A stretch of DNA of 64,000 nt from Microbacterium sp. Root61 (lineage in GTDB: Bacteria > Actinomycetota > Actinomycetes > Actinomycetales > Microbacteriaceae): contig NZ_LMGU01000001.1 of assembly GCF_001427525.1 (NCBI RefSeq), forward strand, positions 3,355,713 to 3,419,712, read 5' to 3'. Positions 1 to 64,000 of this stretch are shown piece after piece; position 1 is the first letter of the stretch, and every line of letters starts with the position of its first letter. The translations under genes were made by a program, and so were the position numbers. The notes beneath the pieces are model-generated. The model was given only the letters and a program-made list of their open reading frames with translations. It was not told the origin of the DNA and ran no database searches.

Positions 1-516
1 GAGTTGCTCGCGGATGCCGGCGGCATCGATCTTCGCCAACGTGGTGTTGCCGAAAGAACCCGCGTACGACACCACACGTTGAGCGGGGGAGTTGTGTCCG
101 AAGAGGTCGCGCGAATACCCGACGTTGATGTTGCTCTGCACGCAGTTGAAGACCTCGTCACTGCCGATGACTTGCAGGTCGATTCCGAGATCGCGATTGC
201 GATCGGCCGTGATGCCGATGGCGGGGAAGTACTTCACCGCGTAGGTGCGCTTGTGGTTGAAGAACCGAAGCTTGTCTCTCAGCTTGGCGTCGACATCGCC
301 ATACTCGCGAAGCTTCGACAGGATCCGCCGGATTCGGCCCTGCGGCTTCGAGGGCTCTGCCTCCGCGCTGATCAACGGCGTGCCGGGCTCGTAGTCGATG
401 AAGCCCACCTCGGCCGCGGGCTGGACGCCTTCGATAAGGCGCCGCAGCGCATAAGCCTGCAACGACGAACCATAGTTGTAGATCCGTTGCATCGACATGA
501 TGCCTACTGACGCCAC
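1..516 (-). CDS. Polysaccharide pyruvyl transferase family protein (C-terminus beyond window)
   Basis: Only the first 172 codons are in the window; the gene continues past the left edge. Translation of the - strand gives an N-terminal VGIMSM..NYGSSLQAYAL stretch and later GSDEVFN, which are typical of WcaK/CsaB-like polysaccharide pyruvyl transferases that put ketal pyruvate on surface glycans. I chose the GTG at 516 because a run of six G lies five bases upstream of it; ATG codons at 498 and 492 are alternatives. It is divergent from the wecG-like gene at 662, with 145 bases between them for both promoters. It belongs to the exopolysaccharide cluster. The family call is confident; donor and acceptor cannot be told. 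Confidence 0.75.
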   Translation of the reverse strand, partial: MASVGIMSMQRIYNYGSSLQAYALRRLIEGVQPAAEVGFIDYEPGTPLISAEAEPSKPQGRIRRILSKLREYGDVDAKLRDKLRFFNHKRTYAVKYFPAIGITADRNRDLGIDLQVIGSDEVFNCVQSNINVGYSRDLFGHNSPAQRVVSYAGSFGNTTLAKIDAAGIREQL

Positions 517-661
517 GTACGCCCCCCTGTCATTCGATCGCTCGGAAGCGGCGCCCGGCTCGACGCTGGGGGCGGCCCGCACAACTTCAGCCTATCTGTC
601 AATTGCGTCTCGCAACGGGTGTGTGGTCAGGCGGCGACCAGCCGACTCCTAAGCTTGCAGT

Positions 662-1429
662 GTGACTGAATCCCGCGGGGCACTACAGCGCCCAGCCCGA
701 GTTCGAGTTTCGTTGCTTGACGTGGAGGTGACGCCGCTTTCAGCGAGTGAGACGGCCGCGATCGTGCTGGAATGCGCGCGTGCGGGCGAGGGCATCGTGA
801 TCGGCAATCTCAACCTCCATGGCGCATACGTCTTTCATACGAATCCGGAGTTCCGCGAGTTCTGCGAGTCCAGCGACCTCGTTCTGGTGGATGGTGCGCC
901 GATCGCTTGGGCCGGCCGGATCCCGACGACCCTGCGGGTGGGAAGCACTGACTGGATCGACGTTCTGATGCCGATTGCCGGCGGGCTTCGGATCCTTGCG
1001 ATCGGTGGTACCCCGGACTCGTCTCGCCGGGCAGAGCTCCACATGCGCGAGCACTTTCCCGACGCCGATTGGACAGGTGTCGACGGCTACCGAGGGACGG
1101 AGATGGGCAGCGAGTTGCGGGCCAAGATCGCCCAGGCGCAGGTTGTCCTCGTCGGGATGGGAATGCCCCTGCAGGAGCGCTGGCTCCTGCAGCATCGCGA
1201 CCTGCTGGAGGGAAAGGTCGTCGCGAACGTGGGCGGCTGCTTCGACTACTACGCGGGCGTGCAGCATCTCGCGCCGCGCTGGATGGGACGCTTCGGCATC
1301 GAATGGCTGTATCGACTCGCGCGAGCTCCGCGGAGACTGGCCAATCGCTATCTGATGGAGCCCTTCAAGCTCGCTGGAGTGCTGATCCTGCGGCGTGCGG
1401 AAAGCCGCCGTGCTGCGGCAGAGAGCTGA
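662..1429 (+). CDS. WecG/TagA/CpsF family glycosyltransferase
   Basis: A 255-residue protein of the usual length for the GT26 family (WecG, TagA, CpsF), which transfers ManNAc, ManNAcA or a related sugar onto a lipid-linked precursor at the inner face of the membrane. Visible family marks are the NLNLHGAY segment near residue 50, the LVDGAPIAWAGR segment, VGMGMPLQERW around residue 165 and NVGGCFDYYAG near residue 190, with a basic C-terminal helix region. The GTG start gives the expected N-terminus but has no strong Shine-Dalgarno sequence. It is convergent with the polymerase gene, 63 bases away. Role in the second or third sugar transfer of the polysaccharide repeat is inferred from context. 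Confidence 0.85.
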   Translation: MTESRGALQRPARVRVSLLDVEVTPLSASETAAIVLECARAGEGIVIGNLNLHGAYVFHTNPEFREFCESSDLVLVDGAPIAWAGRIPTTLRVGSTDWIDVLMPIAGGLRILAIGGTPDSSRRAELHMREHFPDADWTGVDGYRGTEMGSELRAKIAQAQVVLVGMGMPLQERWLLQHRDLLEGKVVANVGGCFDYYAGVQHLAPRWMGRFGIEWLYRLARAPRRLANRYLMEPFKLAGVLILRRAESRRAAAES

Positions 1430-1492
1430 GCGAGTCGCCGTACCCGGCACGGAACTCCTGAGCCCGGCACGGACGCCGCGCCGGTCAGCAGG

Positions 1493-2956
1493 CTAGTCAG
1501 TTGATTGCCGGTGGCTAGCTATGCGAGTCTGTGCGGCCATGACGCTTGCATTCCGAGGCCGACTCGGGAGCGGTTGACTCTCGGGGTCGGTGTTGGATCT
1601 TCTTGGAATGCTGAGGGCCGCGACAATACCCACCAGCGGCCAGAATGCGCCCGGCAGGCCTTTGTTGGTGAAGCTGATTGCAGTGAAGCCGATGGCCACG
1701 TTTGCGAGAAACAGCCACCACACGGGGGTAGCGATCCAACTCGAACCCCTGTTCTTCAGCCCGCGCCACAGTACAACGGCGATCGCGATCAGGAGCAGTA
1801 CCAACGGGACGAGGCCGACAATTCCGCTCGTCATGAGCGTCGCGAACCATTGCGATTCCGGGGATGTCCACACCAATCCAGTGGGAACCGTCCGATCGGG
1901 ATCAAGCGCATCTGATCGGCCGAATGTCGCGTCGTAGACCTTGGAGCCCCAGCCGGTGACCGGGCGCTCAAGAATCGTCGGCACGGTCTGCCCGATCCAC
2001 ACGTACGCCCTGTAGCCGATCGTGTTAGGGACCCACTCGGGTATCCACTCAACGAAGCGTGTGCGACCGTCGAACTGTTGACCGATCCGCTCGCTGATGA
2101 GAGCGCCGAATATCGCGGCAGCGGCAAAGCCAGCGACGCACAGCGCGGCGAGCATGCCAGGGCGAATTCCCAATCGGCGGAGTGTTCCCAGCAGGATCAC
2201 CACGAAGGCAATTGTCGTGCTGAACGTGAGTGTCGTCAGCAACGATGCGATGCAGAGTCCGATGACGAGGAACGGATAGAGGTCTGAACGCGTCCCGCGT
2301 TCCTTGGCCATGATGAGCAACGCCAGCGCGGCCGCGAATACCCCGGACACGTATGCCCCGAATGACGTCCATCCACCGACCAGACCGGCCGCTCGCAGAA
2401 GACGGCCGTCTTCGACCGCGCTCGCGAACCCTTCGCCACTGACGATCGAGACAGTGAGATCGAGGACGGGCGCGAAGCGAAGGGCCTGAGCGAAACTGAT
2501 CGGTGCGGCGATGAAAATGGGCAACACGAACGCCTTCAATGCTGCGACGGCCGAAGCTACGTCGGTGATTGCGGTTCGGGCAGCAAAATAGGTGAGGAAC
2601 CAGAAGATCGGCTCGATGAGCCCGTTCAGGATCGCGCCATAGTGAAGGTAGTAACCGTTGTGCAGTTCGACCGCAGCGGAGACAACTATGAGCAGAACGA
2701 ACGCGACATCTATCGCTGTGACTCGGACCGTGCCGTACCCGCGGTCCCTTGATACTCGGTATGCCGAGTTCAGCGCCACCACACACGCGATAAGAACCAG
2801 GACGTGCCAAGGGCGTAGTGGAAGGGCGGCTATTGGCGACTTCACTCCGACGATGGCCGCTGCCATGCCGAGAAGCAGTCCGACTAACCATGCAGATCGG
2901 AGGGTTCGCTCCTGAACGCTGCGATGCAGCGGTTTGCGTTCCAATTGTCGATTCAC
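1493..2956 (-). CDS. O-antigen/exopolysaccharide polymerase-like membrane protein (Wzy-type)
   Basis: About 487 residues with ten or more hydrophobic segments spread over the whole length and a longer polar stretch around residues 270-340. This is the topology of O-antigen ligase/polymerase (Wzy) proteins, which join repeat units at the outer face of the membrane. Sequence motifs are weak in this family, so the call rests on topology and on its position beside a flippase and glycosyltransferases. The open frame runs upstream into the flippase gene, but that part is out-of-frame shadow; I take the GTG at 2956, where hydrophobic coding begins, with AAGG upstream. Its first codon overlaps the stop of a 60-codon frame (2953-3135), suggesting translational coupling. 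Confidence 0.75.
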   Translation of the reverse strand: MNRQLERKPLHRSVQERTLRSAWLVGLLLGMAAAIVGVKSPIAALPLRPWHVLVLIACVVALNSAYRVSRDRGYGTVRVTAIDVAFVLLIVVSAAVELHNGYYLHYGAILNGLIEPIFWFLTYFAARTAITDVASAVAALKAFVLPIFIAAPISFAQALRFAPVLDLTVSIVSGEGFASAVEDGRLLRAAGLVGGWTSFGAYVSGVFAAALALLIMAKERGTRSDLYPFLVIGLCIASLLTTLTFSTTIAFVVILLGTLRRLGIRPGMLAALCVAGFAAAAIFGALISERIGQQFDGRTRFVEWIPEWVPNTIGYRAYVWIGQTVPTILERPVTGWGSKVYDATFGRSDALDPDRTVPTGLVWTSPESQWFATLMTSGIVGLVPLVLLLIAIAVVLWRGLKNRGSSWIATPVWWLFLANVAIGFTAISFTNKGLPGAFWPLVGIVAALSIPRRSNTDPESQPLPSRPRNASVMAAQTRIASHRQSTD

Positions 2957-3135
2957 TCCTGCGCAGCCTTCAGTAGTGATGAACTCGTCGCCGGGCTTCC
3001 GTGCGCGCGCGGCGAAGCCCCGCTCGACGACTCTAGCCGCGATGAATCGTCGGGGAGCTGCCGGTAGGTGGGCGTGACGTTCGCGATGGGGGCGCCGCGC
3101 GCAGGGTCGAATCGGCCGTTGCCGGTGACGTTCAT
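2953..3135 (-). CDS. Possible small protein or gene remnant between flippase and polymerase
   Basis: An ATG-started frame of 60 residues lying exactly between the flippase stop and the polymerase start. Its stop overlaps the polymerase GTG in a GTGA junction, as in the translationally coupled pairs elsewhere in this cluster. The sequence is polar (Pro, Ser, Arg, Asp rich), has no membrane segment and matches nothing I recognise. It could be a genuine small coupled gene, the tail of a deleted cluster gene, or chance in high-GC DNA. No good ribosome binding site is visible, only a GAG next to the ATG. Confidence 0.3.
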   Translation of the reverse strand: MNVTGNGRFDPARGAPIANVTPTYRQLPDDSSRLESSSGASPRAHGSPATSSSLLKAAQE

Positions 3136-3147
3136 CTCGACGCCCCG

Positions 3148-4626
3148 CTAGCGTCGCGCCGGCGCGATCAGGCGCGCGATGCCGACCACGGTGCGCAGGT
3201 CTTTGCGGAATGGCGGGACCAGCCACGTCAGCACGCCCCATGTGATCCCGTAGGTCACGATACCAATGACGAGTTGAACGAAGAGAGGAAGATGATCGCT
3301 GGCCGTGACCGCCCACGTTCCTGCGGCGGCGGGAACCAGATTGGCGAGAAACACGATCAGTGCACTGGTCAGCATCCGCCACCCGGGGGCGTCGGCCGCT
3401 TTGCTGTACCAAATCAAACCGATGAACCAGGACAACGCCGTGCCCGCGGCGAACCCCCACGCAACTCCCTCGACGCCCCAGATGGATCCCAACGCGATGC
3501 ACCCCACGAGAACCGGGGCTGACACGAGGTTCACCCACAGGCTGACGGAGGTTGCGCCTCGCGACAAAGCGATCCAGTACGACGCGTAGCTCGCAACACG
3601 GCAGATACCCGCAATGACCAGGATCTGAAGAAGCGCCGCGCTAGCCCCCCATGTATCACCTAGAACCAGGAGGATCAGAGGGGACGCGACGACAGCGGCT
3701 GCGGACAGTATGGGGACGAGGACGACGAGCATGGCCTTCTGGCCGGCGAGCAAGAACTCATTGAATCTCTCGGGATCGTCCTGGAGACGAGACAACACGG
3801 GGACCGCGACCTTGCTCGAGGGCGCGTTCACTTGATTCAGCGGATTAATGACCAGTTCAAACGCGCGATTGTAGTAGCCGGTTGCCGTAGGGCCGAAACG
3901 ATATCCGAGGATCACGTAGTCGGCATTGCGGCTGATGGATGCGACGATCTGAGCGAGCGTAAGGAATCCGCCGTACTTGAGGAAGTACCGCATCCCCGGA
4001 GCTTTTCGAGGCAGCCCGGGAATCCAGCGATCGAACAGCGCGGACAAGACGAGGGCGAAGAACGCGATCGCGATCTGTTGCGCGACGAGGGCCCAGGCGC
4101 CTGCGCCGATGGCGGCCAAACCCACGGCGATTCCCAGGCCCAGCACGGCAGGTACAACATCCGTGATCATGAGCGCACTGAATCTCAATTGGCGCGCGAG
4201 GTGGGCTCGGGACTGTGTCATGAGCCCGTTGAGAACAAAGGTGATTGCTAGAGCCTGCGTGATGGGCGTCAGTATCGGCGAAGAGTAGAACGCCGCAATC
4301 AGGGGTGCGCAAAAGAAGAGGGCCGCGGCGCTGATCAGACCGAAGCCGGTGTTCAGCCAGAACAGATTGGTTCGCTGCTGGTTGCTGAGCTCCGGAGCCT
4401 GGATCGCGGCATTGGATAGCCCAAAGTCCCGAATGGCCTGACCGACAGCGACCAGAGCCGCGATCATCGCGAGCGCACCAAAGTCGCTTGGGTCAAGCAT
4501 CCTCGACAGGATCACGACGCCGAGAACTTGTAGGACTAGTCTCGCGACCTGGCCGCTGCTGGTGACCAAGACGCCGCGGGCCGCAGAACGGCCGAGGCCG
4601 CCATGCGCCCCCGTTCCGTCAGTCAT
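3148..4626 (-). CDS. Polysaccharide flippase (Wzx/MATE-like, lipopolysaccharide biosynthesis protein)
   Basis: A 492-residue protein with about twelve to fourteen hydrophobic segments, the size and topology of Wzx-type flippases of the MOP superfamily, which move lipid-linked repeat units across the membrane. Family-like features are the early RLVLQVLGVVILSRML..DFGALAMI segment and a conserved-looking loop with RNADYVILGYRFG..ATGYYNRA near residues 225-245, as in the WzxC/TuaB subgroup. The GTG/ATG start at 4626 overlaps the stop of the upstream pyruvyl transferase by four bases, so the two are translated from one message. The substrate glycan is not predictable. Confidence 0.88.
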   Translation of the reverse strand: MTDGTGAHGGLGRSAARGVLVTSSGQVARLVLQVLGVVILSRMLDPSDFGALAMIAALVAVGQAIRDFGLSNAAIQAPELSNQQRTNLFWLNTGFGLISAAALFFCAPLIAAFYSSPILTPITQALAITFVLNGLMTQSRAHLARQLRFSALMITDVVPAVLGLGIAVGLAAIGAGAWALVAQQIAIAFFALVLSALFDRWIPGLPRKAPGMRYFLKYGGFLTLAQIVASISRNADYVILGYRFGPTATGYYNRAFELVINPLNQVNAPSSKVAVPVLSRLQDDPERFNEFLLAGQKAMLVVLVPILSAAAVVASPLILLVLGDTWGASAALLQILVIAGICRVASYASYWIALSRGATSVSLWVNLVSAPVLVGCIALGSIWGVEGVAWGFAAGTALSWFIGLIWYSKAADAPGWRMLTSALIVFLANLVPAAAGTWAVTASDHLPLFVQLVIGIVTYGITWGVLTWLVPPFRKDLRTVVGIARLIAPARR

Positions 4627-5894
4627 GCGGGGAGATTCTTCGTTGCCAGTTCACGAAGGGTAGGCGACGATGCGACGAGCTGTTCACGGAGGCCTTCCTG
4701 GCCGTCCAATGCGGCGAATACGGCTCTCGGAAGCTCGGTCCGTACGTCGCCCGCAGGTACGCGGAGGTCGTAGCCGAAATAGCCGTACAGCCCCTCAAAC
4801 TTGTCCTGATATTCCAGCCCCACGGTAGGAGTCCCCCCGACAGCGGCCAGGATCACTAGGTGCATTCGTCCGGATACGGCGAGTACGCAGCGTGAGGCAA
4901 TGAGAGACACTTCACCAGGAAGAACGACTCCGGGAGTCACAAAGACGCGATCTGAGTCCGCGAACTCGCTGAGCAACGAGCGAAGATAGGCAGGCTCGCC
5001 ATCGTCTCCATGCCGAGCGTCGTGTGCTAACGCGAGGCAGGCATATCCAGCTTCCACTAGTGTGCGCACGAGGTCGGTGTAGGCCCTATCTTGGCCTGGG
5101 TACTTCACCGCGATGCGGGGATTCGCGTTTACCAGCACGACTGGCCGAGCGAGTGCGGCCTGGGAGTCGAGCCATTCCTCCACCCCTGCGGCGGTCAACA
5201 CATCGGCTGGTTTTGTGAGGAACGCGAGGTCCGCGACCTCATGTACGGAGCGCCCCCCATCTCGTCGAAGGCGGCGGGCCGAAACCGGGTCGCGAGCCAG
5301 CAACGCCACAGCTGCGGGGCTGCGGCGTAGTGCGCGCTTCGCGAGGGCAGCCGGCTCATCGACCCAGCTAAAGCCAAGGATGCGCGATTCCACACCGAGC
5401 TCGGCAGCGATGGCTGCCAGGCGGAACCGCCGGGCAGCTGCGCGTTCGTTGTAGATCCCATCCATCATGTCCGCGCCGATGACCGCGAAGTGTCGCGCTG
5501 TCGACACGAGCGTGAGGAACTCGCGCAATGCCTTGAGATGCTGGCGGATCCCTCGTCCGTAGACGAGGCCGGTCAGGACGACATCATGCGCTCCAAGGTC
5601 GCTCGCGGGAACGAGTAGGTCGGCGCCACTGTGGTGAACCACCGTGACCGGCCCCGGCGCATGCAAAGTGAATGCCTGATACATGGCTTCGTCGCCCACG
5701 CTCCCGTTCCCTGCGGCAGCGATGACGATACTTCCCGTGCGCATTTCCGCAGCCACAGGCATGCGGCGAAACCGCGCGACGGCGACTCTCTCGCCCCACT
5801 CCTCGAGGACGACAGCCAAATGGCGCCGGACGGCGCGGAGGACGCGGCCAGGCGAGCGCGACGTCGTGGATTGGAAGGGGGAGTTGTGCGTCAA
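4623..5894 (-). CDS. Polysaccharide pyruvyl transferase family protein
   Basis: A 423-residue protein with the GNGSVGDEAMYQAF motif near residue 65 and a C-terminal ASRCVLAVSGRMHLVILA..GGTPTVGLEY segment, both characteristic of the CsaB/WcaK polysaccharide pyruvyl transferase family. It would transfer pyruvate from phosphoenolpyruvate to a sugar of the nascent glycan in the cytoplasm. The frame opens with TTG at 5894, preceded by GGAAG at suitable distance; an internal ATG about 44 codons later is an alternative. It overlaps the flippase start by four bases. Together with the truncated gene at 1-516 it makes two pyruvyl transferases in the cluster, suggesting an acidic, multiply pyruvylated polymer (inference). 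Confidence 0.85.
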   Translation of the reverse strand: MTHNSPFQSTTSRSPGRVLRAVRRHLAVVLEEWGERVAVARFRRMPVAAEMRTGSIVIAAAGNGSVGDEAMYQAFTLHAPGPVTVVHHSGADLLVPASDLGAHDVVLTGLVYGRGIRQHLKALREFLTLVSTARHFAVIGADMMDGIYNERAAARRFRLAAIAAELGVESRILGFSWVDEPAALAKRALRRSPAAVALLARDPVSARRLRRDGGRSVHEVADLAFLTKPADVLTAAGVEEWLDSQAALARPVVLVNANPRIAVKYPGQDRAYTDLVRTLVEAGYACLALAHDARHGDDGEPAYLRSLLSEFADSDRVFVTPGVVLPGEVSLIASRCVLAVSGRMHLVILAAVGGTPTVGLEYQDKFEGLYGYFGYDLRVPAGDVRTELPRAVFAALDGQEGLREQLVASSPTLRELATKNLPA

Positions 5895-6502
5895 GAGTCT
5901 GCTTCCATCATGTGATGCGGATACGTGGGGGGCTTTCAGTGGGACTGACTATGTCAATGTCGTCATCATCTAAGTCCCGCGCTCGCGGTGGCGAGAGATT
6001 CGATAGGGCTGTTGAGTGTGTCTGCTCTAAAGGGAGGGCTTCAAACTGCGGATGCAACCGCTGTGTTCTCTCGATCTCCGTCTCTGCAGCGGGCGCGGCC
6101 GACGGGCCGCCTCAACTGATGGCATACAGCTCACCGCACTCCTCCGCGCTGGAGCAGCTCACGCGTGAGTGTCGCGCTACCTTCGTTCATAGCAGAGTCA
6201 TGTTTCGTGCAAGGACTGGCTGGGTGGCAGGTTGGCCTCGGGTCTAGGCGCAATGCGCTCGCGATGCGGAGCGCGTCATACCGGCGACCGCGTAGAACCT
6301 CGTCCTACGCGTCCAGCGTAGCGGGGCAACCGTGTCTGACCATTGTGCGGCGAGTCCGTCGCCGCCAGCGTCGGCAGTGGCCGATGTGTCGTTCGGAAGC
6401 ACGGTAGGGGCGGCTCAGTGCGTTCTAGGCGATGTTCACCCTCGGCGCCCGGTTGGAGTGCATTCTGAGCGACTAGGGCAGTCCGTTTTCTCGCATAGTG
6501 TT
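5895..6502. other. 608-base stretch without a recognisable gene
   Basis: This divergent intergenic region separates the pyruvyl transferase operon from the two glycosyltransferase genes. Short open frames exist on both strands, but none has a ribosome binding site and a product I recognise; the frame reading into the GT4 gene from 6332 is rich in unordered Ser/Pro/Val and lacks family character before the ATG at 6503. The base composition seems lower in GC than the housekeeping part of the window. It may hold promoters for both directions and perhaps decayed remnants of former cluster genes. Confidence 0.5.
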
Positions 6503-7561
6503 ATGAAGACGAGCCGAAGGGAAGCCGTTCGTTTGGACAGAACACCAAGAACTGCAAGACCGATTCGTGTTTTTGAGTCGGTGCCACCGCCGGGGCCAAT
6601 CGTAAAGTACATCGACTCTCTGGTGCGCTACGCTCCCTCAGATGTCGAGTACTCGTACTTCACGTGGCGACGCGCTTTGCTTGGCAGCTTTGACGTCTTT
6701 CACGTGCACTGGCCTGAGATTCTGGTGCGGAGCCGCTCGGGCTTCAGAGGGTTCATTCGTCGCTTCCTTTTCCGCCTTTTCCTGCTAAAACTCAAGATCA
6801 GACGCATCCCCGTCGTTCGGACGGTTCACAATCTGGAACCGCATCGCGCTGTCGCTCATGCGGAGGCGGAGTTACTCGTGGAACTCGACAGACTTGTGCG
6901 TCGCTACGTTGTGATGAGCGACTGTGCATCGGGTCTCCAAGGTGCCGACTCGGTCGTGATTCCACACGGCGACTTCATCGAAGTTCTAGGCGCAAACGCA
7001 CGTGCGCGCCGGGTGGGTGGCCGCGTCCTGCTATTCGGCCGTATTGAGCCGTACAAGGGCGTAATCGACCTCATCCGTGCGGCGCGAGGAATCACGTCGC
7101 CCGACGTTGAGGTTCGCATCGTAGGGGCGGCGAACGCGACCATGCTCAAGGAGATCGACGATGAACTAAGGCTCAACGGAGATCAAGGTGCCCGCATTAC
7201 TCTCGATCTCCGGACTGTCTCAGACGAAGAGATGGTGATTGAGATGACCCAGGCGGATCTCATCGCGTTGCCGTACAGAGATGCAGGAAACGGCAACTCC
7301 GGAGTGGCTATGGTTGCGCTCTCGCTTGATCGGCCCGTCCTGGTGTACCAGAGCTGCATCATGGAAAGACTGGCTGAGGAAACTGGGCCTGAATGGGTGC
7401 ACCTGATGGACCAGCCGATTTCGGGGCCGCAGATCGAGAGTGCTCTGGCTCGAGTCGCAGAGCTCGATTCAGATTCCCGACCTCCACTCGTTGGTCGGGA
7501 TTGGAAGTCGGTGGCATCGGCCTACGCCGACGTGTTTCGTGCGGTCGCAGGAAAGAACTAA
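6503..7561 (+). CDS. Glycosyltransferase family 4/1-like protein
   Basis: A 352-residue GT-B type transferase. Visible marks are FHVHWPE near residue 70, VRTVHNLEPH near residue 110, the start of the C-terminal nucleotide-sugar domain at LLFGRIEPYKGVIDLI near residue 175, VRIVGAA, and the acidic region ADLIALPYRDAGNGNSGVA around residue 252 that resembles the EX7E region of GT4 enzymes. It would add a sugar to the growing repeat at the cytoplasmic membrane. I start at the ATG at 6503 because family similarity begins right after it. Its stop overlaps the next start (TAATG), so the two transferases form one operon. Donor and linkage are unknown. Confidence 0.82.
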   Translation: MKTSRREAVRLDRTPRTARPIRVFESVPPPGPIVKYIDSLVRYAPSDVEYSYFTWRRALLGSFDVFHVHWPEILVRSRSGFRGFIRRFLFRLFLLKLKIRRIPVVRTVHNLEPHRAVAHAEAELLVELDRLVRRYVVMSDCASGLQGADSVVIPHGDFIEVLGANARARRVGGRVLLFGRIEPYKGVIDLIRAARGITSPDVEVRIVGAANATMLKEIDDELRLNGDQGARITLDLRTVSDEEMVIEMTQADLIALPYRDAGNGNSGVAMVALSLDRPVLVYQSCIMERLAEETGPEWVHLMDQPISGPQIESALARVAELDSDSRPPLVGRDWKSVASAYADVFRAVAGKN

Positions 7562-8550
7562 TGCCCAAAGTCTCTGTCGTCACCGGATTCTACAATCGAG
7601 CACCTGTGTTGGAGCGAACTATCCGCTCCGTGCTCGACCAGTCGTTCCAAGATTTCGAACTCATCGTGTTTGACGACGCGTCAACCGATGACACGGCCGA
7701 TCGTCTCAGAGAGCTCGCAGACGAGTATGCCGATCCCCGCTTTCGTTTTGTCATCCATGATCAAAATCTCGGCTTTGTGAGCGGTCTGTCCGCCGCCATC
7801 GAGAGTTCAACCGGCGAGTACATTGCGATTCAGGGATCGGGAGACACCTCTCTGCCAAGTCGACTCGAGCTGCAGGTGGCTGTATTGGACCAGCGGCCTC
7901 GCGTCGGGGTGGTTGGAGGCTGGTACTACAACGTCCAAGAGGACCTCGGCACGCAGAGACTGCGCCAGCCTGACGCGGACTCGCTGACATACGAAGGTTT
8001 GCTCGAGAGCAACATGTTCTCCCACGGAGAAGTGATGATCCGGCGGAGCACATATGACTTGGTCGGTGGATATAGGACCGAGTTCAAGTTCGCCCAGGAC
8101 ATCGACCTTTGGCTCCGGATGAGCAAGGTCGCGAGCTTCGCGACCGTTCGAGAGCCAATATATGCACGGCACGTTCAGTTCGATGGCGTCTCATACGTGC
8201 CGAAGAAGATCATCGAGCAGACCTGCTATTCGATAGCGGCGCGACGTCTATCGCAAATGTCGGATCCTGACGCCGCCGAAGCGCTCGCGCGCATCCGGAT
8301 CTCTGGCCCTACTGCGGTCGTCCCGGCGGACGACCCGATCGTCCAGCAAAAAGTTGTGAAAGCAGTATTGCGCCTTGCGGTCTTCGGCTCTCCAGCCGCG
8401 GCGCAGACGCTTGCAGACACAAGTGTGACCGATCGACGCACGCGGGTCGCTCTCACGGCGTTCGGACGTGCGTACGGATCACCCCTGTTCAGGCCATTCG
8501 TTCCTATGGTGCGACGCGCGCTCGGGATGGGAAAGCGCGCGACCGTGTAG
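7561..8550 (+). CDS. Glycosyltransferase family 2 protein
   Basis: A 329-residue GT-A protein starting SVVTGFYNR with TIRSVLDQSFQDFELIV and DDASTDDT in the first 45 residues, followed by GEYIAIQGSGD (the DXD-like region, here G-S-G-D) near residue 85 and the acceptor-side motif FKFAQDIDLWLRM near residue 180 that corresponds to the ED-x-x-LW element. These are standard GT2 features. It probably transfers a sugar to the lipid-linked repeat unit. The ATG overlaps the previous stop by one base. The canonical DXD is replaced by the SGD triad, common in this family. It is convergent with murB-like gene, nine bases away. Confidence 0.87.
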   Translation: MPKVSVVTGFYNRAPVLERTIRSVLDQSFQDFELIVFDDASTDDTADRLRELADEYADPRFRFVIHDQNLGFVSGLSAAIESSTGEYIAIQGSGDTSLPSRLELQVAVLDQRPRVGVVGGWYYNVQEDLGTQRLRQPDADSLTYEGLLESNMFSHGEVMIRRSTYDLVGGYRTEFKFAQDIDLWLRMSKVASFATVREPIYARHVQFDGVSYVPKKIIEQTCYSIAARRLSQMSDPDAAEALARIRISGPTAVVPADDPIVQQKVVKAVLRLAVFGSPAAAQTLADTSVTDRRTRVALTAFGRAYGSPLFRPFVPMVRRALGMGKRATV

Positions 8551-8559
8551 GTATTGCCG

Positions 8560-9546
8560 CTACGCCACTCGCCGCCGCTCCTCGGCGGCGATATGCGCGG
8601 GAACGACGTCACCGTCAGGCGAGACGTACCGGACCTCGCAGTCCATGGCGAACCCGGTCGACCGGTGCACTGTTTCACGGATGTGGTGAATGACGGCAAG
8701 CACATCGTCCGACGTCGCGCCACCGGTGTTCACGACGAAGTTGGCGTGCTGCGGTGAGACCTGGGCGCCACCGTATGAGTACCCTTTGAGCCCCACAGAC
8801 TCGATGGCTTTTCCAGGGGCGCCGATGATCTCATACATGCTGGGGTCGGACAGGAACGTCGATCCACAGTTGGGCAGATCCTCCGGGAAGCGCGCGCGCC
8901 GCGATTCGACGACCTCGTCCATTTCAGCGTGCACTTCGATCGAGTCGCGGGGCTCGAGCTGAAGCTCGACCGCCGCCACGATGAGGTCGGGGCGCTGCAG
9001 AGTGGACGAGCGATATCCGAACTGGCATTCGCTTTGAGTGAACTCAAGAACGTTACCGGAGCGGTCCAGACACGTCACGCGCGCAACGCTGAGGCCGATC
9101 CCCTTGCGCTGGCTCCCGCCGTTCATTGTCACGAGGCCACCCAGCGTGCCAGGGATCCCGACGGTGTGCTCCAGCCCCGACAAGCCGAGATCGGCCGTCG
9201 CCCGTGCAAGCTGGGGGATGGCGATGCCCGCCTCCGCATGCACCATAGTGCCGAGGGCTCGCATCGTCGAGAGCGAGCGCCCGATTCGGATGATGACGCC
9301 ATCGAACCCATCGCTGTCGAAAAGCACGTTGGACATGTCGCCCACAACGAGCATCGGTTCGATTCGGTCACGCATAAGTGCAACAACGTCGGCGGCCTCA
9401 GCGATCGACCGCGGCTCGACTACGACGAGAGCCGGGCCGCCAATCTGCCACCGTGAGACTTCGCTCAGGCGCACCCCGAACCGCGATGACTCCGGGTGCG
9501 CCCGCCGCAACAACGCCTGCAGGCCGGAGCTATCGTGCACTCGCAC
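8560..9546 (-). CDS. murB: UDP-N-acetylenolpyruvoylglucosamine reductase (MurB paralogue)
   Basis: A 328-residue protein with the FAD-binding fold of MurB: VVGDMSNVLFDSDGFDG corresponds to the flavin phosphate site, LEHTVGIPGTLGGLVTMNGG to the central motif, GYRSS to the Tyr-Arg substrate motif, and NCGSTFLSDP carries the catalytic serine. The C-terminal GGAQVSPQHANFVVNTGGAT is also typical. MurB reduces the enolpyruvyl ether of UDP-GlcNAc to UDP-MurNAc with NADPH. It follows the MurA-like gene with a 17-base overlap. Placement inside a polysaccharide cluster rather than with division genes suggests a second copy serving the exopolysaccharide; that is inference. A GTG two codons inside is an alternative start. 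Confidence 0.9.
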   Translation of the reverse strand: MRVHDSSGLQALLRRAHPESSRFGVRLSEVSRWQIGGPALVVVEPRSIAEAADVVALMRDRIEPMLVVGDMSNVLFDSDGFDGVIIRIGRSLSTMRALGTMVHAEAGIAIPQLARATADLGLSGLEHTVGIPGTLGGLVTMNGGSQRKGIGLSVARVTCLDRSGNVLEFTQSECQFGYRSSTLQRPDLIVAAVELQLEPRDSIEVHAEMDEVVESRRARFPEDLPNCGSTFLSDPSMYEIIGAPGKAIESVGLKGYSYGGAQVSPQHANFVVNTGGATSDDVLAVIHHIRETVHRSTGFAMDCEVRYVSPDGDVVPAHIAAEERRRVA

Positions 9547-10879
9547 CCAGCAACTCCTTGACCTCAGCGGGCGCGGGGGCGTCGTCGAATACAGTGATCC
9601 GCGATCCGAGCCGACTCAGTTTCGACTCGAGGTCGTTGTATCCGCGAAGCGCCATCTGCACGTTCTGGATGACCGATCGTCCTTCGGTACACAGCGCAGC
9701 GATGACGACGGCCATCGACCCTCGAAGATCGGTCGAATTCGCCACACCCGGCTTGAAGGTCGCCGGCCCACGGACCGTGATCTTGCCGCGCTCGGCAGCA
9801 AGGTGATCCCCCTGCACGAGCTTCGCGAGTTCATCGACGAAGGCAATGCGTTCGGGGTACCGGTAGTCGTAAACGCGAGACGTCCCGGCGCCGGCGAGAC
9901 CGAGGAGGACATAGAACGCCTGCATGTCCGAAATGACGCCCGGGTGAGCTCCGCATGCCAGTTCGAAGGGCTGCACGCTGCCGGACGATAGGCAGTCAGG
10001 TGTCACATGCACTGCGTTCGAATTGCGGAAGAGGTCGACACCCGCCTGAGCGATGTGGATCAGCGGTACTTCCATCGACTCGAAAGGAACCCCTTCGACC
10101 GTGAGATTGCCGCCAGAGAGAATCGCGTAGACGATCCAGGTGAGTGCCTCGATGCGGTCGGGCATGACAGCCATGTGAGCGCCGCTCAGCGCGGCCCCCT
10201 TTCCATCGACGACGATGTGGCTCGTGCCGAACACGGAGATGTTCGCACCCATGCGACGCAGAAGCGCGATGAGGTCGTGTACCTCGGGTGTGATGTAGGC
10301 GTTGAAGATCTGCGTCTGCCCGCTGGCCACACTCGCACACAGAAGCGCGTTCTCCGTGCCACCGACGGTCGTGATCGGGAAGTTGATGGTGCCGCCGATG
10401 AGGCCCCGATTTGCCGTGATCTCGATATGATCCTCGAGTTCACGCACCGTCGCGCCGAGTTGCTCCCACACCATGATGTGGAGGTCGTAGCCGCGGGCCC
10501 CTGAACTGCCTCCGCCGATCGGACACCCGCCGGGGTAAGGGATCCGAGCGATGCCTGTTCGGAGAATCTGCGCAGCGGCCAGCAGGTAGGTCGTCCGAAT
10601 AGGGACGTCATACTGGTCACGCGTCAGGAGCGTCGAACTAACGGCGTCGGCGGACACACTTACGGTCTCCGAGTGGTGATCCACGCTGATGTCGGCGCCG
10701 GTGTGACGGCTGAAGTTGACCTTATGCCCGACGTCGACGAGCCTCGTGGGGAAGTTGCTCAGTTCGACACGTTCATCACTCAATAGGGCGGCCGACAGAA
10801 GGCGAGTCGCGGAGTTCTTGGCGCCACTGACGCGCACGCGCCCAACAGGGGGGACAGCGCCATCGATCACGGCATACAT
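9530..10879 (-). CDS. murA: UDP-N-acetylglucosamine 1-carboxyvinyltransferase-like enzyme (MurA paralogue)
   Basis: A 449-residue EPSP synthase-fold protein that should transfer enolpyruvate from PEP to UDP-GlcNAc or a related nucleotide sugar. Residues matching MurA active-site positions are present: the Lys in SGAKNSAT near residue 20, the loop cysteine in GGCPIGGG, the Asp in VISDMQA, the Arg in TDLRGSMA and the Arg in ALRGYNDLE. The catalytic loop is unusual: about four residues are inserted between the Cys-x-Ile-Gly and the Ala-Arg that normally follow directly. The ATG at 10879 has AAGGAG five bases before it; the open frame upstream of this is not coding. It is 32 bases downstream of the sugar phosphotransferase gene. 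Confidence 0.88.
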   Translation of the reverse strand: MYAVIDGAVPPVGRVRVSGAKNSATRLLSAALLSDERVELSNFPTRLVDVGHKVNFSRHTGADISVDHHSETVSVSADAVSSTLLTRDQYDVPIRTTYLLAAAQILRTGIARIPYPGGCPIGGGSSGARGYDLHIMVWEQLGATVRELEDHIEITANRGLIGGTINFPITTVGGTENALLCASVASGQTQIFNAYITPEVHDLIALLRRMGANISVFGTSHIVVDGKGAALSGAHMAVMPDRIEALTWIVYAILSGGNLTVEGVPFESMEVPLIHIAQAGVDLFRNSNAVHVTPDCLSSGSVQPFELACGAHPGVISDMQAFYVLLGLAGAGTSRVYDYRYPERIAFVDELAKLVQGDHLAAERGKITVRGPATFKPGVANSTDLRGSMAVVIAALCTEGRSVIQNVQMALRGYNDLESKLSRLGSRITVFDDAPAPAEVKELLGASAR

Positions 10880-10911
10880 ACGGGCTCCTTGGTTCTCATT
10901 TGCATGGGGTG

Positions 10912-12465
10912 TCAGTGCGCGTTTCCCGCGGGGGCGAGCGCTGCCTTGGCGGTCTTGAGCAAGATCACGAAGTCGCCGACAAGCGACCAGTTCTCCACAT
11001 AGGACAGATCGAGCCGAACGGACTCCTCCCACGACAGAGAGGACCGCCCGCCGACCTGCCATGCGCCGGTGACGCCAGGCTTCACGAGGAAGCGGCGGTG
11101 TACGTGGTCGGCATAGAGCGCGACCTCGGATGCGAGTGGGGGGCGCGGGCCCACGAGCGACATCGAGCCGCCAAGAACGTTGAAGAGTTGAGGCAGCTCG
11201 TCGAGACTGAAACGGCGCATGAATCGGCCTACGGGGGTTACGCGGGGGTCGTTCTTCATCTTGAACAACACCTCGTTGCCGGCGTCACGGTCGCGTTCGA
11301 GACCGGCGAGGAGGGCTTCCGCGTTCACGACCATCGAGCGGAACTTCAGCATGCGGAACTCGGTGCCGTGCAGGCCCACGCGAGTTTGACTGAAGATGAC
11401 TGGGCCGGGGCTGCTGAGCTTGACGCAGAGGGCAAGGATGAGCAGGGCGGGGCTGATCACGATGATCCCGACGACGGACATCGCGAGGTCCATCGTCCGC
11501 TTGAGAAGTCGTTGCCCCGCTGAGAACCGGGGTGTCTCCACATGGATGAGGGGGAGTCCCGCGACAGGTCGAGAATGGATGCGCGGGCCGGCGATGTCCA
11601 CAAGGCTGGGGGCGAGGATGAGATGCTGGCGGCCGGCTTCCAAGCTCCACGAGATCTGCTTCACCCGCATGGGAGGGAGGTCGCCGATGCTGGTGATCGC
11701 TACGGTGTCCGCAGCCCCCGTGTGCACCACGCTTTCGACGTCGTCGATCGTTCCCATGATCGGGATATCGGTGTCGCCTAGCGTCTGGTCGATGATTCCG
11801 CGGGGCACGCAGGCACCGATCACCGTGTACCCCGCGCTGGGGGAACGCCGCAGTTCGCGTGCGATCTGGGTCACCGATTCCTCGGATCCGACCAGGAGAA
11901 CCTGAGCTGAGTACTTGCCCACCGAGCGGTGGGCGATCAGCCATTGCCGCCAGAGCCACCGTTCGATCACCAGCAACAAGATGCCCAGCGGAAGCGCGAC
12001 GAGCAGGTACCCGCGTGCCACGTCCACCCGCGTGAGGAACGCGAGGATCGCGATGAATCCGAAGAGCGTGAAGCTCGCGTTGGCGACGCGGGTGTACTCG
12101 GCGGCGCCGGTGCCGATCACCCGATGGCTGCGCGAGTCGACGAGGCTGAGGGCCCACATCCACACGACGACCAAGGCGCCGGAGAACACCCAGTACGAAA
12201 CGTCGCTGAGGCGACTGTCTTCACGGATCGCCACTTGTGCGTTGCCGCCGTCGAACCAGACGATCTGCGCCCCGTAAGCCGCCCAGACGAGTACGAAGAG
12301 ATCACTGAACCACAGTCGGCGGGCGTAGCGCTCTCGCCACTGGTCGCTGCGCGCGCCGCTCGTGGCCGCGCCCATTCGCGAACCGGCATGAGGTGTCGCT
12401 ACCGCGTTTCCTGCATCTGGTCTTGACTTCTTCGTCGTCGAGTCGATGTCTAGCTTCGACGTCAC
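10912..12465 (-). CDS. Exopolysaccharide polyprenyl glycosylphosphotransferase (priming sugar transferase)
   Basis: A 517-residue WbaP/CpsE-type enzyme that transfers a sugar 1-phosphate to undecaprenyl phosphate and so starts repeat-unit assembly at the membrane. Four N-terminal membrane segments (about residues 50-175) are followed by a CoA-binding/Rossmann-like region starting at VLLVGSEESV near residue 190, another membrane hairpin near 345-370, and the bacterial sugar transferase domain with LKFRSMVVNAE, MKNDPRVTPVGRFMRRFSLDELPQLFNV and MSLVGPRPP. The GTG at 12465 is chosen because GAGGA lies five bases upstream; a TTG at 12495 is the only longer choice. It is probably cotranscribed with murA and murB downstream. 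Confidence 0.93.
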   Translation of the reverse strand: MTSKLDIDSTTKKSRPDAGNAVATPHAGSRMGAATSGARSDQWRERYARRLWFSDLFVLVWAAYGAQIVWFDGGNAQVAIREDSRLSDVSYWVFSGALVVVWMWALSLVDSRSHRVIGTGAAEYTRVANASFTLFGFIAILAFLTRVDVARGYLLVALPLGILLLVIERWLWRQWLIAHRSVGKYSAQVLLVGSEESVTQIARELRRSPSAGYTVIGACVPRGIIDQTLGDTDIPIMGTIDDVESVVHTGAADTVAITSIGDLPPMRVKQISWSLEAGRQHLILAPSLVDIAGPRIHSRPVAGLPLIHVETPRFSAGQRLLKRTMDLAMSVVGIIVISPALLILALCVKLSSPGPVIFSQTRVGLHGTEFRMLKFRSMVVNAEALLAGLERDRDAGNEVLFKMKNDPRVTPVGRFMRRFSLDELPQLFNVLGGSMSLVGPRPPLASEVALYADHVHRRFLVKPGVTGAWQVGGRSSLSWEESVRLDLSYVENWSLVGDFVILLKTAKAALAPAGNAH

Positions 12466-12591
12466 ACTGATCCTCGGCCCTGCGTACCCCGCCAATCCCC
12501 ACCGGAACGCTACCAGCCATCTGTGACGGCAATGTTTCAGAATGGCTGATCGATGCCGTCTATCGCATGTTCACCGAGCAAACAGGGAGAC

Positions 12592-13500
12592 TCACGGTGT
12601 CACATTGCTCAGTGATGCACCCGACCACACTGCGACTCCGCCGTCGAAGCCGCTGATCGCGATCGGCTGGCTCGTGTCGAGGCCCTCCACGCAACCGGCA
12701 GCTTGGGCCTTGGTCGTGTCTGCCCCGAGGAAGCGCGTGAGCGCCAGGCCGGAGCATCCGTCGCTCGCGTGTGCCACCACGACGTCGACTCCGGTGACCG
12801 CGACTGCCGCGGCATCCGGAGCGGGAAGGGGCACCCACGCGTCGTTCGCTCGCACGAACGCGACGCGGTCGCAGACGAGTGCCACGACGTTGCTGAGAGC
12901 GCGCAAGCCGCGCGCGCTGGAGCAAGGAGCGTCCACGGTCCCGGCTCCCAGGTGCACGAGTGACGCATCGACCGGATCGACGAAGCGTGACGCGGCGAGC
13001 ACGTCTGCGTACGGTTCCCAGAAACGCCCGTTCGTGTAGCTGCGGAGCGCCTGCGGTGCGCACGGCGCACCGATCGTTCCGACCGCCTCGACCGCGTCCA
13101 CCGCGAGCCCGTCGAGTGAGGACACCTGGGTGATTCCGCGATACAGCGGTGTGACGTCGGTCCACGAGCGACCGGCGTCGTTCGAGCGCTCGATCAACGG
13201 CTGCTCGCCGCCGCACGCCCCGGCGGTGGCGCGCCACAGCGTGCCTCCAGATGCCGACAGGAACCGCTCGGTCTCGCGGGGCCCGGCGACCGCGGTCGGG
13301 GTCGGGCTCGGGCTCGGCGTGGCTGTCTGCACACCGAGCGTGAATGTCGGCACCGGTGCCGGCGTGGACTCGGTGCGCGCGGGGTTGGCGCGCTGGTACG
13401 CCATGACCGCGAGCGCACCGACGACTGCCCCGAGTGCCACGACCGCGACGATCGCCACCCACCGAGAAGCCGCGCCGTTGCGCCCCGCCATCCGTGCCAT
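12592..13500 (-). CDS. Membrane-anchored hypothetical protein with possible beta-propeller ectodomain
   Basis: A 302-residue protein with one membrane segment at residues 14-35, a Pro/Ser/Thr-rich linker and a beta-rich outer domain. The segment RSNDAGRSWTDVTPLYRG resembles an Asp-box (BNR, sialidase-type) turn, hinting at a propeller-like fold. Several cysteines (GACGGE, APCAPQ, APCSSA, VCDR, GCSG, AGCVEG) could pair outside the cell. It starts six bases after the stop of the tyrosine kinase gene, so it belongs to that operon. I do not recognise a function; an assembly or anchoring role for the polysaccharide machinery is only suggested by its place. Confidence 0.7.
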   Translation of the reverse strand: MARMAGRNGAASRWVAIVAVVALGAVVGALAVMAYQRANPARTESTPAPVPTFTLGVQTATPSPSPTPTAVAGPRETERFLSASGGTLWRATAGACGGEQPLIERSNDAGRSWTDVTPLYRGITQVSSLDGLAVDAVEAVGTIGAPCAPQALRSYTNGRFWEPYADVLAASRFVDPVDASLVHLGAGTVDAPCSSARGLRALSNVVALVCDRVAFVRANDAWVPLPAPDAAAVAVTGVDVVVAHASDGCSGLALTRFLGADTTKAQAAGCVEGLDTSQPIAISGFDGGVAVWSGASLSNVTP

Positions 13501-13506
13501 CGCGCG

Positions 13507-15135
13507 CTACGACGCAGGTGTGCGGGTCTCCGGCGGAGACGCCGGGATGCCGAGCTCGTCGAACACATTCGGCTGGCGCCGATCGCTGCGTGCGTTCGGG
13601 CGCGTCACGGCCGGATCATCCGTCGCGCCCGGCGCGGCAGCGGGAACGGTGGCCTCAACTGACGCCGCAGGCGGAGGCAGTACGGGCGGTGCCATCGAAC
13701 GGCCAGGTGCGAGATCGGGCGCGGTCGCGCGGCGTTCGCGCGACTTCTTCCGCTCCTTCTTGGTCTCCTCTGCGGTGTACCCGTAGCCATAGCCATATCC
13801 CGCACCGTACGAGTAGTACGCGTCGGGGCCTCGCGTGGGCACCATCGTCAGGATCACGCCTGCAATCTTGACGCCGACCTTCTCGAGCGCATCGACCGCG
13901 CCGGAGAGCTGGTGGCGGTTGGTGCGACCTGCGGCCACGGCGACGATCGCGCCGCTGGTGGCGCGAGCCAGGATCGCGGCATCCGTGACCGGAAGCAGCG
14001 GGGGAGCGTCGCACAGCACGACGTCGAAGTCGCGCTCTAGGACCTCGAGCAGCGTGCGCATCTGCTTGGACCCCAGCAGCTCACTGGGGTTCGGCGGAAT
14101 CTTGCCGGCCGGGAGCACGTACAGGCTGCGCTGACCCCACGGCATCATGACGTCGCCCACGCGGGCGCGGCCGATCAGCACGTCGGTGAGGCCGACGCCG
14201 CCCTCGATGCCGAGGTATTCGGCGACCTTCGGCTTGCGCAGGTCGGTGTCGAGCAGAGCGACACGCTTGCCCGCATCGGCCAGTGCGATGGCGAGGTTGA
14301 TCGTCGTGGTCGACTTGCCCTCGCTCGGAACGCTCGAGGTGATGACGAAACTCGCGCGGCCATCCATGTCGAGGAACTGCAGGTTCGTGCGTACTGCGCG
14401 GAATGACTTGGCGCGCGGGCTGAGCGGGTCGGCGTGCACGATCAGCGGGCGTGTCTTGGCCTTCGGATCGAAGGCGATCGCGCCGATCAACGGCCGGTCT
14501 GTGACCATCTCGACATCGCGCGGCGTACGGATGCGGGTGTCGAGCACGGCGCGCAGCACCGCGGTCCCGATACCGAGCGCCAGACCGACCAGGGCGCCGA
14601 GTGCCAGGTTGAGCGGCACGTTCGGGCTCGACGGGCTGAGCGGAGGCAGGGCGTCCTTGACACGGGTGAGGCGTACCGGGCTGGTCTCGGTACCGTTCGG
14701 CGTCTCGATCGACTCGACGGCCGCGGTCAGGCTGGCACCGAGCGCGTTGGCGATGTCGGCGGCCTTCACAGGATCGGAGTCGGTCACCGTGATCGTGATG
14801 AGCGTCGTGTTCAGCGGCGCCGCAGCAGAGACCGCCTTGGCGAGCTCGTTCGCGGTCATCCCGAGATCGAGCTGCGCGATCACCGGATTCATGACGATCG
14901 GCGTGGTCACCAGGTTGGTGTACGTCGTCACACGGGACTGCGTGAAGTTGGAGCCCTGCTGCAGTTCGGCGATCGTGCCTCCCGCCTGCGACGAGACGAA
15001 CACGGTGCTCTTCGCCTCGTATTCGGGGGTGCGCGTGAGCGACCATCCTGCGGCAACGGCGATTCCGACGAGAGTGGCGACGATGATGATCAGCCAGTTC
15101 TTGCGCAGGATTCGGATGTAGTCAGTGAGCTCCAT
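13507..15135 (-). CDS. Polysaccharide co-polymerase with tyrosine autokinase domain (Wzz-Wzc type)
   Basis: A 542-residue fusion of a Wzz chain-length domain and a BY-kinase. N-terminal MELTDYIRILRKNW, membrane helix (residues 16-38), a periplasm-like loop, the Pro-rich PPLSPSSPNVP before the second helix (about 175-197), then the kinase with Walker A SSVPSEGKSTT, the A' motif LLDTDLRKP and Walker B VVLCDAPP. The tyrosine cluster (YYSYG followed by GYGYGYGY) lies near residue 435 and is followed by about 90 Pro/Ala-rich residues, so it is not terminal as in many family members. Start at 15135 has AAAGG before it. It controls polymer length and is the likely substrate of the phosphatase upstream. 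Confidence 0.93.
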   Translation of the reverse strand: MELTDYIRILRKNWLIIIVATLVGIAVAAGWSLTRTPEYEAKSTVFVSSQAGGTIAELQQGSNFTQSRVTTYTNLVTTPIVMNPVIAQLDLGMTANELAKAVSAAAPLNTTLITITVTDSDPVKAADIANALGASLTAAVESIETPNGTETSPVRLTRVKDALPPLSPSSPNVPLNLALGALVGLALGIGTAVLRAVLDTRIRTPRDVEMVTDRPLIGAIAFDPKAKTRPLIVHADPLSPRAKSFRAVRTNLQFLDMDGRASFVITSSVPSEGKSTTTINLAIALADAGKRVALLDTDLRKPKVAEYLGIEGGVGLTDVLIGRARVGDVMMPWGQRSLYVLPAGKIPPNPSELLGSKQMRTLLEVLERDFDVVLCDAPPLLPVTDAAILARATSGAIVAVAAGRTNRHQLSGAVDALEKVGVKIAGVILTMVPTRGPDAYYSYGAGYGYGYGYTAEETKKERKKSRERRATAPDLAPGRSMAPPVLPPPAASVEATVPAAAPGATDDPAVTRPNARSDRRQPNVFDELGIPASPPETRTPAS

Positions 15136-15204
15136 GTCGCCTTTCACGGGGTGCTGGGTTGCTGCGCCCATCCTGCCACAGCGCTTTCAGGCGCCCTGCC
15201 GCGG

Positions 15205-15804
15205 TCAGCGGGGATCGAGGCCGAGACGGATGACGCGCACGACCTCGTCCACCGCCGGCACCAGCTGCGCAGCCGAGCGCTGATAGATCTCCCACGGCTG
15301 CCGATACGGATCGATCACGTCGTCGTCGGCCGGGTCGTTCGGGGGCGTCGCCAGCCCACGATAGGACGCGAGGGTCGCGCCCAGGGCGCGAACTCTGTCC
15401 GCGGCATCTGGACCCGCTGCATCCGCGGCTGCGCGGAGCTCGTCGTCGGGTGCGGTCTGGGCGAGCCGCGCGAACTCGCGGATCGTGAACGTGCTGCGCA
15501 GTCGCGACGGTGCGAGTTCGGCGATCTCGCGTCGGTGATCGCGGGTCATCGCGAAGATGAGGGCGGGGGAGTCGAGGTGCGCCTCGGTCAGGAACCGCGA
15601 CGCGTGAGCGGCGGAGAGCTCGGCCGGAACGCCCAGATGCACAGCGAGATGAGCAGACTCGGGGGTCATCGGCGCGGCCCGCAAACCGCGGGTGCCGGCG
15701 CTCGGAACGACCGCGCCGTACGGGGCCAGACGCGTCTGCAGAAGCTGGGCCGCCAGGGGCGACCGGCAGATGTTGCCCGTGCAGACCGTGAGGATCTCGA
15801 ACAC
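15205..15804 (-). CDS. Low-molecular-weight protein-tyrosine phosphatase
   Basis: A 199-residue Wzb/YwlE-type phosphatase. The signature VCTGNICRSP (C-x5-R-S, with catalytic Cys at about residue 8) opens the protein, and the general-acid Asp is in the late segment DVIDPYRQPWE, matching the DP(Y/F) motif. It should dephosphorylate the tyrosine cluster of the neighbouring autokinase. I chose the GTG at 15804, which has a strong GGAGG six bases upstream; the open frame continues further upstream without family character. The start is divergent from the CPBP protease gene at 15838, only 33 bases away. The protein is somewhat longer than the usual 150-160 residues because of an insert with extra Ala/Asp residues. 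Confidence 0.92.
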   Translation of the reverse strand: MFEILTVCTGNICRSPLAAQLLQTRLAPYGAVVPSAGTRGLRAAPMTPESAHLAVHLGVPAELSAAHASRFLTEAHLDSPALIFAMTRDHRREIAELAPSRLRSTFTIREFARLAQTAPDDELRAAADAAGPDAADRVRALGATLASYRGLATPPNDPADDDVIDPYRQPWEIYQRSAAQLVPAVDEVVRVIRLGLDPR

Positions 15805-15837
15805 CGAAGGCCTCCGGGAGACAGGTAACGTGGGCGC

Positions 15838-16722
15838 GTGCCCGACCACTCTAGCGACGCGACCGAGCCCCTCACGCGGGCCGAGCTGCGTGCGGCCGGC
15901 ACGCAGACGATCGACTTCACTGCCCTTCCCGCGCCAGATGTGAGCGTCGATCCGCTCGCGATCCCGGCTCCCGGCGCGCCACCCTCGACCGGCGGCTCGC
16001 GCAAGCGCACCCCGCGAGACGACTGGCGCCTCGGCGGGCGCTCGGTGCTGCCGTGGCGTGAATGGCTGATCGCCGGAGCCTTGCTCTCCCTCGGCATCGG
16101 CATCCTGCTCGGCACCGTCGCCGACTGGCTCTGGGATTCGCCGTGGGCCGCGGTATCCGCCACCGTCATCGTCTGGATCGGGATGCTGGTGCCCGTCGTG
16201 TGGGCTCTGTCGCGGTCGCGTCCCATCGGTCTGCTGCGCTTCCGCGCCATCGATCTGCTCTACGGCGTCGTGCTCGGTGGACTTCTGCGCGTCGTGCAGG
16301 GCTGGATGGAACCGCTGGTCGGCGGAACAGGCGCGCTGCCGTCGTTCGGCGTCGTCGACGGGCAGCTGTCGTCGCAGACCTGGCTCGTCGAAGTGCTCGG
16401 CGGAGTCGCCGTCGCACCAGTGCTCGAGGAGTTCTTCTTCCGCGGTGTGATCCTCGTCGCGCTTTACAGTGTGCTCAGACGCCCGGTCGGCAAAACGGTG
16501 GCCGGAGTCGTCGCCACCGTGGTCAGCACGGGACTCTTCGTCCTGCTGCACGGCGTGCTGCTGCAGCAGAGCACGGATCAGGTCATCGCACTCGCCGCGC
16601 TCGGCCTGGTGTGCGGAGCGTTGGTCCTGCTCACCGGCCGAATCTGGGGTGCGGTGCTCGTTCACCTGACATTCAACGCAATTTTTCTTCTGCTCGCGCT
16701 GGTCGGAACCTATTGGGCATAG
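15838..16722 (+). CDS. CPBP family intramembrane metalloprotease
   Basis: A 294-residue integral membrane protein with a polar N-terminal tail of about 65 residues and six or more hydrophobic segments. The CPBP (Abi, CAAX protease and bacteriocin-processing) motifs are visible: EEFFFRG at about residue 198, LFVLLHG near 237 and the final HLTFNAIF near 280. These supply the metal-binding Glu, His and Asn residues. Role in prenyl-protein or signal cleavage is unknown in this organism. The GTG start is close to the divergent phosphatase start and has no strong Shine-Dalgarno sequence. A second, shorter CPBP gene lies at 17462. Confidence 0.85.
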   Translation: MPDHSSDATEPLTRAELRAAGTQTIDFTALPAPDVSVDPLAIPAPGAPPSTGGSRKRTPRDDWRLGGRSVLPWREWLIAGALLSLGIGILLGTVADWLWDSPWAAVSATVIVWIGMLVPVVWALSRSRPIGLLRFRAIDLLYGVVLGGLLRVVQGWMEPLVGGTGALPSFGVVDGQLSSQTWLVEVLGGVAVAPVLEEFFFRGVILVALYSVLRRPVGKTVAGVVATVVSTGLFVLLHGVLLQQSTDQVIALAALGLVCGALVLLTGRIWGAVLVHLTFNAIFLLLALVGTYWA

Positions 16723-16743
16723 ACCCGCGGAATTCAGCGGGTC
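16722..16743 (+). terminator. Hairpin after CPBP gene
   Basis: A perfect 7-base stem (GACCCGC/GCGGGTC) with an 8-base loop begins at the last base of the CPBP stop codon. No T tract follows, as is common for actinobacterial terminators. Confidence 0.5.
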
Positions 16744-16757
16744 TGACACATGCCCTG

Positions 16758-16773
16758 TCCCCCATATGGGGGA
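16758..16773. promoter_or_regulatory. Perfect 16-base palindrome upstream of LPXTG gene
   Basis: TCCCCCATATGGGGGA is self-complementary without a spacer and lies about 155 bases before the start of the LPXTG protein gene, in a non-coding region. Its form suits a dimeric regulator. No regulator is assigned. Confidence 0.4.
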
Positions 16774-16928
16774 TACGCACAGTCTGAATATGTTACACAG
16801 CGGAAACCTGGCGGCTGGCGACACGCGGAAAGTCTCAGCTAGGGTGACACACATAGGCCGTATTCAGGTTTCCCCCAGGGACCCGCGGCCATCCACAGAC
16901 ACACTCCAACCCCCAGGGAGCCTGAATC

Positions 16929-17453
16929 ATGCTGAAGAAGACATTCGCAGCACTTGCTGTAGCCGGACTGCTCGTTCTCGGGGCGGCTTCTGCCGCATCC
17001 GCCGCAACCTACCCCGTCGACAACGGAACCGGTTCCGGTTCGGCCGTCCTCGCCCCCGGCGCCTCGACGCCGATCACGATCTCGGGTCTCGAGGGCTACG
17101 ACCAGGTCATCTTCACTTCCACCGGTGGGACGCTCTCGTCGATCGTCATGGCTGCTGCAGGTTCGTCGGTGACGAAGCCCGTCGTCAACGGCTCGGCCAC
17201 CGCGAACTTCGTCGCCAACACGCCCGGTAGCTTCACGATCAACGTCACCGCGCCCGACGGCACCCCCCTCGGCTCGACCACGGTCACCGTCGCAGCCCCC
17301 GGGACCACCGCCCCCGGTGCCGGCGGAGGCCTGCCGGCTACCGGTGGTACCGTGCCCGCCGCGGCCGTCTGGCTGGGCGTCGGCGCGATCGGCATCGGCG
17401 GCATCGCCGTCGCCGCCGCAGTGGCTCGCCGCCGCGCGGCCGCCAACCGCTGA
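16929..17453 (+). CDS. Small secreted LPXTG-anchored surface protein
   Basis: A 174-residue protein with a clear Sec signal peptide (MLKKTF, hydrophobic core, cleavage near ASAA-TYP at residue 26), a beta-rich Gly/Thr/Ser body, and a cell-wall sorting signal: LPATGG at about residue 137, a hydrophobic helix and the basic tail ARRRAAANR. A sortase would cleave at LPATG and link it to peptidoglycan. The body is short and has no enzymatic motif; it looks like a small immunoglobulin-like surface domain. It sits alone between two CPBP proteases, which may be chance. A strong hairpin directly follows it. Confidence 0.85.
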   Translation: MLKKTFAALAVAGLLVLGAASAASAATYPVDNGTGSGSAVLAPGASTPITISGLEGYDQVIFTSTGGTLSSIVMAAAGSSVTKPVVNGSATANFVANTPGSFTINVTAPDGTPLGSTTVTVAAPGTTAPGAGGGLPATGGTVPAAAVWLGVGAIGIGGIAVAAAVARRRAAANR

Positions 17454-17461
17454 ACATCAAC

Positions 17462-18199
17462 GTGACGAAGACCCCGGGCGCGAGCCCGGGGTCTTCGGCG
17501 TTTCCGGCGGGGCGTCCGTATGCCTCCCCGTGGCTGGCGCTCGGCATCGCCGCGCTCGGCTACCTCGGCACCCTGTTGATCCTCAGCGGCTACCCCGGCT
17601 TGCGCGCGCGGATGGCGGACGCGCCTGGGTGGGTGCTGGCGATGTTGGACATCATCGTCATCTGTCTGCCGCTCGTGGTCGCGGTGCTCGCCGCGGGTGC
17701 GGTCGCCTCACGCGTCGGGATCGCGGTGGCCACCGGCATCCGTCACTGGCGCGGGCTGGACGTGCTGCTAGGGCTGGGCGTCGGGCTGATCGTGCGAGCG
17801 CTCGTAGAGCTCGTCGCGCCGACTGTCTCGGCGTTGGGCGGCGGCTTCGGGGCGCCGGACCTGGCCGCATCGGTGGTGATCGTGGTCGGTGCGGTGTTCC
17901 TCTCGCCCTTCATAGAGGAGTGGTTCTTCCGGGGCCTCGTCCTTCGCGCATTCCTGGATGCACTCAAAGATCTCGGCCGCACGGCAGCCGGGATCATCGC
18001 GATCTTCGTTTCGACTGTCGCGTTCATGGCCCTGCACTTCCTGCCGTGGGAGAGCGGGATCGCGGTGGGGCAGCTGATCGGCACCTTCGGCATCGGAGTC
18101 GGATGCGGCATCCTCACCTTCGTCACGGGGCGACTGGGTGGGGCCATCGTGGCGCACGTGGTCTTCAACGCGGTCGGCGTCGGGCTGATGCTGTGGTGA
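17462..18199 (+). CDS. CPBP family intramembrane metalloprotease (second copy)
   Basis: A 245-residue membrane protein with about seven hydrophobic segments. CPBP motifs are [13 protein letters not shown] near residue 156, MALHFLPWE near 191 and the C-terminal HVVFNAVG near 235, giving the same Glu/His/Asn set as the gene at 15838. The first membrane segment begins at about residue 22, and the only in-frame start before it is the GTG at 17462. That start has no Shine-Dalgarno sequence and sits next to a terminator hairpin, so expression may be from a leaderless transcript or depend on readthrough. Function beyond the family is unknown. Confidence 0.8.
17466..17497 (+). terminator. Strong hairpin overlapping the next gene's start
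   Basis: A perfect 14-base stem (CGAAGACCCCGGGC/GCCCGGGGTCTTCG) with a GCGA tetraloop starts 13 bases after the stop of the LPXTG gene. It overlaps codons 2-12 of the downstream CPBP gene if that gene starts at 17462. Confidence 0.8.
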
Positions 18200-18217
18200 T
18201 GAGCCGGCCTGCGCCAT

Positions 18218-18246
18218 TTGGCCGAGGCATCCGGATGCCGTAGGCT
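18218..18246 (+). promoter_or_regulatory. Candidate promoter of rplM-rpsI
   Basis: TTGGCC and TAGGCT are separated by 17 bases in the gap before rplM. The implied leader is about 135 bases long and contains a small stem CGGCT/AGCCG at 18314-18326; a leader of this length would suit autoregulation by L13, which is known for this operon in other bacteria. Confidence 0.45.
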
Positions 18247-18387
18247 ATCCCTTTGGTGCCGTGTCTCTGCAGGCCGGCGCTGCGAACGTGAGCCCTCCAC
18301 TGGCGTGTTCCGTCGGCTTTCAGCCGGAGAACCACCCCGGAGCGGGATTCACGAACCTCTCCGTTCGAACAAGAAAGCAGCACTACT

Positions 18388-18834
18388 GTGACGCGCACAT
18401 ACACCCCCAAGGCTGGCGAAGTCCAGCGCGAGTGGCTCATCATCGACGCAACCGACGTCGTCCTGGGTCGCCTCGCCTCGCACGCCGCCACGCTCCTGCG
18501 TGGCAAGCACAAGCCGACCTTCGCCAACCACATCGACACCGGCGACTTCGTCATCATCATCAACGCCGACAAGGTCGCGCTGACGGGTCAGAAGCTCGAG
18601 AAGAAGAAGGCCTACCGCCACTCCGGTTACCCGGGTGGACTGAAGTCGGTCACCTACGGCGAGCTGATGGAGAAGAACCCCGAGCGCGCCGTCGAGAAGG
18701 CCGTCCGCGGAATGCTTCCCAAGAACAGCATCGGTGCCCAGCAGCTGCGCAAGCTCAAGGTGTACCGCGGCGCCGAGCACCCCCACGGTGCACAGCAGCC
18801 GACGACGTACACACTCGACCAGGTCGCCCAGTAA
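18388..18834 (+). CDS. rplM: 50S ribosomal protein L13
   Basis: A 148-residue protein with the standard L13 sequence: [18 protein letters not shown] near the N-terminus, the basic [18 protein letters not shown] segment, the central [24 protein letters not shown] region and AVRGMLPKN followed by [12 protein letters not shown]13 binds 23S rRNA early in large-subunit assembly. The GTG start at 18388 begins [11 protein letters not shown], as in actinobacterial homologues. The gene is followed after 29 bases by rpsI, the conserved rplM-rpsI operon. Confidence 0.98.
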
Positions 18835-18863
18835 GCGCCGCAAAGACTATTAAGGACACTCTC

Positions 18864-19346
18864 GTGGCGAACATCGAAGACACCATCGAAACCCAGAGCT
18901 ACTCGACCGAGACCCCGGTCGACCAGGAAGCCGTAGCCGCCGAGCGCCCCGTGCTCAGCGTCCCCGGCGCAGCCGTCGGCCGCCGCAAGCAGGCCATCGC
19001 GCGCGTTCGCCTGGTTCCCGGCACCGGCACCATCACGGTCAACGGCCGCACGTTCGAGGACTACTTCCCGAACAAGCTGCACCAGCAGCTGGTCAACGAC
19101 CCGTTCACGGTCCTCAACCTCACCGGCGCGTACGACGTCATCGCCCGCATCTCCGGCGGTGGCCCCTCGGGTCAGGCCGGCGCCCTGCGTCTCGGCATCG
19201 CCCGTTCGCTGAACGGGATCGACGTCGAGAGCAACCGTGCGGTCCTCAAGAAGGCCGGCTTCCTCTCCCGTGACGCCCGCGTCAAGGAGCGCAAGAAGGC
19301 TGGTCTCAAGAAGGCCCGCAAGGCTCCTCAGTACTCGAAGCGCTGA
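18864..19346 (+). CDS. rpsI: 30S ribosomal protein S9
   Basis: A 160-residue S9. The first 40 residues are an acidic Glu/Thr/Ala-rich extension common in actinobacterial S9; the core begins at [13 protein letters not shown] and ends with the basic tail [12 protein letters not shown], whose last residues contact the P-site t[22 protein letters not shown] is the central S9 motif. The GTG at 18864 has AAGGA eight bases upstream. It forms an operon with rplM and is followed after 14 bases by glmM. Confidence 0.97.
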
Positions 19347-19360
19347 TCGGCTTCCATCCG

Positions 19361-20719
19361 ATGCCGCTTTTCGGCACGGACGGGGTGCGGGGGCTGGCCA
19401 ACGGCCCCCTCACCGCCGATCTCGCTCTCACCCTGGCCCAGGCGACTGCTGTCGTCCTGGGCCAGGGCCGTACCGCCGACGCGCGTCGCGCCGCCGGTCA
19501 CCGCCTCACGGCTGTGGTCGCGCGCGACCCGCGCGTCTCGGGTGAGTTCCTCGCCGCCGCGGTCTGCGCCGGCCTCGCGTCCTCCGGCGTCGACGTGCTC
19601 GAAGCCGGCGTCCTCCCGACGCCCGCGCTGGCCTACCTGATCGCCGACCACGATGCCGACTTCGGTGTCATGGTCTCGGCATCCCACAATCCCGCGCCCG
19701 ACAACGGCATCAAGATCTTCGCCCGCGGTGGTGTGAAGCTCCCCGACGTGGTCGAGCAGCGCATCGAGCACGCTCTCGCCGGGCCGAAGCTGCAGCCGAC
19801 CGGGGCCGACATCGGCCGCATCCGTCGGTTCTCGGATGCCGAGGACCGCTACGCCCTGCACCTGCTCGCGTCCCTTCCGCACCGGCTCGATGGCCTCCAC
19901 GTCGTGCTGGACTGCGCCCACGGCGCGGCATCCGGCGTCTCCCCGGAGACGTTCAAGGACGCCGGCGCGCGTGTGACCGTGATCGGCGCGGACCCCGACG
20001 GCTGGAACATCAACGACGGCGTCGGATCGACGCACCTCGCGCAGCTGGCCGAGCATGTCGTGCGGGTCGGTGCCGATGTCGGCATCGCCCACGACGGTGA
20101 CGCCGACCGCTGCCTCGCGGTCGATGCGGCCGGCAACATCGTGGACGGCGACCAGATCATGGCGATCCTCGCGGTCGCGATGAAGGACCGTGGGCACCTC
20201 GCGAACGACACTCTCGTCGCCACCGTCATGAGCAACCTCGGACTGCACCGCGCGATGGCCGCCAACGGCATCACCGTCGAGCAGACCGCGGTGGGCGATC
20301 GCTACGTGCTCGAGCGCATGAACGAGGGCGGCTTCGCGCTCGGCGGCGAGCAGTCCGGCCACGTCATCATGAGCGAGTACGCCACCACCGGTGACGGCAT
20401 CCTCACCGGGCTCCACCTCGTGGCGGAGATGGCGCGGCAGGGCAAGACCCTCGCCGAGCTGGCCTCGATCATGACGGTGTACCCGCAGGTGCTCATCAAC
20501 GTGCGCGACGTCGACCGCACCCGCGCCTCCGCCGACGAGGTGCTGGCGGATGCCGTGGCCTCGGTCGCGGCCGAGCTCGGCGACTCGGGCCGGGTGCTGC
20601 TGCGTCCCTCGGGCACCGAGGAGATGGTGCGCGTGATGGTCGAAGCAGCCGACGAAGCCCAGGCTCAGGAGTTCGCCGAGTCGCTCGCCGGAGTCGTCCG
20701 GGAACGCCTCGCGCTGTAA
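19361..20719 (+). CDS. glmM: Phosphoglucosamine mutase
   Basis: A 452-residue enzyme converting glucosamine 6-phosphate to glucosamine 1-phosphate for UDP-GlcNAc synthesis. It begins with [12 protein letters not shown], has the phosphoserine loop [14 protein letters not shown] near residue 107, the Mg-binding DGDADRC near 248, the sugar-specificity loop GGEQSGH near 328 and the C-terminal phosphate loop [14 protein letters not shown]. All catalytic elements are intact. The ATG start at 19361 lies just after rpsI, so it is probably cotranscribed with it. Together with glmS at 29228 it supplies UDP-GlcNAc for peptidoglycan and for the polysaccharide cluster. Confidence 0.97.
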
Positions 20720-20803
20720 GACGTTTCGATCCGGTCGCCTCGACCCTCGCTCTCAGCGCGGGACGGGGCGATCGGTCGTTGCGGGGAGCGCCGAATCGGT
20801 CGG

Positions 20804-21757
20804 CTACTGCGCCGGGGACGCTTCCACGGGCCAGGCGAGGGACTCGATGTAACGGAGCAGCACGCCTTCGCGCAGTGCCCACGGCGACACCTCGAGCTCG
20901 TCGACGCCCAGCGCGTTCATCGCCTCGTGCAGCACGACGGCCCCGGCGACGATCTGGAACGTGCGGTCGGGAGTGATGCCGGGCAGCTCCTGTCGTGCGA
21001 TGGCCGGGATGCGGGCGAGCCGCGGAATCCAGGAGCCCAGCGCGGCGCGGGGCAGCAGCATCCGCTCGATCCCCGACCAGCCCGGCACCGGATAGCCGAC
21101 GAGCTTCGCGAGCGATCGGATCGTCTTGGACGATCCGACGACGTGATCGGGCCGCGGCTGGCCGGCGAAGGTGTGGACGATCGGGGCGAGCGCCGTGCGG
21201 GCGTGCGCGCGCAGCACCTCGACGGCGTCTTCGCCAGGTGGGTCCGCCGGGAGGAACTCCACCGTCATCCGTCCGGCGCCCAGGGGGACGGATGCCGCGA
21301 CCTCGGGCAGTTCGTCGGCCCCCGAGGCGAACTCGAGCGAACCACCGCCGATGTCGAACAGCAGGATCTGGCCGGCCGCCCACCCGAACCAGCGGCGCAC
21401 GGCCAGGTAGGTGTAGCGCGCCTCGTCGGCGCCGTCCAGCACCTGCAGGGGCTGCCCGAGGGCGGCCTCGATGCGGGCGATCACCTCGGGGCCGTTGGCG
21501 GCCTCGCGGACGGCGCTGGTGGCAGTGGCGAGCAGTTCGCCCACGTTCTCGGCGGCGGCGACCTCGCGCGCTTCGGCGACGGCGGCCTCCAACGCGCGGA
21601 CGCCCTCTTCCACGATCTCGCCGTCGGGCCCGAGGAAGCGCATCAGGCGCAGCACGGTGCGCGTACTGGTCGTGGCGAGCGGTCTGCCGCCGGGGCGCAC
21701 GTCAGCCACGAGTAGATGGACCGTATTGGACCCGATGTCGAGGACTCCTAAGCGCAC
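20804..21757 (-). CDS. Ppx/GppA family exopolyphosphatase/pppGpp phosphatase
   Basis: A 317-residue member of the ASKHA phosphatase family. LGVLDIGSNTVHLLVADV at the N-terminus is the first phosphate loop, FDIGGGSLEFASG near residue 130 the second, and GSSKTIRSLAKL near residue 210 matches the adenosine region. It lacks the long C-terminal HD-like part of E. coli Ppx, as usual in actinobacteria, where one such protein hydrolyses polyphosphate ends or pppGpp. I prefer the GTG at 21757, which gives the usual family N-terminus; an ATG at 21817 would add 20 unrelated residues. Its substrate cannot be decided from sequence. Confidence 0.85.
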   Translation of the reverse strand: MRLGVLDIGSNTVHLLVADVRPGGRPLATTSTRTVLRLMRFLGPDGEIVEEGVRALEAAVAEAREVAAAENVGELLATATSAVREAANGPEVIARIEAALGQPLQVLDGADEARYTYLAVRRWFGWAAGQILLFDIGGGSLEFASGADELPEVAASVPLGAGRMTVEFLPADPPGEDAVEVLRAHARTALAPIVHTFAGQPRPDHVVGSSKTIRSLAKLVGYPVPGWSGIERMLLPRAALGSWIPRLARIPAIARQELPGITPDRTFQIVAGAVVLHEAMNALGVDELEVSPWALREGVLLRYIESLAWPVEASPAQ

Positions 21758-21912
21758 TGGTTCAGGGTAGTGGCTCCTGTACCGCCCCGCCCTCCGCGAT
21801 GTACCACCCGGCGTCATCTGCTCGAAATGGATGCTCGGGAGAGGTGAAACATGCGCTCACTACGTTCGCATCGAGAGCCACTCATCTCGTACACAGCGAC
21901 CAGGGAGGTCCG

Positions 21913-22662
21913 GTGCAGTCACCACCGAGCAGCACAAGAAGAAGGGGCCTGCCGTATGCGATCGCCGGCGGCGGAGTCATCGCCGCCGCCGTGATCTTCG
22001 GCGGGTTCCTCGCGATTCCGAGCGTCAGCGGAGCCGCGGGAGCAGTCGCGTCCGCCACCGGCGAGGTCGGAGTCGTCACGGACAAGCCCGCGCTCGGCGC
22101 ACCGCGCGACCCGCTGAGCCAGGACGAGCTCAGCTACGCGCTGCACCTCGCCACGACGGACGGCAGCATCCCCGACGACGTCACCTCGGTCGACGGATCC
22201 GACTCGCCCCAGGTGCTGTCGATCGACATCGCGACCCGCGACGTCGACTCCGGCGAACGCATCGTCGATGTCGTCCTGTACGACTACACGTCCGACAAGA
22301 CGCTCCTGCAAGCAGTGAACCTGAGCACGGGCTCTGTCGACAGCTCCTCGCGTGAAGGCGTGCAGCCGCCGCCCAGCGCGGACGAGGTCGACTACGCATT
22401 CAGCGTCTTCCTCGAGGACCCCGCGGCCAGTGCCGCCATCCGCACCGAGTTCACGACCGTCACCGGTGAGGAACTGACCTCGATCGACCAGCTCGGCGTC
22501 TCGGGCGGCTCGTTCGTCCCGGATGCGAGCACGCTCGGCGGCGACGCATGCCAGCTCGACCGCTGCGTCGAGATGCAGTTCCGCGTCATCGGCGGCGGCT
22601 ACCTCGACACGGCATCGTTCGTCGTCGATCTGTCGACCCGCACCGTGATCGGCATCCAATGA
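21913..22662 (+). CDS. Membrane-anchored or exported hypothetical protein
   Basis: A 249-residue protein whose N-terminus has three arginines followed by a long hydrophobic segment (residues about 15-40), so it is either a signal-anchored or an exported protein with its body outside. The body is acidic and repeats a theme of short beta segments with DVVLYDY and VDLSTR phrases, and two cysteines near the C-terminus (DACQLDRC) could form a disulphide. GTG at 21913 is preceded by GGGAGG. The gene ends 14 bases before the copper amine oxidase-like gene, so they are probably one operon. I do not recognise the family; a partner role in handling the amine oxidase is a guess. Confidence 0.7.
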   Translation: MQSPPSSTRRRGLPYAIAGGGVIAAAVIFGGFLAIPSVSGAAGAVASATGEVGVVTDKPALGAPRDPLSQDELSYALHLATTDGSIPDDVTSVDGSDSPQVLSIDIATRDVDSGERIVDVVLYDYTSDKTLLQAVNLSTGSVDSSSREGVQPPPSADEVDYAFSVFLEDPAASAAIRTEFTTVTGEELTSIDQLGVSGGSFVPDASTLGGDACQLDRCVEMQFRVIGGGYLDTASFVVDLSTRTVIGIQ

Positions 22663-22676
22663 GAGGCAGGCCTGCA

Positions 22677-24530
22677 GTGAAGAGAATCGCCCGTGCCGTC
22701 GCCCTCGCGACGGCAACCCTCGCCGTCGCCGCGGGACTCGCCGTCGTGCCGGTGACCGCCGCCAGTGCGGCCCCGCCGGTGAGCTGCTCCGGTGACGCCC
22801 TGATCGAGAAGAGCTTCGACAACGGCACCTCGTGGCAGATGTGCTGGCGCGTCGACAGTAAGAAGGGTCTCACCCTCGAGCAGGTGAACGTCAAGGCGCC
22901 GGGGGAGCAGAGCTACCGTCGCGTCCTCGAGTCGGCCTACCTCGGTCAGTTGCACGTTCCGTACGACACCGGCAAGAACGTCTGGAACGACATCACGTCC
23001 TACGGATTCGGCAACCAGTACCTGCAGAAGCTCAGCGCCGCCGAGTGCGGCGACGGGGCACTGCGGGATGTCGCGCAGACCTGGACGACTACGCGGCAGG
23101 GCGTCACGACGACGGCGATGCGGACGATCCCGGCGCTCTGCGTGACCGACACGGCGCGACCCATGGCCTATCGCTCGCACGAGCAGACATGGGGCTCCAT
23201 CGAGGACGCCCCGCTGTTCACGGCCGAGGGCCAGGGCTTCAGCCTGCAGATCATCTCGAAGGTCGATTGGTACGAGTACGCCACGAAGATCGAGTTCTCG
23301 GACGAGGGGACGGTCTCGTTCGACCTCGGAGCCACCGGCGACATCTCGTATGAGGACTTCGACGCGGACGCGACCACCGGCTGGCCGGTCGGTCAGGGCG
23401 CGGCGGACTTCGCCGCTTCCCACTGGCACAACGCGATCTGGCGCCTGGACTTCGGTCTGGACGGACAGAGCAACATGAAGGTGGAGCAGTTCGATTCCGA
23501 GCTCGGCGAGCAGGGCGACCGTGTGCAGCTCATGCACACGACCGGGACGACCATCGACAACCCGTCGAACCTCGTGCCCAAGAACGACCTCACCTGGTGG
23601 CGGGTGGTGGCCCCCGACAGCCTCAACGCCGACGGCCATGCGCGGTCGTACGAGTTCGTGTTCCCGGGCTCCCAGCTCTACCAGGGCGACCCGGTGACGC
23701 AGCCGCTGCTGACGTTCACCAACTACAACGCCTGCCAGGAGTATGCGACGAACAACCTCAACACAGCGTGCGCAGACAAGAACGTCGTCCAGTACGTCGC
23801 CTCGAGCGCCGATCAGGCCCTGACCGATCCGGTGGCATGGGTCAACAGTGGGTTCCACCATGTCGTCCGCGACGAGGACCAGAGCCCGATGCAGACCCAC
23901 TGGCAGTCGTTCTCCATCCAGCCGCGCGACTGGACCGCCCAGTCGATGAGCACGCCGTCCGGACGCTCGTGCGTCGACGGCGATCCGGGTGGGGAGATCC
24001 ACACGGATGAGGCGCCGTGCGAGGTCGTCGAGCCCGAGCCGACCGTCTCGCCGGAGCCGACGGTCTCGCCGGAGCCGACCACCGAGCCGACCGCCGGACC
24101 GAGCCCCTCCGCGTCCCCCACGGACGCGGCCGGCGCGGCGAGCATCACGCTGTCGTCGAAGACGCTGACGCCCGGAGGGTCGTTCGACCTCACCGGAAGC
24201 GGCTTCGCGGCTGGTGAAGAGGTGACGGTGACACTGCACTCCGATCCGGTCACCCTCGGCAAGCTGACCGCGACCGAGAACGGTGCGGTCTCGGGAAGCC
24301 TGAAGGTGCCGGCGTCCGTTCCGGTGGGCTCGCACACGCTGACGGCCGTCGGCGCGGATTCCGGCTCAACGGTCGATGTGGCGGTGACTGTGGCCGCGCC
24401 GGGCGCGGCAGCGCTCGCCGTCACCGGCGGAACGATCGCCGGCGGATCCGTGGTGGCAGGGCTCCTCCTGCTCATCCTCGGTGTCGTGCTCGTCGCCAAG
24501 CGCCGCCGCCGCAACGCTCTCGCGGTCTGA
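22677..24530 (+). CDS. Secreted copper amine oxidase-like protein with LAXTG sorting signal
   Basis: A 617-residue surface protein. A Sec signal peptide (to about residue 32) precedes a catalytic domain similar to copper/topaquinone amine oxidases: PYDTG with the base Asp97, WYEY with the topaquinone-type Tyr199, HWH (His249 and His251) followed by RLDFGLDG, and GFHHVVRDED with the third copper ligand at 394 or 395. The Asn that normally precedes the cofactor tyrosine is Trp here. A Pro/Glu/Thr-rich linker with repeated TVSPEP units (about 443-470), an Ig/IPT-like domain, the motif LAVTGG near residue 583, a membrane helix and RRRR follow. It should oxidise a primary amine at the cell wall if the cofactor forms. 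Confidence 0.8.
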   Translation: MKRIARAVALATATLAVAAGLAVVPVTAASAAPPVSCSGDALIEKSFDNGTSWQMCWRVDSKKGLTLEQVNVKAPGEQSYRRVLESAYLGQLHVPYDTGKNVWNDITSYGFGNQYLQKLSAAECGDGALRDVAQTWTTTRQGVTTTAMRTIPALCVTDTARPMAYRSHEQTWGSIEDAPLFTAEGQGFSLQIISKVDWYEYATKIEFSDEGTVSFDLGATGDISYEDFDADATTGWPVGQGAADFAASHWHNAIWRLDFGLDGQSNMKVEQFDSELGEQGDRVQLMHTTGTTIDNPSNLVPKNDLTWWRVVAPDSLNADGHARSYEFVFPGSQLYQGDPVTQPLLTFTNYNACQEYATNNLNTACADKNVVQYVASSADQALTDPVAWVNSGFHHVVRDEDQSPMQTHWQSFSIQPRDWTAQSMSTPSGRSCVDGDPGGEIHTDEAPCEVVEPEPTVSPEPTVSPEPTTEPTAGPSPSASPTDAAGAASITLSSKTLTPGGSFDLTGSGFAAGEEVTVTLHSDPVTLGKLTATENGAVSGSLKVPASVPVGSHTLTAVGADSGSTVDVAVTVAAPGAAALAVTGGTIAGGSVVAGLLLLILGVVLVAKRRRRNALAV

Positions 24531-24536
24531 CCCATA

Positions 24537-24570
24537 GGCGATGGCCCGGCCGCACGGCCGGGCCATCGCC
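24537..24570 (+). terminator. Long hairpin after amine oxidase gene
   Basis: A perfect inverted repeat of 16 bases per arm (GGCGATGGCCCGGCCG and its complement) with a two-base centre lies seven bases after the stop codon and before the DUF305 gene. It is very likely a terminator. Confidence 0.8.
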
Positions 24571-24594
24571 ACTCGAACTGAAGAAGGGATCGGG

Positions 24595-25227
24595 ATGCGT
24601 CGTCCTGTCGCCACCGCATCCGCCGTCGCGGTCTTCCTCGTCTGCGGAGCGCTGTTCCTCGGAATCCAGCTCACGCCGGCAGCGCCCGCGGCGGCGACTC
24701 GTCCGCAATCTGCGCCCGCCGAGGCTCCCGATCCGGCTGCGGTGTCCGCGCGGGACGCCGTGGAGGACATCCCGAACGACGCGGACATGATGTTCGCCTC
24801 GATGATGATCCCGCATCATCAGCAGGCCGTCGAGCTGTCCCGCATCCTCGCCGCGACCGACGGGATCGACGATGTCTCGATCGCGCTCGCGGCGTTCATC
24901 GACCGCGACCAGACGCGGGAGATCACCGACATGCAGGCCTGGCTCGACGCGTGGCATCGGAGCGGGATGATGAGCCACGATGGCAACGGCTTCATGGCGG
25001 GGATGGCCACGCCCGAGCAGATCGCGGCGCTGGAGGCGGCATCCGACGTGGTCGCGGAGAAACTGTTCCTGGAGCTGATGATCGCTCATCACCAGGGCGC
25101 GCTCCTGATGACGACGGAGGTGCTGCGGGAGGGGAACAACAGCTACATCCGGGCCCTCGCGAAGCACATCGCGGCCGAGCAGGAGCGGGAGATCGAGGCG
25201 ATGACCGCGCGCCGGGACACGATGTGA
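24595..25227 (+). CDS. DUF305 family secreted protein
   Basis: A 210-residue protein with a signal peptide or lipid-free membrane anchor (residues 5-30) and a DUF305 (ferritin-like, four-helix) domain. Two repeated His motifs, MFASMMIPHHQQAVELS near residue 67 and LELMIAHHQGALLM near residue 165, and Met-rich stretches are diagnostic. Members often accompany copper genes, and a metal-binding role fits the neighbouring copper amine oxidase; that link is inference. The ATG at 24595 has AAGGGA seven bases upstream. The end overlaps the signal peptidase start by four bases. Confidence 0.9.
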   Translation: MRRPVATASAVAVFLVCGALFLGIQLTPAAPAAATRPQSAPAEAPDPAAVSARDAVEDIPNDADMMFASMMIPHHQQAVELSRILAATDGIDDVSIALAAFIDRDQTREITDMQAWLDAWHRSGMMSHDGNGFMAGMATPEQIAALEAASDVVAEKLFLELMIAHHQGALLMTTEVLREGNNSYIRALAKHIAAEQEREIEAMTARRDTM

Positions 25228-25754
25228 GTCCGCGCCGCCGATTCGTCGGTGCGGCCGCCGCGCTCGTGGTCGCGGCCGCCGCCGCGATGTCCGCACAGCA
25301 CGTCGCCCTCTATCGCGCCGAGTCGGGTTCGATGCGCCCCACGGTGGAGATCGGCGACGTGATCGTGGGCGAGACGTATCGAGGCGGTCCGCTCGAACGC
25401 GGCACCGTCGTGATCTTCACTGATCCGGATGGGTGGGCGGAACAGGTCGCTCGTCTGACGGACAGCGACGCCGTTGCGCCGACGTTCGTCAAGCGGGTCC
25501 TCGGTCTACCCGGAGATCGTGTCGCGTGCTGCGACAGCGCCGGGCGACTCTCGGTGAACGGGCGGTCGCTCTCCGAGGAATACCGCCTCGAGCCGGCGGC
25601 GATCGCCAGCGTTCTCGCCTTCGACGTGATGGTGCCCGACGACACGGTGTTCGTGCTCGGCGACTCCCGGGAGGCATCCGTGGACTCCCGCTACCTCGGA
25701 CCCGTGCCCGTGTCCTCGATCGTCGCGACCCGGGTGGTCGCCCTGCGGTGGTGA
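25224..25754 (+). CDS. Type I signal peptidase
   Basis: A 176-residue, single-helix signal peptidase I. The N-terminal membrane segment (residues 5-28) is followed by the box with catalytic Ser, AESGSMRPTVEIGD near residue 35, the Lys box FVKRVLGLPGDRV near residue 90 and the GDSREASVDSRYLGPV box near residue 150. It cleaves Sec signal peptides outside the membrane. The GTG start overlaps the DUF305 stop as GTGA, so translation is coupled. Its place in a cluster of secreted proteins suggests it may serve them, like the sortase-linked peptidases of pilus loci, but no sortase gene is seen nearby. Confidence 0.92.
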   Translation: MSPRRRFVGAAAALVVAAAAAMSAQHVALYRAESGSMRPTVEIGDVIVGETYRGGPLERGTVVIFTDPDGWAEQVARLTDSDAVAPTFVKRVLGLPGDRVACCDSAGRLSVNGRSLSEEYRLEPAAIASVLAFDVMVPDDTVFVLGDSREASVDSRYLGPVPVSSIVATRVVALRW

Positions 25755-25774
25755 GGCGCTGACGCGAGCAGCGG

Positions 25775-26545
25775 TCAGCGCGGGGAGCCGGCGGACGCGA
25801 GCTCGCCCTCTGCGACCCGTGCCAACGTGCTGCTCGCGACTCTCAGGCGCTCCAGGTTCTCGAGCGCGGCCTGCGCTCGATCCCGTGCGACCGAGATCGC
25901 CACCGCCGCGACCAGTTCTCCTGTGCGGGAGCGGACCGGCACCGCCACGCAGGCACGCCCCTCGGGATCCGGATCCACGAACCGCGCGAACCCCGTTGCC
26001 TCCACCTCGGCGACGATCTCCTCATGCTCTCGCGCCGAGACCCCGGAGGAGCGGGCCGTCTGCGCCACGATCGCCGCCGGGGGAGGCAGCGGGCTCGACG
26101 GGTGGGTGGGAACCGACGACAGCAGCAGCCTCCCGATCGCCGTGGAGGCGAGTTGGCGTCGCGTGCGGTCGATCGAGGCGAGCGGGAATGCGGGGTCCTC
26201 ATCGACCACGACGACCCGACCGCGCGTGTATCGGACGTAGTGGATCGCCTCGCCGGTGTCTGCGCGGAGTTCGTCGAGGAGATGCGGTGCACGGACTCGT
26301 TGCAGGGGCGCGATCAGGTGCGCCAGCTCGACCACCCTGGCCCCCAGGACGAAACCGTCCGATGTCGGGTGTCGCAGCAGGTATTCCTCGCTCACCAGAG
26401 AGTTGATCAGGCGGTACGCGCTGGCGCGGGGGATCTCGAGCACGCGGGCGATGCCGTTCGCGGTGAGGGCGGGTCCGGACCGGGCGACCTCCTCGAGCAC
26501 CGCCAGCGCGAGGGTGACGCCGCCGGGCGAGCCCGGACCCTTCAT
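25775..26545 (-). CDS. IclR family transcriptional regulator
   Basis: A 256-residue IclR-type protein. The winged helix-turn-helix is at residues 10-70 (VLEEVARSGPALTANGIARVLEI, SAYRLINSLVSEEYL), and the effector domain follows with GARVVELAHL, GEAIHYVRYT and AIGRLLLSS, ending in VAISVA. Such proteins bind small acids or related metabolites and control nearby catabolic genes. The ATG at 26545 overlaps the transporter stop in an ATGA, so regulator and transporter are one operon, and the regulator probably controls the operon's own promoter. The open frame upstream is a shadow of the transporter gene. Confidence 0.9.
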   Translation of the reverse strand: MKGPGSPGGVTLALAVLEEVARSGPALTANGIARVLEIPRASAYRLINSLVSEEYLLRHPTSDGFVLGARVVELAHLIAPLQRVRAPHLLDELRADTGEAIHYVRYTRGRVVVVDEDPAFPLASIDRTRRQLASTAIGRLLLSSVPTHPSSPLPPPAAIVAQTARSSGVSAREHEEIVAEVEATGFARFVDPDPEGRACVAVPVRSRTGELVAAVAISVARDRAQAALENLERLRVASSTLARVAEGELASAGSPR

Positions 26546-28002
26546 CGCGGCCACGGCTGGTCTGCCCGGAGGGCGTCGGAGGCGACGGGGGTGTCGTAGA
26601 CGCCGACGCGCACGGTCGCAGGGCCGTACCGGCACCGCACGACGTGCGCGAGCGCGAGGCCCGCCACCAGCGCGGCGAACACCCAGAGCGCGACCCGGCT
26701 GCTCCCGATGCCGGCCACTTCGGTCGCGACCACGCCCGCAAGGGCGACCGTCGCCACCAGCGCCGGCCACGCCTCGCGGAAGCTGAACTCCCGCAGCCGA
26801 AGAAGGTAGGCGCAAGCGGCCGCGCTCACGAGTAGGTAGGCGAGGATGAACCCCATGCTCGTGGCGATGCCGATCACGTCGGCATAGAGGGATTCGCGCC
26901 CACCCCACAGCCGTACGAGAGTGCCGAACGTCAGGATCGCGCCGATGGCGACGGCGGCGATGTGCGGCGACGCGAAACGGCGGGAGGTGGCGCCGAGCAG
27001 ACGAGGGAGCACGCCCTCACGGGCCATAGAGAACACCAGGCGCACGAGCGCATTCGTGCACGCCAGCGTGCAGGCCACCCAGGATGCTGCGATGACGATG
27101 TCGATCGTCGGCTCGACCCACGATGCCCCCGAGAGGTAGGCGGCATCCGCCAGCAGCGTCCCTTCCTGGCCCGCCGCAGGCATCGCGGACAACTGCGCGG
27201 CGACGCCGAACAAGTAGACCGCCGCGAGTGCGCACGCAGTCCACACGAGCGCTCGAGGCACGCTCGAGAGCGGCCGGCGGCTCTCCGGCCCCAGTGCGGC
27301 ACCGCTCTCGAAGCCGACGAAAGCCACGACCGCGATGCCGATGCCTCCGGCGAAAGAGGTGATCGGCGGCACGTGGGAGAGGTCGGGCACGAGGGGTGAG
27401 AGGTTCCAGCCGGTGCTCGCGAAGACGGCGACCGAGACGATGAGGATCGCCGAGACCGCGATCGCTTCGATCACCAGCATGATGCGCGTCGACATCCGCG
27501 CGCCGAGGGCGATGACGAGGGTGATCACCGCGCCGCCGAGGAGAACGAGGACGGCGGGCAAAGCGCCATCCCCTCCTGTCGGATCGATCAGGCTCGTGAT
27601 GCGGCGCACGCCGCTGCGCAGCGTATCGATCGAGATCGCTGCGTAGCCGAGTGCCATGGCGGCGCCCGCGACCATTCCGAGCAGCGGGCCGAGCCCGCGG
27701 GTGACGAACGTGTAGATGCCGCCGGCCGCGGAGATCCGCCGCGCGAAGATCGACATCGACAGAGCGACCAGGACGACGATCGTCGCGGTCAGCAGCAGAT
27801 CGAAGAACGCGAACGATCCTGCCCGGGAGACGAGGCCACTGGTCTGAGCGAGCAGCACGCCCGCAGGGGCGACCGCCGCAACCGATTGAGCGACGAGGTC
27901 TACGGTGCGGATCGACCCGCGTCGCAAGCCGTGCAGAGGCGAGACGGCATCCAGTCCGGCGGTCGGTGGTCGCCCGGCGATCGCTTCACTCAACGCGCTC
28001 AT
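26542..28002 (-). CDS. APC family amino acid/amine permease
   Basis: A 486-residue transporter with twelve hydrophobic segments. The first helix region contains VAAVAPAGVLLAQ and the second ISAAGGIYTFVTRGLGPLLG, the typical APC-superfamily helix 1 and 2 sequence; FVGFESGAALGPE in the sixth helix region is also standard. The ATG at 28002 has AAGGAGGT five bases before it. Its substrate is likely an amino acid or amine; the coupled IclR regulator suggests a catabolic substrate. An in-frame GTG seven codons upstream is less likely because the ribosome binding site would lie inside the gene. Confidence 0.88.
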   Translation of the reverse strand: MSALSEAIAGRPPTAGLDAVSPLHGLRRGSIRTVDLVAQSVAAVAPAGVLLAQTSGLVSRAGSFAFFDLLLTATIVVLVALSMSIFARRISAAGGIYTFVTRGLGPLLGMVAGAAMALGYAAISIDTLRSGVRRITSLIDPTGGDGALPAVLVLLGGAVITLVIALGARMSTRIMLVIEAIAVSAILIVSVAVFASTGWNLSPLVPDLSHVPPITSFAGGIGIAVVAFVGFESGAALGPESRRPLSSVPRALVWTACALAAVYLFGVAAQLSAMPAAGQEGTLLADAAYLSGASWVEPTIDIVIAASWVACTLACTNALVRLVFSMAREGVLPRLLGATSRRFASPHIAAVAIGAILTFGTLVRLWGGRESLYADVIGIATSMGFILAYLLVSAAACAYLLRLREFSFREAWPALVATVALAGVVATEVAGIGSSRVALWVFAALVAGLALAHVVRCRYGPATVRVGVYDTPVASDALRADQPWPR

Positions 28003-28156
28003 CGCCACCTCCTTCTTCGCCACTCACGGTACGGAGAGCCTGTTGCGCGGGGCGCTCACGCGTGTTTCGACTTCGTGACGTGCGGCGGGACACGACGAAG
28101 GGTGCACCCGGCCGTGCCCACAGCCTGGATCCACCGGCATCCGGACACCCGCTACG

Positions 28157-29122
28157 ATGATCGGGATGTCCGCCGACGACGCTGCCATGATCACCGCGCC
28201 ACCGCACTCGCTCTATCGCGAGATCGAGCGGGCGGAATGGTCGCGTCTTGCCGCGGGCATCCCGCAGCCGCTGACCGAGACCGAGGTGGTGCAGCTGCGA
28301 GGTCTGGGCGACCGTCTCGACATCGCCGAAGTGCGCGAGGTCTACCTGCCGCTCAGCCGACTGCTCAGCCTCTACGCGACAGCGACCAAGCGGCTGGGTG
28401 CGGACACGAGCACGTTCCTGCACGAGACCGACTCGACCACGCCGTTCGTCGTCGGCGTCGCCGGATCGGTCGCGGTCGGCAAGTCGACGATCGCCCGTCT
28501 GCTGCGCGAACTCATGTCGCGCTGGCCGGGCACGCCCCGGGTCGAGCTCGTCACGACCGACGGCTTCCTCTACCCGAATGAGGAGCTCGAGCGCCGCGGG
28601 CTGATGGACCGCAAGGGGTTCCCCGAGTCGTACGACCGCCGCGCGCTCGTCGACTTCCTCAGCGAGGTCAAGAGCGGGGCGCCCGAGGTGCGCGCACCCT
28701 TCTACTCCCACCTGCAGTACGACATCGTGCCGGACGCGCATGTCACCGTGCGGCGCCCCGACGTGGTCATCGTCGAGGGACTCAACGTCCTGCAGCCGCC
28801 GGCCGACCCCAACGAGGTCTCCGTCAGCGACCTCTTCGACTTCTCCATCTACGTGGATGCCGCGACCGAGCACATCACGTCCTGGTTCGTGAATCGCTTC
28901 CTGGCCCTCAAGAACAGCGCGTTCAGCAACCCCAACTCGTTCTTCCGGGTGTTCGCCGAGCTCAACGACGAAGAGGCCGTGCAGACCGCGCTGCAGTTCT
29001 GGAACGACATCAACCTCCCCAACCTCGAGGAGAACGTCCTTCCGACGCGGCACCGCGCCACGCTGGTCCTGCAGAAGGGCCCCGACCACGCCGTCGAGAC
29101 GGTGCTTCTGCGCAAGCTGTAG
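28157..29122 (+). CDS. coaA: Type I pantothenate kinase
   Basis: A 321-residue kinase for the first step of coenzyme A synthesis. The P-loop [12 protein letters not shown] is near residue 100, followed by [20 protein letters not shown] and [11 protein letters not shown], all characteristic of bacterial type I CoaA, and the C-terminal [12 protein letters not shown]. Length is normal for the family. ATG codons at 28157, 28166 and 28187 are all possible; none has a strong ribosome binding site, and I keep the longest. The gene is divergent from the APC transporter and followed by glmS. Confidence 0.95.
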
Positions 29123-29227
29123 ACGCGTTCCATCTTCGGGCCGCCCAGTCGGCGGAAAACTCGTTCTGACCGGGGCATCCGAATTCGTTCAGGTGCCTTG
29201 CATACCCACCCTCGTACCATTGATGGC

Positions 29228-31081
29228 ATGTGTGGAATCGTTGGATACGTCGGCCCGCGTCCGAGCCAGGACATCCTCATGGCAGGACTCGCCCGACTGG
29301 AGTACCGCGGCTATGACTCGGCGGGCGTCGCCGTCATCGACGGCAGCGGCGAGCTCGGCATGCGCAAGCGCGCCGGCAAGCTCAATGTGCTGCGCGAAGA
29401 CCTGAAGGCCACGCCCCTCGCGGACGGCACGACCGGCATCGGCCACACCCGTTGGGCGACGCACGGCGGCCCCACGGATGTCAACGCGCACCCCCACCTC
29501 GCCGACGATGACAAGCTCGCCGTCATCCACAACGGCATCATCGAGAACTTCTCCGAGCTCAAGGCGGAACTCCTCGCGTCCGGCTTCACCTTCCAGAGCG
29601 AAACCGACACCGAGGTGGCCGCTGTGCTGCTCGGTCGCGAGTACCGCGCGAACGGAGGCGACCTGGTCGCCGCGTTCCGTGGCGTAGCCGCTCGCTTGGA
29701 GGGCGCGTTCACCCTTCTCGCGATGCACGAGGAGCACCCGGGCCTGGTCGTCGGCGCCCGCCGCAACTCTCCGCTGGTGATCGGCCTCGGCGAGGGGGAG
29801 AACTTCCTGGGCTCCGATGTCGCGGCCTTCGTCGAGCACACCCGCAACGCCCTCGCCATCGGCCAGGACCAGATCGTCGCGATCACTCCCGGCGGCGTCG
29901 AGGTCACGGACTTCGACGGCAACTCGGTCGAGGTCGAGCCGTTCGAAGTGACCTGGGATGCCTCCGCCGCCGAAAAGGGCGGCTGGTCGTCGTTCATGGC
30001 CAAGGAGGTGTCCGAGGAGCCGGAGGCCGTCGCCAACACGCTGCGTGGCCGCATCCGCGACGAGAAGGTCGTGATTCCCGAGCTGGACGGTCTGGACGAC
30101 CTCTTCCTCGGCATCAACCGGATCATCGTCATCGCCTGCGGCACCGCCGCCTACGCCGGCCAGACCGGCAAGTACGCGCTGGAGCAGTGGACCCGGATCC
30201 CCGTGGACGTCGAGCTCGCGCACGAATTCCGCTACCGCGACCCGGTGATCGGACCCGACACCCTGATCGTCTCGATCAGCCAGTCCGGCGAGACCATGGA
30301 CACGCTCATGGCCGTCAAGTACGCCCGCGAAGCCGGCGCGAAGACGCTGTCGATCTGCAACACGCAGGGTGCGACCATCCCGCGCGAGTCCGACGCGATC
30401 GTCTACACCCACGCCGGCCCCGAGGTCGCCGTCGCCTCGACGAAGGCGTTCGTCGCGCAGATCACCGCGCTCTACCTGCTGGGCCTGCACATCGCGGGCG
30501 TCCGCGGTTCGCTGGACGCGACGCAGCTCGCCGACAACGTGCGCGAGCTCGAAGCGATCCCCGCCAAGATCCAGCGCGTGCTGGACGGCGAGCAGGAGCG
30601 CATCACTCAGCTCGCGCACTGGATGGCCGATACCCGCTCGGTGCTCTTCCTCGGCCGCCACGTCGGGTACCCGATCGCGATGGAGGGTGCGCTCAAGCTC
30701 AAGGAGCTCGCGTACATCCACGCCGAGGGCTTCGCCGCCGGTGAGCTCAAGCACGGACCGATCGCGCTCATCGAACCCGGTCAGCCCGTGTTCGTGATCG
30801 TGCCGTCGCCGCGCGAGTCCGCGCTGCTGCACGCGAAGGTCGTCTCGAACATCGAGGAGATCCGCGCCCGCGGAGCCCGCGTCATCGCGATCGCCGAGGA
30901 AGGCGATGCCGCCGTGCTGCCCAAGGCCGACGAGGTGCTGCGCATTCCGCTGGCAGGGCCCCTGTTCGAGCCGCTGCTCGCCGTCGTGCCGCTGCACATC
31001 TTCGCGATGGGCCTGTCCACGGCCAAGGGCCTGGACGTCGACCAGCCCCGCAACCTCGCGAAGTCCGTCACCGTCGAGTAG
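29228..31081 (+). CDS. glmS: Glutamine-fructose-6-phosphate aminotransferase (isomerizing)
   Basis: A 617-residue enzyme forming glucosamine 6-phosphate from fructose 6-phosphate and glutamine. The start is fixed by the catalytic N-terminal Cys: ATG at 29228 gives MCGIVGYVG, and the longer frame from 29198 would bury this cysteine. Glutaminase marks are RLEYRGYDSAG, GHTRWATHG and HNGIIEN; the two SIS domains carry ACGTAAYAG, SISQSGETMDT and ASTKAF, and the end is PRNLAKSVTVE. It feeds glmM at 19361. No metabolite-sensing ribozyme is seen in the short 105-base gap upstream. Confidence 0.97.
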   Translation: MCGIVGYVGPRPSQDILMAGLARLEYRGYDSAGVAVIDGSGELGMRKRAGKLNVLREDLKATPLADGTTGIGHTRWATHGGPTDVNAHPHLADDDKLAVIHNGIIENFSELKAELLASGFTFQSETDTEVAAVLLGREYRANGGDLVAAFRGVAARLEGAFTLLAMHEEHPGLVVGARRNSPLVIGLGEGENFLGSDVAAFVEHTRNALAIGQDQIVAITPGGVEVTDFDGNSVEVEPFEVTWDASAAEKGGWSSFMAKEVSEEPEAVANTLRGRIRDEKVVIPELDGLDDLFLGINRIIVIACGTAAYAGQTGKYALEQWTRIPVDVELAHEFRYRDPVIGPDTLIVSISQSGETMDTLMAVKYAREAGAKTLSICNTQGATIPRESDAIVYTHAGPEVAVASTKAFVAQITALYLLGLHIAGVRGSLDATQLADNVRELEAIPAKIQRVLDGEQERITQLAHWMADTRSVLFLGRHVGYPIAMEGALKLKELAYIHAEGFAAGELKHGPIALIEPGQPVFVIVPSPRESALLHAKVVSNIEEIRARGARVIAIAEEGDAAVLPKADEVLRIPLAGPLFEPLLAVVPLHIFAMGLSTAKGLDVDQPRNLAKSVTVE

Positions 31082-31200
31082 GCGCGGGGCGCCGGCGCCG
31101 CTGTCTCGCGGGAGGGAAGCGGGAACGCGCCACGGCCGCACGAACGCCACCCCGCGATAGGGTGGCGGATGCCCCGAATCGGGGCCGAAGGGAGCGTGCT

Positions 31201-31566
31201 GTGATCGTCGGCATCGGAGTCGATCTCGTCGACATCCCACGGTTCGAGCGGTCGATCGCCCGCACCCCGCGCCTCGTCGAGCGGCTCTTCGCCCCGGCCG
31301 AGCGCGTGCTCGCACCGCGCTCGCTCGCCGCGCGATACGCCGCCAAAGAGGCGCTCATCAAGGCGCTCGGCGGCTCGGACGGCGTGCACTGGACCGAGAT
31401 CGAGATCACGCCCGAGGCATCCGGGCGTCCCTGGTTCACCCTCACCGGCTCGACCGCCGCGGTCGTCGCCGAGCGTGGGATCTCCGCCATCCACCTCTCG
31501 ATGTCGCACGATGCGGGGCTCGCGACGGCGTACGTCGTGGCCGAGTCGGCCGAGGCCACTCCGTGA
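31201..31566 (+). CDS. acpS: Holo-[acyl-carrier-protein] synthase
   Basis: A 121-residue AcpS that transfers 4'-phosphopantetheine from CoA to acyl carrier protein. IVGIGVDLVDIPRFE contains the first Mg-binding Asp, and RYAAKEALIKALGG has the conserved Glu and Lys of the second motif; the end segment AIHLSMSHDAGLATAYV is also typical. The GTG at 31201 gives the standard N-terminus. Its stop overlaps the alr start by four bases, the first of several such overlaps in this cell-wall and tRNA-modification operon. Confidence 0.96.
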   Translation: MIVGIGVDLVDIPRFERSIARTPRLVERLFAPAERVLAPRSLAARYAAKEALIKALGGSDGVHWTEIEITPEASGRPWFTLTGSTAAVVAERGISAIHLSMSHDAGLATAYVVAESAEATP

Positions 31567-32687
31567 CCCGCCTGCCCGCCGGAGTCATGCGCGAGGCGAC
31601 CATCGACGTCGGTGCGATCAGCGCCAACGTGCGGCACCTGCGCCGGCTCACCGAGTCGGAGGTCATCGCCGTCGTCAAGGCGGACGGCTACGGACACGGC
31701 GCGGTCCGCTCGGCCGTCGCCGCACTCGAGGGCGGCGCGACGCGCATCGGCGTCGCCGACGTGACCGAAGCCCTGGCGCTGCGGCGCGGGGGCATCAGCG
31801 CTCCCGTGATCGCGTGGCTGCACGCGCCCGGCGCTTCGTTCGCCGAAGCGGCCTCCGCGAACATCGAGCTCGGCATCTCGACCTTCGACCAGCTGCTGTC
31901 GGCTGCGGCCGCGGCATCCGTGGATCGTCCTGTCGGCGTGCATCTCAAACTCGAGACCGGCCTCGCCCGCAACGGCATCGCCCCGGAGGACTACCGCGTC
32001 GTGTTCGCCGAGGCGGCACGCCTCGAGCGCATCGGCAAGCTGCGCGTCGTCGGACTCTTCAGCCACCTCTCCAACGCTTCGATCGAGGATGACCGGGAGC
32101 AGCTGCGGCTCTTCCACGACGGGGTCTCCGTCGCGGCCTCCGCGGGACTCGCTCCGCCGCTGCGGCACATCGCCGCGACGTACGCCGCGATCGACCTGCC
32201 CGAGGCGCGACTCGGCTGCGTGCGGCTGGGCATCGGGATGTACGGGCTCTCGCCGTTCGCCGACCGCTCCTCCGCCGACCTCGGACTGCGCCCCGCCATG
32301 ACCTTGCGCGCCGCCGTGTCGGCCGTGCGCCGGGTGCCCGCCGGGCACGGCGTCTCGTACGGCTACGACTACCGCACGCCGCGCGAGACCACGCTCGCCC
32401 TCGTTCCGCTCGGGTACGCGGACGGGGTGCCACGCCAGGCATCCGGTGCCGGGCCCGTCGCCATCAACGGGCAACGATTCCGCGTTGCGGGGCGCATCGC
32501 CATGGACCAGTTCGTCGTCGACGTCGGCGACCACCCCGTCGCAGTGGGCGACGAGGCCGTGCTGTTCGGCGACCCCACTCTGGGCGCGCCGGCCGCGACC
32601 GACTGGGCGGATGCCGCGGGCACCATCAACTACGAGATCGTCACCCGCATCGGACCCCGCGTCGTGCGGAGGCAGGTGTCCGCGTGA
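31563..32687 (+). CDS. alr: Alanine racemase
   Basis: A 374-residue PLP enzyme making D-alanine for peptidoglycan. VIAVVKADGYGHGA near residue 38 holds the PLP lysine; HLKLETGLARNG, GLFSHLSNA and GIGMYGLSP are typical barrel segments; the second catalytic tyrosine lies in GVSYGYDYRTP near residue 265, and RIAMDQFVVDVG near 310 is conserved. The start is the GTG overlapping the acpS stop; its own stop overlaps the tsaE start. One operon with acpS and tsaE, a frequent arrangement in actinobacteria. Confidence 0.96.
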   Translation: MTRLPAGVMREATIDVGAISANVRHLRRLTESEVIAVVKADGYGHGAVRSAVAALEGGATRIGVADVTEALALRRGGISAPVIAWLHAPGASFAEAASANIELGISTFDQLLSAAAAASVDRPVGVHLKLETGLARNGIAPEDYRVVFAEAARLERIGKLRVVGLFSHLSNASIEDDREQLRLFHDGVSVAASAGLAPPLRHIAATYAAIDLPEARLGCVRLGIGMYGLSPFADRSSADLGLRPAMTLRAAVSAVRRVPAGHGVSYGYDYRTPRETTLALVPLGYADGVPRQASGAGPVAINGQRFRVAGRIAMDQFVVDVGDHPVAVGDEAVLFGDPTLGAPAATDWADAAGTINYEIVTRIGPRVVRRQVSA

Positions 32688-33178
32688 GCGGGCTCGACCC
32701 GCTCGTCGGCCGCCGCGAGGTCGCCACGACGGAGGACATGGAAGCGCTCGGCGAAGAGATCGGACGGATGCTGCGACCCGGCGACCTCGTCGTGCTGACC
32801 GGCCCGCTCGGCGCGGGCAAGACGACGCTCACGCGGGGGATCGGCGCCGGACTCGGCGTGCGCGGACCCGTGCAGAGCCCCACGTTCGTGATCGCCCGGA
32901 CGCATCCGTCTCTCGTCGGGGGTGCGCCGCTCGTGCACGTCGACGCGTACCGGCTCGGCTCGGCATTGGAGCTGGACGATCTCGACATCGACGTGGACCG
33001 CTCGGTCGTCGTCGTCGAGTGGGGGCGGGGGATGGCCGAAGAGCTCGCGGACGTGTGGTGGGACGTCGAGGTGGAGCGTCCGGTCGGTGGCGGCGACGCC
33101 GATGGCGCTGCACCGGCGGATGAGGATCTCGACAAGGATGAAGCGCGGGTGGTGACGATCAGGCGCGTCTCGCGCTGA
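32684..33178 (+). CDS. tsaE: tRNA threonylcarbamoyladenosine biosynthesis ATPase TsaE
   Basis: A 164-residue ATPase that works with TsaB and TsaD to make the t6A base of ANN-decoding tRNAs. The Walker A is LTGPLGAGKTTLTRGI near residue 40, SPTFVI is the next family motif, and LVHVDAYRLGS and VVVEWG are the Walker B-like and following elements. It starts within the alr stop (GTGA). About 30 C-terminal residues are acidic and poorly conserved. In many actinobacteria tsaE is directly followed by tsaB-rimI-tsaD; here a transporter and regulator pair stands between. Confidence 0.94.
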   Translation: MSGLDPLVGRREVATTEDMEALGEEIGRMLRPGDLVVLTGPLGAGKTTLTRGIGAGLGVRGPVQSPTFVIARTHPSLVGGAPLVHVDAYRLGSALELDDLDIDVDRSVVVVEWGRGMAEELADVWWDVEVERPVGGGDADGAAPADEDLDKDEARVVTIRRVSR

Positions 33179-33207
33179 CGACCCACGGTCCGCGACGGCC
33201 GCGTGGG

Positions 33208-34407
33208 TCAGCGCACGCGGGCGAAGGCGGCGCGTGAACTGACGGCGAGCAGCGTGGAGAGCGCCAACAGCGCGATCGTCAGCCACGGCAGGATCCACAC
33301 CCCTGTGCCGTCGATGGCCAGCCCTCCGATGAAGGCGCCGAGCGCGATCGAGCCGTTCCACGTCGCGACGACCATCGACTGGGCCACATCGGCCGATGAG
33401 CCTGCGATGCGCGCCGGGGCGGACTGGAACAGGGTCGGAGCGCCTCCATAAGCGAAGCCCCACAGCGCGATTGCGAGGAAGACGGCGACGGCGTTCTCGC
33501 CCCAGAGGCCGAGGGCCAGCATGGCGACGCCCAGGAGAATCGCGGCGAGCACGACCATGCCGCGCAGGTGCCGGTCGGCCAGGACCCCAGCCGTGAGCAC
33601 CCCTGCGACCGCGAGCACGCCGAAGACGAGCAGCGCGATGTCCAGGTGGTCCGATACACCGGACGCCCGGGTGAGCGGCGCGATGTACGTGTAGGCGACG
33701 TTGTGTGCGAGGACGAACGCAGCGGTCGTCCCGAGCACGACGGCTAGCCCCGGCATCCGCAGCACGGCGAGAAGCGACGGTCGCTCGCCCGCTCGCTCAC
33801 CCGGGAACGACGGCAGCGCGAGCGCAGCCCACAACGCCAGGCCGAGGCTGAGCGCGGCCATCGCGCCGAACGCCTCCCGCCAGCCGAAGGCCGAGCCGAG
33901 CGCGGTGGCGATCGGCAATCCGAATGCGAAGGCCAGCGGCGTGCCGACCATGGCGATCGAGAGTGCCCGCCCGGCGCGCTCGGCCGCGACCATGCGCATC
34001 GCGTAGCCCGCCGCCATGGCCCAGAGCAGCCCAGCGAGCATTCCACCGATGACGCGGGCCACGAGGATGACGGCGTAGCTCGGGGCGAGGGCCGTCACGG
34101 CGTTGACAAGGGCGAACCCGAGCACGAGCGACACGAGCAGCATCCGGCGGGGGACTGCCCGCGTCAGCGCAGTGAGCGGGATAGCGGTGATCGCCGTCGC
34201 GATGGCGTACACGGCGACGAGTGCCCCGACCTGAGAATCGGAGATGCCGAGATCGGCGCTCATCTGTGGCAGCAGGCCGGCCGGGAGGATCTCCGTGACG
34301 ACACCGGTGAACACGACGGCGGCGAGTGCGAGCAGGCCGCCGAGAGGGAGACGTGCGGAGGGGAGCGGGGTCGAACCCGTGGCCGGAACGGCGAGTGTGG
34401 ATGACAT
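33208..34407 (-). CDS. MFS transporter (drug or sugar efflux type)
   Basis: A 399-residue major facilitator with twelve hydrophobic segments. The early segment TEILPAGLLPQMSADLGISDSQVG and the loop LTALTRAVPRRMLL after helix 2 are typical of AraJ/PbuE-like DHA1 efflux proteins. It is on the opposite strand to the surrounding tsa genes and divergent from a MerR regulator whose operator covers its promoter. The ATG at 34407 is chosen because it follows the operator by a normal leader; a start at 34446 would lie within the operator. Likely a regulated export system for a toxic compound; the compound is unknown. Confidence 0.88.
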   Translation of the reverse strand: MSSTLAVPATGSTPLPSARLPLGGLLALAAVVFTGVVTEILPAGLLPQMSADLGISDSQVGALVAVYAIATAITAIPLTALTRAVPRRMLLVSLVLGFALVNAVTALAPSYAVILVARVIGGMLAGLLWAMAAGYAMRMVAAERAGRALSIAMVGTPLAFAFGLPIATALGSAFGWREAFGAMAALSLGLALWAALALPSFPGERAGERPSLLAVLRMPGLAVVLGTTAAFVLAHNVAYTYIAPLTRASGVSDHLDIALLVFGVLAVAGVLTAGVLADRHLRGMVVLAAILLGVAMLALGLWGENAVAVFLAIALWGFAYGGAPTLFQSAPARIAGSSADVAQSMVVATWNGSIALGAFIGGLAIDGTGVWILPWLTIALLALSTLLAVSSRAAFARVR

Positions 34408-34417
34408 GGCCCCAGTG

Positions 34418-34446
34418 TCAAACCTTGCCATTAGTGTTAAGGTCAA
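34418..34446. promoter_or_regulatory. MerR-type operator and promoter of the MFS gene
   Basis: An imperfect dyad, ACCTT and AAGGT arms separated by 12 bases at 34422-34443, lies between the divergent MFS and MerR genes. Read toward the MFS gene it gives TTGACC as a -35 box at the dyad edge, the layout of MerR-family operators with long spacers. The -10 box is not clear. Confidence 0.6.
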
Positions 34447-34466
34447 GTCCGGCCGAAAGGGAGTCC

Positions 34467-34832
34467 ATGCGCATAGGCGAGCTCTCCTCCAGAACCGCGA
34501 CCCCGGCCCGGCTTCTGCGCTACTACGAGGAGCAGGAACTGCTGAGTCCGGAGCGCGCGTACAACGGTTATCGCGAGTACCCCGAAGCCGCTGTCGAGCG
34601 TGTCGAGCAGATCCGCGGGCTCATCGAGGCCGGTATCCCCACGCGGATCATCAAGCAGCTGCTGCCGTGCCTGAACACGGGCAGCCCGTCCATCCGCATC
34701 ACCGCTCTCGACCCCGAGATCGTCGCCTCCCTCACCGAACAGCGCGAACAGCTGGAACGACGCATCTCTTGCCTCAGCCGCAACAAGGACGCGATCTCGC
34801 GCTACTTGGCAGAATCTGCCGAGCGCGGCTGA
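34467..34832 (+). CDS. MerR family transcriptional regulator
   Basis: A 121-residue regulator with an N-terminal winged helix: MRIGELSSRTATPARLLRYYEEQELL, then NGYREYPEAAVERVEQIRGL, followed by a coiled-coil dimerisation helix around residues 85-112. Only one cysteine is seen in the linker (LPCLNTG) and one near the end (SCLSRN), so metal sensing of the CueR type is unlikely. The ATG at 34467 has AAGGGAG four bases upstream. It is divergent from the MFS efflux gene and very probably controls it through the dyad between them. Confidence 0.9.
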   Translation: MRIGELSSRTATPARLLRYYEEQELLSPERAYNGYREYPEAAVERVEQIRGLIEAGIPTRIIKQLLPCLNTGSPSIRITALDPEIVASLTEQREQLERRISCLSRNKDAISRYLAESAERG

Positions 34833-34952
34833 GCGACCGTGGCCGCTGCTCTGCGGCGGTGCTCGACAGACTCCCCGAGCTTGGCCCCTAGTCGTCGCCC
34901 CGCCCGAAGTCGTGCAGGAAGGCCACAGCCGCACCACGGCTACCCTGGAAGC

Positions 34953-35654
34953 GTGATCCTCGCCATCGATACCTCACTCGGCACGGCCGTCGCGGTCGTC
35001 GATGATGACGGAGTCGTGCGCGCGGAGGCGGCGAGCGAGAACCCGCTCGGACATGCCGAGGTGATCGGCGACCTGCTGCTCCGCGCCTTGAGCGATGCCG
35101 CAGGTCCGATCGGCTCGCCCGTCCCCGGCCACGCCGACCCCTCGAGCGTCACGTATGTCGCCGCCGGCATGGGGCCGGGGCCGTTCACCGGACTGCGGGT
35201 CGGCATCGCCGCCGCGCGGACCTTCGCGCAGGGCCGCGGCATCCCGGTCATCCCGATCGTCAGCCACGACGCCATCGCGCTGCAGGTGCTGCTCGCCGAC
35301 GCGCTGAGCGGGGTCGAGACCGAGCGCTTCGCCGTCGTCACCGACGCTCGCCGGCGCGAGTTCGCGTACTCGGTGTACGACGGGCTGGACGACGACGGGC
35401 TGCCGATCCGCACCGAGGGCCCCGCGCTGACCCCGCGCGACGACGTCGACGCAGTGCTCGCCGGTCTCGGCGCGCGGCGCCACGACGCGAGCGCGGTGCC
35501 GGCCACGATGCTCGGTCTCGCGGCTGCGCGTGCACTGGCCGCGGGGCGCACGATCGGTCCGGACGATGCGCTGTACCTCCGTTCCCCGGACGTCACGATG
35601 CCCACCGGTCCGAAGCGGGTCACCGCGCCGGCGCCGAGCGGGGACCGCTCGTGA
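34953..35654 (+). CDS. tsaB: tRNA threonylcarbamoyladenosine biosynthesis protein TsaB
   Basis: A 233-residue ASKHA-fold partner of TsaD. ILAIDTSLGTAVAVVD opens the protein, HAEVIGDLL follows, and VAAGMGPGPFTGLRVGIAAARTFA near residue 70 is the family signature; TDARRREFAYSVY is also typical. The GTG at 34953 gives the standard N-terminus with GGAAG just upstream. The stop overlaps the rimI start. It resumes the tsa operon after the inserted MFS/MerR pair. Confidence 0.94.
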   Translation: MILAIDTSLGTAVAVVDDDGVVRAEAASENPLGHAEVIGDLLLRALSDAAGPIGSPVPGHADPSSVTYVAAGMGPGPFTGLRVGIAAARTFAQGRGIPVIPIVSHDAIALQVLLADALSGVETERFAVVTDARRREFAYSVYDGLDDDGLPIRTEGPALTPRDDVDAVLAGLGARRHDASAVPATMLGLAAARALAAGRTIGPDDALYLRSPDVTMPTGPKRVTAPAPSGDRS

Positions 35655-36148
35655 CGCTCCGCGCGGCGACCGCCGCCGACCTCGACGACATCATGGCGCT
35701 CGAGCGTGCCTCGTTCCCGACCGATGCCTGGTCGGACGCGATGATGCGTGAGGAGCTCGGTTCGCCGCACGGCTGGTACATCGTCGACGAGGAGGCCGGC
35801 CGCATCGTCGGCTACGCGGGGCTCCGTGCCCCGAAGGGGTCGAAGGATGCCGATGTGCAGACGATCGCCCTGGCCGAGGCATCCCGCGGCCGCGGACGCG
35901 GACGGATGCTGCTGCGCGCGCTGATCGAGGAGGCCGCGCGTCGTCGCGTGGCCGAGGTGTTCCTCGAGGTGCGCGCCGACAATCCCGTCGCACAGTCGCT
36001 GTACGCATCGGAGGGCTTCGTCGAACTCGGCCGGCGCCCGCACTACTACCAGCCCGACGACGTGGACGCCGTCGTGATGCGGTTGCTCGTCGCCGGCTGG
36101 ACAACGTCCCGGATGCCCGACACCACGGACGCGGGAGCGTGCACATGA
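35651..36148 (+). CDS. rimI: Ribosomal protein S18-alanine N-acetyltransferase
   Basis: A 165-residue GNAT acetyltransferase. [20 protein letters not shown] starts the fold, [23 protein letters not shown] contains the acetyl-CoA pyrophosphate loop, and [30 protein letters not shown] is the RimI end motif. It overlaps tsaB and tsaD by four bases on either side, so all three are translated together. A GTG start at 35651 fits the overlap. It may acetylate S18 or other N-termini. The last 18 residues are poorly conserved. Confidence 0.92.
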
Positions 36149-37230
36149 ACCGCAACGAGCCTCTGGTGCTCGGCATCGAAACGAGCTGCGATGAGACCGG
36201 TATCGGCATCGTCCGCGGCAGCACCCTGCTGAGCAACACCATCGCGAGCAGCATGGACGAGCACGCCCGCTACGGCGGTGTCGTGCCGGAGGTCGCCGCG
36301 CGTGCGCACCTCGAGGCGCTGCAGCCGTCGATCGACGCGGCGCTCGCCGAGTCCGGGGTGGGTCTCAGCGACCTGGACGCCATCGCGGTCACGAGTGGGC
36401 CAGGCCTGGCCGGGGCGCTCATGGTCGGGATCGGCGCGGCCAAGGCGCTCGCCGTCTCATTGGATCGCCCGCTGTACGCGGTCAACCACCTCGTCGGGCA
36501 CATCGCGGCCGATCTCCTGGACGCCGATGCGCCGCCCCTGGAGTACCCGACCGTCGCCTTGCTGGTCAGCGGCGGACACACGTCGCTGCTGCTCGTGCGC
36601 GACCTCACCACCGACGTCGAGATGCTCGGCGAGACGATGGACGACGCCGCCGGCGAGGCCTTCGACAAGGTCGCGCGCCTGCTCGGGCTGCCCTACCCGG
36701 GCGGTCCCGAGATCGATCGGGCAGCGGCATCCGGAGACCCGGATGCGATCCGCTTCCCGCGCGGACTCTCGCGGGCGTCCGACATGGACAAGCACCGCTA
36801 CGACTTCTCGTTCTCCGGCCTCAAGACCGCCGTAGCCCGGTGGGTCGAGCAGCGCGAAGCCGCCGGAGAATCGGTGCCGATCGCGGATGTCGCGGCATCC
36901 TTCCGGGAGTCCGTCGTGGACGTGCTGATCACCAAGGCGCTCGACGCGTGCGCGCGGTACGAGGTGCCGCGCCTGCTGCTCGGGGGCGGCGTGATCGCGA
37001 ATCGGCGGCTGCGCGAGGTGGCGATGGAGCGAGCGGATGCCGCGGGCGTGGCGTTGCGGATCCCGCCGCTGTCGCTCTGCACCGACAACGGCGCGATGAT
37101 CGCCGGGCTCGCTTCCGCGCTCATCTCGTCGGGGCGCGAGCCGTCGACGCTGTCGTTCGGGGCGGATTCCACCTTGCCGGTCACCCAGATCCAGGTGGAC
37201 GAGCGCCCGCGCGAAGGGGTGCCCGCATGA
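36145..37230 (+). CDS. tsaD: tRNA threonylcarbamoyladenosine transferase TsaD
   Basis: A 361-residue metalloenzyme (Kae1/OSGEP family) that transfers the threonylcarbamoyl group to A37. [15 protein letters not shown] at the start, [11 protein letters not shown] with the metal-binding HxxxH near residue 110, [45 protein letters not shown] and [15 protein letters not shown] are all canonical. The ATG at 36145 overlaps the rimI stop (ATGA) with GGGAGC upstream; a GTG two codons earlier is possible. It completes the t6A set with tsaE and tsaB. Confidence 0.96.
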
Positions 37231-37721
37231 GCGAGAAGGATGCCTCGGCGCCGGTGGATGAGCCCGCGAAGGACGCAGAAGCCTCTGCTGCGCCGCCCGT
37301 GACAGAGCCGCCGTCGCCCGACGTGGCACCGGTCGCCGAGGGGTCGGCGCTCCCCGGCGAGCACCGCGGCGGCTTCGCTCGGCTGCCCACCGCGCCGGTG
37401 GGTATCGCGGCGCCGGTCGTGGACCCGGCATCGCTGCCCCTGCCGACGCTGGAATGGATGCTTCCGGATCCGCCCGCGCCGCACCGTGGGCTGGCCGCCT
37501 GGGCGCTGATGTTCTCGATCGCCGGGCTCGTCGTGTCACTGTTCGTCGGCTGGGGGTTCCCGATCGGCATCGTCGGCATCGTGACAGCGATCCTCGCGCT
37601 GCGTCGCCCGCTGGAGAGCCGCCGGGTCGCCGTGTGGGCGCTCGTGCTCGGCGTCGTGTCGGTCATCTACAGCGCCGGCTGGCTGCTCTGGGCTGCGAGC
37701 CGCGTCGACCTCCTCGGCTGA
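37227..37721 (+). CDS. DUF4190-like small membrane protein
   Basis: A 164-residue protein with a long acidic, Pro/Ala-rich N-terminal half and two to three membrane segments in the C-terminal half: [36 protein letters not shown] and [19 protein letters not shown]. The pattern of helix-GxxLGIVGIVxAxLALRR is like DUF4190 proteins of unknown role. ATG at 37227 overlaps the tsaD stop by four bases, so it is cotranscribed with the tsa operon. No function is predicted. Confidence 0.75.
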
Positions 37722-37722
37722 G

Positions 37723-38910
37723 CTACACGCGGTCGGCGAGGAGGGCGAGGCGCTGTGACCCGATGCGGGTCATGATGAGGGTCGCGGATGCCGCACCCTT
37801 CAGCTTCAGCGCTTTGCGCAGCACGGCGGGGTCGATGTCCACGCCGCGCTTCTTGATCTCGAGCGTGCCGATGCCGCGCTCCCTCAGGGCCTTGCCCAGC
37901 GCCTTGACGTCGGCGGGCAGCTCCTCGCGGATGCGGAACGACGACACGAACGGGCTCGTCAACGCGGCATCCGAGGTGAGATAGGCGATGCCGCCGGACA
38001 GCATGCCCGCCTCCAACGCCCGGGCCACGTCGCCGATGAGGCGCGCACGGATCACCGCGCCGTCCGGTTCGTGCACGAAGGCGCCGAGCGTGCGGACCGG
38101 CTCATCCTCGGCATCCTCCGCTGAGGTCAGCTCGTGGGCGGCGTCGCCGCGCACCACCAGCGCCGCTCGGCGGATGCCTTCACGAGCCAGCGCGCCGGAC
38201 CACAGCACCAGCTCTATCGTCGCGCCGTCGGCGCTGACCCACTGCGCTTCCATGTCGTCCGGCACGGCGTCGCGGTCGAACCCGGGCCCGAGCTTGATGC
38301 CGGTCGGCACCGTCTGCGCGAGTCCGAAGGCCCAGTCGAGGGAGGGCGTGTAGTCCGCGGCGCTCACGCGCGAGGTCTCGCTGTGCCCCGAGGTGCGGCG
38401 CGCGGGATCCATCCACACGGCGTCGGCAGCGGAGATATCGGATGCCTCGGCCAGACCGTGACGCACGGTCACGCTGTCGCCGAACGGTGCCAGGTTGTAC
38501 GCGGCGATCGCGGCCGTGACCTCGTCGGCATCCACCGCGTCGACGTGCAGTCCCAGGCCGGCGAGGCCGAGCGCATCCCCGCCGATGCCGCAGCCGAGAT
38601 CGGCGACGCGGGTGAGGCCGGCGGCGCGGAAGCGGGCGGCGTGACGGGCTGCGATCGACAGCCGCGTGGCCTGCTCGAGCCCGGCGCGGGTGAACAGCAT
38701 CCGGTCGGCGAACTCGCCGAACTTCGACCGACCGCGCACCCGCAGCCGCGCCTGGCCGACGACAGCGGAGACGAGTGCGGGGGAGTGCCCCGCGGCACGC
38801 AGACGGGAGACGACGCGGGTGACGTCCTCGGCGGACTCGACCGGAGGCAGAGCATCCAGCAGTCGCAGGCCTTCGGGGGTGAGCAGCTCGGTGAGCTCGG
38901 CCATGTCCAT
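37723..38910 (-). CDS. THUMP-like domain class I SAM-dependent methyltransferase
   Basis: A 395-residue protein with a SAM-binding Rossmann fold: ADLGCGIGGDALGLAGLG near residue 105 is motif I, VDAVDADEVTAA motif II, and AVWMDPARR near residue 165 the catalytic-type loop. The C-terminal 60 residues, ending in MTRIGSQRLALLADRV, match the THUMP-like domain found in this actinobacterial family. It probably methylates an RNA base, but the target is not known. It is convergent with the small membrane protein, one base apart, and two ATG codons at 38910 and 38904 are possible starts. Confidence 0.85.
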   Translation of the reverse strand: MDMAELTELLTPEGLRLLDALPPVESAEDVTRVVSRLRAAGHSPALVSAVVGQARLRVRGRSKFGEFADRMLFTRAGLEQATRLSIAARHAARFRAAGLTRVADLGCGIGGDALGLAGLGLHVDAVDADEVTAAIAAYNLAPFGDSVTVRHGLAEASDISAADAVWMDPARRTSGHSETSRVSAADYTPSLDWAFGLAQTVPTGIKLGPGFDRDAVPDDMEAQWVSADGATIELVLWSGALAREGIRRAALVVRGDAAHELTSAEDAEDEPVRTLGAFVHEPDGAVIRARLIGDVARALEAGMLSGGIAYLTSDAALTSPFVSSFRIREELPADVKALGKALRERGIGTLEIKKRGVDIDPAVLRKALKLKGAASATLIMTRIGSQRLALLADRV

Positions 38911-38972
38911 CCGGCAAGCCTACGGCCGAGGCATCCGCTCGCCGCCGCGCCCCTCCCCGGGGCCCGTCACCC

Positions 38973-39018
38973 AACCCCCTATCGGATCCCCATGCACGCC
39001 GGGGGTTTCTGCGGGGTT
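38973..39018. promoter_or_regulatory. G-rich boxes upstream of first iniB-like gene
   Basis: In the 190-base gap before the iniB-like gene there is AACCCCC at 38973-38979, GGGGGTT at 39001-39007 and GGGGTT at 39013-39018. Similar GGGGGTT boxes stand upstream of the second iniB-like gene (45721 and 45742). The neighbouring LuxR/MalT-type regulator is the obvious candidate to bind them, since MalT itself recognises G-rich boxes; this is inference. Confidence 0.4.
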
Positions 39019-39100
39019 GCTCCCGATGCCGGACCAGACGCGAATCTCCAGACTCGTACCAACGCGTCGCCTTGGCGCTCCACGAACGAAGGAAGAGATC

Positions 39101-40360
39101 ATGGCTGTGAACGACAACCTCAACGTTCTGGGCATCCAGACCAACCTCGACACGGACCTCCTGTCGAACAACGATGTACTTTCGGGAAACACCGACAACT
39201 CGGACAACTCGGACAACTCCGACAACTCCGACAACTCGGACAACGACTTCCTGTCGGGCAACACGGACAACTCGGACAACTCCGACAACTCGGACAACTC
39301 GGACAATTCCGACAACTCCGACAACTCGGACAACTCCGACAACTCGGACAACTCCGACAACTCGGACAACTCCGTCGACACGGACGTGGATGTCGACGTC
39401 GAGGACTCGTTCAACGAGGACGACTCGTACCAGGACTCGATCAACGACTCGTTCCAGGTGAACGACTCGTTCCAGGACAACTCGATCCACGACTCGGCCA
39501 ACGACAACTCGGTCAACGCCGGCATCCGCCAGTACAACTCGGGCTTCGGTGACATCAACTTCATCGACGACAGCGAGGGTGGCGGCGGCGGCATGGTCGG
39601 CCTCATGGGCGCGGGCAGCGGCGGAGACTTCGACTTCGATGTCGACGCACGGTCCACGAACAACGACCAGTCGGTCAACCAGAACATCACCACCAACTCG
39701 GGCAGCGGCGGAGCCGCCCTCGCGGTCGGCGGAGATGCGGATGGCGGCTTCGGCGGCGTGCTCTCGGGTGCCGGCGGCGGCGACAGCGGCAACGGCGGTG
39801 CGGGTGGCAGTGGCACCGGCGCGGCAGGCGGCGCAGGCGGCGCAGGCGGCCTCGGTGGTCTCGGCAGCGGCGGTGCCGGTGGGGACGGCGGCCTCGGTGG
39901 TGCCGGAACGGGCGCAGCCGGTGGCGGCAGCGGTGGTGCCGGCGATGCCGGTTCGCTGGGGGTCGGCGGCGGCCAGGGCGGCAGCGCGGGGAACGCCAAC
40001 GCGAATGGCGGCGACGCCAACGGTGGAAACGTGAGCCAGTTCTTCAACCAGGACTCGGTGATCGTCTCCGGCGACGGCTCATATGGTGCCGGCGGCAACG
40101 TCGACGTCAACAACATCAACACCAACATCGATGTGGGGGACATCTCGATCGGGAACACCTGGAACACGGACTCGTTCAACGACGACCTCGACTTCTCCGA
40201 CAACTGGTCGATCAACGACTCGTTCCAGGACAACTCGGACAACTCGATCAACGATTCGTTCCAGGACAACTCGGACGACCACGGGGTCGATGTGGACGTG
40301 GATGTGGACAACTCCAACGTCGGAAGCCCGTTCGGCGACGCGAACGAGATCGACTTCTGA
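39101..40360 (+). CDS. IniB-like Asp/Asn/Ser-repeat and glycine-rich protein
   Basis: A 419-residue low-complexity protein. Residues about 32-91 are mostly Asp-Asn-Ser triplets, residues 92-130 repeat NDSFQDNS-like units, a Gly/Ala-rich stretch fills about 200-305, and the C-terminal part has QFFNQDSVIVSGDG, DVGDISIGNT and further NDSFQDNS units. There is no signal peptide or membrane segment. The segments VNQNI and QDSV-x-SGDG recur in the protein at 44801, which also has an IniB-type N-terminus. Together with the two dynamins downstream this marks it as the IniB-position gene of an iniBAC-like locus. ATG at 39101 has AAGGAAGAG before it. Cellular role unknown; its extreme composition suggests an extended, disordered polymer. 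Confidence 0.75.
   Translation: MAVNDNLNVLGIQTNLDTDLLSNNDVLSGNTDNSDNSDNSDNSDNSDNDFLSGNTDNSDNSDNSDNSDNSDNSDNSDNSDNSDNSDNSDNSVDTDVDVDVEDSFNEDDSYQDSINDSFQVNDSFQDNSIHDSANDNSVNAGIRQYNSGFGDINFIDDSEGGGGGMVGLMGAGSGGDFDFDVDARSTNNDQSVNQNITTNSGSGGAALAVGGDADGGFGGVLSGAGGGDSGNGGAGGSGTGAAGGAGGAGGLGGLGSGGAGGDGGLGGAGTGAAGGGSGGAGDAGSLGVGGGQGGSAGNANANGGDANGGNVSQFFNQDSVIVSGDGSYGAGGNVDVNNINTNIDVGDISIGNTWNTDSFNDDLDFSDNWSINDSFQDNSDNSINDSFQDNSDDHGVDVDVDVDNSNVGSPFGDANEIDF
39194..39373 (+). repeat. 9-base tandem repeat encoding Asp-Asn-Ser
   Basis: Units of GACAACTC(G/C) repeat about five times at 39194-39238 and about twelve times at 39266-39373, separated by an insert encoding DFLSGNT. The unit length is a multiple of three, so copy-number change alters protein length without a frameshift. 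The last base alternates irregularly between G and C. Confidence 0.9.
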
Positions 40361-40373
40361 TCCCTTCGCACAC

Positions 40374-40410
40374 GTTCTGCCCGGCCGCCCCTGGGGTGGC
40401 CGGGCAGAAC
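40374..40410 (+). terminator. Hairpin between iniB-like gene and small acidic gene
   Basis: A 13-base perfect stem (GTTCTGCCCGGCC and its complement) around a G/C-rich 11-base loop starts 14 bases after the stop of the iniB-like gene. It should end most transcripts there and lower expression of the dynamin genes relative to the iniB-like gene. Confidence 0.75.
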
Positions 40411-40478
40411 ACCATTTACCGAACGCGGTGGTGGTGCGAAACTGAACCTCAGAAGCTTCCGCGCGAAGGGTGGGGAAG

Positions 40479-40769
40479 ATGAGCGAGGATGCAGTGAACG
40501 GGCGCAGCGGCGTCGAGCCGCCCCGCGATCCCGACGGCGCGCAGACAGTGGGACACGACTCGGACGTCGGCGCGGACGCCGCGTCGAGCCTCTGGGGAGC
40601 CGACATCGACGTGTTCTCGGATCCGGCGGAGACGGGGATGTTCTCCGACGAGATCGAGAACATCGATGCGTCTGATTGGGATGCGGACGCCTCCGGCATC
40701 TGGGGGGATGACGGAGACGGCGCCGGCCTCGACGACGGCGGTGCGATAGGACTCGACTTCCCGCTCTGA
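40479..40769 (+). CDS. Small acidic protein of the iniBAC-like locus
   Basis: A 96-residue, strongly acidic protein rich in Asp, Gly, Trp and Ser (for example SLWGADIDVFSD and ASDWDADASGIWGDDGD), with no membrane segment and ending in LDFPL. The ATG at 40479 has a GGGGAAG sequence next to it; a GTG three codons upstream is possible. It stands between the iniB-like gene and the first dynamin gene and follows a terminator, so it may have its own promoter in the 118-base gap. I know no homologue; its composition suggests a disordered adaptor or a cousin of the IniB-like proteins. Confidence 0.6.
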   Translation: MSEDAVNGRSGVEPPRDPDGAQTVGHDSDVGADAASSLWGADIDVFSDPAETGMFSDEIENIDASDWDADASGIWGDDGDGAGLDDGGAIGLDFPL

Positions 40770-40836
40770 TCTGGGATTCGCTTGCGCATCGGATGCGGCG
40801 GCACGGCATCGATCTGTCACGATGGAAGAGGGACAC

Positions 40837-42723
40837 ATGCTCGAATCGGGCAGAAGCGAGGAATTCGCCGTGGTCGAGAGCGAAGACGCATCGTCGACAG
40901 CCGAGGTGGCCGACATCACCGCACTCGTGCGCAGCGTGAGCGAATTCGCCGCCGACACGGGCCGCGCGGACTTGGCCAAGCGGCTGGAAAGCACCCGATC
41001 GCGCCTGATCGATCCCGATGTCCGCGTCATCGTCGTGGGGGAGTTCAAGCAAGGGAAGAGCAAGCTCATCAACGCGCTCGTCAACGCACCGGCGTGTCCG
41101 GTGGACGACGATGTCGCCACGAGCGTGCCGACCTCCGTCAGCTATGCCGACGAAGCGTCTGCGTGGATCCTCACCCGCGAGGAGGACTCGTCGACCGGCT
41201 CCGCGATCGAACGGCGGCAGGTGTCGCTGGAGGAGCTGCCGCAATACGTGTCGGAGCGGGGCAATCCGGGCAACGAGCGCAATATCGTCTCGGCGGAGGT
41301 GCTTCTGCCGCGCGAGTTCCTCAAAGGGGGTCTTCGCCTCGTCGACTCGCCGGGCGTCGGCGGGCTCGAGTCCTCCAACGCCTTGGCGACCCTGTCGGCG
41401 CTGTCCTCCGCCCACGCCGTCCTCCTCGTCTCGGATGCCTCGCAGGAGTACACCGAACCGGAGGTGCAGTTCCTCAAACATGCGATGCGGATCTCGCCGA
41501 ATGTCGCCGCTGTGCTCGCCAAGACCGACCTGTACCCCCAGTGGCGCGAAATCGAGGAGATCGACCGCGGTCGTCTGCGCGACGCCGGGGATGTGCCGAT
41601 GTTCTCGGTCTCCAGCGACCTGAGACTGCTCGCCGCGGAGTTGAGGGATCGGACTCTGAACGACGAGTCGGGATTCCCGGCGCTCGTCACGCACCTGCGC
41701 CGCGAGGTCCTCGGCCGCGCCGAGGTCATCCGCCAGCGCAGCGCCGTGCACGACCTGGTCTCGGTCGTCGATCAGGTCAGCGTTTCGCTCCGCTCCGAGC
41801 TCAACGCACTGCTGCATCCCGAGGACACACCTCGGATGATCGCCCAGCTCGAAGCGGCCAAGGCACGCGCCGACGAGTTCCGTGGACGGTCGGCACGGTG
41901 GCAGGTGACGCTCACCGATGGCATCGTCGACCTGATCGCAGACATGGAGCACGACCTGCGTGATCGCCTGCGCAAAGTGCAGCGCGAGGCGGAGGCGTCG
42001 ATCGACGAAGGCGACCCCGGTCCGATCTGGGACGAGGTCACCGCGTGGCTCGAGCAGCGGGTCGCGGGAGCCGTGTCCGAGACGTTCGTCTGGACGGACG
42101 AGCGCTCTCGCTGGCTCTCCGAGGAGGTCGCGGAGCTGTTCAGCCAGGGTGAGGCTGCGCTTCCCGCCATCGAAGTCGGTGACACCCGCGGCGTGCTGGA
42201 TCCCGTCGAGGGGGTCGGGGGACTGGACTCGGGGCGCCTCGGGGCGGGCGAGAAGATCTTCATCGGTGTCCGAGGCTCGTACGGCGGTGTGTTGATGGTG
42301 GGTCTGGCGACCGGCCTGATCGGCCTGTCGCTGATCAACCCCCTCTCGCTGCTGGCCGGAGTGCTCGTCGGCCGCCGGGCGTACCGCGAGGACATGACCG
42401 CGAGACTGTCCCGGCGCCAGCACGAGGCGAAGATCCTCGTGCGCCGATACATCGACGAGGTGATCTTCCAAGTCGGAAAGCAGCTCAAGGACCGTCTGCG
42501 GACGGTCCAGCGCGCGGCCCGCGACCACTTCGGTTCGATGGCCGAGGAGCTGCACCAGTCGCTCTCAGAGGCACTCACAGCCTCGAAGCAGGCCGCCGGC
42601 ACCTTCACATCGCAGCGCGACCAGCGGGTCATGGTCCTGCAGGAGCAGCTCCGGCGGCTGGACGCCCTTTCCGCCGAGCTGCCCGCGCTGCCGCCGATCC
42701 GCCGCGAGGCTGTGCGTCGGTGA
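40837..42723 (+). CDS. iniA: Dynamin-like GTPase, IniA type
   Basis: A 628-residue bacterial dynamin-like protein. The GTPase domain shows G1 VVGEFKQGKSKL at residues 66-77, the G2 threonine in SVPTSV, G3 VDSPGVGG at 169-176 and G4 VLAKTD. Long helical regions follow, with a hydrophobic paddle-like segment MVGLATGLIGLSLINPLSLLA near residues 487-510, as in mycobacterial IniA, which binds and remodels the membrane. The ATG at 40837 has AGAGGGA before it; one five codons upstream lacks this. It overlaps the second dynamin by four bases. The pair plausibly protects the envelope under stress, by analogy with iniBAC. Confidence 0.88.
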   Translation: MLESGRSEEFAVVESEDASSTAEVADITALVRSVSEFAADTGRADLAKRLESTRSRLIDPDVRVIVVGEFKQGKSKLINALVNAPACPVDDDVATSVPTSVSYADEASAWILTREEDSSTGSAIERRQVSLEELPQYVSERGNPGNERNIVSAEVLLPREFLKGGLRLVDSPGVGGLESSNALATLSALSSAHAVLLVSDASQEYTEPEVQFLKHAMRISPNVAAVLAKTDLYPQWREIEEIDRGRLRDAGDVPMFSVSSDLRLLAAELRDRTLNDESGFPALVTHLRREVLGRAEVIRQRSAVHDLVSVVDQVSVSLRSELNALLHPEDTPRMIAQLEAAKARADEFRGRSARWQVTLTDGIVDLIADMEHDLRDRLRKVQREAEASIDEGDPGPIWDEVTAWLEQRVAGAVSETFVWTDERSRWLSEEVAELFSQGEAALPAIEVGDTRGVLDPVEGVGGLDSGRLGAGEKIFIGVRGSYGGVLMVGLATGLIGLSLINPLSLLAGVLVGRRAYREDMTARLSRRQHEAKILVRRYIDEVIFQVGKQLKDRLRTVQRAARDHFGSMAEELHQSLSEALTASKQAAGTFTSQRDQRVMVLQEQLRRLDALSAELPALPPIRREAVRR

Positions 42724-44393
42724 ACGGGCCGACCACGCAGGAGGCGGAGGAGCTGCTTCGCACGGCCGCGTCCGTGTATGCCGACGACCCCGCGGCCATG
42801 GCGGTCATCGGGAAGCTCGAGCAGCGACTGAGCGAGCCTCTGCGATTGGCGATCGCCGGGATGGTCAAGGCGGGCAAGTCCACGCTGCTGAACGCGATGC
42901 TCGGCGAGCAGATCGCCCCGACGGACGCCGGCGAGTGCACGCGGGTGGTCACGTGGTACCGATACTCGCCGACGCCCTCGATCACGATGCACCTGAACAA
43001 CGGTGAGACCCGCCGGATGCCCGTGCACCGCGAGCGCGGACGTTTGGCCCTCGGTCTGGGCGGCCTTCCCGCGGAGGATGTGCAGTGGCTCGAGGTCGGG
43101 TGGCCGCTGGATGCGCTCAGATCGGTGATCCTCATCGACACGCCGGGCATGGCTTCGATGTCGAAGGAGATATCGCTGCGCGCGACCCGATTCCTCACCG
43201 GGGAGGAGGAGCCGTCCTCGGCGGACGCCGTCATCTATCTCATGCGTCACCTGCACGCGTCGGACGTGGCGTTCCTCGAGGCGTTCCGTGACACCGCGCC
43301 CGGAGGCGGGCAGACGGTGTGCGCTGTGGGGGTGCTGTCCCGATCGGACGAGATCGGCTCCGGCCGGATCGACTCGCTGCTGTCCGCGGCCAAGGTGGCC
43401 CGGCGCTACGAGCACGAAGCCGATCTCGCCTCTTTGGTGCTCGGTGTGATCCCCGTCGCGGGTCTGGTCGCCGAGGGTGCCAGGACGCTCCGCGAGAGCG
43501 AGTACATCGCCTTCCGCCAGCTCGCGGCGCTCGACCGGGTCGAGCGGGAGAAGCTCTTCGTTTCGGCCGATCGATTCGTCGCCGACACCGCCACGACGAC
43601 CTTGAGCGCGACTGTGCGCAGCGATCTGGTGAGCCGGTTCGGCATTTTCGGCGTGCGTCTGGCGACAGCGTTGATCCGGGGCGGGACCGCAAGCTCGTCC
43701 GAGCTGGCCGAGGCGATGGTGCAGCAGAGCGGGCTCGTGCAGCTGCAGCAGTTCGTGCGTACACAGTTCCGCACGCGGGCGACGACTCTCAAGATCCGCG
43801 GAGTGCTGCTCGCGCTCGACAGGCTCATCCGGGACAATCCCCGCGACGGCGTGGACGTGATCCACGCCGCCAGCGAACGGATCTCGGCATCCGCGCACGG
43901 CCTTCGTGAGCTGACTCTCATCGCCAGCGCGCGGTCGGAGGGACTGCCGTTGACAGATCAGGACAGTGCGGAGGCGCTGCGGATCGTCGGCGGGGCGGGC
44001 GCGTTGCCCTATCTCCGACTCGGTGCGGCAGAGGACGCCGACGTCACGGTGTTGCGGGAACTGAGCGGGGCCGCACTCGCGCATTGGCGCACACTGGCCG
44101 AGTCCCCACTCACCTCCAGCGCCGCGATCGGTGTCTGCCGGGTGGTCATCCGCAGCCTGGAAGCGCTGGCAGCGGACCTCGGTCCGGATCCCGCGGCGAC
44201 GGCCGTCGCCGCGTCAGAGGTCGCCGCCGCCGACGATCCCCTCGGCTTTGCGGATGTCGTGGCGACGGGCGGACCAGGCGATGGCCGGGGGCAGGACGCT
44301 GCTGAGCAGAGCGAGAAGCACAAGCCCCGCCTGGGCTGGAAGAAGAAGCAGAAGGGACTGTCCGCGGTCACCGATCGCCACCCACTCGGATGA
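42720..44393 (+). CDS. iniC: Dynamin-like GTPase, IniC type
   Basis: A 557-residue dynamin-family GTPase. G1 is AGMVKAGKSTLLNAM at residues 46-60, G2 the threonine of GECTRVV, G3 LIDTPGMAS near residue 137, and the G4 position reads VLSRSDE rather than the usual (T/N)KxD. It is shorter than IniA and lacks an obvious hydrophobic paddle, as in mycobacterial IniC, so the two may work as a hetero-oligomer. The GTG start is coupled to the IniA stop (GTGA). The last 60 codons overlap an oppositely oriented gene. The C-terminal tail is charged (KHKPRLGWKKKQKG) and not conserved-looking. Confidence 0.85.
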   Translation: MNGPTTQEAEELLRTAASVYADDPAAMAVIGKLEQRLSEPLRLAIAGMVKAGKSTLLNAMLGEQIAPTDAGECTRVVTWYRYSPTPSITMHLNNGETRRMPVHRERGRLALGLGGLPAEDVQWLEVGWPLDALRSVILIDTPGMASMSKEISLRATRFLTGEEEPSSADAVIYLMRHLHASDVAFLEAFRDTAPGGGQTVCAVGVLSRSDEIGSGRIDSLLSAAKVARRYEHEADLASLVLGVIPVAGLVAEGARTLRESEYIAFRQLAALDRVEREKLFVSADRFVADTATTTLSATVRSDLVSRFGIFGVRLATALIRGGTASSSELAEAMVQQSGLVQLQQFVRTQFRTRATTLKIRGVLLALDRLIRDNPRDGVDVIHAASERISASAHGLRELTLIASARSEGLPLTDQDSAEALRIVGGAGALPYLRLGAAEDADVTVLRELSGAALAHWRTLAESPLTSSAAIGVCRVVIRSLEALAADLGPDPAATAVAASEVAAADDPLGFADVVATGGPGDGRGQDAAEQSEKHKPRLGWKKKQKGLSAVTDRHPLG

Positions 44394-44804
44394 CATCAGC
44401 ACCAGGATGACCTGGACGCCGAACGTCGCCAACTGCCACCACCGCACGTGCGCACGCCTGCTCATGAAGGACACGAGGAGCGTGATCTGAACGAGCAGGA
44501 CACCGACCATCACCCCGAACACGATCCAGAACACGATGTCGGATGCCGTGTCGTAGGTCTGATCGCTGCGTCCCTCGACCACGGCGCGCACCCGGTCGGC
44601 GATGAGCGGCAGCAGCTCCTTGCGGATCACGAAGAAGTACACGGCCGTGAAGCCGCCGACCGCGAAGCTGAGGATCCAGAAGAACTGACTCATCCGCACC
44701 GAGAACGGCGGAGTCAGTTTGACCAGCACGGGTGCGATGTTCGGGTTCTCCGTCGGCGGGCGCGCCGGCGCCTGCCGACCCCCATCCGTCGGGACCTCGG
44801 TCAC
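44214..44804 (-). CDS. Four-TM membrane protein of the iniBAC-like locus
   Basis: A 196-residue protein with a polar 38-residue N-terminus and four hydrophobic segments, beginning at QFFWILSFAVGGFTAVYFFVI, IVFWIVFGVMVGVLLVQITLL, WWQLATFGVQVILVLMSS and SLLLLLPAQAGLVLLALLSSV. No known motif is seen. The GTG start overlaps the stop of the second iniB-like gene by four bases, so the two are coupled. Its last 60 codons, including the fourth segment, are antisense to the 3' end of the iniC-like gene. It may hold the dynamins or the IniB-like protein at the membrane; that is inference. Confidence 0.72.
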   Translation of the reverse strand: MTEVPTDGGRQAPARPPTENPNIAPVLVKLTPPFSVRMSQFFWILSFAVGGFTAVYFFVIRKELLPLIADRVRAVVEGRSDQTYDTASDIVFWIVFGVMVGVLLVQITLLVSFMSRRAHVRWWQLATFGVQVILVLMSSEWVAIGDRGQSLLLLLPAQAGLVLLALLSSVLPPAIAWSARRHDIRKAEGIVGGGDL

Positions 44805-45631
44805 GGCTCCTCGACAGGTTCTTCGACGTACGCGTCCTCCACGACCACCCCACCCGGGTCCTCGGTCTCGTACGTGTCCGCAGCGGCGAGGTCGGCGCCG
44901 AGCGGGTCCTCGGCCGGTTCGGTCGCCGCAACGGCGGTCGTCGCCGCAGCCTGGACCGCGTCGCCCGCGACCCCCATCGCGTCGTCCACGATGTCGGAGA
45001 CGGCCGCGGCCGCGGCATCCCCGTCCTCTTCGGCCTGCGGCTCATCCGCGTCGGCAGCCGCAGCCGCGTCGGCATCCGCGGGCGCGGCATCGTCGTCGCC
45101 GTCCTGGGTGACCGTCGTGTTGAAGCTGCCGTCGTTCGCGGTGTTCCCGATCGAGACGTCGCCGATCGTCACATCGACGTCCGAGTCCACGACGGTCGCG
45201 TCGTCCCCGGCGGCCACGGCGCCGTCGCCGGAGGCGACCACCGAGTCCTGGTCGAAGATCTGCGACACGTCGCCGCCGTTGGTCCAGATGTTCTGGTTGA
45301 CGGACTGGTCGACGACCGTCGACCGCGCATCTATCGTCGTGAACTGATTCACGATGCGGGAGATCTCGCGGATCACTTCGTTGGTCTCCCGCGGCTCACC
45401 CCCGCCGCGCGGATCGACGGGCTGGGTGACGACTCTCGTCGTGACATGAGCGTTGTCGACGATGACAGGCTTGACGGCCTTGACATCTGCCAGGCAGGCA
45501 TCGCCCACCCCGCTTCTGGCCATCATCGTCTGCGGCGATTCTGCGAATTCATCCACGGCCGCGGGATCTCGCAGCAGGCTCATGATGAATGCGATCAAAG
45601 CGTCGGCTATGGTCGCAACCGGTGTGCTCAT
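44801..45631 (-). CDS. IniB-like protein with N-terminal IniB domain
   Basis: A 276-residue protein. The first 50 residues (TIADALIAFIMSLLRDPAAVDEFAESPQTMMARSG split over helices) match the IniB N-terminal pattern of a hydrophobic helix, LLRDPAA, then a Phe and a short helix. The middle part has VNQNIWTN, VSQIFDQDSVVASGDG and VTIGDVSIGNT, shared with the protein at 39101. The rest is acidic and Ala-rich with no fold visible. The ATG at 45631 has GAGGAG six bases before it. It follows the regulator gene after a terminator, so it has its own promoter, and it is coupled to the membrane protein gene downstream. Confidence 0.78.
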   Translation of the reverse strand: MSTPVATIADALIAFIMSLLRDPAAVDEFAESPQTMMARSGVGDACLADVKAVKPVIVDNAHVTTRVVTQPVDPRGGGEPRETNEVIREISRIVNQFTTIDARSTVVDQSVNQNIWTNGGDVSQIFDQDSVVASGDGAVAAGDDATVVDSDVDVTIGDVSIGNTANDGSFNTTVTQDGDDDAAPADADAAAAADADEPQAEEDGDAAAAAVSDIVDDAMGVAGDAVQAAATTAVAATEPAEDPLGADLAAADTYETEDPGGVVVEDAYVEEPVEEP

Positions 45632-45714
45632 TTTCGGCTCCTCAGCGTGGTCGAACATGGGTATCCCGCAGGATAAGACTGGTGATTTTCAGGCTATGTA
45701 CTTGTCATCGGGGC

Positions 45715-45738
45715 AGCATCGGGGGTTGCCCCGATGCT
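45715..45738 (-). terminator. Hairpin after LuxR-type regulator gene
   Basis: AGCATCGGGG and its complement form a perfect 10-base stem with a four-base loop, nine bases after the stop of the regulator gene on the - strand. It separates the regulator transcript from the second iniB-like gene. The loop strand includes one of the GGGGGTT boxes. Confidence 0.65.
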
Positions 45739-45748
45739 GGTGGGGGTT
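45721..45748. promoter_or_regulatory. G-rich boxes upstream of second iniB-like gene
   Basis: GGGGGTT occurs at 45721-45727 and again at 45742-45748, about 90-115 bases upstream of the iniB-like ATG at 45631. The same heptamer appears before the first iniB-like gene. One copy overlaps the terminator hairpin and the other the regulator stop codon, so either use is possible. Confidence 0.35.
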
Positions 45749-48323
45749 ATGAGGGGGGTCGTGCGGCCGCACTCGGGTCGGCGTCACCCGTGACGCCGGT
45801 GTGCTCGGCCCCGCCGGCCGACTGCTCGACGACGACGCGGAGCTTCGCGACGAGGTCCGAGCGCGAGGTCGCCCCCAGTCGACGCCGGATGTGGGCGATG
45901 TGGTGTTCCGCTGTGCGCGGCGAGATGAAGATCGTCTCGCCGATCTCGGCGTAGGTCTTGCCCTGCAGCACGAGGCGGGCGACGTCCCGCTCGCGTTCGC
46001 TCAGGACCGTGCCGTCGGAGCCCGGGAGCGCCGGGGCGTCCGCCGCGCCGACACCGACCGGCTCGCGCGTGCCCTCGGTGGGGTGGAGCTCGCGCGCACA
46101 GGACAGCAGGCGGGCGGCGACCTTGCGATCGGTGGATCGACTGGCGCCATGACCGGCGAGGCGTGCGCCGTCCCAGCCGAGTCCTGCCGAGGCGAGGCCG
46201 TGTGCGGCCGCTTCCACGGCGTCCGCGTCGACGGATCCGGCGAGGCATGCGGTCCAGACGCGGCCGGCCTGCGCCATGACCGCGGCGATGGGGCTGTCGG
46301 GAGCTGCCTGCAGGAGCGCCTGGGCGTGCGGCTTGAGGTCACTCGGACGATTGAGCAGGATGCCGCGCTGAACGCCGGTCCAGCGCAGATGTGCCGACCA
46401 GATCGGCGGCGACCCCAGCTGGTCCACGATCTCCAGCGCTCGCGCGAAATGCGTCTGCATCCGCTCGGCGTCGCCCACGCGTGCCGCGGCGGTGAGCAAT
46501 TCGGTGAGCGGCTGCAGGAGGTAGAGATCCACCTCGACGTGCAGCCCGGTGTCGCGCACCTCGGCCCACACGGCCTCCAGTCGAGCGGCGTCCTCGTATC
46601 GTCGCGCAATGGCGACGCGGATCGCCTGCGCGAAGAGATCGTCGCGCGGAGTGCGTGCCGCGGAGCACTCCAGGGCGCGATCCAGGGCCTCCCGAGCCGC
46701 CAGCGGCCGTGATCGCTGCAGCGCCAGCCATGCGCGCCACAGCAACAGGCGTGGTCGCGCCCAGTCTCCGCCCTGGGCTCCCCGGATGGCGTCTTCGATC
46801 ACGTCGTGAGCGATCTCCAGATCTCCGGTGTTCAGCGCGACGACGGCGGCGACGACGGCGGGGAGCTCGGGGATGGGTGCCGAGGTCGCCGAAGAGGTGT
46901 AGATCTCGGACGCGCGCACCAGGTCGGCCACGGCAGCCTCCGTGCCGTCGGCGCGCAGAGTGGCTCGCAGGCCACGATCCATCAGCTCCATGGCCACGCC
47001 CAGTGTCGTGGGCAGAGCCTCCTGCCGCCCGATCGGCGGAACGGCCCTGCCCGAGCCGATCGCGGCGATCGTCGCGCGGGCCTGCGAGGTCGGCGACGTC
47101 GGGGGGAGTGACTGGTACACGGCATCGCCGGTGCGCAGCATCGCGCGCATCGACCACACGGCGGCAGAGGTGTCGGCGATGCGATCGCCGTCGCTCGCGG
47201 CATCGGAAGCGGAGAGCTCGTCGATGATCGCACCGGCCGCGTCGATGTCTCCCGTCGCCCACGCAGCCTGCGCTCGTCGTCCGCCGAGTTCCCCCGCTGC
47301 TGCGCCGCAGCGAAGGGCATCGTCGTAGAAGTCGAGGGCGCGGCGGGGGGTGCTCTCCAGCATCCGGTCGCCGTGGGCCACCAGGGCTGCGGCGAAGCCG
47401 GGATCGCGCACGCCGGTGATCCACCGTCGATAGTCCGGGTCATCGACCGCCCCTGCACCGTCTGCGGCGAGGACGTCGCCGAGGTCGATCAGCCGACGCA
47501 CCGGGAGGCTCGCGCGGACCGACGACTCCACGAGCGGGACGGGACGGCCGTTGCGGGTCAACAACCCCTCGGCGTACCCCTTGGCGATCGCCTCGGCCCC
47601 TCCGTCCAGAAGTCGCGGGCCGGGGGCCGGGGCCACGCACAGGGCTTCGATCTCGTCCCGAAGCTTCGTCGGGAGCGAGTCGATGCGGTGGAGGACACGA
47701 TCCTCGAGGGTTCGTCCGAGAGCGGTGTGGCGGGGGTCGTCCGCGCAGTCGCGCACGTCGTGGAGGGCGAGCGCCTCGGACACGAGCCACGACACTCCGC
47801 CCGTGAGGTGCAGGATGTGGTCGACGCAGGAATCGGAGATCACTCGATCGCCCGCGGTGAGATAGGTCAGGACGTCGGAACGCGACACATGCCCGAGCAC
47901 GATCGCGGAACGGGTCCGTTCCAGCGGACGGGTGATGAGGGTGAGTTCGTCGAGCCGGGGCCACGGTCGGCTGGCGACCACGAGCGCCGCGTCGGGATCC
48001 TCCGCCCGCGCGCGCAGGTCGGCGATCTGGTCCGCCCCGAGGAGGTGGAGGTCGTCCACGAGGAGCACATGATCCTGCGGCACGCGGGCGACTTCCGTGG
48101 ACTCGACGAGCAGACTAGCTTCGGCCGGGGCTTCCGACAGCAGGCGATGCAGTTCGCGCAGCATCGTCGACTTGCCGGATCCCGCCGTGCCCACCACCAC
48201 GGCGCGCGCGGGTCCGGTCGCAGGCGTGGCGAGTGCGGTCATCGTGGGACGCGCCTGGCGTTCCCAGATGAATCTATGGGTTTCGCCTGGGTCAGCCAGG
48301 ACAGGTGAAGGCAGCGTGGACAT
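45747..48323 (-). CDS. LuxR family transcriptional regulator with ATPase domain (MalT/STAND type)
   Basis: An 858-residue regulator. A P-loop VVVGTAGSGKSTMLREL at about residues 42-58 and Walker B VLLVDDLHLL near 86 form a STAND-type ATPase; a long helical region of TPR-like repeats fills residues about 270-740, and the C-terminus has a LuxR HTH (LSERERDVARLVLQGKTYAEIGE and SPRTAEHHIAHIRRRLG). This architecture is that of MalT, which oligomerises on an inducer and ATP. In mycobacteria a regulator of the same build and similar size (Rv0339c) stands beside iniBAC, so this is its likely counterpart. The ATG at 48323 lies 20 bases after the Hsp70 stop. Confidence 0.85.
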   Translation of the reverse strand: MSTLPSPVLADPGETHRFIWERQARPTMTALATPATGPARAVVVGTAGSGKSTMLRELHRLLSEAPAEASLLVESTEVARVPQDHVLLVDDLHLLGADQIADLRARAEDPDAALVVASRPWPRLDELTLITRPLERTRSAIVLGHVSRSDVLTYLTAGDRVISDSCVDHILHLTGGVSWLVSEALALHDVRDCADDPRHTALGRTLEDRVLHRIDSLPTKLRDEIEALCVAPAPGPRLLDGGAEAIAKGYAEGLLTRNGRPVPLVESSVRASLPVRRLIDLGDVLAADGAGAVDDPDYRRWITGVRDPGFAAALVAHGDRMLESTPRRALDFYDDALRCGAAAGELGGRRAQAAWATGDIDAAGAIIDELSASDAASDGDRIADTSAAVWSMRAMLRTGDAVYQSLPPTSPTSQARATIAAIGSGRAVPPIGRQEALPTTLGVAMELMDRGLRATLRADGTEAAVADLVRASEIYTSSATSAPIPELPAVVAAVVALNTGDLEIAHDVIEDAIRGAQGGDWARPRLLLWRAWLALQRSRPLAAREALDRALECSAARTPRDDLFAQAIRVAIARRYEDAARLEAVWAEVRDTGLHVEVDLYLLQPLTELLTAAARVGDAERMQTHFARALEIVDQLGSPPIWSAHLRWTGVQRGILLNRPSDLKPHAQALLQAAPDSPIAAVMAQAGRVWTACLAGSVDADAVEAAAHGLASAGLGWDGARLAGHGASRSTDRKVAARLLSCARELHPTEGTREPVGVGAADAPALPGSDGTVLSERERDVARLVLQGKTYAEIGETIFISPRTAEHHIAHIRRRLGATSRSDLVAKLRVVVEQSAGGAEHTGVTGDADPSAAARPPS

Positions 48324-48343
48324 CTCGATGGCGCATCCGTCGA

Positions 48344-50260
48344 TCAGACCGGTTCGCCCGGCGACGGAGTCGGGTCGGGAGTAGACGGCGGCGGTTCTTC
48401 CGCAGGCTGCGCAGGCGGGTCCGCGGGAGGATCGCTGGGTGGGGGATCGGCGGGCGGGTCCACGGGCGGGTCCACCGGCGGATCGACGGGCGGATCCGTG
48501 GGGCCGGGGTCGACCGGCGGGTCGGTCGGGCCCGGGTCGACGGGCGGATCCGTCGGGCCCGGGTCGACGGGCGGGTCGGAGGGGTCGGAGTTCGCGGGCT
48601 CCTCCTCCGCAGGAGGATCGGCGGCCGGACCCTGCGGAGAGGTGGTGTGCGGTGCGCCACCGCCGGACGTTCCGAGGGGTGCGGGCGGTGCGGGCGCGGC
48701 GATCGCGCGGGGTGCGTCGGGCAGGCGCTCGATGGCCTCCCGGCGCGGATTGCCGCGCGGCGTCGGAGCGTCGGGCGTCGTCGGCTTCGACGCCTCCACG
48801 ATCGGGCCACCGGCCGAGACCGGTGTAGTCCCGGCGGCGGCCGCCTGGTCGCCCCAATCGAGCCCCAGCCATTCGGTGAAGGTCTCCGGCTCGGCCTGCG
48901 CCGAGATGGCACCGCTTCCCAGCTCCGCGCTCGTCGCGATGATGACGCCGCAGCTGAGGATGATCGCGCCCCCGGCCATGGCGGCAGCGGCCGGAATTCG
49001 ACCGAAGCGCCGGCGTCGTACCGCGGCCTGCGCCGGTGCGGCAGCGACACCGGGTGTCGCGAGGGCAGATGGCGGGGTATCGACGGCGTCGCGCGCGACG
49101 CTGCCGATCGCGGCATTCGCGGCTTCGGCTCCCGCCAGCGGTACCAGAGCGAGCGCTACGGCCGCCGTATCGGTCTTCGCGCTGTCGGCGAGGGCGAACG
49201 CGGCGCCGAGCGCAACGATCGCCTTCGGATCCGCGTCGATCGCTATCGGACGGTCGAAATGCTCGGACAGCAGTTGCGAGATGCGCGGTATCCGCGAAGA
49301 CCCTCCGGTCAGCAGAATGGCCTGCAGGTCGCCCGTTTCGATGCCGGCCGAGTCCAGGGCGGTGTCCAGAACGTCGATCGTGCGCTCGACGCCGCCGTCG
49401 ATCATGGCCTCGAACTCCGACCTCGTCAGACGCACGGTGGTGGCAGTCTGGGCGACGAGCACCGGCACGACCGCTTCCGCATCGAAGGACAGCGCCTCCT
49501 TCGCGGCGACGCATTCGCGGCGGAGTGCGGCGAGGGCGACGCGGGACGCGGGGTCCGCCGCGAGGTCGGTCACGGAGAGGCCCGCCGCGTCGATCGTGTG
49601 GCGCAGGACCGCATCATCGAAGTCCGCGCCGCCGAAGTCTGCGAGGCCGGTCGGTTCTCCCACCATGCGGACGCCGCCATCCGGCTCCTTGCGCAGGATC
49701 ACGGCGTCGAAGGTGCCGCCGCCGAGGTCGTAGACGGCCAACGCCGCGCCGACGGCCAGCGGCGTCGTCGTCTCGTAATGGCGAGCGGCGGCTTCAGGCT
49801 CGGTGATCACCTGGACATCGGTACGGACTTCGCGAGCGATCGCGGACGCGACGAGGCCGGCGCGATATCCGCCCCATGTCGCAGGCACGGTGGTGGTGAT
49901 CGCGGCGGGCTGGCTCCCTTCGCGTTCCACGACGGTGTCCAGCACCCATGCGACCATCCGGGCGAACAGGTACTCGGGAGCGAATCGATGCTCGCCCGCG
50001 ACGATCGGGACGTCGTCGCCGATCCGGCGTTTGAACTCGCGGATCAGCCGTTCGGGCTGCGCCAGACCACGTCGTTCGGCGGCTTCGCCGAAGAGCAGGT
50101 CGTCCTCGGTGACGAAGATCGCGCTCGGCGTGCTGTCAGAGCTTCGTCCCAGACCGAATGCCGAGATGGCGAGCGCGCCATCGGATCCGACGCGGGCCGT
50201 GGACGCAGCGGTCCGGCTCGTCCCCACGTCGACAGCAAGAAAGTACGACGTCGATGCCAT
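48344..50260 (-). CDS. Hsp70-like protein with membrane segment and proline-rich tail
   Basis: A 638-residue protein. Residues 1-365 form an actin/Hsp70 ATPase domain: LAVDVGTSRTAAS (phosphate 1), TVPATWGGYRAGLV, ITEPEAAARHY, VYDLGGGTFDAVIL (phosphate 2) and AILLTGGSSRIPRIS (adenosine site). There is no recognisable substrate-binding domain or lid; instead a membrane segment (AAAAMAGGAIILSCGVIIATS, about 420-442) leads to a disordered Pro/Asp tail with PTDPPVDPG units at about 555-610. The ATG at 50260 is preferred; a GTG four codons upstream is possible. It is probably cotranscribed with the LuxR gene and divergent from groES. It may sense or act at the membrane for the iniBAC-like system. 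Confidence 0.85.
   Translation of the reverse strand: MASTSYFLAVDVGTSRTAASTARVGSDGALAISAFGLGRSSDSTPSAIFVTEDDLLFGEAAERRGLAQPERLIREFKRRIGDDVPIVAGEHRFAPEYLFARMVAWVLDTVVEREGSQPAAITTTVPATWGGYRAGLVASAIAREVRTDVQVITEPEAAARHYETTTPLAVGAALAVYDLGGGTFDAVILRKEPDGGVRMVGEPTGLADFGGADFDDAVLRHTIDAAGLSVTDLAADPASRVALAALRRECVAAKEALSFDAEAVVPVLVAQTATTVRLTRSEFEAMIDGGVERTIDVLDTALDSAGIETGDLQAILLTGGSSRIPRISQLLSEHFDRPIAIDADPKAIVALGAAFALADSAKTDTAAVALALVPLAGAEAANAAIGSVARDAVDTPPSALATPGVAAAPAQAAVRRRRFGRIPAAAAMAGGAIILSCGVIIATSAELGSGAISAQAEPETFTEWLGLDWGDQAAAAGTTPVSAGGPIVEASKPTTPDAPTPRGNPRREAIERLPDAPRAIAAPAPPAPLGTSGGGAPHTTSPQGPAADPPAEEEPANSDPSDPPVDPGPTDPPVDPGPTDPPVDPGPTDPPVDPPVDPPVDPPADPPPSDPPADPPAQPAEEPPPSTPDPTPSPGEPV
48450..48592 (-). 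repeat. 27-base direct repeats encoding PTDPPVDPG
   Basis: The proline-rich tail of the Hsp70-like gene is built of near-identical units (about three full nine-residue units followed by PPVDPPVDPPAD variants). All units keep the reading frame. Confidence 0.75.
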
Positions 50261-50450
50261 ATTCAGCCCCACAACTGATAGGCGGATGCAAGTGATCCAC
50301 CAGCAGGTTTACCACTCTTGGGCAGGATTGGCGAGGGTGTGTCGGGGAAACGTTCACCCGCGGCCTGACGATGTAGAGCCATGGTGACCTCCACCTGATC
50401 AGAGGGCTCCTCGCTCGATCTGATACACACGTCGAGCGGATGACGTCGGA

Positions 50451-50477
50451 TTGGCACTCGCGTTGCATGAGTGCCAA
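50451..50477 (+). promoter_or_regulatory. CIRCE element 1 (HrcA operator)
   Basis: TTGGCACTC, nine bases, GAGTGCCAA: a perfect 9-base inverted repeat matching the CIRCE consensus TTAGCACTC-N9-GAGTGCTAA except for a symmetrical change. It overlaps the -35 region of the groES promoter. Confidence 0.85.
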
Positions 50478-50491
50478 CGGTTCCCTAGACT
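50463..50491 (+). promoter_or_regulatory. Candidate groES promoter
   Basis: TTGCAT and TAGACT are 17 bases apart and lie between and within the two CIRCE elements, 66 bases before the groES start. The arrangement is right for HrcA repression. Confidence 0.6.
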
Positions 50492-50495
50492 GTCA

Positions 50496-50522
50496 TTAGC
50501 ACTCGGAGTATGAGGGTGCTAA
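50496..50522 (+). promoter_or_regulatory. CIRCE element 2 (HrcA operator)
   Basis: TTAGCACTC, nine bases, GGGTGCTAA: one mismatch to the CIRCE consensus in the right arm. It begins 45 bases after the first element and just after the -10 box. Confidence 0.9.
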
Positions 50523-50556
50523 CCAGTCTTCAGTCTCAAGAAAGAAGAGGTAGACC

Positions 50557-50853
50557 GTGACGGTTTCCATCAAGCCGCTCGAGGACCGCATCGTCATCCG
50601 CCAGATCGAGGCTGAGCAGACCACGTCCAGTGGTCTGGTCATCCCCGACACGGCCAAGGAGAAGCCCCAGGAGGGCGAGGTCGTGGCCGTGGGCCCCGGC
50701 CGCATCGACGACAACGGCAACCGCGTTCCGCTCGACGTCGCCGTCGGCGACCGCGTGATCTACAGCAAGTACGGAGGCACCGAGGTCAAGTTCGGCGCCG
50801 ACGAGTTCCTCGTGCTCTCGGCGCGCGACGTCCTCGCTGTGGTCGTCCGCTAG
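50557..50853 (+). CDS. groES: Co-chaperonin GroES
   Basis: A 98-residue Gro[21 protein letters not shown] begins the fold, the mobile loop is around [16 protein letters not shown] and the [35 protein letters not shown] block is standard, split by the roof loop. It caps GroEL rings. The GTG start at 50557 has AAAGAAGAGG upstream. groEL does not follow; the next gene is rarD on the same strand after a terminator, which is common in actinobacteria where groEL copies lie elsewhere. Expression is likely repressed by HrcA through two CIRCE boxes. Confidence 0.97.
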
Positions 50854-50870
50854 CCAGCGACTTCACGATC

Positions 50871-50904
50871 GAAGGGCTCGGATGCTTCGGCATCCGGGCC
50901 CTTC
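50871..50904 (+). terminator. Hairpin after groES
   Basis: A 15-base stem (GAAGGGCTCGGATGC with GCATCCGGGCCCTTC) with a TTCG tetraloop and one G-U pair starts 18 bases after the groES stop. Confidence 0.85.
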
Positions 50905-51006
50905 GTCGTTCCCGCCGACGGATCCTGGCAGGAATCGGATGGAGGTCGGCGCGCTCGCACGCTGCGACCGCGCCGCCGCGACGACGGCCGGTCCTAGGCT
51001 GGACCG

Positions 51007-51972
51007 GTGACCCGCGACCTGCCCCCGACCTCCGCAGAGGAGCGGTCGGCCCATGCGGCCCGGGAGCGCACGCTCGGCGGGATCTACACCTTCGCCGCGT
51101 ACCTGCTGTGGGGGTTTCTGCCGCTGTACTTCCTGCTGCTCGCCCCGACCGGTCCATGGGAGCTCGTCGCGTGGCGGATCGTCCTCTCGCTCGCGTTCTG
51201 CGTGCTCCTGCTCGCGGTCACGCGCGGATGGGCGGCGCTCGGTCGCATCATCCGCAACCGTCGGCTGCTGGGCTGGACGGCGGTGGCCGCCGCCCTGATC
51301 TACGTCAACTGGCAGGTCTTCATCATCGCGACCCTCACGGGCCACGTGATCGAGACGAGCCTCGGCTACTTCATCAACCCGATCGTCACCGTGCTGCTCG
51401 GGGTGCTGCTGCTGCGCGAACGCCTGCGCCCCACCCAGTGGATCGCGATCGGCCTGTCCGCCGTCGCCGTCGCCGTCATCGTCGTGGGCTACGGCGCCTT
51501 TCCCTGGGTCGCGCTCACCCTGGCCTTCTCGTTCGGCTTCTACGGTCTGGTGAAAAAGCGCCTCGGCCCCTCGGTGGACGCCGTCAGCGGCCTCACTCTC
51601 GAGTCGGCGTGGCTGCTGCCGGTCGCGATCGTGCAGCTCGTCGTGGTCGCCACCACCACCGGCCTGACCCTCGGCACCGCCGGGCCGGGACACGCCACGC
51701 TGCTGCTGCTGGCCGGGATCCTCACCGCAACCCCGCTGCTCCTTTTCGCGGCCGGCACCCGACGCGTGCCGCTCACCGTCGTCGGTCTGCTGCAGTTCAT
51801 CGCGCCGGTGCTGCAGTTCATCACGGGCGCCTGGCTCCTCGGCGAGCCGATGACATTCGAGCGCTGGATCGGGTTCGGCCTGGTCTGGGTCGCCCTCATC
51901 GTTCTCAGCATCGATTCGGTGATCTTCGCCCGACGTGCGCGCGGGGTATCGGATGTCGCGACACTGACCTGA
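51007..51972 (+). CDS. rarD: EamA family transporter RarD
   Basis: A 321-residue protein with ten hydrophobic segments and two EamA (DMT) repeats. RarD marks include GIYTFAAYLLWGFLPLYF near the N-terminus, ELVAWRIVLSLAF, VNWQVFIIATLTGHVIETSLGYFINPI, and SFGFYGLVKKRLG at the start of the second half, followed by GLLQFIAPVLQF. The protein is linked by name to chloramphenicol sensitivity in E. coli, but its substrate is unknown. The GTG start gives the usual polar N-terminal tail. It is a stand-alone gene between groES and the livK-like gene. Confidence 0.93.
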   Translation: MTRDLPPTSAEERSAHAARERTLGGIYTFAAYLLWGFLPLYFLLLAPTGPWELVAWRIVLSLAFCVLLLAVTRGWAALGRIIRNRRLLGWTAVAAALIYVNWQVFIIATLTGHVIETSLGYFINPIVTVLLGVLLLRERLRPTQWIAIGLSAVAVAVIVVGYGAFPWVALTLAFSFGFYGLVKKRLGPSVDAVSGLTLESAWLLPVAIVQLVVVATTTGLTLGTAGPGHATLLLLAGILTATPLLLFAAGTRRVPLTVVGLLQFIAPVLQFITGAWLLGEPMTFERWIGFGLVWVALIVLSIDSVIFARRARGVSDVATLT

Positions 51973-52025
51973 GTCGTGTCCGAAAGCCGCTGCATCCTGC
52001 GGAAAAGTCACGGTGGCGTCACGAT

Positions 52026-52054
52026 TTGACATCGGAGCGGGATCCGTTACACAT
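52026..52054 (+). promoter_or_regulatory. Candidate promoter of livK-like gene
   Basis: TTGACA at 52026-52031 and a TACACAT-like -10 beginning at 52048 are about 16 bases apart, roughly 100 bases before the start codon of the binding-protein gene. Confidence 0.45.
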
Positions 52055-52153
52055 CGTTAACGACTCGCAACACTCGCGAGACACAGACGCGATTAGGTTG
52101 GTGGCACTGGGCGGGCCCCGTGCCGCCCCCGTTCATTCACAGCAAGGAGCAAC

Positions 52154-53431
52154 ATGAGCGTCTTTACTCGCTCGCGCACCGCCACCGTTCTCGGTGGACT
52201 CGCGATCGTCGGTGCCAGCGCCCTCGTACTCGCCGGATGTTCCGGCGGCGGAACGGGCGGAGATTCCAGTGCACCCCCCGAGTCGGTGGACCTGTCCCTC
52301 AAGATCGGCACGATCCTGCCGCAGACCGGAACCCTCGCATTCCTCGGCCCGCCGGAAGAGGCGGGCGTCGGCCTGGCCGCGCAGGACGTCAACGACGCCG
52401 CCGTCGGCCTCACCATTCCCGACATCATCTACGGCGACTCGGGCGACACCGACAACAAGGCCTACGCCACAACCATCCAGAAGCTCATCTCCGAGGGCGT
52501 CACCGCGGCCATCGGTGCAGCATCCTCCGGTGTGACCAAGCTCTTCCTCGACGACGCCGTCGCGGCAGGCATCATCACGTTCTCCCCGGCCAACACGTCG
52601 CTGGACTTCTCGACGTGGGATGACAACGGGCTCTACTGGCGCACCGCACCGTCCGACACGCTGCAGGGCGAGGTGCTCGGCAACCTGGTCGCCGAGGACG
52701 GGCACGAGAACGTGGCCGTTCTGTACCAGAACGACTCGTACGGCACCGGTCTGAACAAGGTGTTCGAAGAGACCTTCACCGCAGCCGGTGGCACGGTCGT
52801 GGAGAGCCAGTCCTACAACACGGGTGACGCGACCTTCGACGCGCAGATCAGCGCGATCCTGGCCTCGAACCCCGACGCCATCGTGCTGATCACGTTCGAC
52901 GAGATCTACACGATCGGACCGGCACTGCTGGCCGCGGGCTACCCGGCCGACCAGCTGTACCTGGTCGACGGCAACCTGAAGAACTTCGGTTCCGACGAGA
53001 AGTGGCCCGCCGGCGTCAGCATGGAAGGCGCCAAGGGCACCACGCCTGCCGGCCCGGCCACGCCCGAGGAGTTCCAGACGCGCCTGAACGAGTTCTGGAC
53101 GGGCGAAGGCAACTCCGACCTGACCGACTTCTCGTACGCCAACGAGTCGTACGACGCCGTCATCCTGCTCGCGCTGGCAGCTCTCGCCGCCAACTCGACG
53201 GACCCGGCCGAGGTCGCAGCTCACCTGCAGGAAGTCTCCGGCGGCTCCGGTGACGGCACGAAGTGCACCGAGTTCAAGGAGTGCGCCGACATCATCCTCG
53301 GTGGCGGCACCGCGGACTACGACGGCTTCTCCGGACCGATCACGTTCGACGACAACGGTGACCCGACCGAGGCCACCGTCGGCGTCTTCCAGTACGGCGC
53401 CGACAACCTGTTCACCCGCATCGACCTCTAG
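52154..53431 (+). CDS. Branched-chain amino acid ABC transporter substrate-binding lipoprotein (LivK-like)
   Basis: A 425-residue type I periplasmic-binding-fold lipoprotein. A signal peptide ends in the lipobox LVLAGCS near residue 28, so the Cys is lipid-modified and the protein is held at the outer face of the membrane. The ligand domain shows IGTILPQTGTLAFLG, GAASSGVTKLF, FSPANTS, VAVLYQNDSYGTGL and YANESYDAVILLA, matching Leu/Ile/Val or amide-binding proteins. It faces the livFGMH genes across a pair of terminators and is the likely binding partner of that permease. ATG at 52154 has AAGGAG before it. Confidence 0.93.
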   Translation: MSVFTRSRTATVLGGLAIVGASALVLAGCSGGGTGGDSSAPPESVDLSLKIGTILPQTGTLAFLGPPEEAGVGLAAQDVNDAAVGLTIPDIIYGDSGDTDNKAYATTIQKLISEGVTAAIGAASSGVTKLFLDDAVAAGIITFSPANTSLDFSTWDDNGLYWRTAPSDTLQGEVLGNLVAEDGHENVAVLYQNDSYGTGLNKVFEETFTAAGGTVVESQSYNTGDATFDAQISAILASNPDAIVLITFDEIYTIGPALLAAGYPADQLYLVDGNLKNFGSDEKWPAGVSMEGAKGTTPAGPATPEEFQTRLNEFWTGEGNSDLTDFSYANESYDAVILLALAALAANSTDPAEVAAHLQEVSGGSGDGTKCTEFKECADIILGGGTADYDGFSGPITFDDNGDPTEATVGVFQYGADNLFTRIDL

Positions 53432-53443
53432 ATCGACGCAGCG

Positions 53444-53469
53444 AGGGCCCCGGAGCGATCCGGGGCCCT
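53444..53469 (+). terminator. Hairpin after livK-like gene
   Basis: AGGGCCCCGG and its complement form a perfect 10-base stem with a six-base loop, followed by TTC, 12 bases after the stop codon. Confidence 0.85.
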
Positions 53470-53545
53470 TTCGCGTGGCGTGCGGGCGACGCCCGGCTGC
53501 CGGCCCCGACCCTCCCACCCGCATCGCCGAGACAGCAGCGGGACG

Positions 53546-53594
53546 TCGAGACTGCGAGTATTACCCGCAGTCTCGAGGCTCCTGTGCAGTCTCG
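53546..53594. repeat. Intergenic inverted repeat with extra half-copy
   Basis: TCGAGACTGCG (53546-53556) and CGCAGTCTCGA (53566-53576) form an 11-base hairpin with a nine-base loop, and GCAGTCTCG recurs at 53586-53594. It lies between two terminators in a 263-base non-coding gap and looks like a repetitive-element fragment. Confidence 0.5.
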
Positions 53595-53641
53595 GGGTTC
53601 ATGCCCTCGGGGAGCGCGCGTGTGGGCAACGCGCACACACA

Positions 53642-53679
53642 AAGAGATGAGCGGATGCCGCAGCATCCGCTCATCTCTT
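53642..53679. terminator. Bidirectional terminator between livK-like and livF
   Basis: A perfect 17-base stem (AAGAGATGAGCGGATGC and its complement) with a CGCA loop lies 15 bases from the livF stop on the - strand. A/T at the stem base on both sides would allow it to work in either direction. Confidence 0.8.
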
Positions 53680-53694
53680 GTGCACTGTCGCGGG

Positions 53695-54477
53695 TCAGAC
53701 CCCGTCGGCGCCCAGGGTGCCGAGGTAGAGGCCGATGACTTTGGGGTCGTTCAGCAGCTCGCGGCCGGTGCCCTCGTAGGCGTCGCGGCCCTGGTCGAGT
53801 ACGTAGCCGCGGTCGCAGATCTGCAGGCAGCGTCGCGCGTTCTGCTCGACCATGATGGTCGTCACGCCGGCCTTGTTGATGTCGGAGACGCGGATGAACG
53901 CATCGTCCTGACGGACGGGGGACAGGCCCGCCGACGGCTCGTCGAGGAGGAGCACTGCGGGGTCCATCATCAGCGCGCGCGACATCGCGACCATCTGGCG
54001 CTCGCCGCCGGACAGGGATCCGGCGCGCTGCTTGAGCCGCTTGCCGAGCTCGGCGAAGATGCCGGTCACGAACTCCAGACGCTCGTTGTAGGTCTTCGGG
54101 GCCTGGAACAACCCCATCTGCAGGTTCTCCTCGATCGTGAGCGAGGGGAAGACGTTGTTCGTCTGCGGCACGAAGCCGACACCGCGCTGGACGAGCTTGT
54201 CGGATTTGAGTCCGACGACGCTCTCCCCGTTGACCGTCACCTCGCCGCTGCGCACCTTCACCATGCCGAAGATGGCTTTGAGCAGCGTCGACTTGCCGGC
54301 GCCGTTCGGGCCGATGATGCCGATCAGCTCGCCCTTGTGGGCGATCAGGTTGGCGCTGTTGAGAATGTTCACGCCCGGCAGGTAGCCGGCGACGAGATCC
54401 TTGATCTCGACGACGACGCGGTCGGTTCTGCCTTCTGCCAGCGCGGACGCGCCCGTCGAGCCTGTCGAGGTGCTCAT
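53695..54477 (-). CDS. livF: Branched-chain amino acid ABC transporter ATP-binding protein LivF
   Basis: A 260-residue ABC ATPase. Walker A IIGPNGAGKST is near residue 54, the Q-loop is in VGFVPQTNNVF, the signature is LSGGERQM near 157 and Walker B AVLLLDEPSAGLSP near 177, followed by the H-loop region ITTIMVEQNA-like segment. The LivF type is indicated by the short length, the FPSLTIEENLQMG motif and the gene order. The ATG at 54477 overlaps the livG stop (ATGA). It is the last gene of the livHMGF operon and has a terminator right behind it. Confidence 0.95.
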   Translation of the reverse strand: MSTSTGSTGASALAEGRTDRVVVEIKDLVAGYLPGVNILNSANLIAHKGELIGIIGPNGAGKSTLLKAIFGMVKVRSGEVTVNGESVVGLKSDKLVQRGVGFVPQTNNVFPSLTIEENLQMGLFQAPKTYNERLEFVTGIFAELGKRLKQRAGSLSGGERQMVAMSRALMMDPAVLLLDEPSAGLSPVRQDDAFIRVSDINKAGVTTIMVEQNARRCLQICDRGYVLDQGRDAYEGTGRELLNDPKVIGLYLGTLGADGV

Positions 54478-55481
54478 CGCTTCTCCTCCTCGGCCTCGCT
54501 GATGGAGGCCTCCTGCTCTTCCTTGATCTCCTCGAGGAGCTCCACGGCGGCGGTGTCCAGCTCGCCTTCGATCCGGCCGGTGACGACGCCGAGGTCGACG
54601 TCCTGGTGGCTGCCGAGGTAGGCGTCGATGACGGCCTGGTCGTGCATGACCTGCTCGGGTGGTCCTTCGGCGACGATGCGACCCTCGGCCATCACGATCA
54701 CCCAGTCGGCGATGTGGCGGACCATGTGCATGTCGTGCTCGACGAAGAGCACCGTCATCCCGAGGTCCTTGAGGTCGAGGATGTGATCCAGCAACGACTC
54801 GGTGAGCGCCGGGTTGACGCCGGCCATCGGCTCGTCGAGCATCACGAGCTGCGGGTCGCTCATCAGGGCGCGGGCCATCTCGAGGAGCTTGCGCTGGCCG
54901 CCGGAGAGGCTGGCGGCGTAGTCGTCCGCCTTCGCGTCGAGCTTGAAACGCTTGAGCAGGCCCATCGCCTTCTCTTCGATCTCGGCATCTTGGCGACGCC
55001 AGATCGCCGGGATGATGCTGGCGAAGATGTTCTCGCCGCGCTGCGCCGTCGCGCCGAGCTTCATGTTCTCGAGGACGGTGAGCAGCGACAGCGCCTTGGT
55101 CAGCTGGAAGGTGCGCACCTGACCCATGCGCGCGACCTTGAACGACGGGATGCCGGCAAGGCGGCGGCCGTCGAAGGACCAGATACCGGAGTTGGGCTTG
55201 TCGAAGCCGCACAGCAGGTTGAACATCGTCGTCTTGCCGGCGCCGTTCGGGCCGATCAGGGCGGTGATCGCGTGGCGCGGGATCTCGACGTGTTTCACGT
55301 CGACCGCGGTCAGGCCGCCGAACTGGCGGGTGAGGTCGTCGGCGACGAGGATCGGGTCGATCTTGGCGACGCCCGGCGCGGCCGCGCCGACCGCCAGCCC
55401 CGTGGTCTTGGGGCGCCGGATGCTGCCGGTCGTCGTGGCGACCGGCTCGGACGAATTCTGGGGTGAGGCGCTATTTGACAA
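54474..55481 (-). CDS. livG: Branched-chain amino acid ABC transporter ATP-binding protein LivG
   Basis: A 335-residue ABC ATPase, longer than the usual 255 because of an N-terminal Ser/Thr/Pro-rich extension of about 42 residues and an acidic C-terminal tail of about 50 residues. The core has LIGPNGAGKTT near residue 75, VRTFQLTKALSLLTVLENM, signature LSGGQRKLLEMARAL and Walker B LVMLDEPMAGVNP. The start is TTG at 55481, overlapping the livM end by 11 bases, with GAGGGAG at good distance; no later in-frame ATG or GTG precedes the domain. The tails may be regulatory or disordered. Confidence 0.92.
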   Translation of the reverse strand: MSNSASPQNSSEPVATTTGSIRRPKTTGLAVGAAAPGVAKIDPILVADDLTRQFGGLTAVDVKHVEIPRHAITALIGPNGAGKTTMFNLLCGFDKPNSGIWSFDGRRLAGIPSFKVARMGQVRTFQLTKALSLLTVLENMKLGATAQRGENIFASIIPAIWRRQDAEIEEKAMGLLKRFKLDAKADDYAASLSGGQRKLLEMARALMSDPQLVMLDEPMAGVNPALTESLLDHILDLKDLGMTVLFVEHDMHMVRHIADWVIVMAEGRIVAEGPPEQVMHDQAVIDAYLGSHQDVDLGVVTGRIEGELDTAAVELLEEIKEEQEASISEAEEEKR

Positions 55482-56448
55482 AGGTCAGCTCCCTCTTGTT
55501 TCCGAAGATCCCCTGCGGACGGAAGATCACGATGAGCATGAGTGCGACGCCGACCAGGATGAAGCGCAGTGTGCCGGCCTGCAGGCTCGACAGCGGGAGC
55601 ACGTTGGACTGCGCGAGGGCGGGCAGCACGTTGTCGAGGAAGCCCATGATCACCCAGAAGATGACGGAGCCGACGACGGGGCCGAACACGGTGGCCGCGC
55701 CGCCCAGCAGCAGGATCGTCCAGATGAAGAACGTCAACGAGGTCGTGTAGGTGGCGGGGACGACGGCCGACGGCAGGGCGAAGATCACTCCGCCGAGGGC
55801 CCCGAAGACACCACCGATGATGAGCGCCTGCATCTTGTAGGCGAAGACGTTCTTACCGAGCGAGCGCACGGCGTCCTCGTCCTCGCGGATGCCCTTGAGC
55901 ACGCGACCCCACGGGCTGCGCATGAGCGCCCACACGAGGTAGACCGCGATCGCGAGCAGGATCATGCCGAACACGCGCACCCACAGCTGATCCTGGGTCC
56001 ATACCCATGGCCCGAAGCCGTACTTGCCCTCCGGGAACGGATTGGCCGCGCGGAATCCGGCGTGGTAGCCGCCGAGGCCGTCGGCGGAGTTGGTCCACTC
56101 GTCGAAGAGCTGGGTGGTCAGCAGCAGGCGGACGATCTCGGCCGCCGCGATCGTCACGATGGCCAGATAGTCGGCTCTCAGACGCAGGGTCGGGATGCCG
56201 AGGATGAAGGCGAACGCGACGGCGGCGAGGCATCCGATGAGGATGCCCACCCACCACGGCAGCCCGAAGCTCAGGATCGAGATCGCGTAGCCGTACGCGC
56301 CGAGGGCCATGAAGCCCGCCATGCCGAAGTTGAGCAGACCGCCGTAGCCGAACTGCACCGCGAGACCGGTCGCCGCGATGGCGTACGCGATGGTCTCCGG
56401 GCTGAAGATCCAGTAGGCCGTGTTGTTGAGAATCTGTCCCCAGTCCAT
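55471..56448 (-). CDS. livM: Branched-chain amino acid ABC transporter permease LivM
   Basis: A 325-residue permease with about eight to nine hydrophobic segments. GLAVQFGYGGLLNFGMAGFMALGAYGYA near the N-terminus and GIPTLRLRADYLAIVTIAAAEIVRLL are LivM marks, and SPWGRVLKGIREDEDAVRSLGKNVFAYKMQALIIGG is the typical ATPase-contact loop. It ends with the conserved RPQGIFG. It starts 9 bases after livH and overlaps livG. It forms the membrane channel with LivH. Confidence 0.94.
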   Translation of the reverse strand: MDWGQILNNTAYWIFSPETIAYAIAATGLAVQFGYGGLLNFGMAGFMALGAYGYAISILSFGLPWWVGILIGCLAAVAFAFILGIPTLRLRADYLAIVTIAAAEIVRLLLTTQLFDEWTNSADGLGGYHAGFRAANPFPEGKYGFGPWVWTQDQLWVRVFGMILLAIAVYLVWALMRSPWGRVLKGIREDEDAVRSLGKNVFAYKMQALIIGGVFGALGGVIFALPSAVVPATYTTSLTFFIWTILLLGGAATVFGPVVGSVIFWVIMGFLDNVLPALAQSNVLPLSSLQAGTLRFILVGVALMLIVIFRPQGIFGNKRELTFVK

Positions 56449-56457
56449 GGCGGGCCC

Positions 56458-57810
56458 CTAACCGAGTCTCTCTTTGCGGCCCAAGATTCCCTGGGGTCTG
56501 ACCAGCAGGATGATGATCAGCACGGCGAGCGCACCGACGTACTTCATGTCCGGCGGAATCCAGAGTGTCGAGATCTCCACGAGGAGTCCGACGATGATCG
56601 AGCCGACCAGGGCGCCGAACGCCGTGCCGAGCCCGCCGAGCGTGACCGCGGCGAAGATCAGCAGCAGCACCTGCCCGCCCATGTCCCACTTCACACCGGG
56701 CCGGAAGTAGGCCCAGAGGATGCCGGCGACCGCCGCGAGGACGGCCGAGAGGATCCAGACGATCCGGATGACGCGGTCGACGTTGATGCCGGATGCCGCG
56801 GCCAGGCCGGGATTGTCGCTGATGGCGCGCGTGGCCTTGCCGATGCGGGTGCGCAGCAGCCAGTAGGCGACGCCGATCAGGAGCACGATGCTCGTCCCCA
56901 TCGACGCGACGTCGATCCACGAGAGCGCGATCGGGCCGAAGTGGATGTCGCGACCGATGCCGGCACCGGGCAGTTGGTAGGTGCCGCCGCCGATGAAGAA
57001 TTGGAAGGTGTACCGCATGGCGAGCGAGAGGCCGATGCTCACGATCATGACCTGGACGATGCCGAGCCCCTTGCGTCGCAACGGGCGCCAGAGTCCCGCA
57101 TCCAACGTCCAGCCGAGGGCGGCCCCGGCGACCACGACGATCGGGACCGTGAGCCACATCGGGATCTGCAGCCAGACGCCGAACACCAGCGCCATGATGG
57201 CGCCGAACGTGAGCATCTCGCCGTGTGCGAAGTTGCTGAGTCCCGTGGTGCCGTAGATGAGGGAGACGCCGATCGCGGCGAGAGCCAGCAGCAGGCCGAA
57301 GTTCAGGCCGTTCATGAGTCGTTCGACGAACTGATCCAGGAAGGAGGTCGTGACGCGCTGCCCTTCGCCCAGGAACAGGTTGATGATCTTGCTGTTGGTG
57401 AGGCCGAAGGTCACCTCGAAGGATCCCGTGGTGCCCTGCATCGGGGTGATCCCCGGGGGCAGCAGCGCGGGGTCGACGATCACGCCGTCCGGCAGCGTCG
57501 TTTCGTCCACCGTCAGGACGTAGTCGTCCTTCTCCGGAACGTACAGTCGCCACTTGCCCTCGGCATCCGTCTGCGTCTCGGCGTCGAAGCCGCCGCCCTT
57601 GATCGTCATCGTGACGTCGGGGACTGCTTCGTCTTCGAAGGTGATGACACCGGCGAAGTAGAAGTCCGTCTTTTCCTGGTCGTCGCCGGGCGCAGCGTGC
57701 GCCTCACCGGCGCCGGCGCCGGCGAAGACCATCGCCGCAGCGAGCAACGCACCGATCACGATCGCCATCCAGGGCAGCATTCGCCCGGTACGTGCAGTCA
57801 TAGGACCCAC
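56458..57810 (-). CDS. livH: LivH-type ABC permease with N-terminal extracytoplasmic domain
   Basis: A 450-residue protein, some 150 residues longer than normal LivH. A signal-peptide-like helix (residues 10-36) is followed by a soluble beta-rich domain (about 45-125) with DFYFAGVITFEDEAVPDVTMTIKGGGF and ADAEGKW-like pattern, resembling carboxypeptidase-regulatory (transthyretin-like) domains. The permease proper begins near residue 165 with LNFGLLLALAAIGVSLIYGTTGLSNFAHGEMLTFGA and continues to RPQGILG. The GTG at 57810 has GGAGG four bases upstream. First gene of livHMGF, with its promoter in the 273-base gap shared with guaB. Confidence 0.9.
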   Translation of the reverse strand: MGPMTARTGRMLPWMAIVIGALLAAAMVFAGAGAGEAHAAPGDDQEKTDFYFAGVITFEDEAVPDVTMTIKGGGFDAETQTDAEGKWRLYVPEKDDYVLTVDETTLPDGVIVDPALLPPGITPMQGTTGSFEVTFGLTNSKIINLFLGEGQRVTTSFLDQFVERLMNGLNFGLLLALAAIGVSLIYGTTGLSNFAHGEMLTFGAIMALVFGVWLQIPMWLTVPIVVVAGAALGWTLDAGLWRPLRRKGLGIVQVMIVSIGLSLAMRYTFQFFIGGGTYQLPGAGIGRDIHFGPIALSWIDVASMGTSIVLLIGVAYWLLRTRIGKATRAISDNPGLAAASGINVDRVIRIVWILSAVLAAVAGILWAYFRPGVKWDMGGQVLLLIFAAVTLGGLGTAFGALVGSIIVGLLVEISTLWIPPDMKYVGALAVLIIILLVRPQGILGRKERLG

Positions 57811-57951
57811 AGAGCCTCCAGTCCGTCACCGCTGACCAACTTGTCGGGTTGTCCATCGGCTTCGATGAACGACGGTATGAGCGTAATGTGTCGCCGTTGT
57901 TTCACCTACAGATCCGGCAGGAGAAGTATCCGGACTGTGACCGAACGGTGA

Positions 57952-59586
<1,635 letters not shown>

Positions 59587-59640
59587 CGCTCGCCGCCTCC
59601 ACTCGCCCCCGGCCGGGAGAGGGGATGCCGGTCATCTCGG

Positions 59641-60798
59641 TCAGCGAGCGGACCGCGGACGGTCCTGTCCCGAAGACACGGCGCGATCGAGGCGGAACGG
59701 TGCCGGAGCGGCGGCCGACGGGTCTGTCGCAAGATCGGCGAGGACGCTGCCGATCGCGGGCGTGAACTTGAACCCGTGCCCGGAGAACCCGGCGCCCACC
59801 ACGATGCGGCCGCGGCGATCGAGGACGAAGTCGCCCGAGTCCGTCGAGGTGTAGGTGCAGCTGATGGCCGCGCTTCCCTCCACGAGGAGTCCCGGCATCC
59901 ATTCGCGCACGTAGTCGTCCAGCAGCGACACGAGCCGGGGCGTGGAGCGGAACGGGCGCTCGTCGGGATCGACCGTCTCGCCGACACGGTGGAAGCCGAC
60001 CTTGATGCCTTCGCCGGGAGTCGGCATGCCGTAGACGTTGCCCGGGTAGGCACCGCGGGCGGGGTCGAGGAGATGGTTGAACGACGGCCACTGCTGCGCG
60101 CCGGGCTTCCGCTCGAGGAAGTGCGCGGGCGACTCCTCCGTGACGGTGAGCCGCGGCAGCGCGACTGTCGCACCGAGAACGACCTCGGTCCACGCGCCCA
60201 CCGTCACGACGACCGTTTCGGCGTGGATCCGATACCGCTCACCGGCATGCTCGACGGTCGCGTCGACACCGTCGCCCGTGTCTTCGAGCGCGACGACCCG
60301 ATGCTCGAAGCGCACGTCACCGCCGTGCGTCGTCGTGGCCTGCTCCATCGCGCGCAGCGCGGCTTCGGAGCGCACGACACCCGCGTCGTTCGAGACGAGG
60401 ACGTCGCCGTCGAACCGCATCCCGGGCCAGCGTGCGGCTGCCTGCGACGAGGGCCACACCTCCGCGTGGGCCCCTCGCGCGGCCAGTGCCGTCGCGATCT
60501 CGGCGACCGCCGCGTCGTCGCCGTGCGTGGCCAGCCCGTGCAGGCGCAGCAGCGGCTCGCCCGTCGTGCGGCCGAGGTCGTCCCAGCCCTGTCGTGCCGA
60601 AGCCAGCAGGTCGAGGTAGTGCGGCTCGGCGTAGGCATTGTTGAAGTTGCGGGCCGCGCCGTGGGACGCGCCGAGGCCATGACCGCGCGCGAACCGCTCG
60701 AGCACGACGGGGGAGTGGCCGCGTTCGGCCAGCCGCCACGCGGTGGCCAGGCCCATGGCACCGCCTCCGATGACGAGATGCGAGACGTGCTCGGTCAT
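59641..60798 (-). CDS. Sarcosine oxidase/N-methyltryptophan oxidase-like flavoprotein
   Basis: A 385-residue monomeric sarcosine oxidase-type (DAO family) enzyme. The FAD Rossmann motif HLVIGGGAMGLATAWRLAERG is at the N-terminus, VLERF ends the second strand, and the motif ISCTYTSTDSGDFVLD near residue 320 corresponds to the Cys that covalently binds FAD in this family. It would oxidise a secondary amine or N-methyl amino acid and release hydrogen peroxide. The ATG overlaps the stop of the upstream flavoprotein gene (ATGA). The LivK-like gene at 62842 is nearby, so uptake and oxidation of an amino compound may be linked. Substrate unknown. Confidence 0.87.
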   Translation of the reverse strand: MTEHVSHLVIGGGAMGLATAWRLAERGHSPVVLERFARGHGLGASHGAARNFNNAYAEPHYLDLLASARQGWDDLGRTTGEPLLRLHGLATHGDDAAVAEIATALAARGAHAEVWPSSQAAARWPGMRFDGDVLVSNDAGVVRSEAALRAMEQATTTHGGDVRFEHRVVALEDTGDGVDATVEHAGERYRIHAETVVVTVGAWTEVVLGATVALPRLTVTEESPAHFLERKPGAQQWPSFNHLLDPARGAYPGNVYGMPTPGEGIKVGFHRVGETVDPDERPFRSTPRLVSLLDDYVREWMPGLLVEGSAAISCTYTSTDSGDFVLDRRGRIVVGAGFSGHGFKFTPAIGSVLADLATDPSAAAPAPFRLDRAVSSGQDRPRSAR

Positions 60799-62648
60799 GT
60801 GCGAGCCTCCTTCGGTCGTGAAGCGGTGGCGTGCTCGACGGCGGCCCGCAACGCGGCTCGCGCGGCGGCGTCGGTCTCGCGGAGCACGCTGGAATTCGTG
60901 CCCGGGACCGGGGCGATGATGGTGAACACCCGCACGTCCTCGTGGGGCACGCCCACCGAGAACAGACCGGGCGCAGGCGTGCCGTCCGCCCCGAGGACCC
61001 CGCCGTCCTCGGGGCGGATATCGAGGGCGTCCGACACGGACCCGTCCGCGAACCGCCAGGGTCGAGCCAGCCCCCGCCGCACCAGCGCGCCGAGCAGCGG
61101 ATCGCCCGTGCGCTCGACGCTGGGCGTGGGCAGCCATGCCTCGACGAGCCAGTCGGCGCGTGCCTCGCCGCCGTCCGAGGAGCCGATCCGGACGTGGTCG
61201 TCCTGGGGGTGCGCGCTCAGGTCCGGACCGGTGAAGCGGAGCAGCCCGGCATCGTGTGCGGCGAGGAGCTGCCGCGAGCGACGCAAGGGCGGCCCACTGC
61301 CGAACGACGCCGCGGTCGCGAGGAACCGGCGGTATGCCGCGAAGGATGCCGGGGTCAGACCTCCGAACGCGACCAGATCGATCACCGCGGAGCGAGCTGC
61401 CGCATACGAATGCAGCGCGAGCTTGAGCGGACTGCGCAGCCCGAGCGCGGCCTCGGCGGCGTCCGCCCGTACGAAGCGCGCGACGGCCTCGTCGACGCTC
61501 GAGCCGGGCCCCGCACTGAGCGGATCCTCGGCCGCCCGCAGGCTGAGGCGATCGGCGACCCGCACGCCGTGGGCTTCGGCGATGACGTCTACCGGGGCGG
61601 TGCCCTCGACGATGGCGCGCAGCATCCCGTCGAGGTCGCGCACGCTGCCCGGCCGCACGCGGTCCAGTGCGCGGTAGTAGTCGTAGGCGGCGTCGCGTTC
61701 GATCAGCGGGAGCACTTCCACGCCGAAGTCGACGGGACGCCGCTCGATGAGGGCGGGCAGGGCCGCGCGGAGCACTCGCTGCTCCGGGAAGAACGGCGGC
61801 GCACCGAAGTCGGGCTTGGCTCGATACGGGATGCCGCGGCGGGAGCCCGCGATGATGTGCGGCTCCTGACCCGACGCGATGTAGGCGACCGTGTCGCCCG
61901 GACCAGGCTCGAACCGGCCGCCGCGCTGCTCGGTGAGCTGGCTCAGAGTGTCGAAGAATCCCATGCCGAGGCCGCGGACGGCGACCGTCTCACCGGGCGC
62001 GATCACGGACAGATCCTGATCGATCGGGTTGTCGGGTGCGATGACACGGGGATGTGCGGGGATGTCGTCGCGTCCGAGCCAGCCCGTCGCGAGGATCACG
62101 GCGTCCGCGTCGACCGCCGCGCCGGTATCCAGCGCGACGACGAAACCGGGCGAGGTCGGGCGCAGGTCGACGGCGCGCGCGACGTGGACCTCGACCGCCA
62201 CGGCAGCCGGTGCTTCGCCGAGGATCTCGGCGAAGCACCAGCGAAGGTAGTGGCCGTACAGCAACCGGCTGGGGTTGGACCAGTCCGACGTCGCGTGTGC
62301 TTCGGCGACGACCTCGGGCGGGGCATCCGGACCCGCGGTGCGCGGCTCGTCGACCACCAGCCGGCACCACTGTGCGAGGTTCGGCCCGGTGCGCTGCGGC
62401 CCTTCGCACGCGACGGTCGCGTCCACGAAGAGCGTCGACTGCGCGGCGACCGTGTTCATCACGAGGTGCGGAGTCTGCCCCGCCCGCCAGATGCGTCCCG
62501 AGCCCGGCGGATACGGGTCGACGACGTGCACGGTCAGGGCGAGGCCCTCGAGCAGGTCCGGTGCGCTCGCGAGGAGCCGTTCGACGAGCGAGGTCCCACG
62601 GACACTGGCGCCGATGACGACGATCGATGCGGAAGCCGCAGCGTGCAC
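60795..62648 (-). CDS. FAD/NAD(P)-binding protein (PF13454-like)
   Basis: A 617-residue flavoprotein with IVVIGASVRGTSLVERLLAS as FAD-binding Rossmann motif at the N-terminus, VVDPYPPGSGRIWR, MNTVAAQSTLFVD, and AVILATGWLGRDD near residue 190, then VRGLGMGFFD; this is the pattern of the large actinobacterial FAD/NAD(P)-binding protein family related to YdhS/lysine hydroxylase-like folds. GTG at 62648 has GGAGGA just upstream. The stop is coupled to the sarcosine oxidase-like gene, so both act in one pathway. The reaction is not known. Confidence 0.8.
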   Translation of the reverse strand: MHAAASASIVVIGASVRGTSLVERLLASAPDLLEGLALTVHVVDPYPPGSGRIWRAGQTPHLVMNTVAAQSTLFVDATVACEGPQRTGPNLAQWCRLVVDEPRTAGPDAPPEVVAEAHATSDWSNPSRLLYGHYLRWCFAEILGEAPAAVAVEVHVARAVDLRPTSPGFVVALDTGAAVDADAVILATGWLGRDDIPAHPRVIAPDNPIDQDLSVIAPGETVAVRGLGMGFFDTLSQLTEQRGGRFEPGPGDTVAYIASGQEPHIIAGSRRGIPYRAKPDFGAPPFFPEQRVLRAALPALIERRPVDFGVEVLPLIERDAAYDYYRALDRVRPGSVRDLDGMLRAIVEGTAPVDVIAEAHGVRVADRLSLRAAEDPLSAGPGSSVDEAVARFVRADAAEAALGLRSPLKLALHSYAAARSAVIDLVAFGGLTPASFAAYRRFLATAASFGSGPPLRRSRQLLAAHDAGLLRFTGPDLSAHPQDDHVRIGSSDGGEARADWLVEAWLPTPSVERTGDPLLGALVRRGLARPWRFADGSVSDALDIRPEDGGVLGADGTPAPGLFSVGVPHEDVRVFTIIAPVPGTNSSVLRETDAAARAALRAAVEHATASRPKEART

Positions 62649-62683
62649 GGTCCTCCTCCATCCGGCTCGTTCTCATCCTGCCA

Positions 62684-62705
62684 GCCGGAGCCCGCAGGCT
62701 CCGGC
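62684..62705. promoter_or_regulatory. Inverted repeat in divergent promoter region
   Basis: GCCGGAGCC and GGCTCCGGC (9-base arms, CGCA loop) lie upstream of both the flavoprotein gene and the livK-like gene, so this is not at a gene end. It may be an operator; function unknown. Confidence 0.35.
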
Positions 62706-62841
62706 GCTGCGCGCTTTGTTTCGCACTGTGTCCGTTGACCCGTCATCACCCCGGGGGAGATCCCTACCGTAATAGGCAACGTCCGCCCCGCGGACTCCGC
62801 GACCAGCACGCGGCCAGAGCCATCCTCACCTGGAGCAACCC

Positions 62842-63999
62842 ATGTCAGCATTCCGCAGCGGTGCCGCCCTTCTCGGCGCGGTCGCGCTCGTCGTCGGCCT
62901 GAGCGCCTGCAGCACCCCGTCCGCAGAAACCCCCGGCGCGGCCGCCGAGCCGATCCGCTTCGGCGTCGCGCTGCCGCAGACCGGAGACCAGGCGCAGTAC
63001 GGCGAGTACTTCGAACAGGGCTTCGAGCTCGCCCTCGCGCAGCTCAACGACGCCGGCGGCATCGACGGCCGACAGGTCGAGCTGGTCTATGAAGACACGC
63101 AGGCCGACCCCGCGCAGGCGCCCGCCGTCGCGCAGAAGTTCGTCGACGACTCGTCGATCCTCGCGGTCCTCGGCGACTTCGGCACACCCGCGACGGCTGC
63201 CGCCAGCCCGATCTACCAGGACGCCGGCCTGACGCAGTTCGCCTTCTCCGCGTCGGCCTCGACGGTGACCGACCCGGGCGACTTCGTCTTCGCGACCTGG
63301 GTGTCGCAGGAGTACGAAGCGCCTCGCCTCGCCGCCTTCGCCGCCGAGCAGGGCTCGACCGCCGCAGTGTTCTACCACGACACCGACTGGGGCGTGAACA
63401 CGCACGGGTTCTTCGCCGAGGGTGCGGCCGACGCCGATCTCGAAGAGGTCTACGCCACCGCGTACAACCCCGAGAGCACCGACTACCGCCCGCTGCTGCT
63501 GGCCGCCCAGGCGACCGACCCCGAGGTCATCGTGCTGATCTCCTACGCGGCGGACGGAGCGCTCATCACGGCGCAAGCCCGTGAGCTCGGCATCGAGGTG
63601 CCCATCGTCGGCATCAGCTCGATCTACAACCAGCAGTTCATCGAGCTCGCCGGCGAGGCAGCCGAAGGCGTGCAGACCCTGAGCTACTTCACGCCGACGA
63701 ACCCGGACGAGACCGTGCAGCAGTTCATCGCGGACTTCGCGGCCGAGTACGACGTCGAGACCCCGTCCGACTACGCGATCCGCGCCTACGACGCCTTCAA
63801 CGTCGTGGCCGAGGCCGCCGCCGCCGCAGCGGACGCGGGCGACCTGACCCGCCAGAGCCTGCGGGACGCACTGGACGAGGGTGAGGGCTTCGCCACCATC
63901 CTGTACGGTCCGATCACCTTCTCCGACAACCGCCGGGTCGTCGACGCCGAACAGTTCGCGCTCGTCGTGCGCGACGGCGCGTTCGAACTCGCAGACTAG
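62842..63999 (+). CDS. LivK-like ABC transporter substrate-binding lipoprotein (second copy)
   Basis: A 385-residue lipoprotein with signal peptide and lipobox VVGLSACS near residue 23, followed by IRFGVALPQTGDQAQYGEYF, NDAGGIDGRQVELVYEDTQADP, LGDFGTPATAAASPIY and AIRAYDAFNVVAEA, all typical of the branched-chain amino acid/amide binding family. It differs clearly from the copy at 52154. No permease genes are visible downstream before the window ends, one base after the stop codon. It could feed the livHMGF permease or a transporter starting beyond the edge. ATG at 62842 has GGAG before it. Confidence 0.92.
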   Translation: MSAFRSGAALLGAVALVVGLSACSTPSAETPGAAAEPIRFGVALPQTGDQAQYGEYFEQGFELALAQLNDAGGIDGRQVELVYEDTQADPAQAPAVAQKFVDDSSILAVLGDFGTPATAAASPIYQDAGLTQFAFSASASTVTDPGDFVFATWVSQEYEAPRLAAFAAEQGSTAAVFYHDTDWGVNTHGFFAEGAADADLEEVYATAYNPESTDYRPLLLAAQATDPEVIVLISYAADGALITAQARELGIEVPIVGISSIYNQQFIELAGEAAEGVQTLSYFTPTNPDETVQQFIADFAAEYDVETPSDYAIRAYDAFNVVAEAAAAAADAGDLTRQSLRDALDEGEGFATILYGPITFSDNRRVVDAEQFALVVRDGAFELAD

Positions 64000-64000
64000 A

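Follow-up and report, generated by a model that had tools for sequence, protein, structure and literature searches.

The window analyzed in this study is a 64-kb stretch of Microbacterium sp. Root61 DNA, and positions 39101-50272 of it hold an iniBAC-type locus of about eight genes arranged in two opposing (convergent) arms. An earlier note on this DNA had described eight packed genes, and ORF calls and profile matches recovered all eight in the window. The genes and the two predicted control regions are as follows.

38976-39041, plus strand: predicted IniR operator/promoter of arm 1, a degenerate box followed by GGGGTTGCTCCCGATGC (model tr12)
39101-40360, plus strand: iniB1, an IniB-type low-complexity protein with SDN repeats and a Gly-rich middle
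40479-40769, plus strand: small acidic protein of 96 aa, its ORF preceded by a purine-rich stretch
40822-42723, plus strand: dynamin 1, the iniA homologue, a dynamin-like GTPase with a hydrophobic loop
42720-44393, plus strand: dynamin 2, in the iniC position, with a Dynamin_N match
44214-44804, minus strand: four-TM (4-TM) membrane protein, a predicted helical bundle
44801-45658, minus strand: iniB2, with the IniB N-domain (NF038175)
45684-45764, minus strand: predicted arm 2 operator/promoter for IniR, which holds a palindromic element at 45716-45737 and lacks an exact CCCCTA box (model tr12)
45747-48323 (start inferred), minus strand: iniR homologue of the LuxR type (NF038181 and GerE)
48344-50272 (likely start ATG 50260), minus strand: anchored Hsp70 with HSP70 ATPase domain, TM helix and tail

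Arm 1 consists of iniB1, the acidic protein gene, iniA and the dynamin 2 gene, and arm 2 of iniB2 and the 4-TM gene. Long antisense ORFs (38920-42555 and 41772-44084 on the minus strand, 48305-50278 on the plus strand) were taken as mechanical and set aside as genes.

Dynamin 1 matches M. smegmatis IniA (PDB 6j72) over residues 32-612 (E 4.7e-127) and Dynamin_N (E 1.9e-20), with G1 GEFKQGKS and G3 DSPG; its K234 and D236 are invariant in the 17 aligned sequences. The start of dynamin 2 overlaps the iniA stop, and this protein also matches Dynamin_N (E 4.2e-11; G1 GMVKAGKS, G3 DTPG). It may be orthologous to IniC, as judged by position and profile only. IniB2, which is encoded in the arm opposite iniA, scores 55.7 bits against NF038175 (cut-off 40; E 3.3e-15), and its AF2 model has helices within residues 15-67 at a pLDDT of about 95, the rest being of low confidence. 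The first gene of the iniA operon here, iniB1, lacks the IniB N-domain and gave no Pfam or NCBIfam match, but contains the core of IniB2 (54 residues, 54% identity, E 2e-12). The acidic protein had no NCBIfam match and a single sub-threshold Pfam match (E 0.11). The 4-TM protein is modelled by AF2 as a helical bundle (pLDDT 89.4), and the 3' end of its gene runs antisense over the dynamin 2 gene.

The regulator matches the IniR profile NF038181 with 332 bits (E 7.5e-99), below the equivalog cut-off of 750. By sequence, it is regarded as an IniR homologue and not filed as an equivalog. It contains a P-loop ATPase (Walker A GTAGSGKS, Walker B VLLVDD), a long middle region and a C-terminal LuxR-type HTH (GerE, E 4.8e-14). 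The gene for the Hsp70 stands head-to-tail with iniR, with a gap of 20 bp to the inferred iniR start. This protein matches PF00012 (E 2.6e-37; motifs DLGGGTFD and GGSSRIP), and its best profile stretch, residues 93-360, is followed by one predicted TM helix (residues 428-446) and a 196-residue tail that is 29% Pro. The substrate-binding domain gave no match in this protein, so it is not filed as a DnaK chaperone. Two CIRCE-like repeats were seen before groES. HrcA/CIRCE control of the Hsp70 was set aside because the cassette can also lie on the opposite side of groES, as in L090, L094 and L099.

The note had named mycobacterial iniB-iniA-iniC with its LuxR-type regulator as the known relative, and the IniA, IniB N-domain and IniR-family matches agree with this. 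The mycobacterial system with IniR (Rv0339c / MMAR_0612) likewise has IniA, a paired second dynamin, an IniB N-domain protein and an IniR-type regulator in tight linkage. However, the two arms of the locus described here converge, its IniB1 lacks the N-domain, and it has both a 4-TM gene and an Hsp70 gene directly before iniR. The interpretation of the locus as an extended iniBAC/IniR system is supported.

The gene set was found to be linked in related genomes, with no scattering. IniR is present in 38 of 394 Actinomycetes genomes, all 38 of which have iniA, and the IniB N-domain exceeds its cut-off in 37 of the 394, all 37 with IniR. Same-genus genomes without iniA have the flanking genes adjacent (6 of 6), leaving clean empty sites. 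On these results, a chance cluster was set aside. As a block, the set was seen again in 46 loci of the window type and 45 of the co-directional type; contig ends truncate some of these. The 80 named loci are the top-ranking ones among 500 confirmed and are thus biased to close relatives. Duplicates (L091, L152, L137 and L162, of L053, L057, L049 and L059) were removed in later counts and near-duplicates such as L055/L106 were kept. L128 and L133, on short contigs, were counted as co-directional although their upstream half is missing, L176-L185 enter only the gene-neighbourhood survey and the exact-box count upstream of iniA, and the long stretches exclude G044, G100, G020, G099, G484 and the second copies in G204 and G259.

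The 46 loci with convergent arms group in a single clade, and this layout seemingly derives from the co-directional form. An iniB1-type gene without the N-domain occurs in 42 of 46 window-type loci vs 2 of 45 co-directional loci, and a homologue of the acidic protein in 24 of 46 vs none of 45. The proposal of an extended version in Microbacteriaceae is supported, but only two features, the convergence of the arms and a separate arm led by iniB1, are specific to this clade, which also includes Phycicoccus and Propionibacteriaceae MAGs outside the family. The extra parts are not all additions of Microbacteriaceae, however. The 4-TM gene is common to both types: 43 of the 46 window-type loci have it, 38 of these with the tail overlap, as do 43 of the 45 co-directional loci, 30 of these with the overlap. 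An Hsp70 with ATPase domain, TM helix and tail is also encoded on the 5' side of iniR in Arthrobacter-type loci and in 15 of the 18 loci from one mycobacterial-family genus (g102).

The distribution within the family is patchy (9 strong cases in 120 genomes, the window's own genome included), and there is apparent transfer to other families. With the clean empty sites, this pattern would suit a system against phage or antibacterial attack, in which a STAND-type regulator and dynamins contain membrane breaches and the whole is exchanged as an island. The dynamins also match the PADLOC models LeoBC and LeoA (25-60 bits, E 5.9e-17 to 2.2e-6; models without a curated cut-off). Several or paired dynamin-like GTPases are likewise found together in LeoABC and CjDLP1/2, but the available portions of the reports (PMC4159319, PMC6104087) contain no IniB, IniR or Hsp70 partners. 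GTPase-centred conflict systems combine GTPase genes with an HSP70 lacking the peptide-binding domain, with actinobacteria among the hosts, yet they use GAP1-N2 GTPases, and dynamin, IniA, IniB and iniBAC are not mentioned in the accessible part of that source (PMC7159879). Moreover, the Hsp70, the 4-TM protein and both IniB proteins had no PADLOC match at E<=0.001, the sole match of IniR was its HTH, and the mycobacterial relatives respond to cell-wall drugs, according to the available text of Boot 2017 (PMC5760070). A defense function is considered unlikely.

An operator-like motif, CCCCTA-type boxes followed by GGGG-N-CCCGAYGC, precedes both arms. At arm 1, a degenerate box, CCCCTAT, lies at 38976-38982 and GGGGTTGCTCCCGATGC at 39013-39029. 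The only match to CCCCTA-N14-44-GGGN6CCCGAYGC in the 4.02-Mb genome is at arm 1 (control 0). GGGGN5CCCGATGC is present at arm 2 on both strands and has 7 hits at 6 places genome-wide (control 1). The other four places lie inside mechanical ORFs, two of them (546176 and 3413150) permease-like, and further operators elsewhere in the genome were set aside. The exact form [AT]CCCCTA[AG] is at neither window promoter, where the boxes are degenerate. In nhmmer searches of the window plus four short stretches, model tr12 gave its best hit at arm 2 (E 7.2e-5) and found arm 1 at 38983-39041 (E 5.6e-4; E 0.0062 in the 46-locus set). This model was trained on no iniB1 promoters, and other iniB2 promoters of the window clade were included; the training row for the window's own locus was mis-picked, downstream of the arm 2 element, as were at least L095, L097 and L100 (window-type set) and L140 (co-directional set). 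The opI model, built from the co-directional layout alone, performed weakly in the window, with E 0.27 at arm 1 (not significant) and E 1.7 at arm 2, and a non-promoter site at E 0.78 between them.

Across loci, a model from 35 co-directional iniB promoters placed all 19 of its hits (E<=1) before iniB1 or iniB2 in the 46 window-type loci (791,682 b). Co-directional training alone recovered 6 of 34 iniB1 and 12 of 40 iniB2 promoters in these loci. A model without iniB1 training found the iniB1 promoter in 27 of the 34 loci with enough sequence and that of iniB2 in 39 of 40, with 4 other hits, and a reversed control of 127 loci gave 1 hit (E 0.39). Of the 40 iniB2 regions of the window type, just 10 contain an exact CCCCTA[AG] box. 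In the 36 distant loci profile hits were few: opI had 5, all before iniB; tr2 had 4, one elsewhere (L173, E 0.55); and tr12 had 3, one before an hsp70 (L166, E 0.88). For this reason, exact boxes were counted there. Their density is 6.86/kb before iniB vs 0.045/kb elsewhere, and box-type elements precede iniB in mycobacterial-family loci as well. Of the distant loci, 28 have IniR in the stretch and 18 do not; exact boxes lie upstream of iniA in 24 of the former and 1 of the latter. A locus counts as lacking IniR here if the stretch that was retrieved has none: L066, L071, L172 and L173 come from genomes with IniR elsewhere, and of these four only L071 has a box. IniR is present and the exact box absent in L061, L062, L064 and L065.

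The common promoter motif leads to the prediction that both arms are induced jointly, and their co-regulation is supported by sequence. If the arms were not co-regulated, the motif would be functionless duplicated sequence: iniB1 and iniB2 share a core and may share ancestry including their promoters, so part of the promoter likeness may be descent, and the window boxes are degenerate. GGATGC-like words also seem common in the genome, an impression gained on reading, with no count. On the other hand, a model trained on the other layout, in other genera, recovers the element, the boxes are about 150-fold denser before iniB in distant loci and track IniR, and the remaining genomic places of GGGGN5CCCGATGC are inside ORFs. 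This explanation is considered quite unlikely.

According to the available text of Boot 2017 (PMC5760070), IniR binding is located just before iniBAC, IniR controls only iniBAC and is itself uninduced, and under ethambutol or isoniazid the iniBAC promoter is the most strongly induced one. No IniR binding motif was found in that text; a single sentence in it mentions that iniR of M. smegmatis has a dnaK-like neighbour. What appears new here is the predicted operator-like motif before both arms; the neighbourhood of an Hsp70-type gene and iniR had already been noted. In addition, the arrangement of ATPase domain, TM helix and tail is defined here and recurs across orders.

We consider it probable, with moderate confidence, that the locus encodes a self-contained iniBAC/IniR-type envelope-stress response, in which IniR switches both arms and the Hsp70 is a membrane-linked partner. 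IniR would bind the predicted CCCCTA/GGGG...CCCGAYGC elements and activate both arms together. The Hsp70 ATPase domain may be tethered by its one TM helix, with the Pro/Ser/Thr/Asp-rich tail outside. Less certainly, this protein may sense wall damage and control IniR at the membrane. The model for this step is E. coli, where the maltose uptake system holds MalT (as cited in PMC5760070); a MalT-like activator is again proposed to be held at the membrane, but here the tether would be the ATPase domain of an Hsp70 that brings its own TM helix, in place of the maltose uptake system. By analogy with work on IniA, the two dynamins, the IniB scaffolds and the 4-TM protein might then remodel, bud off or reseal damaged membrane.

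Alternatively, the Hsp70 could serve the dynamin/IniB machine as effector or local chaperone and stand beside iniR by operon history, with IniR alone sensing trehalose or ATP through its MalT-like and ATPase domains. First, trehalose induces iniBAC in M. marinum, as described in the available part of PMC5760070, which would agree with this, but in the same source sensing seems periplasmic, and a soluble IniR alone could not sense there. Secondly, the IniR P-loop is kept in all 41 window-type loci tested, whereas in 29 of 43 co-directional loci, mostly of Micrococcaceae, IniR matches its profile only from position 120 or later and the P-loop region is missing. The Hsp70 would thus be the only recognised ATPase of the pair in these loci, and in 23 of the 29 its gene ends 0-10 bp before iniR (L124 is at a contig edge). 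Third, the Hsp70 can follow iniC, with none 5' of iniR (L169, L170, L175), but hsp70 generally belongs to the gene pair of the regulator: it immediately precedes iniR, in the same orientation, in 37/42, 39/43 and 18/28 loci across the locus sets. The motif models (E<=1) found no site before the hsp70-iniR pair in window-type and co-directional loci. Lastly, the Hsp70 without a substrate-binding domain match has a TM helix, which follows the ATPase domain in 34/37, 40/40 and 40/46 Hsp70 ORFs across the sets. An effector role seems rather unlikely.

We propose that the anchored Hsp70 and IniR act as a transmembrane signalling pair that turns on both arms in the envelope-stress response. A broader reading is put forward tentatively: the two may be a new type of transmembrane signalling pair general to actinobacteria, in which an Hsp70 ATPase domain, with a TM helix and a tail exposed to the wall in exchange for the substrate-binding domain, gates a MalT-like activator. 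Two further points weigh against the Hsp70 step: a quick Hsp70 tree, with long branches and an incomplete search, did not unite the mycobacterial and Micrococcales anchored forms, and IniR works in M. tuberculosis, which may lack an anchored Hsp70.

The host family is not known for mycolic acids or a mycolate layer. Since the system is present in such hosts, its basic cue need not be mycolate-specific. The locus yields a predicted operator with counterparts across the class, and its two promoters make co-regulation testable in a non-mycobacterial genus. The cytosolic regulator of iniBAC must somehow be informed of what happens beyond the membrane, and for this the locus offers a candidate transmembrane partner. 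If true, the pair of anchored Hsp70 and IniR would be the missing transmembrane link for iniBAC.

All eight genes of the packed, two-armed set proposed in the earlier note were located in the window, with the arms convergent. From the right, the minus-strand order is Hsp70, IniR (the LuxR-type regulator of iniBAC), IniB2 and the 4-TM protein.

Genes of the locus (window coordinates, strand, product)
39101-40360, +, iniB1
40479-40769, +, acidic protein, 96 aa
40822-42723, +, IniA homologue (IniA structure 6j72, E 4.7e-127; Dynamin_N)
42720-44393, +, second dynamin (Dynamin_N)
44214-44804, -, 4-TM protein
44801-45658, -, IniB2 (NF038175 IniB N-domain, over cut-off)
45747-48323, start inferred, -, IniR (NF038181, E 7.5e-99)
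48344-50260/50272, -, Hsp70 (PF00012, best stretch residues 93-360)

The NF038175 domain was matched over its cut-off by IniB2 only and not by iniB1, and the two share a 54-residue core with 54% identity. The window IniR scored 332 bits against NF038181, below the cut-off of 750 despite its E-value. The AF2 model of IniB2 has helices at residues 15-67 (pLDDT about 95) and low confidence for most of the remainder; that of the 4-TM protein is a helical bundle (pLDDT 89).

The relatives were represented by 40 loci from surveyed genomes, 80 named loci (the top 80 of 500) and a further 20, all annotated with profiles from the window genes. Microbacterium loci have the convergent layout of the window (window-type). 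In the co-directional form, found in Arthrobacter, Agromyces, Naasia and relatives, hsp70, iniR, iniB, iniA and iniC lie on one strand and the 4-TM gene is convergent. In 15 of 18 loci of g102, a genus of the mycobacterial family, iniR-hsp70 is divergent from iniB(s)-iniA-iniC; in loci L169, L170 and L175 an Hsp70 gene is downstream of iniC. At least two iniB1-type open frames were present in arm 1 of 13 of the 46 window-type loci (for example L047, L054, L055, L103, L106 and L116), some of which may be pieces of a single gene.

A survey of the class (394 genomes; iniA at E<=1e-30, IniR at E<=1e-25, IniB N-domain at its curated cut-off) identified iniA in 53 genomes, IniR in 38 and the IniB N-domain in 37. 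Table comparison showed nested co-occurrence: IniR always occurred with iniA (38/38) and the IniB N-domain always with IniR (37/37), the one IniR genome without a domain match in this survey being G126. Weak domain matches below the cut-off occurred in three further genomes, all outside the 53. The 15 iniA genomes without IniR carry more distant dynamins (best E 2.9e-114). Within the window's own family, 12 of 120 genomes matched iniA at 1e-10, nine of them strongly, including its own. The window locus is flanked by groES and a THUMP-like methyltransferase gene, and in 6 of 6 genomes of the same genus that lack iniA these two genes are about 100-160 bp apart. Given this nested co-occurrence and these empty sites, the block seems, from sequence comparison, to be gained or lost as a whole.

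Several loci differ in placement or record. In L090, L094 and L099 the cassette lies beyond groES, with rarD as its other neighbour. The L103 contig bears the name Planococcus sp. APC 4015. Its locus and the flank of groES and rarD are of Microbacterium type; mislabelling or contamination of the record is probable. In G422, of the mycobacterial family, iniA matched as two overlapping pieces (contig C1, 569933-571724) and may be split. In the window, two CIRCE-like inverted repeats (50451-50522) lie in the interval that separates the Hsp70 gene from groES (50557, +), and probably serve groES control.

In an IniA tree of 98 proteins, made by a quick method and drawn with midpoint rooting, all 46 window-type rows were on one branch (SH-aLRT 100), nested among co-directional rows when seven distant rows were the outgroup. 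Phycicoccus elongatus and Propionibacteriaceae MAGs fall within this branch, a placement that points to the block having been transferred to them, with misbinning possible for the MAGs.

The window Hsp70 has the ATPase motifs and no match to a substrate-binding domain. C-terminal to the ATPase domain, one predicted TM helix follows basic residues and precedes a long Pro-rich tail. By hydropathy only, a TM helix after the ATPase domain was predicted in 34/37 window-type, 40/40 co-directional and 40/46 distant Hsp70 ORFs; several of the distant ORFs without one are probably true DnaK. The gene is directly 5' of iniR, separated from it by at most 60 bp or with open frames that overlap, in 37/42 window-type, 39/43 co-directional and 18/28 distant loci. 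A dnaK-like neighbour of iniR is already in print, in one sentence of Boot 2017 (PMC5760070). The Hsp70 tree was undecided between mycobacteria and Micrococcales, so it does not establish that the anchored form arose only once.

A predicted operator precedes the iniB genes. It consists of boxes of the CCCCTAA type, frequently in twos or threes, followed by GGGG and, after a short spacer, CCCGAYGC. The opI model, trained on 35 co-directional iniB promoters, gave 19 hits (E<=1) on both strands of the 46 window-type loci (791,682 bases), all 19 before iniB1 or iniB2, one of which (L090, iniB2 start unparsed) was left unclassed in the later tally. Its yield was low (6/34 iniB1 and 12/40 iniB2 promoters), and in the window alone neither promoter was significant (E 0.27 for iniB1 and 1.7 for iniB2), a further site scoring 0.78. 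The tr12 model added window-type iniB2 promoters and no iniB1 promoter to the training. Among the 34 loci that include 2 kb upstream, 27 had their iniB1 promoter recovered; for iniB2 promoters the count was 39 of 40, with 35 loci having their own training row, some mis-picked. It gave four other hits, two being unparsed iniB2 promoters. In the window plus four short stretches, it ranked the promoters of iniB2 (E 7.2e-5) and iniB1 (E 5.6e-4) highest. Reversed sequence from 127 loci gave a single hit (E 0.39). Across the 4.02-Mb genome, the region before iniB1 holds the only match to the strict two-part pattern. The second element by itself matches at six places, the two promoters and four sites within ORFs.

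The density of CCCCTA[AG] before iniB was 6.86 per kb in distant loci (0.045 elsewhere), 5.62 in co-directional loci (0.021) and 1.1 in window-type loci (0.014), where only 10 of 40 regions hold the exact box. The window promoters lack it; iniB1 has CCCCTAT and iniB2 has none. In neither window-type nor co-directional loci did the models give a hit (E<=1) before hsp70-iniR. Boot 2017 (PMC5760070) places the IniR binding site directly before iniBAC (section 11), with iniBAC as its sole target and IniR itself not induced (section 12), and the motif before the iniB arms and not before hsp70-iniR agrees with this. In that text “motif” appears in the reference list only, and “palindrom”, “operator” and “consensus” are absent.

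Among distant loci, the 3.5 kb upstream of iniA contained [AT]CCCCTA[AG] in 24 of 28 that have IniR in the stretch and in 1 of 18 without; this single locus is from genome G224, with IniR on another contig. However, L066, L172 and L173 are boxless although their genomes carry IniR outside the stretch, and L061, L062, L064 and L065 have IniR without the exact box.

Of the 43 co-directional loci, 29, for the most part from Micrococcaceae, have an IniR whose profile match begins only at position 120 or later (in this count L124 is at a contig edge and the L138 match is split), and the P-loop region is therefore absent. Hsp70 ends 0-10 bp before iniR in 23 of these 29. For example, L125, L134, L143 and L145 have an IniR without Walker A and keep the promoter motif; most also keep the Hsp70 gene upstream. 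About 7-10 kb downstream of iniA, Arthrobacter L058, L129, L130, L132 and L141 carry one or two additional LuxR genes that resemble IniR and have a P-loop, and these could supply the missing one.

In the proposed mechanism, the Hsp70 tail and TM helix would detect wall damage, the ATPase domain would free or activate IniR, IniR would switch on both arms through matched operators, and the dynamins, IniB scaffolds and 4-TM protein would act on the membrane. A link of the regulator to the membrane is called for because Boot 2017 infers that the sensing system is periplasmic (PMC5760070, section 15); MalT, a membrane-held regulator as cited in its section 17, is the model for a membrane-held IniR. 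Membrane scission by IniA has been shown, at a level that the authors describe as relatively low (PMC6715688), and PMC11832169, citing Gupta 2023, links IniA/IniC to vesicle release. The Hsp70 step, which we infer, is the weakest part. The overall reading is somewhat more probable than not; the degenerate boxes of the window itself lower the confidence in it.

The literature searched, which included few subscription papers, described neither a two-arm layout nor an anchored Hsp70 of this architecture, and no operator for IniR; within that scope the locus is a variant of the iniBAC kind not described before. The second dynamin and 4-TM genes share 180 bp at their 3' ends (44214-44393). A tail-to-tail overlap of these genes is present in 38/43 window-type and 30/43 co-directional loci, and on induction the two arms would give overlapping antisense RNA.
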